Of a DNA stretch of 64,000 nt, positions 1-64,000 are shown piece by piece. Origin of the DNA: Ovis canadensis (taxonomy: Eukaryota > Chordata > Mammalia > Artiodactyla > Bovidae); contig NC_091255.1 in assembly GCF_042477335.2 (NCBI RefSeq), positions 17,834,501-17,898,500 of the forward strand, in the 5' to 3' direction. Numbering within the stretch: the first letter of the stretch is position 1; the number at the start of each line of letters is the position of its first letter. Below the pieces are notes generated by a model that was not told the origin of the DNA, ran no database searches, and worked only from the letters and a program-made list of their open reading frames with translations. The position numbers and the translations under genes are program-made.

Positions 1-230
1 CAATGGAGCGAGCCCAGCTCCGCCCTCGCTCACGAGCGCGGAAGGGAGGGGAACCCGGCGAGGGGAGCGCCCCGACCGCGCGGGGCGGAGGGCGGGGGCG
101 GGACGCCCCGGGCCCCGCCCACAGCCCGGGCTCCTCCCTCCCCACCGCCCCTCCGCGGCCTAGGAGCGCGTCCTGGGGTGGGTAGGGGGCCGCTTCTGGG
201 GTCCCTCAGGACCCGGGGCTGAGCGAGTGC
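1..230. promoter_or_regulatory. Right edge of a CpG island
   Basis: The first 230 bases are very GC-rich with frequent CpG and G-box/Sp1-like GGGGCGGGGC stretches, and the density drops sharply after about 240. The island continues beyond the left edge. It lies inside the proposed MTMR4 transcript, downstream of the start-codon exon, so it may be an alternative internal promoter. A possible minus-strand donor (GTGAGC) occurs near 31-36. No coding frame here looks real. Confidence 0.5.
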
Positions 231-2002
231 GCCCCCAGCTCCCAAGCGGCGTGGAAGGGGACGGCGAGACCGCCTACATCTTTTCATTCCTCTTCTTCCC
301 AAGTGAGCCACCCCACACCCCTCTTCCACACGTCCGTCCCCACGCCCTCCCAGTCCCCCCAAATCCTGCTGTGAGTCCCAAGATGGATCTCACCTCCCTC
401 CATCGCGGGCCCTTTCCAGTTTCTAGGCTTCCTTCCTTTCCCTCCAAAACCACCACTCACCATTCCCCTGTCCATCGGTGTCTTCCAATCCCTGGACCTC
501 ACTAATCCCACTCCCCTTTTGCCCCTTAGAATGGACACAGGTCTAATGACAGTTGGGTCACTGCACACTCCTGAAAGGGAAATTCTCGGGGTTTTTTATT
601 CTAAGGCCCCTGCCCAGCTCTAGTCCTTAAGCTCCACCTCTCCCCTTGTTTCACATCCTCTGTCTTAAGGGTAAGAAAGTCCTAAGAAATTTCTTAGGCT
701 AGAAAAGAGAGGAGCTGAAACTATGAACCACAGAAACTATGCAAACACAAAACTCAAAACCTAAGGGTAGGGGAATGGAGGGAGTTGCGTAGAGGGCCAG
801 AGAATAAGGGCAGTGATAAGACGCTTGAAATGTCACCGAGAGTCACAGGAGGAACTGTTTGAAACCCTACACTCCCAGTGCCTGGTAGCTTTCAGAAACC
901 AGGGCTTTTGTTTGGGTTTTGGTCTTGGGGGAAGGGAGAATAGGAGAAACCTGACACTTTATTAAGCATCTACTATGAGCCAGACATGTTTCAAACATTA
1001 TCTGGCTAAAACCATTCAACTCTGAAAGAATTTCATGAGATTTGAGGCTTACAGAGAAAGTCAGTTCACCTGAAGTATTTAAGTGGTGGTGCTAGGATTC
1101 AAAATTAGATCAGACTGACTCCTTTCATGGTATCACAGAGAGAAAAAGGACAAGGGCTATCAGTGGGTGGGGGCCAGGACCAGCAGGCTTTCTGAGAAGA
1201 GACCAGAACAATACTATACACACCACACACCCACATGTCTATGGAAGGAAAAGAGCAAGTCTTCTCATCACCTGAATGCTTTGACCTGTCCTTAAGCACT
1301 GGGGACACGTGAAACAACTAAAGAGATACAGCCAGAATCAGGGCCTGATCTGAACCCAGGCCTGCAGCTGTCCACTCCCTTCTCATCTCACTACTTCCTC
1401 CTCCTCCCCCCAGCTCTCAGGAATTCAGGGGTTCCTTGTATTTGAGGTGAAAACATGGCAGTTACTGTTAGTAGAAAATGTATGGGATTATTATAACACA
1501 CACACAGCCCCCAGTGAAATTCTGGGCACCTTGAGGGTGCTTCAGTGAGCTAGAGCAGCACTCTGGAGCTAGAGAAGCCCCACAGTTTTAGAGGGGTCAC
1601 TCCTGATGTAGCACCCACAATACTTCAGGGACTCAGTAGGAACTACAAGGGTCTTGATATAAAGGAAGTCTAACTTTTCAGACCAAAGCAGAGAGCTTCA
1701 CCCAAGGACCAGGAGGAGCAAGACAAGGGCCAATATGAAGAACTAAGGGAGACAGTGGTGGTGTGGGGAAAGCATGTCAGAGTACGTGCAGAAAAAGATT
1801 TCCAGAGGCCTCCGCTCCCAGTGCTGTGTATCAGCTGATGTTTTGCAACCTAAGAAGCCCTAATTTATCTCCAGGGCAGATGAACCTGTTTAGTTGCTGA
1901 ACAGAGTGGCCTGGAGCTCAAGGTCCAGGAGGGGCGGGCAGCTTCATGGAGAAAGACACCAGGATTACAGAAAACACCGCAGTCTGAGCAAAGAGTACTC
2001 AC
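231..2002. other. Non-coding stretch, probable MTMR4 intron
   Basis: I see no supported exon here. Around 950-1090 a stretch with the wording typical of MIR SINEs (TTATTAAGCATCTACTATG) suggests an old repeat. A short CA run sits near 1497-1506. If the exon at 2003-2041 is correct, this is the first part of the following MTMR4 intron. Confidence 0.4.
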
Positions 2003-2041
2003 CATTCTATCGTGGTGAGGGTCCTGGCTGCCTGCTTCTCA
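2003..2041 (-). CDS. MTMR4: MTMR4 exon 2 (start-codon exon, partial gene)
   Basis: On the minus strand a pyrimidine-rich acceptor ending TTACAG at 2042-2043 and a consensus donor GTGAGT starting at 2002 frame a 39-bp exon. It ends exactly with ATG (2005-2003). A TGA in the same frame forms the first codon of the exon, and the ATG has A at -3, so translation would start here and continue in the next exon outside the window. The human MTMR4 protein begins MGEEGPP, which fits an ATG followed by a G-starting exon. MTMR4 is a FYVE-domain myotubularin, a phosphoinositide 3-phosphatase of endosomes. The identity rests mainly on synteny, since MTMR4 lies just downstream of SEPTIN4 on the same strand in human; only one codon of the protein is visible. 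Confidence 0.5.
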
Positions 2042-2759
2042 CTGTAAGGAGACAGAGAAACATATGAGTCAAGAGCACGGAGCATCACCACAGTATCAAC
2101 AAATGCCACAGAACTACTCCCGAACTTCCCCACAACTCTTATCTGCCTCCCTCACAGAGAACCCAGCCTCTCCACAAGTCAGTATGCCAGACAGAGGCAA
2201 TGGGAGCTACATGCAGAGAAAGCAACAAGTGACTCTGCAGGGCATGAAGGCAGCCACAAAGTCCTGCAGCAGGACTCGAGTCCTGATTCCCAATCCCAGG
2301 AAGAGAATTAAAATGCTCCGAACCCCGTTCTTTGTGGGAAAGCAAAAGATCTGCCAGCTCTGTAGAGATAGAGGATGCCCAACCAGGGCTCACTTCTGGT
2401 CCTGGTGGAAACATGAATCCACAAGAGCACTCTGCCAGCCTCTGAGTCTGGGAGCAGCACCCACCTGACCTGTTTACTGGGGGCAGAGTCCAGAGCAGAG
2501 GCCAAGAGGGAGGGGACCACAACCTGTGATCAGAAGGCAGCAGGGCTGGACGTGTCCCTCTGAGGGCACTTGACACCAAATGAGGAGCAGGTTAGTGGGA
2601 GGAGGCCACACAACAGGGACAGAATCAGGCAAGTGCAGGCCTCAGAGTCAGTACCTGTCAAGTGGGCCCAAGCAACGGGAATGTCAGGATGGGCCTCCCT
2701 GGCCCACCTAGGGAGCCACTGAGGTAACCAGGCCCAGGTTTCACTGACAGTTTTCTTCA

Positions 2760-3060
2760 TGCCTGCTATGCGAGCTCAGGGGGCAGTCCAGCAGTACCCC
2801 GAAGAAGGCTGTGTGGATATGTCTCCATCCGTGGCCCTCCCCGCCTCCATGGTCACAGCCCACCCTTCCTCATGGAGGCGGCAAGTCCGGGGTTGCTGCC
2901 TCACCGCCCACTGGCAAGCAGCCTCAGAGAAAGCGAGGGAGAGCGAGAAAAGGACAGGCCTGGGAGGCCCACGGTGTCCGGACCTCGGGAATCTGGTCAC
3001 GGGGTGGGGGGGCGGGTCAGGCTGACAGGGGAGCCCAGGTGCCCAGGTTTTAGGGGCGGG
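2760..3060. other. GC-rich shoulder of the MTMR4 CpG island
   Basis: This segment is intronic in the proposed MTMR4 model. It is moderately GC-rich and grades into the island that follows. Several overlapping open frames on both strands exist only because of the base composition. I see no exon. Confidence 0.4.
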
Positions 3061-3720
3061 GCCTAAAGATTCGGAGGCGGAGCCCCGAATGACAGAAGGC
3101 GGGGCTCACGAAAGCCGGTGGGGCCGGGGCGGGGCCGGGCAAGACGCGGTGGTTGCGGTTCGCAGACCGGCAGTGCACGGGGCACGGTGACTCACCCAGC
3201 CGGCGTCCGCCCGACCCTCCGGAGGCCGCGCTCTCGCCACTTCCGTCTCCCGCAGCCGCGGAGGCCACGCAGCTCCGACCCACCGCGGCGCCCCGCGGCC
3301 CAACCAATCCTACCTCCGGCCCGTGCCCGCCCTGGCCAATAGCCACGCCGAGTCCCGCCCTGCCCCCACCACGCAGCCGCCGCCCTCTCTCTTCGCGCCG
3401 CTCGTTGGTCCAGTGGGGCAGACGCCCTCCCAGCTTTTAGCCTATCGGCTTCCGGGAAACGGGGCTGCGCCTGGAGGGAGGAGGTGCGGCGCCGGGGTAG
3501 AGACGCAACCAATGGGAAATCACAGCGCGTCCCTGCGGTAGCCAATGGGAGAGCAGAAAAGGGGGGCTGCAGGCGACGGCTCCAGGGACCGGAAGTGGGG
3601 GCGGCCCGTGGCCTCCCGGTAGCGCAGTGGAGGGCGGAGCCTCGTAGGGGCCCGGGCTTTACAGCCACTTCCGGTGACCAGCCCGCCTTAGGGGTACTTC
3701 TCAGAGAAGTCCCGGGAGGC
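3050..3720 (-). promoter_or_regulatory. MTMR4: CpG-island promoter, probably of MTMR4
   Basis: This is a dense CpG island. NF-Y type CCAAT boxes appear near 3303, 3336, 3509 and 3542. ETS-type motifs (CCGGAAGTGG near 3590, CACTTCCGG near 3665, CACTTCCGT near 3238) and GC boxes appear between and around them. There is no obvious TATA box, as expected for a housekeeping promoter. It lies upstream of the candidate first exon ending at 3196 and between two genes, and may also fire to the right, but I see no supported plus-strand exon. Confidence 0.6.
3196..3300 (-). other. MTMR4: Candidate noncoding first exon of MTMR4 (5' end undetermined)
   Basis: A strong minus-strand donor, GCTGG followed by GTGAGTCACC, lies at 3195-3190 inside the CpG island. 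It would end a 5'-UTR exon at 3196 that splices to the acceptor at 2042. The right boundary (transcription start) cannot be read from the sequence; 3300 is only a placeholder. Confidence 0.4.
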
Positions 3721-4914
3721 ACCTAAGCCTTATCCAGTTCTCCGTTTGGTTTCTCTGCGGTTGTGCGGCGCAAAGCCAGAAGGGAGAAAAAGATTCTGAA
3801 TGCTGAGAGAGAAGGGGGACGATCTGGGCCTGAGGCTCCGTCTCGGTCTTCGACTGGTGGGGGTGAAGAGTCTCCTTTTCCGCACCCTGACTCTTCAACC
3901 CTCCCTTTGCGTCGGCGAGCCCGCCCTGTTCGTGACCTGAATGAATGGTGCTTTCCGTTTTGAGAAGCTTTCTCACCTGAGAGATGGGGCTGAGACTGCC
4001 ACGAGCTAGTTGCGACCCTCTGGTCTGTAAAGGGTGTGGGGAGTCGACTCCCCTGACGATCCAGCTCTTGGCGCCTCCCTTCCTCTCTGCCCAGGGGAGC
4101 CACAGCGGGCAGCAGGGCGGAGGATGGCCGCTGGAGGTCTCCCTGGCCCCGAGATACTACCAACCCGACAGAAATGGAGAACAGTTGGTTCAGATTCTCA
4201 ACCGACAGCTTAAGTTAGAGTGGACCTGAATGCTTTAATATCAGGTCCCGGGGCCAAAATGTCTTCACTTCTCTTTTGCAAGGGACATTGGAGCTTTTAC
4301 TCCGTATTTAGTAAATCCCAGGAGAACTGGAACCTTACCTGTGTTCACTGTTAACTCCCAAGGTTTAAAGTAGAGTCTGCAACCTAGCAGATACTTAATA
4401 AATATTCGTTAAATGAATATTTAATTCTTACAGGACGACGATTGTACTTTTTCCATTCCCAGCACTTTCTATAGTGTTTGGTGATTACAGGGGTTTCAAC
4501 TTGTGTTCAGTACTCTATCACAGGCTTCCTAGAGTGCAGAGTTTAATTCTGCATATCCCTTTCCCCAAAACAGAGGAAATATGAAGTTGGGAGGGTGCAT
4601 GCAATTAATACCATGTTTTCTTGAGGGCAGATATCAATTCTAAAACGTCTATGGCAGTCTTAGTACTATATGTGGGAAAGATGATGGGCTCCAGATAACA
4701 GAGGCAGGACAGATACCGACAGGAAGACAGACTGGCCAGGCTGGATTCTGGGCAGGGACTGAATTCTTGTCATGGGAGGGGAAAGTTTTTCCCATTCTCC
4801 TGCCCCTACTAGAAGCCAGAAACCAGCATCCTCCTCCAGCAACCTTTCAAAACTGGGTCCTAGGATCTTGGTTTCCGTGAAATGGGAAAGATACAGACAG
4901 TGACACCGGAAGCC
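3721..4914. other. Intergenic gap between MTMR4 promoter and SEPTIN4 3' end
   Basis: The first few hundred bases are GC-rich island flank; the rest is ordinary AT-richer sequence. No exon with splice sites or persistent frame was found. The gap is just over 1 kb, as expected for tightly packed tail-to-head neighbours. Confidence 0.5.
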
Positions 4915-4933
4915 ACCTACAGATTTGTTAAAC

Positions 4934-4939
4934 TTTATT
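4934..4939 (-). other. SEPTIN4: Poly(A) signal of SEPTIN4
   Basis: The minus strand reads AATAAA here, about 145 bases past the SEPTIN4 stop codon. It is the first such hexamer after the stop and would end the transcript near 4910-4920. Confidence 0.8.
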
Positions 4940-5080
4940 TCCTCTGAGTCTCTGGGGAGGCAGCAGGGATGTAAGGCGAAGTGGCAGCAGCTGCAGGGGC
5001 CTGAGCAGAGCTGGTGCTGGGAGGGGCCGACATAGGCAGGATGAAGAGGCGGCGTTTAAATATTCAGGGCTGAAAGTCAG

Positions 5081-5140
5081 CTAATGGGTCTCCTTCATCT
5101 GTCTCTGGATTTTGTGCAGCATCTCCTGCATCCGCCGCAG
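5081..5140 (-). CDS. SEPTIN4: SEPTIN4 last coding exon
   Basis: Encodes [19 protein letters not shown] and a TAG stop at 5083-5081. The heptad-like leucine/methionine spacing is the end of the C-terminal coiled coil that pairs septins. The acceptor is CTGTTCCAG, entered in phase 0. Confidence 0.95.
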   Translation of the reverse strand: MRRMQEMLHKIQRQMKETH

Positions 5141-8100
5141 CTGGAACAGGCACATGCGTCAGAGGGGGGCCTCTCAAGAGTCCTACAGATTTAGGGAAGT
5201 GCCCTCCCCAATCCCTTCAGTCAGGCCCTTGGTAGCCCTGGGGTGTGATGGGGTTCCTGGGTAGAACCATTAATCCACCAATCCAGGGTCCAGATGTCCC
5301 AGGGCCAGGGATATTCCTATTCCCAAACCAAGAGAGACTGAGGTTTATGATTAAATAGGGGTCCTCTCAGGCTGGCGACCCCTACCACCCCATACTACCC
5401 TCACCTCCTCATCTTTCTCTCGGATCAGCCTCTCAGTTTCTGGATCTGTCCCTGGTGGGACGGCAGGAAGGGGGAAGTCGGTACCACTCTCTAGAGTCAG
5501 TTTGCTACAGGGAAGAGGGAAAGGAGGTTGGTAAGGCTAGGGGAACCCCAGTACCTACTTGGACTGAGCCCAGAGCCTGCGGAACAAAGGAAGGGCTTGG
5601 TCTCAACCGCAGAGGCGCTTGGGACCCCACCCCTGCCAGCTCCATCCTGGCCTTTGGCCATACTTGCGATTCCGTTCTTTCACCACCAGGCGGGTCATGC
5701 TCTGGATGCACTGTGCCCGGTAGTTCTCATAATGTGTCTCCCGCGTCACGTCTTTCAGGTCCTGCATGTGAGTACGCACCAGCATTGTCCTCAGCTTCAC
5801 AAAGTCGCAGTGCCCTGGGTTTTCCACTGCACAGCAAGGCTAGGGGTCAGCCAGGGCCATGGGTAGAGGAGACCCGTTGAGGGCAAGGAGATACCCTGGT
5901 CACAAGCTCAGAGCTTTACCTTCCACGATGCCCCAGGGGTAGAGCCGGCCCCGAACTCGACGCCCTCTGGCCTCTACCACAGTGTTGCTGCCAATGACAG
6001 CAAATGGGATGCTTTCCTGGAAGAAGTTAGGGGTGTCTCTCAACACCCCCATTCTCACCTGCTCCTTTGCTCCTGTATCTTCATCTTCCTCTGCTTCGTT
6101 CTAGGAAACCAGGGTCCTCTTCCACCCCAAGAGCCCCTCCCCATTACATAGAATTCTATTCCCTCTTCCACCCAGAAGAAACAAGCTGGGAAAGGGATCC
6201 CTGGGGTGGCCCCACCTTTAGGGCCAGGTCCTGTGATTTGAAGTCCTCATCCTCATCAGAGTCACAGTCTGGGAACTGGTAGACCTTGATTCCAAAGTGC
6301 TCAATCTCCTCCCGGATCTGGCAAACACACGAGGGGCTCATGGTTCTGGGGGGACTCCGACTTTTCCAGAAGCCCACCTGCTCCCCTGCCCCCCAGCTGC
6401 CCTCACTTTGCGTTTCTTGCGCTCCACTTCAGGGGGTGTCAGTGTGTCCGCCTTGGCCAAGATAGGCACGATGTTGACCCGCTGATGCAGGGCCTTCATG
6501 AATTCAACATCCAGTGGCCGGAGCCTGGGGAACGGGAGCCTGTGACCAGCTGCTAGTGGCAGCCCTGCCCCGGGTGCTCCTGGCCTGCCCCCTCGGCAGC
6601 ACCTGGTGGGGCCAGGAGCCCCAGGCTCGGACCGTACCCGTGGCCGAAGGGCGAGATGAAGTACAGGCAGCAGTGCACCCTGTTGTCTTGAATGTTCTTG
6701 CGGTTCAGGCCACTCTCATCTCGGAAATACTGCTCGAACTGCTGGTCGATGTATTCGGCCACAGGCTTCCAGCTGGGGCAGGGAACACAAGCAGAGAAAC
6801 TGTGCGAGTGAGGGCTGCCTAGGGAGCTCTGGGGCTACAAGGAGCCCACGCCCTGGGCAGTCTTTTCAAGACTTGGCTCTTCCCTGACTTGCTTTACCGC
6901 ATCTTCAGGGAGGTACCTGGGTGGGTCACGGTACATCTCAAACATCCTAATAGAAAATCAGACTAGGCACATGGGCAGAGGTCATTAAACCCTTAGTGTG
7001 ATGAGAGGAAGAGAGCCCAGGTGACCAAACAAAGCAGTAAGACTAGCAAGATGCGGTGAAAACCAACTGGAGGCCAGGGCAGCCCTAAGTCAGGTTCGCA
7101 GTTCAGCCTCAGGGCCTTTATTCGGGTGGGTCCAGCCTCTCCTCCACCTCTCCAAGCCCACTCCGTCCTTCAAAGCCATGTCCAAGAACCATCTCTTCCA
7201 CAAAGATTCCTGTGACTACACCAAGGCACACTGCTTTCCCTTCCCTTCACCACACATGAAGGTCATATACATATATGGTATACATCATCCATACGTATAT
7301 TCAGTATATATATTCAAGAACCTCAGTTGTCAGGTCTCTTGCTCTGCTGTTACTGAGTTTTGTCCTGATAGATGCCCTGATAGGTAGACATTATATGTAT
7401 CATTGTTCTCATCTTATACATGAAGAAGTTAAATCCAGAGCAGCTAAGAGACTTAATGCAGATCATTTTGGCCAGCAAATTCTCTACCCATCCAAGTGCC
7501 TGGGCTCTGACTCCCAGTTCAGTGTGTCTGCCACTACGCTAACCCATTTACTAACCTGAGTTTTTGCCTGATTGACACACACGTCAGAGACCTGCCCCCT
7601 CCCCTCCCCCACTGCCACTGGACTGTAAGCTTCCCAGTGACAAGGATTATTCATACTTGTTCTGTATCCTTTAAAATGTCCAGCATGGGCTGGACACCTA
7701 ATCTGTGCTCAGTAAATTCCTGCTGGCTGAGTAAATGGGCACATGCGCAGGTACACCGTAAACTGGGAGGTGCCAGGCGAGGGGAATTATTACTACAGTG
7801 TGGAATGTCAGAGGAAGTAAGTAGACTGATTGAAGGAGGAAGCGATACTTGCTAAAGCAGGAAACAGGTGTTGGTTGGGGCTAGAATTTCAAGGCAAGCC
7901 CAGTTGGCTGAGACATAGTCCTAGATTAGGAAGGGTGATGACATGGAGGCCACCTTAGTCCAGCAGGAGTATGTACGGAGACCATGCACTACGTACTAGC
8001 CCAGCGCTATGGCAAGAACGTACGAAGTGGTCCTCCCCTCAAGGCTTCGATCACGAAGCTGAAGATGAACCAGCGTGCTGAGCCAAGGTCTCATGTTGTA

Positions 8101-11100
8101 ATGATAAAGCATGTAAGGCGGGATCAGAGCACAGAAGGATCTGTAAGATCCTGATCAGTCTGGGAGGCAACCATCCAGGGTCAGCTTCCTGGGCGTGTGA
8201 CCTGTGCAGTCACAAGCGGGCCCTGCGCTCAGAGGGCCCATACCTGGTTTACTCTCTGCTGTAGCCATCTTGAAATTCTTTATCATTTTGAACAAGGGAC
8301 CCCACACTTTTTTTTTGCACTGATCCTGCAATTATCGTCTTTAAATTCGTGAGTGTAGTGTACACAGCCCTTTCCAGTTTTTAATGCACATTTACATGCA
8401 TCTTTCTGGGATGATTTGTAGATCAACCGGTAGAGCCAGCATTTTCCAGCTGAAGAAATGGGAATGCAGTTATTTGCTCAAGATCACGCAGTTACTAAAT
8501 GCCAAATCAGGATCTGAATTCTCAGTTCAGGAGTCTCAGCCCCACCCTACCTAATGTTCTTAACAAAGGCACCACCACCTTTTCCCCCGTTTCTATCCCC
8601 GTTCTCCTCTCATCTACTCCCTTAGGTCTGACCACTATCTAAGCATCTTTCTAGTTCATGAAAAAAAAAAAAATGTCAGGGATGACTGGGGAGGTGGGGA
8701 GGTGTTGTTTAGTCACTAAGTCGTATCCGACTGTTTTGAGAACCCATAGACTTAGCCCGCCAGGCTCCTCTATCCATGGGATTTTCCAGGCAAGAATACT
8801 GGAGTGGGTTGCCATCCCTACCCAGAGATCGAACCCGCATCTCCTGAACTGGCAGGTAGATTCTTTACCACTGAGACACCAGGGAAGCTTGACGGAGGGG
8901 TGGGGAGTGGCGAGTAGCCACTTTTCTTTTGGCACGTAGCCCAGAGGGTGCTTGGAGTTTACGCGCGGTTCCCCCCACACTTTCCCTTTGCCTCTTCTTT
9001 CTCACCTTCCCCCACCCCTCCAGGCACTCCCACCCCTTTAATAACTTGCTTGTAGCACCTAAAACGTTGCTGGTGAAAGGAGTAGATGGAGGGAGGGGGG
9101 CCGTTATTGAGCACCTGCTCTATGTCAGGTCCTTTGCTACATGTTTTCACATGTTTGATTCTTGAGGCTCCTCCCTCAAAAGAAGGGGTGCCCTCACCCC
9201 TATTCTAGAACTGTAGGTCAGAGTCAAAGGAACACTAGAAGTCATCTATACCAAGGCTGTCCCTCTCACTTGACAGAGGAGACAGCTGTCCAGTAAGGGG
9301 CAGGGGCACACTCGGGCACACAGCCCTGCGTCCTGACATCGGGGGTGTGTCTGCACCTCTGTGTGCGTGCGCAGGGAATGGGCGGGCTGGGCGCAGGGTC
9401 TGTGCTCGGTCAGACCTACCACTCTGTGTTGTTGACGGCATCCCCAAAACCTGGTGTGTCCACAATGGTGAGCCGCAGCTTCACGCCCTTCTCTTCTATG
9501 TCCACGGCGTGCTTAGTGATCTCCACCGTCTGCATGATACGCTCTGGAGAAGGGGGAAACTGAGGCCGGGGCCGGGGCAAGGACATGGCCCATCCCAACC
9601 AGCCCTGCTGCCCAGGCTGCCTCACCCTCCCTGCCCCCTCCCCGCCCCCTGGGGCTGCCGGGGGCCTGTCTGTTCTCTGGGAACCAGCGAAGAGCACATT
9701 TCCCAACACAGGAAATGCCGGTGGCTGTTGGCTCCGGCCCCAGCCTCTTCTCTGCCCCGGCCTCTTTTCTCGGATTCCTGGAATCCTTTGGGGGGTCAGA
9801 GAGGATTCTGGCCCCTGCCCTGCTTCAGCACCCAAGTCTTTAGGGAGCTGGCTGGTGGGCTGCCAGCCTGGACAGCCCTCCGGAGAGACATGGCAGGCTC
9901 TCTAGGAAGCCACAGCTTCCTGCATCCCCCAGACCCCGAGTGAGCTCCATTTCTCAGGTCAGCTCTGCCCGCCTGTCCTCACGTTCCTTCCCTTACCTTC
10001 TGCACTGAGGAGCTTCCGGTCCCGGTACAGATCTGTGAGGAAGAGGCTGTTGACCAGCGTGGACTTCCCCAGGCCCGACTCTCCTGACGGGGGAGACAGG
10101 ACAGAGGCACCAAGTCACAGCGGTCACCAAGAGGCCACCCCACTGGGCAGAGTGTGTGGGGGACCTTCTTGCTTATCTCATTGGGAAGAGACTAACCCAA
10201 ACACAGCACAACTGGAAGCAAGCAGAGATGAGAGCTCATCCAGCCAGTGAGGCCCAGAGAGGATAAGGGATTCCTCAGGGTCACACAGCAAAAAGCAAAT
10301 GTTAGGAACCTGAGGGTTAAGGGTTCTCTGGACCTTGTCACTGACCCCTCCCCCACAACACATAGGATAAGGACTTTGGATAGGATACGGATTTGGGGCC
10401 ACCTACAGCTTCTGGCTCTTCTGCAAAAAGGCACAGCCACTTGCTGCTTTCTCCTGCCCTGGCCATCCCCCAGTGGCTCAGACGGTAAAGAAGCCGCCTG
10501 CAATGCAGGAGACCTGGGTTCCATCCCTGGGTCAGGAAGATCCCCTGGAGAAGGAAATGGCAACCCATTCCAATGTTCTTGCCCAGAGAATCCCATGGAC
10601 AGAGAAGCCTAGCGAGTTACGGTCCATGGGGTCACAAAGAGTCGGACACGACTGAGCAACTAACACCCATACTTCCCCCCTCCACACAGACCATCCCCAG
10701 CTGAAACGCCCCTTGCCCAGCTCTGCCCGGCCCCTGCTCTACCTGCCACCATGAGGGTAAAGTCAAAGCCTTTCTTCACAGACTTCCGGTGGACTTGATT
10801 GGGGAGGGTCGCAAAGCCCACGTACTCCTTGTCATCCTAGAGGATGATGAGAAAGCAGAGTGCATTACGGCAGAGGCAGAAGGACCCCGGGACCCAACGC
10901 CAGCCTTCTCCCCGCCTCTTGGGTCTTTGCCCAGCCTTCCAGGATCACTGCCACACTCCTCTGAGGCCCCAGGTGGGGCCACCAGCTGGGCTCCTGTCCC
11001 TGCTGACACTGTCGGGTTCCAATGCATGGGGGGCGCGGGGGTGACCCCACAGAGCTGGGGCCAACACAGGACAGAGCACGTCTCCAGCCACGTGTGGATG

Positions 11101-13635
11101 CACGCACACACACACACATGCACACACGCACACAGGCACACGCACACACTTCTGGGGCTCCCTCAGCTCCCTCCCCAGGTCCTCCTGCATCAGCCCACGG
11201 CACAGACGGGGCTGGAGGCTCTACCTCGGAGGAGTCATAGGGATCGAGCTTGCCCCACGGGCTGCGGGGCCGGGCTGAGGGGCTGAGGGGGGCTGAGGCA
11301 GAGAAGTACTGCTGGCTGTCAGAGGGCTGGGGCCACGAGGGGGATTTGAACTCCAGGTCATCCTGGCAGAGGTCTGAAGCCTGGGGCCTCGGCTCCTGGA
11401 TTTGGGGCCTAGGCACCAAGGTCTTGGCCTCTGGTGGGTGGTAGGTCTCGCTTCCTGGGAAATCCGTCACGAACTTGTTCAGTTCTGCGTCATCCGCGTC
11501 CTCCAGAAAGCGCTTGATCTGAGGGTCAGGGGCGGGGTGGGGTAGGCGGGTCGGTGGCAGGAAGGGAAGAAGGAAGGAGCAAGACAAGAGAAGGCGAGAG
11601 GGAGAGAGGAAAGCACGTGTGGTTAGAAGGGAAAGGAGCTGCACAGGCGGCCAAGCCAGAGGAAGCGCTCGCCACCCTCCCCTGCTCACAGGCCTCCCGG
11701 CCCAAGGGTCCGGGACAGCAGGAGAGACCCCAGGGAGGCAGCGGCAGCCCCCGGCGCCCCAGCAGCCGCTCTGGGGACCCAGCAGCTCCGGTCTCCTTGC
11801 TCCCTCGCTACAGGGTGCTGGTCGAGGCTGCCCCTCCACGCCAGGGCCAGGACTGCCCTAGAGGCCAGGAAGCCAGGCCGAATGAGCGGAGCAGACAGAG
11901 GCATTAGAGCGGAGAGGAGTACGTGGCTCAGGACGGAAGGAGGGTGCAGACCGTCAGGACGGGTAGGGGCGGGAGGCGGGAGGGAGCCCGGGCGGGGAGA
12001 AAGGAGCCTCCAGCCCCGGGCGACTCAGGAGCCAGCAGGGGGCTCCTCACCTCCGGCCGCTGCAGCTCTGAGCTCCGGGACCGGGAGGGACCGGGAGCCG
12101 ACTCTCCCGGAGGTGTTCACTCCGGGAGCGCAGAGCAGCTGACCTGAGCCCCCTGATTCCACACCCTGAGCCTGGGTTCCAGGGGCGAAGGGGAAACGTG
12201 CCAGGGATGCTCGCGAGGGACCGAGTGAGGGAGGGTGGGAGGACACTGCAGAAAGCCCCCAGCCGTGAGGGTTGTAGAGGCGGAGGCACCACTGGCTGCG
12301 CCCTGCCCCCTGCCCCGAGCTAGGCTTCAGCTGGCAGTATTGGAAGGGGTCTGGCCTCGACATTGAAGCACATGGAGGGTGGGCAGACGGTGGCTGGCTC
12401 CTCTGCGGAGACCTGTTCCCCCACCATCTCCAGCTGGGAAGACAGGCCACGTCCCCCTTACTCTGACCCTCAGTTCTAGACCCTGAAGCTTCCTCTCTCC
12501 TTTGGGGGCCGGCCCCCTTCGTGGAGTGCCTGGCGGTGCTGGGCTCAGCTCTGCCTTACAATACCCACGTGCCATCCCCAGACAATGGACAAGGGCTGGC
12601 TTCACAGGCTGACTCACCCCCTGGGAATTGGCCAAGCTAGTGGGGGCTACCCCAGACCACTGTGGAGTCCCAGACAGGGGAGATAAGGCAGCCACCGTCT
12701 TCAGCAGGTTCCCAGCTACAGCGGGAAGAACGGAGGAATGCAGTCCTATGCATTGCCAGCTTTCTGCAGAGGGAAGGGACTAGAAGGGGGCTAGAGGGGA
12801 AAGCTGCCTAAGAGCTACTTCTGGGCTATAGCCTCTCAAGTGCCCCTGCCAGCTTAGAGCCACAGTCTCCAGGGCTTGCCTGGACAGGAAACGGGGCGCT
12901 TAGCCTGAAACTGGAACCAGTGTGTGGGGGCCAAGTGGCCAGAAGAGGCTGTCCTGAGGCAGGCCTGACCCAGCTGGCCTTTTCTCACCCACAGTATCTT
13001 TGGGGGCCGGTGGGGTGACCATTCATTCCGGTTTATGTTTGCTGTTCTAGCAGAATTGCCCCTTTCTACTCTTAAAAGTGTCCCAGCTCAGACGATTAAT
13101 TATACAGCAACGGGGAACGGATGGGGGTGGGAGGTGGGTGGAGTGTGTGTGACAGGTCTTGTTTTCTGGCAGCCCAGGAGTCTGGGGAATTTGGGGAAAT
13201 CCTGTCCCTCTGCACAACCCCACAGGAACCCAGAGTCCGTCTCGGGGGCAGACTGAGGGTGGGAGAGAGGGGACATTCTCCGCCTGGTTTCACCAGGAGC
13301 ACTGAGCCAGAGGGGCAGCAGCGAAGGGAGGAGGGAAGGCCCTGCCGGAGACCCCCAGCCTCCTGCAAACCTTCCAGGAGAGCCGCCAGCACCACTCTTC
13401 CTCCAGCGGGCACGGGAGGGACCCACAGGAGCTCCAACCAAGGGGTCAGGACCCCAGGGACCTCATCGGCCCCCGGCTCTGCCACGGAGCCAATCCTTCT
13501 CTGCCTTTGAGCCCCGATCCAGCCAACACAAGGGAGAAGACGAGGCAGGTCCACCCTTTCCCAGAGCAGCCTTACCCCAGCTTCAGCCCTCTCCTCGGGG
13601 ACAGAACTGCCTTGCCGTCCCAGGACACGGTCCAT
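5081..13635 (-). CDS. SEPTIN4: SEPTIN4 septin GTPase, complete (isoform 1-type)
   Basis: Twelve exons on the minus strand join in phase: 13635-13576, 11518-11225, 10836-10743, 10083-9997, 9543-9420, 6772-6638, 6524-6407, 6317-6216, 6016-5920, 5826-5664, 5504-5405, 5140-5081. They total 1434 nt, 477 residues plus stop, against 478 in human isoform 1 as I recall it. The protein has a variable proline-rich N-terminus, P-loop [13 protein letters not shown] switch II, AKAD G4 motif, the septin-specific element around LYPWG, and a short coiled coil. Septins bind GTP and polymerise into hetero-oligomeric filaments at the membrane cortex. SEPTIN4 is needed for the sperm annulus and works in brain. 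All introns are GT-AG. The start MDRV has G at -3 and +4. Two other N-termini and one alternative C-terminus are listed separately. Confidence 0.96.
5405..5504 (-). CDS. SEPTIN4: SEPTIN4 exon, start of C-terminal coiled coil
   Basis: This 100-bp exon runs from [17 protein letters not shown] to LIREKDEE. The acceptor is CCCTGTAG and the donor GTGAGG. The linker leaves the GTPase domain and starts the coiled coil. Confidence 0.95.
5664..5826 (-). CDS. SEPTIN4: SEPTIN4 exon, end of GTPase domain
   Basis: This 163-bp exon encodes [20 protein letters not shown] followed by the [15 protein letters not shown] stretch, a nearly invariant septin signature at the end of the septin unique element. The donor is GTATGG after ERNR. 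Confidence 0.95.
5920..6016 (-). CDS. SEPTIN4: SEPTIN4 exon with septin-specific LYPWG element
   Basis: This 97-bp exon encodes [20 protein letters not shown] and then [12 protein letters not shown]. The glycine-arginine and tryptophan residues contact the nucleotide and the neighbouring subunit at the G-interface in known septins. Confidence 0.95.
6216..6317 (-). CDS. SEPTIN4: SEPTIN4 exon with acidic loop
   Basis: This 102-bp exon is in phase 0 at both ends. It encodes [20 protein letters not shown] followed by [14 protein letters not shown]. The acidic run is typical of the SEPTIN1/2/4/5 group. Confidence 0.95.
6407..6524 (-). CDS. SEPTIN4: SEPTIN4 exon with G4 (AKAD) motif
   Basis: This 118-bp exon encodes [16 protein letters not shown] and then [22 protein letters not shown] is the guanine-specificity motif. 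When this exon is skipped by retention of the following upstream intron, the ARTS tail is read instead. Confidence 0.95.
6553..6637 (-). CDS. SEPTIN4: ARTS-type alternative C-terminus (retained intron)
   Basis: Reading through the donor at 6637 keeps the frame open for exactly 27 codons after ...SPFGHG. They begin [11 protein letters not shown] and end GQGCH, with a stop at 6555-6553. Human ARTS, an intron-retention product of SEPTIN4, has a unique 27-residue tail of closely similar wording as I remember it. With the ATG-only first exon the product would be 273 residues (human 274). ARTS is mitochondrial, binds and antagonises XIAP, and promotes apoptosis in germ and stem cells. Whether this transcript is made here cannot be read from DNA. 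Confidence 0.75.
6638..6772 (-). CDS. SEPTIN4: SEPTIN4 exon, central GTPase domain
   Basis: This 135-bp exon encodes [20 protein letters not shown] then [20 protein letters not shown] and PFGHG. These are classic septin stretches between G3 and G4. The donor GTACGG is the one whose retention gives the ARTS form. Confidence 0.95.
6773..9419 (-). other. SEPTIN4: Large SEPTIN4 intron
   Basis: A 2.6-kb intron between the switch II exon and the next exon. It holds two MIR-like remnants (near 7390-7560 and 8410-8520), a poly(A) tract near 8660, a minus-strand Bov-tA SINE and another MIR-like stretch near 9090-9180. No additional exon was found. Confidence 0.7.
8702..8890 (-). repeat. Bov-tA SINE
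   Basis: Typical ruminant Bov-tA in reverse orientation: AGTCACTAAGTCGTATCCGA, then GGCTCCTCTATCCATGGGA, ending ACCAGGGAAGCTT. It lies in a SEPTIN4 intron. Confidence 0.9.
9420..9543 (-). CDS. SEPTIN4: SEPTIN4 exon with switch II (DTPGFGD)
   Basis: This 124-bp exon encodes [20 protein letters not shown] then [20 protein letters not shown]. It holds switch I, with the threonines of the QTVEIT region, and the DTPG G3 motif. Confidence 0.95.
9997..10083 (-). CDS. SEPTIN4: SEPTIN4 exon with P-loop
   Basis: This 87-bp exon encodes [20 protein letters not shown] then RDRKLLSAE. The Walker A lysine and serine are intact, so GTP binding should be preserved. Confidence 0.95.
10465..10668 (+). repeat. 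Bov-tA SINE
   Basis: Full-type Bov-tA in forward orientation, from CCAGTGGCTCAGACGGTAAA through the Bov-A part (GGACAGAGAAGCC, GTCGGACACGACTGAGCAAC). It lies in the intron just before the P-loop exon. Confidence 0.9.
10743..10836 (-). CDS. SEPTIN4: SEPTIN4 exon leading into the GTPase domain
   Basis: This 94-bp exon encodes [20 protein letters not shown] then [11 protein letters not shown]. The basic KSVKKGF segment is the polybasic phosphoinositide-binding stretch before the P-loop. Confidence 0.95.
11096..11150. repeat. CA-rich microsatellite
   Basis: Impure (CA)n tract with interspersed G and T inside a SEPTIN4 intron, likely length-polymorphic. Confidence 0.85.
11225..11518 (-). CDS. 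SEPTIN4: SEPTIN4 common N-terminal exon
   Basis: This 294-bp exon (98 codons, phase 0 at both ends) starts [20 protein letters not shown] and ends [13 protein letters not shown]. The rest is proline/glutamine-rich and probably disordered. All alternative first exons join here at the codon ATC. The open frame runs on into both introns, but the splice sites (CCCTCAG acceptor, GTAGAG donor) mark the limits. Confidence 0.94.
11519..13575 (-). other. SEPTIN4: SEPTIN4 intron between alternative first exon and common exon
   Basis: Two kilobases of GC-rich unique sequence with CpG-rich patches around 11700-12120. No SINE or further exon was recognised. Confidence 0.6.
13576..13635 (-). CDS. SEPTIN4: SEPTIN4 first coding exon, isoform 1 type
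   Basis: Encodes [20 protein letters not shown] and ends with the donor GTAAGG. Human isoform 1 begins with a nearly identical 20 residues. It joins the common exon in phase 0. No ATG occurs in the open frame directly upstream, up to 13704. The surrounding sequence is not a CpG island, unlike the other first exon, so it is probably a tissue-restricted promoter. Confidence 0.92.
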
Positions 13636-16383
13636 GTCCCACGCTTCAGACTCCCTGTCAGCAAGCTCTAGGTCTAATTTTATCTGCCAGGCAAAGTTCC
13701 TCACGCACAGAAACAGCCTGGTCTTGATGCTCTTCTAACCCGGCGTCCTGACTTGCTCCTCTCCCTTTCTCTCTGACCCCCCTGTCTCTGTCAGGGGCCA
13801 AAAAAGCCTGTGGAATGTGCTTCCCCACCCCTCCCCCCTCCCTTCCCTTGGCTCCCACCCTCCAAGGACAGCTCAGCTGCAGCGGGACCGCTGCTTTCCT
13901 CTGCAGTCCCATCCTCCTCTGATTGGCTCCCCGGTGATGCCTGCCCGCTGCCTGCCCTGGTGGGCACAGCACCAGCTTCCCAAGTCCATCTGCAGGCTCC
14001 TGATCCACTTGGCTTCTCTTGTTAACCCCCAAGGATGCCGAGGCCTGTCGGGGGGTTGAGCCCTGTCCCCAAGGTGACCTGGTCCAGGAGACTTCATCCC
14101 CAAAGGATTCTGACCTCTCTCTTTCACCTTAACTTCAAGCAGTACTGCAGTAGGGTGGGGTGTCCCACAGCCCCCTGTGTGTAGGTTCTTATGGGAATGG
14201 ACCCACTTTTCTTCCCAGAGTCGCTGTGCGCTCCTCCCAGCAAAGAACTGCACTACCCTCAGAAATCGCCTTCAGAGATTTCCCTGTGGAGGGCCCCAGG
14301 TGCAGCGGGGCCTTTGCCACACAGACGCTTTCCATCCTGGGATACCTGCCCTCTCAACTCTGCCAAATCCCTTCCATCCCCCCGTCAGTCTCAGGGAGTC
14401 AGCTGCTAACACTTGGTCTCTGTGGGGCATGACCTCGGGTGAAGGAGAGGCTGGCATCCCAGAGGCTTCCAAGTTACCGATCAGGCAGGCGGGAAACGCG
14501 TAAAGAGGGACCTGGCTGGGAGTGAGCGCATGGAGCACCTGACTGGCATACAGCAGGCCAGTGTTTCTGGTTTGGCTAGAACCACCCTTTGTGATTCTGA
14601 ACAGTGTCTTAATTTCAGGGCCTTAATGTCCAAATGTGAGTGGCCCTTCCCTGTCCCAGGAAGGCTGAGGAAAGCAAGCACTCCCAGATGACAGGTACAC
14701 CTCAAGCTGCTTTGAACCTGGAGAGAGGAGGGACAGCTCAGGTCACAGGATGATTATTAACATGAGCCGGTCATTCTTTCTATATGCCAATTAAGCCCTG
14801 CTGGGGGGCTCCCAGGCTGGGGAGCTCTCCCCACTGATCTCCCAAGCACCTGGGTCCCTCATCTCCTTTCACAAAGAGACCCTCACAGACAAGTTTGGCT
14901 TGTCACGAACCTGTCAGCCTAAGGACCGGGCTGGCTTGAGGCCAGGGGCCTGAGGCTGAGGACTCTGGTCGTGACAGGGTGTCTTTAATTACAGAGGAAC
15001 AGGCCAATTACAACTCGGCCAAGTTGAAGCCCCAAGACCTCAGCTGAACTGAACTTAATGTGTGGCAGAAAAAGCCTTCCTCGGCCCCTGCCCTAGGGAC
15101 ACTTGGCACTAGGAACAATCAGAGCTCCCCTCGGCTCCCATCCCGATACCATCAGTTGTCTGTCCCCACGTGGGGAGAAGGATGCGGGCAGAGATAAAGG
15201 CAGGCACCACTTGGTCTCTCCCAGGAACCCCCCGTGGGGAAGGTCACAGTGTCACCCAGACTTCCTGGCCAAGACTTGGGCCTCAGCCTGGACACAGCTT
15301 GACAGAGGAGAGACCAAAAGGTTGGCCTGTCTAGACCTGGAAGCTCCTGATTCCACAGGGCCCAAGGAGCTCCTTTCTGGAGGCTGCCCACAGCCAACAT
15401 CCTGCCCCACAGGCTGGCAACAGATCCCCTGCTCCTGTAAACAGCCTGTGCCTCCCACGCAGAGGCCAAAGGCGAGGGGGCTTCCAGGCCGGGAGCAGAA
15501 GCTGGCACAAGGCCCGAAGGCCTGACACCCAGCACAGCGTGTTTGTGGCAGGCTCTGGCCTTGAGGGCAGGACAAGAGCTGGCACCCTCACAGTCAAACT
15601 TCAACACTTCCTACCTCGGGGGTCTCCGGAGAGGTGGGCTGCTTCTCCACCCATGGCAGGCAGGTGGCAGGAATGAGTTCCCTCCACCCCTCATCACTGC
15701 AGAGGGACCTGGTTTGGGGAGGGGGGTGGGGGGGACAGGTAGGATGCTGCAAGAGGAAGATTCCCTAGGGTCCCTGTCTCAGGAGCAGAGGGATGTGGGG
15801 TGCTGGGTGGCCGCCCTCTCTCAGAGGTCCCTGGGCAGAGGGTGCTGTTTGAAGGGCCTAGGAGCGGCCCCTTGCCAGGCGGTGGGGAGGAGGGCCCAAG
15901 CGGCTCACCAGCCCTCTCGGGGAGACAGGCAGTGTTTGTGAGCCTCCTGTGTATTTTCCAAAGGAAGTTGCTGCTGGTCCCTGAGCCCTGGCTAGGTGGG
16001 GGTGAGGAAGGGTCACCCAGGTAACAGCTGACCCAGGCAAGGGCGGGGACCCTCAACTCCGCCTCTGCCGGACTCGCTCGCCCCAGCCCACCTGCGCGTC
16101 TCGACCGGCGCCTTCTCCCCACCCTGCACGAACCCATCCCTTCGTCCAAAAACCGGGCAGCACCCCGGGGCCGGGGCCCACTCCGTGTCTGCTCGGATCA
16201 GAAGGAGAAACTTGGGAGCAGCGACGCAGTGTCGTCCGCCACCCGCGCCTGCCCGTGCCCGCCGCGGGCGACAGCGCCTCCAGCCCCGCGCAGCCGGGGC
16301 TGCAGCGCCGCGGGTCTCGGCGAAGCCGCCCGGGAGCGGCGGGCCCTGCGCGCCCGGCCCTGCCCCGCGCCCGCCCGCCTTAC
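13636..16383 (-). other. SEPTIN4: Region between the two SEPTIN4 first exons
   Basis: Unique-looking sequence containing the presumed promoter of the 13.6-kb first exon and intronic sequence of the CpG-island form. No repeat of note and no extra exon was recognised. Confidence 0.55.
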
Positions 16384-16660
16384 CATGGCTGCAGCCCGGG
16401 CCGGGCCGGCTCCGCCTGGACAGCGCCCGAGCGACCCGCGGCCGGAGCTGCGCGCCGACCTCGCCGCACCGCCGGCCCCCTCCCGCCACCCCGAGAGCGG
16501 ACAGTCTGGGGGCGGGGCCCGCGGCTGGGGCGGGGCGGGGCGGCCCCGGGGCGGGGCCTGCACCTTCGCGGCGCGCGGGCTCGCGCGGGCTGAGCCGGGG
16601 GCCGCCGGCCTGTGTGTGGGCCTTGCAGCTCGCGACCCCCGGAGGCAGGGTGCGGAGAGG
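16040..16660 (-). promoter_or_regulatory. SEPTIN4: CpG-island promoter of SEPTIN4
   Basis: Dense CpG island with GC boxes (GGGGCGGGGCC-type repeats near 16510-16560) surrounding the ATG-ending first exon. No TATA box is evident. It should drive the shorter SEPTIN4 and ARTS forms. Confidence 0.75.
16384..16386 (-). CDS. SEPTIN4: SEPTIN4 alternative first exon contributing only ATG
   Basis: The minus strand reads GGCTGCAGCC then ATG followed at once by the donor GTAAGG (16383-16378). Spliced to 11518 it gives M-IKRFLED, exactly the start of the human isoform 2 form as I recall it, and a 458-residue protein. The upstream part of this exon is 5' UTR of unknown length within the CpG island. Confidence 0.8.
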
Positions 16661-17395
16661 CGATCAGGCAGGGCTTCGCTGGTCATCTGGCTCTCCCTGA
16701 GCCCCTCAAGAGTGGCCTGCCCAGGCGGCGCGGCACTGCGGGGGCTTGAGCCGGTCCCCAAAGAAAAAGGAAGGGCCCACCTGGCACCGCCTAGAGAAGC
16801 CTTTGGAAGGAGAGGGGAGTTTGCCCCATGGGTTGGAGAGAAACAGTTACCCTGGAGAGTCCACAAGGTTTGTGGGAATTGTACAGATCGTCCATACCCT
16901 CTGTATACCTCCTAAAGTGGATGTCAGAGACTCCCCACCTCCAGCCAAGCTGTGAAGGAGAGGCAGCAGGTTCCCTTCGTGCAGGACCCTAGATTAAAGA
17001 TTAAAGAGGATTTGCTGCATAAACTATCCTGGGATCATCTGCTGGAAGAGTGGAAGGGAGAGGCCGAATAGCCTTTCTGGGCAGTGAAGCCTTGCGTGGG
17101 GCTGTGGAAGGTGCAGGGGGCCTCAGGAGAGACCAGGCTGGGCAAGCAGGTGAGATGCTGTGGAGACAGATGCCCCAGCAGCTTTAGAAGCATTAGTGGT
17201 GCAGGAGGGTGAGCAGAAGCTCAGAGAAAGTAGATGCTTGGGGCGGGGAGTTGGTGGGGATTTCCTGAGCTAATACGGGTCTGAGCTGGTCAGGCTTCTG
17301 TAGAAGTTTCCAGAAGCATGCCCCTCTGTGACATCTAAGAGTCCTCTTCCAGGACAGACTGAGAGGCCCCAGTACATTCTGGACAAAACTAAGGC

Positions 17396-17665
17396 CATGG
17401 CATCCCATTCCAGTACTCTTGCCTAGAAAATTCCATGGACAGAGGAGCCTGCTAGGCTGCAGTCCATGGGGTCGCGAAGAGTCGGACATGACTGAGCGAC
17501 TTCACATTCACTTTTCACTTTCATGCATTGGAGAAGGAAATGGCAACCCACTCCAGTGATCTTGCCTGGAGAATTCCAGGGACGGGGGAGCCTGGTGGGC
17601 TGCCGTCTCTGGAGTCGCACAGGGTCGGACAAGACTGAAGCGACTTAGCAGAAGCAGCAGCAAGG
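17396..17665 (+). repeat. Bov-A2 SINE (dimer)
   Basis: Two successive Bov-A units (CATTCCAGTACTCTTGCC and CACTCCAGTGATCTTGCC) are separated by the TTCACTTTTCACTTTCATGC linker characteristic of Bov-A2. Confidence 0.92.
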
Positions 17666-19042
17666 CCACACATGGCCCCCTCTATTGGTAGGAGTGCCAG
17701 AGGCCTGCCTACACTCTTTGGATCTGATCCACGGCCTGGTGGTCTTGGTTGGGATCCGTCAAACTCAGCTGGGTACCCCGGGTGAGATCAGATTCGGAAA
17801 ACATGGGGCTGCCATTAAATATCTGGCAGCGGTGGAAGGGAGGAAAGAAGGGGTGTCATTCCTTAAAGAAGTCAGGGCATTCAGGAGCCAGCAAGTCAAA
17901 GAGAAAACTTTTTATCTGGGTAACCTCACTTCACCTCTCTAGGCTCACTTCCCATACCTCAAAATGGGGGAATTAAACTAAGCTAGAGACCAGCAGATTG
18001 GCTCCAATGAGAGGCAACCTCTGAAAATATAGGAGGTTCCTGGAAAAGGTCCAGGGTAGATCAGGAGATATGAAGCTCTACTCAGGAAAACAAACACATA
18101 AAGGAGTTCCTTTCGAGAGAAACCAGTGTCTGTTGGAAGTCTGCAGAAACAGCAGCACTTGCTGCCGTTGGACCCAAATGTCAAATTCGGGCTACACAAA
18201 GCCCCTCTGTTAGGATCTAGCTGCAGCCCCTAGTTCTCCTGTCCACACTCCTCATAGGAAACCTCTAGGGTATTTCAGCCCTCGAGGCCTGGGCTGGGGG
18301 TGCTGGGGCCAAAGGAGAAAGCCTACATCAAGGAGGACAGGCCCCGTCACAGAGTCTTGTTTTTCACAATCATAATGTGCCTCCTGCCCCCGGTTCTGGC
18401 TGCTGTCCAAGCACAGACACAACTCAGCTAGCAGCTCATCCTCTGCTGCAGCTGGAATCCCAGGCTTTGCTCTGGCACTGGCTGCCCAGACCCCAAAGAG
18501 CCCCGTTTCATGAGACATGTTGGTGCCCGCTTGCTTGGAGGGAAGCGAAGTCCCAAGAGAGACTGGGGACCATGAAATTCATCCCTAAGCCAAGAATCTT
18601 GGGGACTTGATGGTCACAGGCCCAGCAGGAGGCATGGGCTGGGCAAAACTAAAAGTCTAAGACAGACTTTGGGTCACTCTACCTACACAACTCCACACGC
18701 TCACACTGCTGAAATTCAGGAGTCTCCGTGAGAACTTGGCCTGGGAATAAGTCCCTGAGATAATTGCCAAAATTATCTCAGTGTCTGCAATTCCCTTCCC
18801 TTCCCTGTGTTTCTGAAAGAGAGGACTGTTCTACCCTCAACACCAACTCTCATGTTCTATGTCGGGACAGGTGGAGTTGGACACTTGGATGCAGGGCTGA
18901 CATACAGCAGCCCTCACACGAGTCACTGACCACTGAGCACTTGGCACCACCCCCAGCCAGCAGGTAGCCTGGCCAACCTTGCCTCAGTACCCTCAGCTCC
19001 TGGGGCTCTGGCTGTCTCTCCCTCTTGAAATTCAACATCCCA

Positions 19043-19158
19043 GGAGTTCCCTGGAGGCCTAGTGGTTCGGATTCCATGCTTTCACTGCTAGGGCCTGGGT
19101 TCAACCCCTGTTGGGGAACTGAGATCCCGCAAGCCATGCAGGCAGGAAAAAAGAAAAA
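19043..19158 (+). repeat. tRNA-derived SINE (CHR type)
   Basis: GGAGTTCCCTGGAGGCCTAG, GGTTCAACCCCTGTTGGGG and an A-rich tail. Near-identical 15-bp flanks (AAATTCAACATCCCA and AAATCCAATATCCCA) are its target duplication. Confidence 0.85.
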
Positions 19159-22100
19159 GAAATCCAATATCCCACCAGGCATTGATGTCCTTGACTAGAG
19201 TAACATTTCTTGGATACTGCTGGAGTGAGGTATTCAAACCAAGTGTCTGGAGATTAGACACTTGTCTCGCACAGGGGGTAACTCTTCTGGGAAACTTGTA
19301 TCTGCAAAAACAGCCCCAGTCTGCTGTCCTGGGCTCCTTCCACTTAGGCCAGGCCAATGTGGTCCGTATGGAAACCTCCTAGCCCCGCCTCCACTGGATC
19401 TTTGCTGCCCAACCCTGGGTAAAGGGTGTACAGCCCAGATATGTCAAACAGGGATGCTGTACTTGGGCCAAGGCAGGGCCCAGGTTCAAAGCCAAGATTA
19501 AAGAGTAATTACCACCAGAAATCAGGATTTCAGATCTGCCTGACTAGCAAAGACCACTTTAGTCTCTCGGTAGCAGTTTCCTTTAAGCGGTGCAAGAGCT
19601 AATAGTACCCGTGCCCCAGAGGTGCTGAGTCAGTGATAATTTAAGTCAGCGAGCCCTGGCGGAGCCGAAGGTCTATCTATCTCTGGGTTGTATCTTTCAA
19701 GGAAACCTTAGCCAGTCTGTACATCAAGGTCTGCACAGAGAGGCAAGAAACCAAAATACCCTGAGCCCCACTCCTCCTCTCATTGTTCCCCAGTGTTTCA
19801 TGATCCTGGGACAGGCGTGAGATGTAGGCGGCAAGGTCAGGGAACATGGTGTTTCCTGGCACCTGCTGAATGGCTGCAGCAAGGGACAGGAGCCAGCCAG
19901 AGAGCCCTTCCAACATTCTCTGTGCAGCAGGGCAGGGCATAGGAGGCCCAGGGGTGGAAGGGACTTACACGCCTCCTAATGCTGCTACCCATTGTGTGTC
20001 TGACACCCTCTAAGGCCCCCTTCCCTTGACCTTCCAGCCTCTGCTTAAATATCTTCCCTGGTCAAACCCTCACTGACTCTTAACAACTGCCCTTCAATCT
20101 TTGGGTGGTGAATTACCAAGGTCTTCATTACCGAGCCAAAATCTGCCTCCTCCTGGTCGTTCCCCTCCAAGTGCCTCCGTGCTAGAAGCTTTGCTGAATC
20201 ATTGCCCTGGACTTTGTCCTTTGATATTCAGTTCCTTTCAAGAGACCCATCTGTATGCTTTTCTCTCCAGGTCAACCACAAGCCCCTCAAGGACAGGAGA
20301 ATGTTCTCTATTTTAACCTCTACTCATTTCCATTCAGCATATATGTCATGTGATGTTTGTCTAGGTGACCAGGCCTCTGCCCCCAAGAGATGTCTGATCA
20401 ATATGGATGGACTGAGAGGATCCACTGATTAGTTTCCACTCTGATTTTGGAGACAGACAAGCCCCAAGGCTCTGGGCTTTGCTGACCCGTAGCCTGCCCT
20501 TTAATCTGGCAGTTTCCCAGCTCACACCCACCTCCCAGCCTCTCGGTTCAAATGCAGAGACACAGATCTTACCCCTACTACAACCTTTGCTCTCACAGTT
20601 CTTGATATGTAAAGGTGCTGCTGAAATATCACCAGTTATCTTCCAGGAATATGTGACTACAGAAAAAGGGTTTATATACCACATAGCCCTTGAGGCAAGA
20701 TGCTCCCCAGAGACTGAGCAAGCTCTGAGCTTTGGTGTCCTCATCTCTGAAACAGGGAGAGAAAGTCTACCTAAGTTTGCTATGAAGAGTTACTAAGACA
20801 ACACACGTAGTGTTGGGAGAATCACTAAAATGAATGGTGGCTACTATCTCAGCTAACACCAAAATTATCAACACCACACCAGCAACTGTCAACTGTGACT
20901 ATTTCAAATGCCTTCCCTCCAAAGAATTAGGCGTGTGCTTGTGTAATGGGTGTAGAGGGATGGGAGAAAAGCCTTCAAGTGACACGGGAATGGCCACACT
21001 GCCACCAACTGCAGAGTCAGCTTCTCCAGTTAGTCAGCACTCTATCTCTAGAGAACAGGTCTTGGTTTCAGACTTACTGAACTGAGTTCCCCAAAACAGC
21101 CACCGCTGAGATCCTGGGAGTGAGATGATTTTGCCAGCAGTAGGTGTGCCGAAGAAAGGGCTTTGGTTGGCCCAGCGCCCCCGCCCAGGGTAGGAGTCGG
21201 CGTGCCCCTCAAGAACTGCCTCCATCCTGTCCCCCTCCTCTAGGCTGCCCTCAGCCCCCAAGGGGCAGCTGTCTCTTGCTTCTCCCCCACTGACAGCAGC
21301 TGGGCCAAAGGCAGCTGAGCAGAGGCGGGGAAGGGGCATGGTCACTTCTGCCGCTCAGGGCAGCCTTCTTCTGGCTAAACAGCTGTCAGATGGCTTCTGC
21401 ATTACTGACTTGCTTTCGCATCCAAGTGGGCATCTGAAGCAAAGCTCCCTAGTCGGCTGGGGTCCACTGCCTCTCATCTTCCTTGAAAAACCCACCATTT
21501 CAAACACCACCAAAACACTCCAACAGAAATGTGTGATGTTGGAGACGGGTTCCAGGCAGGGAATGAAGTAGCTTCTGGAAAGGCACTAGCAAGCCCAAAA
21601 CGGATGCGGCAGATTCTTCCCTATGTGTGCTCATTCTGGGTGGAACTATAAGAACGAAAAGACCTTGCCATCAAGCTGGGGAAGAAGGCAGAGCATCTTC
21701 CTGCCCTCACTTTGTAGGCAGAGGAAGTGATCTGCCTGCGTCTTCCACAGGAGGTGGAGCACCACCCCCCCGCCCTGTGCTGCCAGAGGCGCTCACTGAG
21801 GTGCCACACCACCTGTCCTAGGGCGACCCACTGTCCAGGTTTGCTCAGCACTCAGGGACCTCCCAGGATGCAGCACTTTCAGTGTGAAAGTCAGGAACGG
21901 CCAGGGCAAACCCTGGGAGTTGGTCAACCTAGCCTGTCCCCAGAATAGCGAGTCTGGGCCGGAGGTCACCACCCTCCCACCCTGCTCTCGATTTGGCTGC
22001 CCGTGGTAGCTGCAACGAACAGGGTAACATCTGACAGGAAAAGCAGCGGGGTGGTGAGGGTCAGGCTGCCATAAAAAGCCTCCCGAGGTGTCCTGCCCCA

Positions 22101-22667
22101 TTTTCAGCAGCTCTGCTCTATCCTCTCAACAACTCCCTTTCCTCTCAACTCTGAGCCTCTGTACCCAGCAAGAGAAAATGAGGCGAGCAAAAAGATGGTT
22201 CTGGGGTTCCTTCCAGAGGATTCCGCTAATGCCCCCGGGAACACAGAGCCTCCTGTGCAGCTCTGCCTGAGCAAAGCTTCCTTACGGCTCCAGAGCCGAT
22301 GGGAGGCTAGCCATCCCATCCCCAAGGCCAAATGACACGGCTCCCTAAAGATACTGAAGTCTACCGTAGAGAACCCTGAAACAGCCTCCTCTGGTTCCTG
22401 GCCTGTTTTCCAGAGTTGATTCCTCGCCTGACTGATGGATGTGGCAGGGAGTAAACCCCCTTATCCCCTGACAGCCTGAGAAGGGACATCCAAGGGCAAG
22501 TCAGTTAGCTGCCTCAAGGACACAGGCTCTTGGGACCAGGGCAGCCTCTCCCAACAAGAACTGCTTTATTCCAGGGAATTCCTCCAGGGTTGTGTGAGAA
22601 GACAGCCCCCACTGACCCCAGAGGCACCCTCAGGACCTTCCTGTTGAGCTGCTGCTAGTGCTGATAC

Positions 22668-22684
22668 AAAAAAAAAAAAAAAAA
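22668..22684 (+). repeat. Poly(A) tract
   Basis: Seventeen A residues with no recognisable retroelement body to the left. Confidence 0.9.
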
Positions 22685-24849
22685 ACCCTCAGGAATGTTT
22701 CTCTTAGTCCAGCATAACCTCCTCCAGGAAGAAAAGTCTCTATCCCTAAAGTCCCGATCCAAGGATGAGAAGCATCTGTCTGTCCTGCTCCTTAGATAAA
22801 AGCTCTGAGGGACTGCCCGGGAGGAGACTGACATGGAGAGACAGAGATAGGCGGAATCACGCTCTGTCCCCAGCTATGGACCCTGGAGGGTTCATGAAGC
22901 TCAACAACAGGCTGCCGTCCACGAGCCCGGCGCCGTGGTGGGGCCACCAGAGACTTCCTGCCGGGAGTGGAATCTGGAACAGACTCCACAGTCCGCCCGG
23001 CTTCTGAAGGAGAGGGGCCGGAGGACACCAGCTCCCCAGAGTCTCCACCCCGGGACCACGCCGCTGGGGGACAGTCTGAGGCCGGCCTCGGTCGTGCGTG
23101 TCCTGAGAGGAGAGTATCAGGCCCACCTCCGTGTCACCCTCTTCCAGAGTCCGGAGAAGACCGGCAGGCCCTGTTGCCGCCGGCCGGAAAGGCTTCTTTT
23201 GCCAGCTTATGGGGACAGCTCTGCTGCTGAGCAGGGCTGTAGAGCTGCAATTATGAAGACAGGATAAGAGCTATTTTGGGAAGGAGCCATCGTGCCGCCA
23301 AGGCTTTTGACTTCCTAAACTAAAACAAGATGCACAAAGAAGAGGGTGAGGGTGGAGACCGACAGGGAGGGACTTGCTCTGTCAGAAGCATCCTATCCAG
23401 AATAAGGGGAAACATAACCCCTTCCCAGAGGTATAGATTTGCATCAAGGAGGGATCAAGAGGCTGGCTGTTAAGCTCTCTGAACCCTGGCTATGGGAAAG
23501 AGTGGGTAACCTGACCACCTCTCCCCCCGAATTCCCTTCTGACTCCCTCTCACCTAAGACCCCCCAAGAGCACTTCCTCAGGCTGTTGCATTTCTTTGGA
23601 CATTTGAGCACAGATGATTTTGTATTGTTGCTGAAATATTTCCTGTCCGTGTCTCATCTCCCCATCCAGACAGTCAGCCAAAGAACGTGTGTGTTATGTG
23701 GCTTCGACGGTTTCCCCAACAGTGCCTAGCAGAGTGCTAAGCTTCTGATAAAAACTGCTGATGGAAGGAAGGGAGGGAGAAAGGTAGGAGAGAGAGGAGT
23801 ACTGTCTTGCATGGAGATAATCTAAAAGAAGCCGCTCCCACCCAGAGCTGAGCTCAGGGTAGAGGGCCAGATAAGCAGCATGGCAGAGGGGGTGGCAGCC
23901 CCGTTCCTGGCACCTCCCCTGCAGCCGTGCCGTTATCGGAGTTCAGGTTGTTCTGCCCTGCAATTTTATATACACACACATCTCATTTGTTCTCCATCTG
24001 CAGTCAACTGTCCATCCTGGCCTAGTCCACGAACGGGATCCATTACAGGCCATGCTGGGCTTTGGACAAGGGAGAGATAAGGCAAGAGAAAGAATAAAGG
24101 CAAGAGAGCTTGGACTATCTTATCAAACATGGGTCTAAAAGGATGAAAGTACTTAGAGGAACAACATGGCTGTGAAATCAGGACACTCTTTGCCAAATTC
24201 AGGACACGGGGCTGCCGAGAGCAGAGATCACCTTGTCCCTTTCCAAGTTAAGGACTCAAATAGTGTGTAACCCAGAAAAGCAGCCCCTTTGTGGAGAGCC
24301 CTAGGCCAGAGAGGGGACAGCCAAGTGGGGATGGATCCAACCTATGGCTCCCCAGTCTTCCCACAAAGAACGTGGTAGGATTTGTCGTTTGCCAAAAGGT
24401 CTCTACTCTTTCTCTTCAGGGTTGCAGCAAGCTCTGGTGCCTTCATGTGAATGTCTCTCTGGAGATGCCACCCCATAGGTGCCCAGGTTGGCAAGTGGAA
24501 CACAGGCTGAATTTCAGCCCCTGCCTCTCTGCCAGGTACCCGCATGCAGAGCGCAACCTGCCCAACCACAGGGAGCACCTCTGTCTGTCTCCTTTCATAT
24601 CTGCTTCCATGAAAGGGTGAGAGGGGGGACTTGGATCAGGGGGAGCACAGGAAGACTGGAAGTAACTTCCCAGGGGCGTTCTTACCTCCTCATCTGTCAT
24701 AATGGAGAGAGTAGAAGCCAGGCATTCCCAGGGGGCAGCAAATGGAATTCAGAGAGTGCCAACAGGAGGGGAAAAAGAGAATTTTACTAAAGACGTCCAG
24801 TGGACTTGGGCATAACCTGGCCCAAATTCCTTCCTAGTCCAAAGTGGCC

Positions 24850-25070
24850 CAAATAAAAACAGCTAGCATGTGTTTCCAGGCACAGTGAGCACTATGCTTT
24901 ACATGTAATAGCTTAGCAAGTCCTTGCAAGAACCTTCAAAGGAAGCCAATAATAGATGGGGGAACTAATGACTGGAAAGGTAAAATGACTTACCCAAGGT
25001 CACAGTCAGAAAATAGAGAGACTAGGGCTCACACCCAGTAATATAGCTCAAGTCCTTATTCTAAAAACCT
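24850..25070 (+). repeat. MIR-like ancient SINE
   Basis: Contains the wording of MIR elements, including CTTACCCAAGGTCACA preceded by a GGGGGAACTAATGACTGGAA-type segment. Diverged, with limits approximate. Confidence 0.6.
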
Positions 25071-26216
25071 CTCCTTTGTGGAGCTTTGCTCCCTCTGAGG
25101 GCAGAGCTGCCGGTGGGGACTGGGACTGCATCCCAGGGCTCTCCCCTCTCTAGAAATGTCTTCATCCAGAGCCCTGGCCTCCCTCACGCTCACAGGCTGG
25201 AGTCTGTTGTCCACAACACTTGAAGCAGGAATTCCTTGGCACTAAGACACTCTGTATTAAGATTGACCCCGGCCTTCCCTCCCACCAGAGAGGTCAAGAG
25301 CACAAAGTGAATAGGGGGTGGGCTCAGCTCCTGGGGGTTCTCCAGTTGGCTGAAGACCCACTGATGTTCTTAAAGCCTTTTGCCTAGACATCCCTGGAGA
25401 TCCTGCTTCGCCCACAGCCAGTAAGTACTTCCCTGGTCCTGGGGTGGGGGTCTTGAGGAGGGTTCTGAGGAAGCAGAGACACACACGAGGAGACCCCTCA
25501 AGCTGCATTAGTTTGGAGTTAGTCCTGAGTAAGACCGTGATCTGTTAGTGGAGCTTTTGACATTTGCTTTTTAATCACACGATAGGTTAAGACCAGCTTG
25601 TCTGAAAGGCCATGGGCTTACATCATTCTCCATTCCCAACGTGACTACTTCCTATCAAAAGGAGACTCTTGAAAATGATAAGAGATTCCAAGTCCCAAAG
25701 GAATGACTCTAACGGTAGGATTTTAGGCAAGGTGAAGAGCTCCTCTGCCTCTGGGGTCAGAGCCCCGGCAGGCAGGCACCATGCTCACAGACCTAGCTCT
25801 GGGATTCAGAGGCCGCCCTCCCACCTGTCCTCCTGCCCCCAGCCCCCCAAGAGCGGACCCATGGGAGGGAAAAGCACAGACCTTTTAGCCACCAGAAGAC
25901 ACGATTGTACATTTCCTCAGAGACATCTGAAAGTAACAGAGATTGTTGCTTTTTTTCTCTCTCTGTGGGATGCGCCCCCCGCCCCTCACTACTTCACGGC
26001 TCCCTTCCTAGCTCTACTTTTCTCCACCCAAAGCTGCCCTCAGCCCTTGGCGCTCTCCCCACGAAGCTCCTCCGACCTAAGACCAAATGCCGTGTTCCCG
26101 CTCTGCTGCCCCCCATTCTCCCCACCCTCCCTCGTGCCCCCTCTCGGAAGCCTAAGTCCCAGCTCATTTACGCCCCACCTTTTCCACTTGGTTGCCAGAA
26201 TATTTACCTGAGGACC

Positions 26217-26222
26217 TTTATT
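26217..26222 (-). other. C17orf47: Poly(A) signal after the C17orf47-like exon
   Basis: AATAAA on the minus strand, about 225 bases past the stop at 26446. It would let the long exon act as a terminal exon, supporting an independent transcript besides any splicing to SEPTIN4. Confidence 0.55.
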
Positions 26223-26445
26223 CTCTTTACCAGCCCTCACCCAGCTCAGTCCCTCAGTCTCTGTCCCTGGGAATTAGCTTCCCACCCTGCAGACCACTCT
26301 CTACTACCTTCCATTGAAAGGTTAAGCAGCGTTGCCTGGAAGAGTCAATGCCTGACGCCGGCCCAAGCATCGTCATCAGCGTCATTAGCTTGGAGCTCAG
26401 AGAAGCTGGTGGGGAAGGAAGGGAGCAATGGGCTCAAGGATGGGT

Positions 26446-28134
26446 TTAGTTTTGGCACTGGCGGGAGGGCAGCTCTGAGGCCCAGAAAGAGGAGGGGGGA
26501 CTTTCTCCCACCCCAGCGTCCCACCTCACTAAATTGGGGCTGCACCTGGGCAGTCTGCTTCTGAACATACCCATGAAGAAAACACTAAACCTTTGAGTGG
26601 GATGTCTGGAGGTGTGCTTGGGGGCCTGTGGCACTTCCCTCAATGGTGACCGGCTCGGAGACTCCTTTGGTGATGATAGTGGTGATGGACTTGCCTTCTC
26701 TCTCTGGAACATCAGATCCTCACAGAAAGGGCTGGTTTCCATTTCAAAAAAAGGCAGTGAAGGGTCTGGGGGAGGAGGGGACTTGGGCTCGAAATCAGGT
26801 GTTGTCAGCTGCCTGTTGGGCATTTCACCTTCAGGGCTGAGTAAGGCCCACCATGTGGAGTCTGGCCCATATCTTGGTAAGCACCGAGGGGGCAAGGGCC
26901 GAGGGGTCAGTTCCAGCTCTACGTGGTCAGAGTGCTTTCTAGAAGAGGGCTCTGGAGGCCTAAGTGTGGGTCGTGGGAACTCGTAGATACTGTCTGAGGG
27001 TTTTGTGGTATATTGCTTATATTCGGGCTCCGGAGTGACAAAGACAGAGGATTTGCAGGGGCTCTCAGACGTTCTGTAGGAAGCTAACTGTGCCCCGCGG
27101 GAGATGGTGACCCTGCGGCCACCCTCACTCTCTCCGCGTGTTGAGGGCTTCATGCTGGGCTCCACTTCTGATGGTATTAAAACCTTTGGGGAGACCTTGA
27201 TTTCGTTGTACACAGAGGGCCTGTGGCCAGGCTCAGGCTCAGGGCGCATAGAAGCCTTGTGTCCACTGTTCAAATCTTTAAGGACAGAGAGTGTGAGGGA
27301 CGATTCCAAGTTCACACTTCTACGCAAGGCCTTAGGTTCTGCATAAATTGAGTTCTGACGGCCCATTTCAGATTCTGGCCCAGGAATTCTTCTCTGGGTT
27401 GACCGAGAGTCTGGATAGATGCGGTTGCCGCCACGTTCTGGGCTAGGGGGTCTCCTTGGAGATCTGATATCCCCAGCAGTCACACTCTTTAGAATGGGCT
27501 CAGTTTGGACTGCTTCATCCTTTGGGCAAATCAAAGGCCTCCGGGGAACTCTGACCCCTTGTGGGTATTGGACCTTGGAGGGTGGCTCGTCTTCTACGAG
27601 TAAGAAGTCATCCTTCTGGTCGACAAAACTCAACCGGCGAGAAGATTTGGTCTCTGGAATTAACGAGAAACGATTACTGATGTCACGCCCTGGCCTGATC
27701 TCAACCCCTCTTCTAGTTGCTTCCTCTCTGGACGGACTGACATTCCGCTGCATCTGACCGGTGTAGAGCGTCGACTCGCCCTGAGTCAGCTTTCGAGGAG
27801 GCGAGGCCCGGCGGGATGCATCAGTTCTGGGTCGGGTCTCGGTTCGAGGGTTGGGTGCTCCAGAGTGGCCGGGCCCTGACTGAGGGGAGCTAGAGCGAAA
27901 GTAGTCCGATGATAAATGGACAGCAGTGGTGTGCCCAGCTTCTGATCTTCGATGGCCTATCGGCATGGTGGAGCCTGGGCCACTCCGCTGGTTTGAGGAG
28001 ACGAGGTACCCCTGTCCCCGCTGAGGGGTCATGCTAGCAACCTCGGCCCCTTTCTGTGTTGAAACTGCTACCCTGGACCCAGTTTTATTTGTCTTGACCA
28101 CATGATATGTTGTGCCTCTTTGCGTAGAGCCCAT
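26446..28134 (-). CDS. C17orf47: C17orf47-like protein, single long exon
   Basis: An uninterrupted 562-codon frame starts MGSTQRGTTYHVVKTNKTGS, with an in-frame TAA six bases upstream of the ATG and G at +4. The protein is rich in Ser, Pro, Arg and Glu, lacks membrane segments or a signal peptide, and contains loose repeated phrases such as SPRRPPSPERGG, RRPLICPKDE and RPEPEPGHRPSVYNE, so it is probably intrinsically disordered. The family has no known function that I can name. Position between SEPTIN4 and TEX14 on the same strand, length (human about 570) and wording fit human C17orf47. The last 27-40 codons may be intron: donors GTGAGG (26529) and GTATGT (26570) lie inside the frame. The first is phase 0, compatible with the common SEPTIN4 exon. 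Confidence 0.82.
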   Translation of the reverse strand: MGSTQRGTTYHVVKTNKTGSRVAVSTQKGAEVASMTPQRGQGYLVSSNQRSGPGSTMPIGHRRSEAGHTTAVHLSSDYFRSSSPQSGPGHSGAPNPRTETRPRTDASRRASPPRKLTQGESTLYTGQMQRNVSPSREEATRRGVEIRPGRDISNRFSLIPETKSSRRLSFVDQKDDFLLVEDEPPSKVQYPQGVRVPRRPLICPKDEAVQTEPILKSVTAGDIRSPRRPPSPERGGNRIYPDSRSTQRRIPGPESEMGRQNSIYAEPKALRRSVNLESSLTLSVLKDLNSGHKASMRPEPEPGHRPSVYNEIKVSPKVLIPSEVEPSMKPSTRGESEGGRRVTISRGAQLASYRTSESPCKSSVFVTPEPEYKQYTTKPSDSIYEFPRPTLRPPEPSSRKHSDHVELELTPRPLPPRCLPRYGPDSTWWALLSPEGEMPNRQLTTPDFEPKSPPPPDPSLPFFEMETSPFCEDLMFQREKASPSPLSSPKESPSRSPLREVPQAPKHTSRHPTQRFSVFFMGMFRSRLPRCSPNLVRWDAGVGESPPSSFWASELPSRQCQN

Positions 28135-28997
28135 ATTTTACCGGTTGGCTTGTATTCAGGGTCCTAACAAAGCCTGAATATTTATCCTCAGTTTTAAAAG
28201 CTGCTGTTCTTGCACTCCCACAAAAGTGGCTGTTGTTCTCCAAGTGTCTCTCCTAGTCCCCTTAGCTACCTGCCTGGTGATGTCATAAAGGAAGGAGCCT
28301 CCTATTAAATATTCTGGCATATAGACACAGTTCTTCAGACTATCAAGCAGAAACAGCAACTGTGGATTGTGTTTCGTGTTGACACCACCAAAGCTTTGAC
28401 CAAGTTCTTAGCAAAACCGGGATTTCCTGGTGTAGAAGGAAGGCTCTAGATCCTCCCTTACTCTCCCCAGGTTCTAGGAACTCTCAGAGACTCATCCAGA
28501 GAGAAGGAACCAGTTTGAATATCCTACTAAGGCAGGGCTCCTCAAATCAATCCTACTGCGTTAGCCCCAATTTTAGTAAGATGCAAAGTACAAAACTGTC
28601 CCAATTTGGTTTGGAGCTGCACTGAATATAAGTCACAAAATAGAATCCCACCTTCCTACAGATTTTGTGGGTGGTTTGGTTGGCCATGGGGTGAAAATCC
28701 AGGTTGCTCAAATCATAACTTCTCACACGTTCTTGGCCCAGGAGTACGTGTAGGATTGTAGAAGGAGTCAGTCATTGGTTTCAATCACAAATGGCTATTT
28801 GTGCACCTTGGACAAGTTACTTGACTCGCCTGAGACTTGGCTTCTTTATCCGGAAACCACTGCTTGGTAGATGCATGTCACACAATAAATGGTACTTTCT
28901 CACAAGCCCTTCCTCTCAGCTATTCTGATGAGCTAGACTCCAGTTCTTTCTTCATTTGAAGAAGGACTTTCCACCTTGGATGACCATTTATTCATTC

Positions 28998-29235
28998 ATA
29001 CTTACTTCTGGTGGCCCTGAGCCTTCGCTGCTACCTGTGGGCTTTCTCTAGCTGCAGCGACTTGTGGCTATGCTCACTGTGGTGGCTTCTCTTGTTGGGG
29101 AGCGCAGTCTTCAGTAGTTGCGGTGCGTGGGCTCAGCTGCTCCACAGCATGTGGGACCTTCCTGGAACAGGGCTCAAACTCGTGTCCCCTCCACTGGCAG
29201 GTGGATTCGTAGTCACCAGGGAAGTCCTTGGATGA
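28998..29235 (-). repeat. CHR-type tRNA SINE
   Basis: Reverse-orientation element: GGGCTTTCTCTAGCTGCAGC, TTCAGTAGTTGCGGTGCGTG, ending with ACCAGGGAAGTCC. Confidence 0.85.
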
Positions 29236-29446
29236 TCATTTTGGATAAGAGAGAAACACAGTCATCTTTCTCTCCCTTTCGCATGCTGGTTCTCTCTCCC
29301 CCTCTCTGAGACAGACCCCATGGTATCCAGCATTTCACTGTTGACTCTGAAGGGTCATGACAGTTACTAGATGTTTAGGATCACAGTTTCTGGATCTTTA
29401 TATTCAGAAATGATTAGAGACATAAAATCAAAATTTAAAAAAAAAA

Positions 29447-29550
29447 TTTTTTTTTTCCCATGCTGTGGGTCTTGCAGGATCTAAGGGATTGAACCCAGGC
29501 AGTGGCACTGAAAGCACCAAATCCTAATCACTGGACCACCAGGGAATTCC
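29447..29550 (-). repeat. tRNA-type SINE fragment
   Basis: Poly(T) start, CATGCTGTGGGTCTTGCAGG, and the closing ACCACCAGGGAATTCC mark a short reverse SINE. Confidence 0.75.
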
Positions 29551-29984
29551 CCAAACAAAAAAACGTTTTTACATATCAAGTATCTCAATAGATTGAGAAA
29601 CTTTGAGCTAGTCACACAGGTCTCAAGAATATAAAATTCTGGTCCTCAAGCCTGCCAGGCCCCTGGTAGTGGGGACCCAAGGGACCGCTTGGCCTCCTCT
29701 CACTCCTGAGTCCCAGGTCCTTCTCTCACTTCTGGTCCCTGCTGTCTGCCTGTGCCCCAGACTCAGGGAGGAGCTCCACTGGAATGAGACACCACGCTCT
29801 GCCCTGGTGCCTGCTTCCGTGGTTGAAGTGATGCCACCAAGAAGATACGGGAGATACAAACGCCTGTTCCACTTCCAAAAGGCAAGGTTCTGTATGACAT
29901 AGAAGGAGAACAATGGGTACTGAGCAAGATGACTGGCTCTGGGGAATTTGGTTTGATATATTTAGCTTTTCCCACAAAAAAACT

Positions 29985-30188
29985 GGGCTTCCCAGGTGGC
30001 TCAGTGTGTAAAGAATCCACCTGCAATGCAGGAGACATTAGTTTGATCCCTGGGTTGGGAAAAGCCCCTGGAGGAGGGCACGGCAACCCAACTCCAGTAT
30101 TCTTGCCTGGAGAATCCCATGGACAGAGGAGCCTGGCAGGCTATGGTCCGTAGGGTCTCAAAGAGTCAGACACAACCGAAGCGACTGA
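29985..30188 (+). repeat. Bov-tA SINE inside the VRK2 pseudogene
   Basis: GGCTTCCCAGGTGGCTCAGT through GTCAGACACAACCGAAGCGA. It splits the pseudogene directly after the AFPTKK codons, so it is younger than the pseudogene. Confidence 0.92.
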
Positions 30189-30423
30189 GCATGTATGCAC
30201 AAGTAAACCAGATAAAGACTGGATATACATAATAAAAGCAGAATATCAAGAAAATGGCTATTATCAGAATTTAAATTTTTTTCAAAGAGCTCCCCCAAAA
30301 ATACTATCAAAAGGTGGATAGAACCCAAACTACATCCTTATTTAGGAATTCCTCTGTTTTACAGATCTAGTATTACAGAATTCAAGGGAAGAAGTTACAG
30401 ATTTATGGTAATGGAAAGACTGT

Positions 30424-30556
30424 GCTCTGTGCTTAGTCACTCAGTCATGTCTGACTCTTTACAACCCTATGGACTATAGCCCCCCAGGCTCCTCTGTCCA
30501 TGGGATTCTCCAGGCAAGAATACTGGAGTGGGTAGCCATGCCCTCCTCCAGGGGAA
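30424..30556 (-). repeat. Bov-A SINE fragment inside the VRK2 pseudogene
   Basis: Reverse element from TGCTTAGTCACTCAGTCATG to GGAGTGGGTAGCCATGCCCT. It separates the part matching VRK2 ...FMVMERL from LQLGIRML. Confidence 0.9.
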
Positions 30557-31351
30557 GTGGACTCAGAAGATCTCATACTAAAATGGTACTTTAAAAAAGG
30601 CAACTGTCTTGCAGCTAGGTATCCAAATGTTGGATGTACTGGAAAATATACATGAAAATGAATATGCTCACGGTGATACAAAAGCAGTGACTCTACTTCT
30701 GGGTTACAGAAATCCAGATAAGGTTTATCTTACAGATTATGGCTTTTCCTACAGGTATTGTCCCACTGAGAACCACAAACAGTATCTGGAAAATCCTAAT
30801 AAAGGCCATAATAGGACTTAAGAGTTTATCAGCTTGGATGCTCACAAAGGAACAGGTGAAATAGCCTAGTACTTGGCATATACTCATAACTCACCATATG
30901 ATGAATATGAGGAAAAGCCCAACTATCACTGCTCAAGAAAATTCTGAACCCAAGTGGAATGAACACCTTTAAGGTCACTGGAATTTTTCCACTAGAGGAG
31001 AGGGTGTAACTGCATACTCTAAACAGTCAAAAAATTGATTCATGAAAGGCTGCCCAAAGCAAGTTAATCAAATGCAAAATAGGTTAATGGAAAAAAGTCC
31101 ACAGTGAGAGAAGTGCTGAGTCCTGTGCAACATGGAAAAAAGAGCAAGAGGAGAAGCTTATTGGACTGCTTAACAATGAAACAGCTCAGGAATGAGAAAA
31201 ATATGGTGAGTCTCAAGAACTGTTGAAGTAAAAGGTTCTCCAAAAAATCCAGCTGTATACAATTCCCAAACTCATTTTATGAACCTTATCAAGAGCTTAC
31301 CAGTCCAGATGTATTCAATCAGTCAAGTTCTCCATTTTGATATACATACAC

Positions 31352-31516
31352 TTTTTTTAAACTTTTTGTGTTGGGGTATAGCTGATGAACAATGTTGTGA
31401 TAGTTTCAGGTGGACAGCAAAGGGATTTAGCCACACATGTGCATGTATCCATTCTCCCCCAAACTTCCCTCCCTTCCAGGCTGCCACATAACATTGAGCA
31501 GAGTTCCATGGGTACA
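31352..31516 (-). repeat. L1 3'-end fragment inside the VRK2 pseudogene
   Basis: TTGGGGTATAGCTGATGAAC and AGTTTCAGGTGGACAGCAAA are reverse-strand L1 wording. It is flanked by near-identical ACATACACTT copies, its likely target duplication. Confidence 0.75.
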
Positions 31517-31711
31517 CATACACTTCTGCAATTGGTGTGGAAGTCACAGAATTAGAAATTTCTAAAGAATTTTGCCTTACAATTTCCCCATTTATTCTTA
31601 ATGAAGAGACAAAGGCAGATGTGTATTATTATGGCTTCTTAATTCTTTTTCTTTTGATATTACTGTCCTTCTTTGTATTTTCTCTTTAGATACCAAATAA
31701 AATACTTTTGA

Positions 31712-32017
31712 AGTGAAGTGAAAGTTGCTCAGTTGTGTCCAACCCCATGGACTATATAGTCCTTGGAATTCTCCAGGCCAGAATACTGGAGTGGTTACCC
31801 TTTCCCTTCTCCAGGGGATCTTCCCAACCCAGGGATCAAACACAAGTCTCCTGCATTGCACGCAGATTATTTACCAGCTGAGCCACAAGGGAAGCCCAAG
31901 AAAACTGGAGTAGGCAGCCTATCCCTCCTCCAGGGGATCTTCCCGATCCAGGAATTGAACCAGGATCTCCTGCATTGCAGGCAGACTCCCTACCAACTGA
32001 GCTATCAGGGAAGCCCC
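31712..32017 (-). repeat. Bov-tA SINE with extra tRNA-part duplicate
   Basis: A reverse Bov-tA (31712-31897) is followed at once by a second reverse tRNA-derived portion (31898-32017), each ending in GGGAAGCCC. It lies in or after the 3' UTR of the VRK2 pseudogene. Confidence 0.85.
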
Positions 32018-32900
32018 AAATATGTTATATATATATAACGGCTTGGTTAGCCATTATATATCTTGTTTTATAGAAAAGGATAGAAGTGTAAGGGTATTTA
32101 CAAGTCAGCCATCTTGAGGCCACTAAGGGTAAACCAGATTGAAGTGAAGATAGCTTATTGATTATGCTTACTTTGATATCTTGTCATATCATAAAATTGA
32201 GACTGGTTGACTTGAATAAAGCTTTCTCATGAAATTTTACTTTAAATATGATGGTTTACTTGTTTGTCTAGGGAGATTATACTTCTCTTTGCATGTTTAG
32301 AATTTGAATTTCCCTATCAACATGTGACATTGTGTGCTACCACTTTTCTGATCTTACCAAAATCAGCTTGGTTGTTTGAACAATTTTTTGCATTTTCTTA
32401 ATGTTGGAGAAATAAATATTTTCCTTTCGGTGTTCAATTTAGGTACAAGTGAAGATAAAGGGTGATTTTAGCAAAAATGTTGCAAGATACAACACAGAAT
32501 CTTGACACTTTCCTCATCACAAAATGTTTGCTTCTATTAGCCTGAGACACAGAAGGGTTTTTTGAGGGTGACCCCCACTTTTCTTGCTCTCCCTACTGGC
32601 AGTATGAAGATAAAAGGCGATGACAGGTGTAAACGCTATAGTATACCCTTTTATTTTGAATGAAGACATGTAGTGAGCTCAGGGATGGCCACTTGGTTAA
32701 CTGGTTCTGGGACAGCCAGTCTCTGAGATGGTTCCAAGGATCCTCACCTCCCAGCATTCATGCTTTTTTACAGCAGCCCCTCCCCGTTCTGAACCAGGGC
32801 TTTCCCTGTGTGACTGGTAGAATATAACAGAAATGATGATAAGTGGTTGCTGAGACTAGATCGTAATGACATTGTAACTTTTGCATTGGTATCTTGGATT
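32018..32900. other. Non-coding gap between SINEs and L1
   Basis: AT-rich sequence; the first part may be VRK2 3' UTR because an AATAAA occurs near 32216. No gene was found. Confidence 0.4.
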
Positions 32901-33135
32901 TTCCCCATTCTATGGGTTGCCCCTTTACTCTGTGGACAGTGAAATTTTACATTTTCATTAAGCCCGACATGGCTATTTTTTCTTTTGTTGCCGGTGCCTT
33001 TGGTGTCATTACCAAAAAATCATTGCCAAATCCAATGTCATAAAGCCTTTACCCTGTATTTTTATCTAAGAGTTTTGTTTTCGGTTTTACATTTAGGCCC
33101 TTGATCCATTTTATGTTGGTTTTTGTACATGGTGG

Positions 33136-33375
33136 GACTTCCTTGGTGGTCCAATGGTTAAGAATCCACCTGCCAAAGTAGGAATCACAGGTTCTGTCCC
33201 TGGTCTAGGAAGATTACACACGCCATGAGGCAACTAAGCCCACGCGCCACAACTAGTAAAGCCTGCACACCTGGAGCCCGTGTTCCACAACGAGAAACCC
33301 CACTCGCCGCAACCAGAGAAAGCCTGCGCACAGCAATGAAGACCTAGCACAACCAAAAATAAAAGTAAATGAATA
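33136..33375 (+). repeat. CHR-type SINE in the L1
   Basis: GGGACTTCCTTGGTGGTCCA through CAACTAAGCCCACGCGCC to an A-rich end. A copy of TTTTTGTAYATGGTG-like L1 text on both sides shows the insertion point. Confidence 0.88.
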
Positions 33376-34391
33376 AAACTAAAACCTTTTTGTATATGGT
33401 GTTAGATAAGGGTCCAATTTCATTCTTTTCTAGTTTTCTCAGCAGCATTTGTCCTTCCCCCATGGTCCTGGCCCCCTTTGTCAACAATTATTTGACCGTA
33501 TACAGGAGGGTTAATTTATGGGCTCTCCAGTCTCTTTCATTGATCGGTATGTCCTGATTACTGTAACTTTGTAGGTTTTGAAATCAGGAAGTATGAGTAT
33601 TCTAGTTTTGTTCTCTCGTAAGATTGTCTGGACTACTCGGGGCCCACTAGGATTTCATATGAATTATAGGACTGAGATTTTGCATTTAATCTGTAGATCC
33701 TTTGGATAGTATTATTTTAACAATATTATTCTTCCCTTACATGAACATGGTATGTGTTTCAATTTATTTGTCTTCTTTAATTTCTTTCAGCAGTTTTTTG
33801 TAGTACATAGGTTTCACAGTACAAGCATTTTACCTTCTAGGTCAAGCTAATTCCCAAGTAGTTTATTCTTTTTGATGCTGTTATAAATGGAATTGTTTTT
33901 ATAATTCTCCTTTTAGATGGTTCATTGTTCATGTATAGAAATACAATTTATTTTTGTATGTTGCCTTTTCATCCTGCTACTTAGCTGAATTCGTTGATTA
34001 GTTCTAACAGATTTTGTGGGCTCTTTAGGGTTTTCCACTTACAAGCCCATGTCATCTTCAGAGATAATTTTAATCCTTCCTTTTCAGTTTGGACGTGCTT
34101 TATTTTTCTTGCCCAATTTCTCTGGCTAGAACTTCCAAAATTATGAACAGAAGTGGTAAAAGCAAGAATCCTTCTCTTGTTCCAGATCTTTGAGGAAAAG
34201 CTTTCAGTCTTTCCATACTAGAGGACGATGCTAGTCATGGGATTTTCATATATGGTTTTTACTATATTGAGGCAGTTTCCTTCTATTCCTAGTTTATTGA
34301 CTGTTGAATTTTGCCAAATGTTTTTTCTGTCTCAGTTGAGACAGTCATGTGGCTTTTTCCTTCATCATATTGCTATGGCACATTACCTTTC

Positions 34392-34697
34392 TGTTTTGGG
34401 CTGTGCCGGGTCTTCACTGCTGTGTGCGGGCTTTCTCTAGCTGTGGGGAGCTGGAGCTGCACTCCAGTTGCAGTGCAATGCCTTCTCTTTGCGGTGGCTT
34501 CTCGTCATGGAGAATGGGCTCTAGGGTGTGTGGGCTTCAGTAGTTGTGGTGCTTGAGATCAGCAGTTGCAGCTCGAAGGCTCCAGAGAACAGGCTGTTGC
34601 CCTGTGGTATGTGGGAGCTTCCCAGACCAGGGATCAACCGGTGTGCCTTTCGTTGCAAGCCAGATTCTTAACTACTAAACCACCAGGGAAGCTCTAT
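34392..34697 (-). repeat. CHR-type SINE in the L1, reverse
   Basis: GGGCTGTGCCGGGTCTTCAC, TTCAGTAGTTGTGGTGCTTG, ending ACCACCAGGGAAGCTC. Confidence 0.88.
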
Positions 34698-34985
34698 ACT
34701 GATTTTTATGTATTGAAACATCCTTACATTCCAGGAATAAATCCTAGTTGGTAATGGTATATAACATTTTCAATATGCTAAATTCTATCTGCTAGGATTT
34801 TGTTGAGGATTTTTCCACCAATGTTCATAAAGGATATTGGTTTCTATTTTCTTGTAGTGTCTTTGTCTGGCTTTGGTGTCAGGGTAAAGCTGGCCTCAGA
34901 ATGAGTTAGGAAGTGCCTCCTACTCTTCAGTTTTTTGGAAAAGTTTGAGAAGGATTGATATTGGTTCTTCTTTAAATTTTTGGTA

Positions 34986-35103
34986 GAGGACTTTCCTGGT
35001 GGTTCAGTGGTTAAAACTCTGCACTCCCAATGCAGGGGCATGGCTTCAGTCCCTGGTCGAGGAACTCAGGATCCCACACACCACATGGTGAGGCCAAAAA
35101 AGT
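34986..35103 (+). repeat. tRNA-type SINE in the L1
   Basis: GGACTTTCCTGGTGGTTCAG and CAGTCCCTGGTCGAGGAACT, ending at an A run; flanking TTTGGTAGA copies are the target duplication. Confidence 0.85.
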
Positions 35104-35867
35104 TTGGTAGAATTCACCAGTGAAGCCTTTAGGTCCAGGACTTGTCTTTGTTGGGAGATTTCTGAATATTGATTCAATCTCCATAAATTTTAAGTCTATT
35201 CAGACTTTCTATTTCGTTGTGATTTAATCTGGCTGGGTTTTACGAGGAATATGTCCATTCATCTAGGTTATCCAATTTGTTGCATATAATTGTTCGTAGT
35301 ATTCTCTTATAATCCTTTTCCTTTCTGTAGAATCAGTAGCAATTGAGACTTTCAGCAATTTGAGACTTCTTTTTTTCCTTAGTCCACCTAGCTAAAGGTT
35401 TGTCAATTTTATTACTCTTTTTGAAGAACCAACTTTTTGTTTCAATGGTTTTCTCTGTTGTTTTTCTATTCTCTATATCACTTATCTCTGGTCTAATCTT
35501 CATTGTTTCCTTTCTTCTGCTAGTTTTGGGTTAAGTTTGTTCTTCTTTTTCTAGTTTCTTATGTTATAAAGTTACATATTTAACTTGAGATTATTCTTTT
35601 TAATGTAAACATTTATAGCTATAATTTTCTGTTAGCAGTTTTTTTCTGCATCTCATAAGTTTTGGTGTGTTATATTTTAATGCATCTTATAGTATTTTCT
35701 AATTTCTTGTGATTTCTTCTTTGATCCATTGGTTGTTTCAATGTATTATTTAATTTCCACAAGTTTGTGAATTTTTCAGTCTCCCTTTAGTTATTAATTT
35801 CTAACTTCATCCCAATGTAGTTAAAAAAGATACTTCATATATCCATCTTTTAAAATCTATTTTTAAA

Positions 35868-36005
35868 GGGACTTCCCTGGTGTTCCAGCTGTTAAGAATC
35901 TGCCCTACAATCCAGGGTATGTGGGTTCAATCCCTGGTCAGAGAACTAAGATCCCATGTACCACAGGGCAACTAAGCCTGCACACCACAACTAGAAAGCC
36001 TGCCT
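35868..36005 (+). repeat. CHR-type SINE in the L1, truncated
   Basis: GGGACTTCCCTGGTGTTCCA with GGTTCAATCCCTGGTCAGAG; it stops early without an A tail. Confidence 0.8.
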
Positions 36006-36889
36006 GCTCCAGTTTCCTATCTCTTTACTAATATTTCCTTTTGTTCACACATCATTTTCATGACTTTCTGTACACTTTAGTTCTTTGAGCTTCTTCAAAA
36101 GTCATTTATTTTTCAAAAGTCATTTTAAAGTCTCTGTCTAGTATATCTGCCATCATGTACTTTTCAGGCACAGTTTCTGTTAATTTCTTTCTTTCCTTTG
36201 ACTAGGTCATACTTTCTTTTTTATTTTTTTGGCATGCTTTGTGATTTTTTTGTCTTTTTTTTTTTTTTACTGGAAATTTGAACCTAATAATGTTATAACA
36301 CTGGAAATCACTTTTAACCAGGGTCTATAACCCCCTAATCAATCTCCAGCTTTCTATCACTCTCCCCACAACTTACTTTGCTCAGCCACACTGACCTTTT
36401 GCTGCTCCATCATAATGCTTCCTGTAGGGGAGCATTTGCTTTTCTTTGCAGTTGCTTTTCTCTTTGCTGGAATGCTCATCTCTCAGGCTTCTTCTCTTCA
36501 TCCCAGTTGAAGTTCAAAGGTCACTCCTCAGAGCAGCCTTCCCTTGAATATCCTTTCTAATGTTATGTCCCCCTGTGCCATCATTATCCCTATACTTATT
36601 TTCTTCATAGCACTTATCACTATCAAAAGTATCTGTTTATTCGTTTAATGACTGTAGGCTCAAGTAGAGCGGGATTTCTGCTTTGTTCACTATTTCTCCA
36701 GCACCTAGAATGGTGCCTGGCACAGCGGAGTCACTCAAAAATTATTTGTTGAATGTGGGACCGGATGCAGAAGGCCAATCGAGGAGGCTGTTGCAATGGC
36801 CCAAGTGAGAGTTACTAGTGGTCAGATGAGGGTAGCAACAGCAGAGACACAAAGAAATGGGTAAAATGGACATGTGTTTTGGGGGTTGA

Positions 36890-37655
36890 AACAAAAGAAA
36901 CCTTTTTTTTTCCTTCATTTTTAAAAATTACAATGTTGTGCCAATCTCTGCTGTACAGCAAAATGACTCAGTTATATATGCATATACACACACACACTCT
37001 TTTAGTGTTCTCTCCCATTGTGGTTTATCACAGGATATTGAATATAGTTCCCTGTGCTAATCCTATACATAGCAGTTTGTATCTGCTAATCCCAAACTCC
37101 TAATTTTTCTCTCCCCCACCCACTTACCCCTTGGCAACCACAGGTCTGTTCTCTATGAGTCTTTTTCTCTTCTGTAGATAGGTTCATTTGTGCATATTTT
37201 ATATCCCACATGTAAGTCAGATCAGATAGTATTTGTCTTTCTCTTTGTGACTTACTTCACTTAGTATGATAATCCCTAGTTGCGTCCACGTTGCTGCAAA
37301 TGACATTCTTTCTTCCTTTCTTTTTCTTTCTTTCTTTTTTATGCTGAGTATTATTCCACCATACATATGTACCGTATCTTCTTCAACCTTCATCTGTTGA
37401 TGGATATTTAGGTTATTTCCATGTTTTGGCTACTGTGAGTAGTACTGCTATGAACACAGGGGTGCATATATCTTTTTGAATTATAGTTTTGTCCAGGTAT
37501 ATTCCCAGGAATGAGACTTATGGATCATATGGTAATTCAAATTTTCATTTTCTAAGGAACCTACATACTGTTTTCCACAGTGGCAGTATCAACTTACCTT
37601 CCCACCAACAGTATAAGAGGATTCTCTTTTCTCCACATCCTCTCCTGCACTGAAA
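36890..37655 (-). mobile_element. L1 3' fragment, reverse
   Basis: Starts with poly(T) at 36903, then TTACAATGTTGTGCC, and continues into ORF2 antisense text (GGTGCATATATCTTTTTGAA). TGAAACAAA flanks both ends. It sits inside an older repeat that resumes at 37660. Confidence 0.85.
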
Positions 37656-37659
37656 CAAA

Positions 37660-38040
37660 TAAGTCTTAATGATTGATATTTCAATGTAAGGAGTAAAGGA
37701 ATGGGAGGAGTCAAGAATGACTCCTGGGTTTCTGGTTTGAGTGCCTGAGTGAACAGAAATACCATGAGCTGGAAGGGAAATTCTGGAGATGAAGGAGATT
37801 TGTGATTCAGACTATGGGTTTGGTCTGGGGTATTATCAGCAAGACACCTGAAAGAAACCCAAGTGGAGACACTGAATACTTGGGTAGATGAGCTGAGAGG
37901 AGAAGTCTAGTCATAGACTTCCAATACGTATCTGGGAGTTGTCAACATACAGACGCTAAGCCAGTGGATGTGAGCAAAATCTCTTAGGGAGAAAGCTTCA
38001 AGTACAAAAAGGAAGAGGTAAAAGGGAAGGTAAAAAACAC
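37660..38040. other. Remainder of an older interrupted repeat
   Basis: Text here (GGAGTCAAGAATGACTCC) continues from 36760-36890 across the L1 insertion and again resumes near 40100. I recognise it as an ancient interspersed repeat but not its family. Confidence 0.4.
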
Positions 38041-39590
38041 AATTCCTTTAAAAATCATATAAAAAACCCCCACAACTTAATGATAACCCTGACCAAAGAG
38101 ATTAAAGACCTATATGCTCAGAACTATAAAACATTAATTAAGGAAACTAAAGATGATTCAGAGAAATGGAAAGATAACCCATGATCTTGAACTGAAAGAA
38201 TTGTTAAAATGGCCGTACCACCCAAAGCAATCTACAGATTTAATGTGATTCCCATCAAATTACCCATGGCATATTTCATAGAGTTAGAACAAATAATCCT
38301 AAAATTTACATGGAACCATAAAAGACCCAGAACTGCCAAAGCAATCCTGAGGAAAAAGAACAAAGTAGGAGGCATAACCCTCCCAGACTTAAGATGATAC
38401 TACAAAGCTACAGTAATCAGAACAGCATGGTACTGGCACAAAAACAGACATATGGATCGATGGAACAGAATAGAGTGCCCTGAAACAAACCCACATACCC
38501 ATGGTCAGTCTTCAACAAAGGAGAGAAGAAGAAACAAAGGCGAACAAGTGGTATCTTCAGCAAGTGGTGTTGGGAAAACTGGACAGCCTCATGTAAATCA
38601 GTGAAGCTAGAACACACCCTCACACCATACACAAAAATAAACTCAAAATAACTTAAAGACTTCAATATAAGACACGACACCATAGAACTTCTTGATGAGA
38701 ACATAGGCAAAACATGCTCTGACATACATTGTACCAATATTTCCTTAGGTCAGTCTCCCAAGGCAATAGAAATAAACTAATGGTGCCTAATCAAACTTAC
38801 TGGCTTTTGTACAGCAAAGGAAAACATAAAACAATGAAAAGCCAACCTATAGATCAGAAAAAAAAATATTTGCAAATGATGTGACTGACAAGGGCTTAAT
38901 TTCCTTAATTTCCAAAATATACAGTTTATACAACTCAATAACAAAAAACAAACAACCTAATTGGAAAATGGGCAGAAGAACTAAATAGACATTTCTCCAG
39001 AGAAGGCATAGAGAGGGCCAACAGACACATGAAAAGATGCTCAACATGGCTAATTATTAGAGAAATGTAAATCAAAACTACAATGAGGTACCATCTCACG
39101 TTGATCAGAATGGCCATCATTAAAAAGTTGACAAATAACAAATGCTGGAGACATTTGCTGGTGTGAAGAAAAGGGGACCCTCCTTCACTGTTGGAGGGGA
39201 TGTAAATTGGCGAAGCCACTATGGAGAACAGTATGGAGGATCCTTAAAATACTGAGAAGAGAGTAGTCGTATGATCCAGCATTCTCAATCCTGGGTATAT
39301 ATGTGGGCCAAACTATGATTCAAAAGACACATGCATTCCTACATTCACAGCAGTACTATTCAGAATAGCCAAGACATGGAAATAATTTTATCTATCAACA
39401 GATGAATGGATAAAGAAGACGTGGTGCATGGGTATACAATGGATTACTACTCGGCCATAAAAAAGAAAGAATGCCATTTGCAGCAACATGGATGGACCCA
39501 GAAATTATCATACAAGGTAAAGTCAGTCAGACAGAGAAAGACAAATACCATATGATATCACTTATATGTGGGATATAAAATATGGCACAG
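38040..39590 (+). mobile_element. L1 LINE 3' part, forward
   Basis: The end of ORF2 and 3' text. A short open piece at 38209-38397 ([20 protein letters not shown]) is the well-known L1 ORF2 segment; stops break it after that. 5'-truncated and inactive. Confidence 0.88.
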
Positions 39591-39592
39591 GG

Positions 39593-39892
39593 TGGTTTGG
39601 TGGTGAAGAATCCACCTGTCAATGCAGGAGACAACGGTTGGATCCCTGATCCCAGGAAGATCCCACAGGCTGAGTAGCAACTAAGCCTGTGCACCACAGC
39701 TATTGAGCCTGTGCTCTAGAGCCCATAAGCTGCAACTACTGAAGCCCATGTGCCTCGAGTCTGTTCTCTGCAACAGGAGAAGGCACAGCAATGAGAAGTC
39801 TGTGTACCACAACTAGAGAGTAGCCCCCACCCACCGAAACCAGGGAAAAGCCTGAGCACCACAACAAAAAGCCAGTGCAGCCTAAGAAAAAA
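39593..39892 (+). repeat. CHR-type SINE
   Basis: GAAGAATCCACCTGTCAATG, CAACTAAGCCTGTGCACCAC and successive CHR body units, then an A/T-rich end. Confidence 0.88.
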
Positions 39893-39984
39893 AATTTTTT
39901 TAATGAGAATGCTAACTGCTGTGGGAGGAAAAAGAGGGAACAGTGACTGGAAAGGGATGTGGGATCCAGGGAATACTGGGTTTC

Positions 39985-40100
39985 CTGTTTTTTTGGCCAC
40001 ACCACACAGCATGAGGGATCTTAGTTCCCCACTCAGGGATCGACCAGCCCCACTTGCAGTGGAAGCATGGCGTTCTAACCACTGGACCCCCAAGGAAGTC
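39985..40100 (-). repeat. tRNA-type SINE, reverse
   Basis: Flanked by perfect TCCAGGGAATACT copies (39967-39979 and 40099-40111), a target duplication. The body reads TTTTTTTGGCCACACCACAC to CCCCCAAGGAAG. Confidence 0.9.
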
Positions 40101-40101
40101 C

Positions 40102-40890
40102 AGGGAATACTTTTTAAGGATGGGAAAAATCCAAGGGTGTCAGGTGATGAAAAGAAGCTAACAAAGAAGGCGTTGACGCTATTAAGAAGGGAGATGATAA
40201 CCTGAGAAGGATAACTCAACAGACAAAAGATGAGACTGGCCTTGGGTAAGAAGAGAGATGCCTCCTTCAGGGTAGTATGGAGGGAAGTAGAAAGCGTATG
40301 TGTAGAACAGGTCCACCTCGAGTTCAGGGCAGACCGCTTCACAACTCTCCTAGTCACAGAAACAGATGTGATCTTGTTAGTACTTTTGGTGGTGGGAAGC
40401 TGAGTTTGTTCCCATCTAATGGCTTCTAATTTCTCTGTAAAGTTGGGGTTAAGTCGTCTGTTAACTGGTGACAGGAAGTGAAGAATAAGTTTGCAATTAT
40501 AGCTGGTGAGAGTAGGAAAAGCAGCGTACTAAAGAAATACAATGAGAGTGCCATGTGTAGGGAAAGTACCAAGTATATAAAGTACCTGGCATATAATAAT
40601 AGGTGCTCCATAACTAATAACATTTACCAACATTATTACTGTTAATGGCCCATATTATGCAGTCACTGGCCAGAGAGAAAGTCTACTCTGCAGACAAGAA
40701 GATTACAAACCACATCAAGGCAAGTTTGTGGAGGACTTGTAGCCTTTATGAATACTAATAGATAATGTTCATCCTTTATCATGATATGTCTGCTATTAGT
40801 TCTCACATTTTTATATATGTTGGTTTTGTCTCAATACACAAAATTTTTTGCGAGGAAGTACTGCAAATGACCAAGTCTCTGTATTCCTCA
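40102..40890. other. Non-coding gap
   Basis: The first 200 bases look like more of the interrupted old repeat. The rest is unique AT-rich sequence without exons. Confidence 0.4.
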
Positions 40891-40902
40891 AAGTTTCTTA
40901 TA

Positions 40903-41109
40903 GTAAGTAAATGTCGCTCAGTCGTGTCTGACTCTTTGCGACCCCATGGACTGTAGCCTACCAGGTTCCTCCGTCCATGGGATTTTCCAGGCAAGAATAC
41001 TGGAGTGGGTTGCCATTTCCTTCTCCAGGAGATCTTCCCAGCCCATGGATTGAACCCAGGTCTCCTGTGTTGTAGGCAGAAGCTTTACCGTTTGAGCCAC
41101 CAGGTAAGT
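40903..41109 (-). repeat. Bov-tA SINE, reverse
   Basis: Body from GTAAATGTCGCTCAGTCGTG to GAGCCACCAGGTAAGTC. Flanked by exact CAAAGTTTCTTATA copies (40889 and 41110), so the insertion is fairly recent. Confidence 0.93.
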
Positions 41110-41603
41110 CAAAGTTTCTTATACCTAGTATTATTTGTAAAGTAATTTGTCTTGGTCTTCCTCTGATTACAATGGCAAGCGACTATTTCCTTGCTTTTAA
41201 ATGGTCATATTAACTTGTACCTTCCTGCTTTATTTATGTAGGGTAAAATTTGAGGGAGCTAAGAACTGTATTGAATATGACCATCCACAACAGGAACTAT
41301 CCAGTTTTCACAAACAAAAGATCTACTACTTACAAATAAAATGTTAGCTGGCTAGCACTGTACAAGAGATTAAATTAGAGAAAATACTGTGATCTTTCTT
41401 ACCACAGTTTCAGTTTTCTGAGACACTAAGGATGTGAGGTATACAGACTGAAATATAGAGATGATGTTTGTTCATTTAGAGTTCAAAATATCTTGGGCTT
41501 TTATTCCTACCTATACTTTTATCATGTAAGTCAATTATAGCTGGAATGGGAATATGGCAATCCTGGCAAAGAGGAGGGTAACATTTCTATAATAAAACAC
41601 GGA

Positions 41604-41862
41604 TGGGGTCCCTGGTGGTCCAATGGTTAAGGATCCACCTTGTAATGCAGGGGATGCAGGTTTGATCCCTGGTCAGGGAACTAAGACCCCACATGCTGAG
41701 GCGCTACTAAGCCTGTGCCCACAACTGCTGAGCCCTCACACTCTGGAGCCCTTGCTCTGCAACAAGAGAGCCCGTGTCCCGAACAAAAGATCCCACATGA
41801 GGAAACAAAGATCCCATGGGACGGAACTAAGACATGATGCAAATAAATAAATAAAACTTTAA
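41604..41862 (+). repeat. CHR-type SINE
   Basis: GGGGTCCCTGGTGGTCCAAT, repeated CHR body, ending AAATAAATAAATAAAAC. Confidence 0.88.
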
Positions 41863-41907
41863 AAGAAAAAGCATGGATGGCTGGTGCCCATTTGTATGAT
41901 GGTTTGT

Positions 41908-42120
41908 GGTTGCTGTTTAGTTGCTAAGTTGTATCCACCTCTTTTGTGACCCCATGGACTGTAGCCTGCCAGGCTCCTCTGTCCATTGGATTTTCCAGAC
42001 AAGAATACTGGAGTGGGTTGCCATTTCCTCCTTCAGGGGATATTCTTAACCCAGGAATCAAACCTGAATCTCCTGCAATGGCAGGCAGATTCTTTACCAC
42101 TGAGCCACCCAGGAAGCCCA
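41908..42120 (-). repeat. Bov-tA SINE, reverse
   Basis: GGTTGCTGTTTAGTTGCTAA to GAGCCACCCAGGAAGCCCA. Confidence 0.9.
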
Positions 42121-42229
42121 TGATGGGTGGTAGCAATAGTTAATTATTTGTCAAATTTTATAACAGAAATTAAAACTTCTTTGGGCGGCGGTTCCTTTCT
42201 CAATAACTAAAATACAGAAATATATCTTA

Positions 42230-42505
42230 CAGGGCTTTGCTGGTGACTCACTGGTAAAGAACCTGTCTGCCAATGCAGGAGACATAGGTTTGATCCCTGG
42301 TCCGAGAAGATCCCACGTGCTGCAGAGCAACTAAGCCCGTGCGCCACTACTGAGCCCGCGCGACTAGAGCCCGCGCTCTGCAAGAGAAGCCACCACCATG
42401 AGAAATCTGCGCACGGCAACTAGAGAGCAGTCCCGGCTCACCACAGCTAGGGGAAGCCCACAGCAACCAAGACCTGGCAGGGCCAAAAACAAATAAACAA
42501 ACAGG
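42230..42505 (+). repeat. CHR-type SINE
   Basis: GGGCTTTGCTGGTGACTCAC through several CHR units to AAAAACAAATAAACAAAC. It lies just past the TEX14 poly(A) signal. Confidence 0.88.
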
Positions 42506-42564
42506 ACTTTTAAACAAGAAATATATCTTACAAGTGAAATTTAACTGGTATTAAAAGGAAACGT

Positions 42565-42570
42565 TTTATT
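42565..42570 (-). other. TEX14: Poly(A) signal of TEX14
   Basis: AATAAA on the minus strand, about 300 bases past the TEX14 stop. It is the likely end of the transcript. Confidence 0.75.
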
Positions 42571-42867
42571 AGATATAACATGAATTTAAAGGTTTTGAAA
42601 ATCTGTATCAAAAACACCAAATGCCATTCGGGGCACAATGAGAAAGTTTTACAATCAAAACACCTTTTACTTTTCAGAAATCTGACTGAAAACAAATGGT
42701 TAAATATGCTGCAAACAAACAAGCCATTCTGTCTACAGTGGAAGCTGAACAAAGTGTGAGCTACAGACCCACTGCCCTAATGGTGACCGCAGCAGACGAG
42801 GGAAGACGGGAGCTCACGAGCAGGACACTCAAACTCAGGCAGGAGTCCACCTAGAGTCCACTTCCGG

Positions 42868-61298
<18,431 letters not shown>

Positions 61299-62048
61299 CT
61301 GAAAGAATAAAGTAAAAGCATTTTAAATAAATTTTTGCAAACCCAGATTATGATTTTCATTCTCTGGAGTTTTCCTGGTCTGGTCTAGAATAATAAATAA
61401 TCTACATAAACAAAGAGTTTCCTAATTGGGCTTGGATTGAGTACTATAGAAGAGGTTTTTGCTCTGAAAGTTTATTTTCCTTGCTCAGAGGGGAGAACTA
61501 TATTCTGACACTCAGAATACAATCAAGCCATTTACTGGCCTTTCAGTTATAGCCTCACAGTTACTTCCGGAGACAAATGGTGTTTTGTCTTTTCAGGAAG
61601 GCAAACTGACCTGATTCCTGTCAACAGACACCAGGGGGCGTTGAAACCAAGAACTGTTTGTTCACTGACGATTCCAAGCAGAAAAGACCCAGGATGCTAA
61701 CTGTGTCTCTTGGCCACCAAACACCACTTAAAGACTGGGGGTGGGGTCTTGAGTACTAATGAGCTAATTCAACTGTCTTCTGTTCTCGTTGGCCTCAAGC
61801 ATCTCAAGTCCTCCCCAATTCTCAGGAAGATACTTTGTAGGCCTCTGGGCACACAGGACCAGAATCCAATTTTCCTTCCCACATTATACAGCTCTGGTTT
61901 ATGGAGAAGTGGACACACAGACTAGCCTGCCCTATTGGCAAATGCTCACGATCCCCCTGCCATTCTTTAGGTCCAGAAGGTGGCCCGGTAGGCAGTGGCA
62001 GGCCCACTATAAAAGTACCACCTTTAGCAAAAGCCAAGACACTGATAA
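61299..62048 (-). other. TEX14: TEX14 intron, unique part
   Basis: No exon joining the 61298 acceptor in the right phase was recognised. It is ordinary intronic sequence before the BovB element. Confidence 0.5.
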
Positions 62049-63950
62049 AACCATTTGAATGCAGAGTTCCAAAGAATAGCAAGCAGAGATAAGAAAGCCT
62101 TCCTCAGTTTGGGAACACAGGTAAGAATTAAAGATTTTAAAATTAAAAAAAAAAAAAAAAGAAAGCCTTCCTCAGCGATCAATGCAAAGAAACAGAGTAA
62201 AACAACAGAATAGGAAAGACTAGAGATCTCTTCAAGTAAATTAGAGACACCAAGGGAACATTTCATGCAAAGATGAACACAGTGAAGGACAGAAATGGTA
62301 TGGAACTAACAGAAGCAGAAGATATTAAGAAGAGGTGACAAGAATACACCAAAAGCTGTACAAAAAAGATCTTCACAACCCAGACAGTCACGATGGTGCA
62401 ATCACTCACCTAGAGCCAGACATCGTGGAATGCGCAATCAAGTGGGTCTTAGGAAGCATCACTACGCACAAAGCTAGTGGAGGTGATGGAATTCCAGTTG
62501 AGCTATTTCAAATCCTCAAAGATGATGCTATGAAAATGCTACACTCAATATGCCAGCAAATTTGGAAAATTCAACAGTGGCCACAGGACTGGAAAAGGTC
62601 AGTTTTCATTCCAATCCCAAAGAAAGACATTGCCAAAGAATGCTCAAACTACCGCACAATTGCACGCACCTCACACTAGCAAAGTAATGCTCAAAATTCT
62701 CCAAGCCAGGCTTCAGCAATACATGAACCATGAACTTTCAGATGTTCAAGCTGGTTTTAGAAAAGGCAGAGGAACCAGAGATCAAATTGCCAACATCCAA
62801 TGGATCACTGAAAAAGCAAGAGAGTTCCAGAAAAACATCTATTTCTGCTTTATTGACTATGCCAAAGCCTTTGACTGTGTGGATAATAATAAACTGCAGG
62901 AAATTCTTCAAGAGATGGGAATACCAGACCACCTGACCTGCCTCCTGAGAAATCTGTATGCAGGTCAAGAAGCAACAGTTAGTACCAGACGTGGAACAAC
63001 AGACTGGTTCCAAATCGGGAAAGGAGTACGTCAAGGCTGTATATTGTCACCCTGCTTATTTAACTTATATGCAAAGCACATCATGTGAAATGCCGAACTG
63101 GATGAAGCACCAGCCGGAATCAAGATTGCTGGGAGAAATATGAATAACCTCAGATATGCAGATGACACCACCCTTAGGGCAGAAAGCAAAGAACTAAAAA
63201 GCCTCTTGATGAAAGTGAGAGAGGACAGTGAAAACGTTGGCTTAAAACTCAACATTCAGAAAACTAAGATTATGGCATCTGGTCCTATCACTTCATGGCA
63301 AATAGACGGGGAAACAGTGGAAACAGTGACAGACTTTATTTTGGGGGGGCCCCCAAATCACTGCAGATGGTGACTGCAGTCATGAAATTAAAAGATGCTT
63401 GCTTCCTGGAAGAAAAGTTATGACCAACCTAGACAGCATATTAAAAAGCAGAGACATTACTTTGCTGACAAAGGTCTATCTAGTCAAAGCTATGGTTTTT
63501 CCAATAGTCCAGTAGTTGTGTATGGATGTGAAAGTTGGACTATAAAGAAAGCTGAGCACCAAAGAATTGATGCTTTTGAACTGTGGTGTGGGAGGAGACT
63601 CTTGAGAGTCCCTTGGTGAGCAAGGAAGTCCAACCAGTCAATCCTAAAGGAAATCATTCCTGAATATTCATTGGAAGGACTGATGCTGAGGCTGAAACTC
63701 TAGGACTTTGGCCACCTGCTACGAAGAGCTGACTCACTACAACAGACCCTGATGCTGGGAAAGATTGAAGGATGGAGGAAAAGGGGATGACAGAGGATGA
63801 GATGGTTGGATGGCATCACCAACTCGATGGACATGAGTCTGAGCAAGCTCCAGGAGTTGGTGATGGACAGGGAGGCCTGGCGTGCTGCAGTCCGTGGAGT
63901 CGCAAGGAGTCAGACATGACTGAGTGACTGAACTGAACTGAACTGAAGAC
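62049..63950 (+). mobile_element. BovB (RTE-type) LINE, 5'-truncated and broken
   Basis: Sense-strand BovB carrying most of the reverse transcriptase: KASGGDGIPVELFQILKDDA, RKGRGTRDQIANIQWITEKA, FIDYAKAFDCVD, RQGCILSPCLFNLY and the catalytic NLRYADDTT. It ends with TGAACTGAACTGAACTGAA. The frame is broken near 62670 (frameshift), at 63086 (TGA) and around the G/C run at 63345. The 5' UTR and endonuclease domain are missing, so it cannot move by itself. BovB is known for horizontal spread between reptiles and ruminants. It lies in a TEX14 intron, opposite to the gene. Confidence 0.93.
62108..62158 (+). mobile_element. Micro-retroinsertion inside the BovB
   Basis: About 50 bases, starting TTTGGGAACACAGGTAAGAA and ending in a run of A. 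They sit between exact copies of AAGAAAGCCTTCCTCAG (62091-62107 and 62159-62175). BovB text continues uninterrupted if one copy and the insert are removed. Confidence 0.85.
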
Positions 63951-64000
63951 ACTGAAACCCCACCAGTGGAGAAGCATCACAGTTCTCCTTCTTGCTACTC

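Follow-up and report, generated by a model that had tools for sequence, protein, structure and literature searches.

The window analysed here, the whole stretch of 64,000 nucleotides from Ovis canadensis (contig NC_091255.1, positions 17,834,501 to 17,898,500), carries the septin gene SEPTIN4 on its minus strand. The features of this gene that matter for the ARTS (Sept4_i2) isoform are given in the order of transcription, with coordinates of the window.

16384..16386, minus strand: candidate ARTS start codon, at the putative end of an alternative first exon (ATG/GTAAGG, donor score 5.21)
13576..13635, minus strand: 20 codons of the first exon that the long isoform uses instead, placed here by means of the human peptide
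11225..11518, minus strand: SEPTIN4 exon 2, starting IKRFLED
10743..10836, minus strand: SEPTIN4 exon 3
9997..10083, minus strand: SEPTIN4 exon 4, with the P-loop GESGLGKS, whose first Gly codon is split with exon 3
9420..9543, minus strand: SEPTIN4 exon 5, matched by the published human ARTS forward primer at 20/20 bases (9450-9469)
6638..6772, minus strand: SEPTIN4 exon 6, ending YFISPFGHG, common to ARTS and full-length SEPTIN4
6525..6637, minus strand: phase-2 intron of 113 nt, donor CGG/GTACGG, acceptor CCCCAG
6556..6636, minus strand: 27-codon ARTS-type tail, read if the intron is retained; 22/27 residues as in human ARTS 248-274 (PMC3176765, Table 1)
6553..6555, minus strand: TAG closing the tail, aligned with the TAG of two published ARTS primers, one human (reverse) and one mouse (forward)
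6536..6552, minus strand: the 17 non-coding bases of the intron that follow the stop; 15 of them agree with the human primer sequence
6407..6524, minus strand: SEPTIN4 exon 7, the next exon if the intron is spliced, untranslated if it is retained

Base 6637 finishes a Gly codon split between exon 6 and the intron (GG/G), and with the 27 open codons and the TAG that follow, the limits 6553-6637 proposed in a preliminary description of this DNA are exact. The same description held the human tail to be 27 residues long and similar in wording, which is borne out by the 22 of 27 positions identical to the published peptide. This identity exceeds chance because the two tails are orthologous. The five differences, R253G, V261A, K262E, T264A and Q269P from human to sheep, each need one substitution, in the first or second base of the codon. 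The tail ends in QEHPGQGCH where human ARTS has QEHQGQGCH, thus keeping H268 and C273 with a Pro at 269; it contains neither Lys nor Arg. In the human protein, BIR3 binding is reported to reside in the last nine residues; it became undetectable with a peptide carrying H268A or C273A and persisted with Q269A, and C273 is also needed for the disulfide dimer (PMC3176765). Drug development directed at XIAP builds on ARTS (PMC7316745, PMC7140716). A search of the same sheep genome for BIR domains gave 16 matches. At the level of sequence, the sheep tail is a real and intact ARTS orthologue, and as far as sequence goes it adds a ruminant to the species with this isoform. The preliminary description mentioned authors who question how widely ARTS is conserved in mammals; a paper of that kind, or one on ARTS in ruminants, was not among the literature matches listed, a weak negative. 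Of the five papers listed for words of the tail DNA, only PMC7904775 concerns ARTS by its title.

Relatives of the tail were sought elsewhere. A pattern search had no match in viral contigs; in a collection of genome contigs it gave 464 stretches, among which tblastn found no relative. In the PDB, a sequence search gave 43 distinct sequences, all of them aligned to the exon portion of the query and none beyond its position 48 of 72; the tail is therefore without a solved relative there. A DNA query of 301 bases matched six places in the genome; the five that are not the locus itself cover the exon and extend past it by no more than 14 nt on the upstream side and 5 nt on the intron side, and at that sensitivity a retrocopy containing the intron was not seen. 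RNA structure in the intron was considered and rejected, as its folding energy is not unusual (z -0.84; 46 of 200 shuffles equalled or exceeded its stability). Introns 7 and 9 of SEPTIN4 are short too, with 89 and 93 nt.

ARTS has a start of its own and lacks the 20 residues with which the long isoform begins. Upstream, exon 2 can be joined either to the long-isoform exon (13635-13576) or to the candidate exon ending at 16384. Two ATG sites followed by GT with a donor score above 3 occur on the minus strand between 11.5 and 30 kb, and 16386-16384 is the CpG-rich one, with CpG observed/expected values of 0.77 in the 0.5-kb bin on one side and 0.79 in that on the other. The resulting ARTS-like model has 273 residues and no internal stop, contains GESGLGKS and a truncated GTPase domain and ends in FGHG plus the tail; it is one residue shorter than human ARTS (274 residues), through an N-terminal deletion. 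The spliced SEPTIN4 frame is intact through exon 10. The human ARTS promoter fragment is reported to be a TATA-less CpG island that includes the start codon (PMC4366172), and a CpG-rich candidate first exon is in line with it; this exon may be used in sheep as well. Three other frames were observed in the window. A stretch of 42 nt (6100-6059, minus strand) lies between SEPTIN4 exons 8 and 9, is flanked by cctag and gtgag and is in frame with both exons; it is a candidate cassette exon that would add 14 residues. Upstream of SEPTIN4, a stop-to-stop frame of 563 codons (NMGSTQRGTTYHVV...) occupies 26446-28137 of the minus strand and presumably corresponds to the C17orf47-type reading frame next to human SEPTIN4. 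A frame of 184 codons at 62534-63088 of the plus strand resembles a fragment of a LINE reverse transcriptase.

How the intron comes to be readable is best understood from its donor and from the other septins of the genome. In a phase-2 intron, bases 2-4 constitute the first new codon; donors beginning with GTAA, GTAG or GTGA consequently impose an immediate stop, and GTAC encodes Tyr. The frame can be open in SEPTIN4 because a phase-2 intron is combined here with the unusual donor GTAC. Since residue 248 of the published human peptide is Tyr, the human donor must likewise be GTAC or GTAT, we infer. A search for the Septin domain gave at least 59 matches, 30 of which were made into loci; intron-bearing septins lie on contigs 1, 3, 4, 5, 6, 11, 17, 24 and 28, a distribution that fits the numbering of sheep chromosomes. 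Eight septin genes have an exon ending at the position of SEPT4 exon 6, a count that omits L009-L013, whose exon runs past this place, and the broken loci L006, L007, L008 and L025; paralogue names are inferred from sequence and chromosomal place. After that exon, the frame stays open for 27 codons in SEPT4 (donor GTACGG), 25 in SEPT1 (L003 and L017; GTCTGT), 25 in SEPT3 (L019; GTACGT) and 79 in SEPT9 (L005; GTACGT), and for 0 codons in SEPT2 (GTGAGC), SEPT5 (GTAGGT), SEPT7 (GTAAGT) and SEPT12 (GTGAGG). Four of the eight, SEPT4 included, therefore have at least 25 open codons in this intron. From these donors a rule can be drawn: a canonical donor in a phase-2 intron excludes a read-through tail, and tails arise only where the donor is non-canonical. 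The donor that permits the tail should also weaken splicing. With a simple score built on donor base frequencies, the SEPT4 donor reaches 2.12 (maximum 8.64), which is weak, yet only the fourth weakest of the 11 SEPT4 donors scored. Counter to a reading specific to ARTS, SEPT3 and SEPT9 have the same GTAC. SEPT1, SEPT3 and SEPT9 are not known to give a retained-intron protein. Among the broken loci, a septin copy with stops lies on contig 21 at about 18.33 Mb (L006, L008, L025; most SEPT2-like by eye); on contig 12 at 60.60 Mb, L007 covers positions 1-268 of the 280 of the Septin profile in one stretch with three in-frame stops and is probably a processed pseudogene.

The preliminary description had reasoned from the preserved frame to a functional isoform. 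Of 20000 mononucleotide shuffles, 12882 had at least 27 open codons and 207 exactly 27; among as many dinucleotide shuffles (20000), the counts were 11230 and 204. Reading through ten SEPT4 exon ends, that of the tail included, gave open stretches of 159, 119, 26, 11, 0, 27, 22, 19, 5 and 19 codons, the last read across 300 nt, the end of that intron being unmapped. An open frame of such length is thus ordinary in a SEPTIN4 intron. The shuffles, these read-throughs and the comparison of the eight septins led us to reject the open frame as evidence for function, and neither its length nor its openness is an argument for it. A stop shared at a shared place requires only that no indel and no new stop have arisen since the common ancestor. 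The reasoning from frame to function is consequently weaker than claimed; what stands of it is an orthologous tail with H268 and C273 in place.

Substitutions were compared with human, represented by the published ARTS 248-274 peptide and published primers. Relative to human, the tail requires at least 5 changes in 81 bases, a lower bound as silent changes are unseen. Neutral evolution was simulated by substitutions only, starting from the sheep tail, and a simulated tail passed when its frame and stop survived together with 22 or more of the 27 residues. Of 20000 tails per divergence, 13991 passed at 0.06, 7570 at 0.10 and 2128 at 0.15; at 0.20, 0.25, 0.28 and 0.32, the number fell to 350, 34, 5 and 0. 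The neutral divergence between human and sheep is in the order of 0.25, in the upper part of the simulated range, and the tail is therefore probably constrained. A human ARTS reverse primer (PMC7904775) takes in the stop together with the 17 intron bases beyond it, and 18 of its 20 positions agree with the window. Two changes in the 17 post-stop bases do not differ from the minimum of 5 in 81 (Fisher p 0.60), and these non-coding bases may be constrained as well. Under neutrality, the probability of no more than two changes in 17 bases is 0.31 at a divergence of 0.20, 0.16 at 0.25 and 0.08 at 0.30; so few bases, close to the acceptor, are too few to prove constraint. Six published human promoter and intron primers were considered as a measure of the local neutral rate. 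RE1F (19/19) and RE3R (17/21) match at plausible places; the best match of RE1R (17/22) was dropped because its orientation is incompatible with RE1F, and no clear match was obtained for RE2F, RE2R and RE3F (best 15/22, 16/22 and 14/19). The matched bases are too few to provide such a rate.

Such constraint might act on the nucleotides instead of on the peptide. The intron would then be conserved for splicing, the tail peptide being a passenger and ruminants having no functional ARTS, a possibility we take seriously while placing it on the unlikely side. The preliminary description had stated that nothing else would hold the intron to its length and frame. This is not secured: an intron of only 113 nt has little room outside its donor, branch point, pyrimidine tract and enhancers, and much of it may serve splicing. 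Identity to human of 15 of the 17 bases beyond the stop points in the same direction, as do a human primer placed where intron 5 ends, with 17 of 21 bases matching, and the open frames found in three of seven paralogues. On the other hand, the 17-nt control is small, compatible with neutrality at a divergence of 0.25 and, being near the acceptor, a poor yardstick, and both residues critical for BIR3 in the published experiments are preserved.

Mouse Sept4 knockouts are the main in vivo support for ARTS. The published mouse ARTS forward primer is identical to 6553-6572 at 18 of 20 bases, and the reverse primer from the same paper at 19 of 19 in exon 7 (PMC7904775). Read in frame, the forward primer gives GQGYH and a stop, hence Tyr and not Cys at 273 if the primer is true to the mouse genome; on the thin basis of one primer in one paper, mouse may lack C273. 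Should Tyr273 be true, a residue that human ARTS needs would be absent in the knockout species and present in a ruminant. It could then be proposed that the XIAP-binding tail was selected in primates and ruminants and that the mouse lineage lost the cysteine needed for BIR3, a scenario we consider doubtful. Against a functional loss in mouse count the report that p53 activity raises murine ARTS at both the mRNA and the protein level (PMC7904775), the staining of mouse crypts, and not of Sept4-null tissue, by an ARTS-specific antibody (PMC6214937) and the suppression of null phenotypes by XIAP loss, as cited in PMC3176765.

A further alternative concerns the fate of the messenger. The exon 7-8 junction follows the TAG at a distance of 146 nt (6553 to 6407), and the retained-intron mRNA is therefore a predicted target of nonsense-mediated decay. 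The model has two more junctions downstream, 8-9 and 9-10, and exon 10 is itself followed by a donor. Regulated retention of a short, GC-rich intron (GC 0.73) with a weak donor would in this case lower SEPTIN4 output through a premature stop, and the tail protein would hardly accumulate. We judge this quite improbable, given that human ARTS protein has been reported by several groups (PMC7904775, PMC3392246, PMC10952901) and that the human tail peptide binds BIR3 (PMC3176765). That the frame is a chance opening unrelated to ARTS is scarcely credible: about half of the shuffles leave a frame this long open, but the orthologous human intron encodes 22 of the 27 residues and ends the tail at the same stop, and this orthology already contradicts the idea.

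The interpretation we favour, with slightly better than even confidence, is that the ruminant tail and that of ARTS (Sept4_i2) are orthologues. Retention of the short GC-rich intron after exon 6 would let translation continue for 27 codons and then stop. The product would be a 273-residue protein with a truncated GTPase domain and a tail offering H268 and C273 for binding to XIAP-BIR3. Most likely, the tail is an inherited by-product of the non-canonical donor, already recruited by the ancestor that primates and ruminants share. The alternative start, the retention of the intron in the animal, the production of the protein and its binding to XIAP are all predictions of this model. Two leads prove useful beyond it, namely the donor rule and the contrast between the binding residues kept in sheep and a possible Cys273Tyr in mouse.

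Among known systems, human ARTS is the closest: it shares with the sheep tail the gene, the intron position, the length of 27 residues, 22 of these residues, H268, C273 and the stop, as far as the published peptide and primers extend. SEPT1, SEPT3 and SEPT9 resemble SEPT4 in the position and phase of the intron and in a frame open for 25, 25 and 79 codons, respectively, and SEPT3 and SEPT9 also in a GTAC donor start with Tyr as first residue, whereas their read-through peptides are unrelated to the SEPT4 tail. The published mouse ARTS transcript has its stop at the same position as in sheep (PMC7904775). A ruminant with both critical residues, set against the Cys273Tyr suggested by the mouse primer, makes the equivalence of the human and mouse tails testable.
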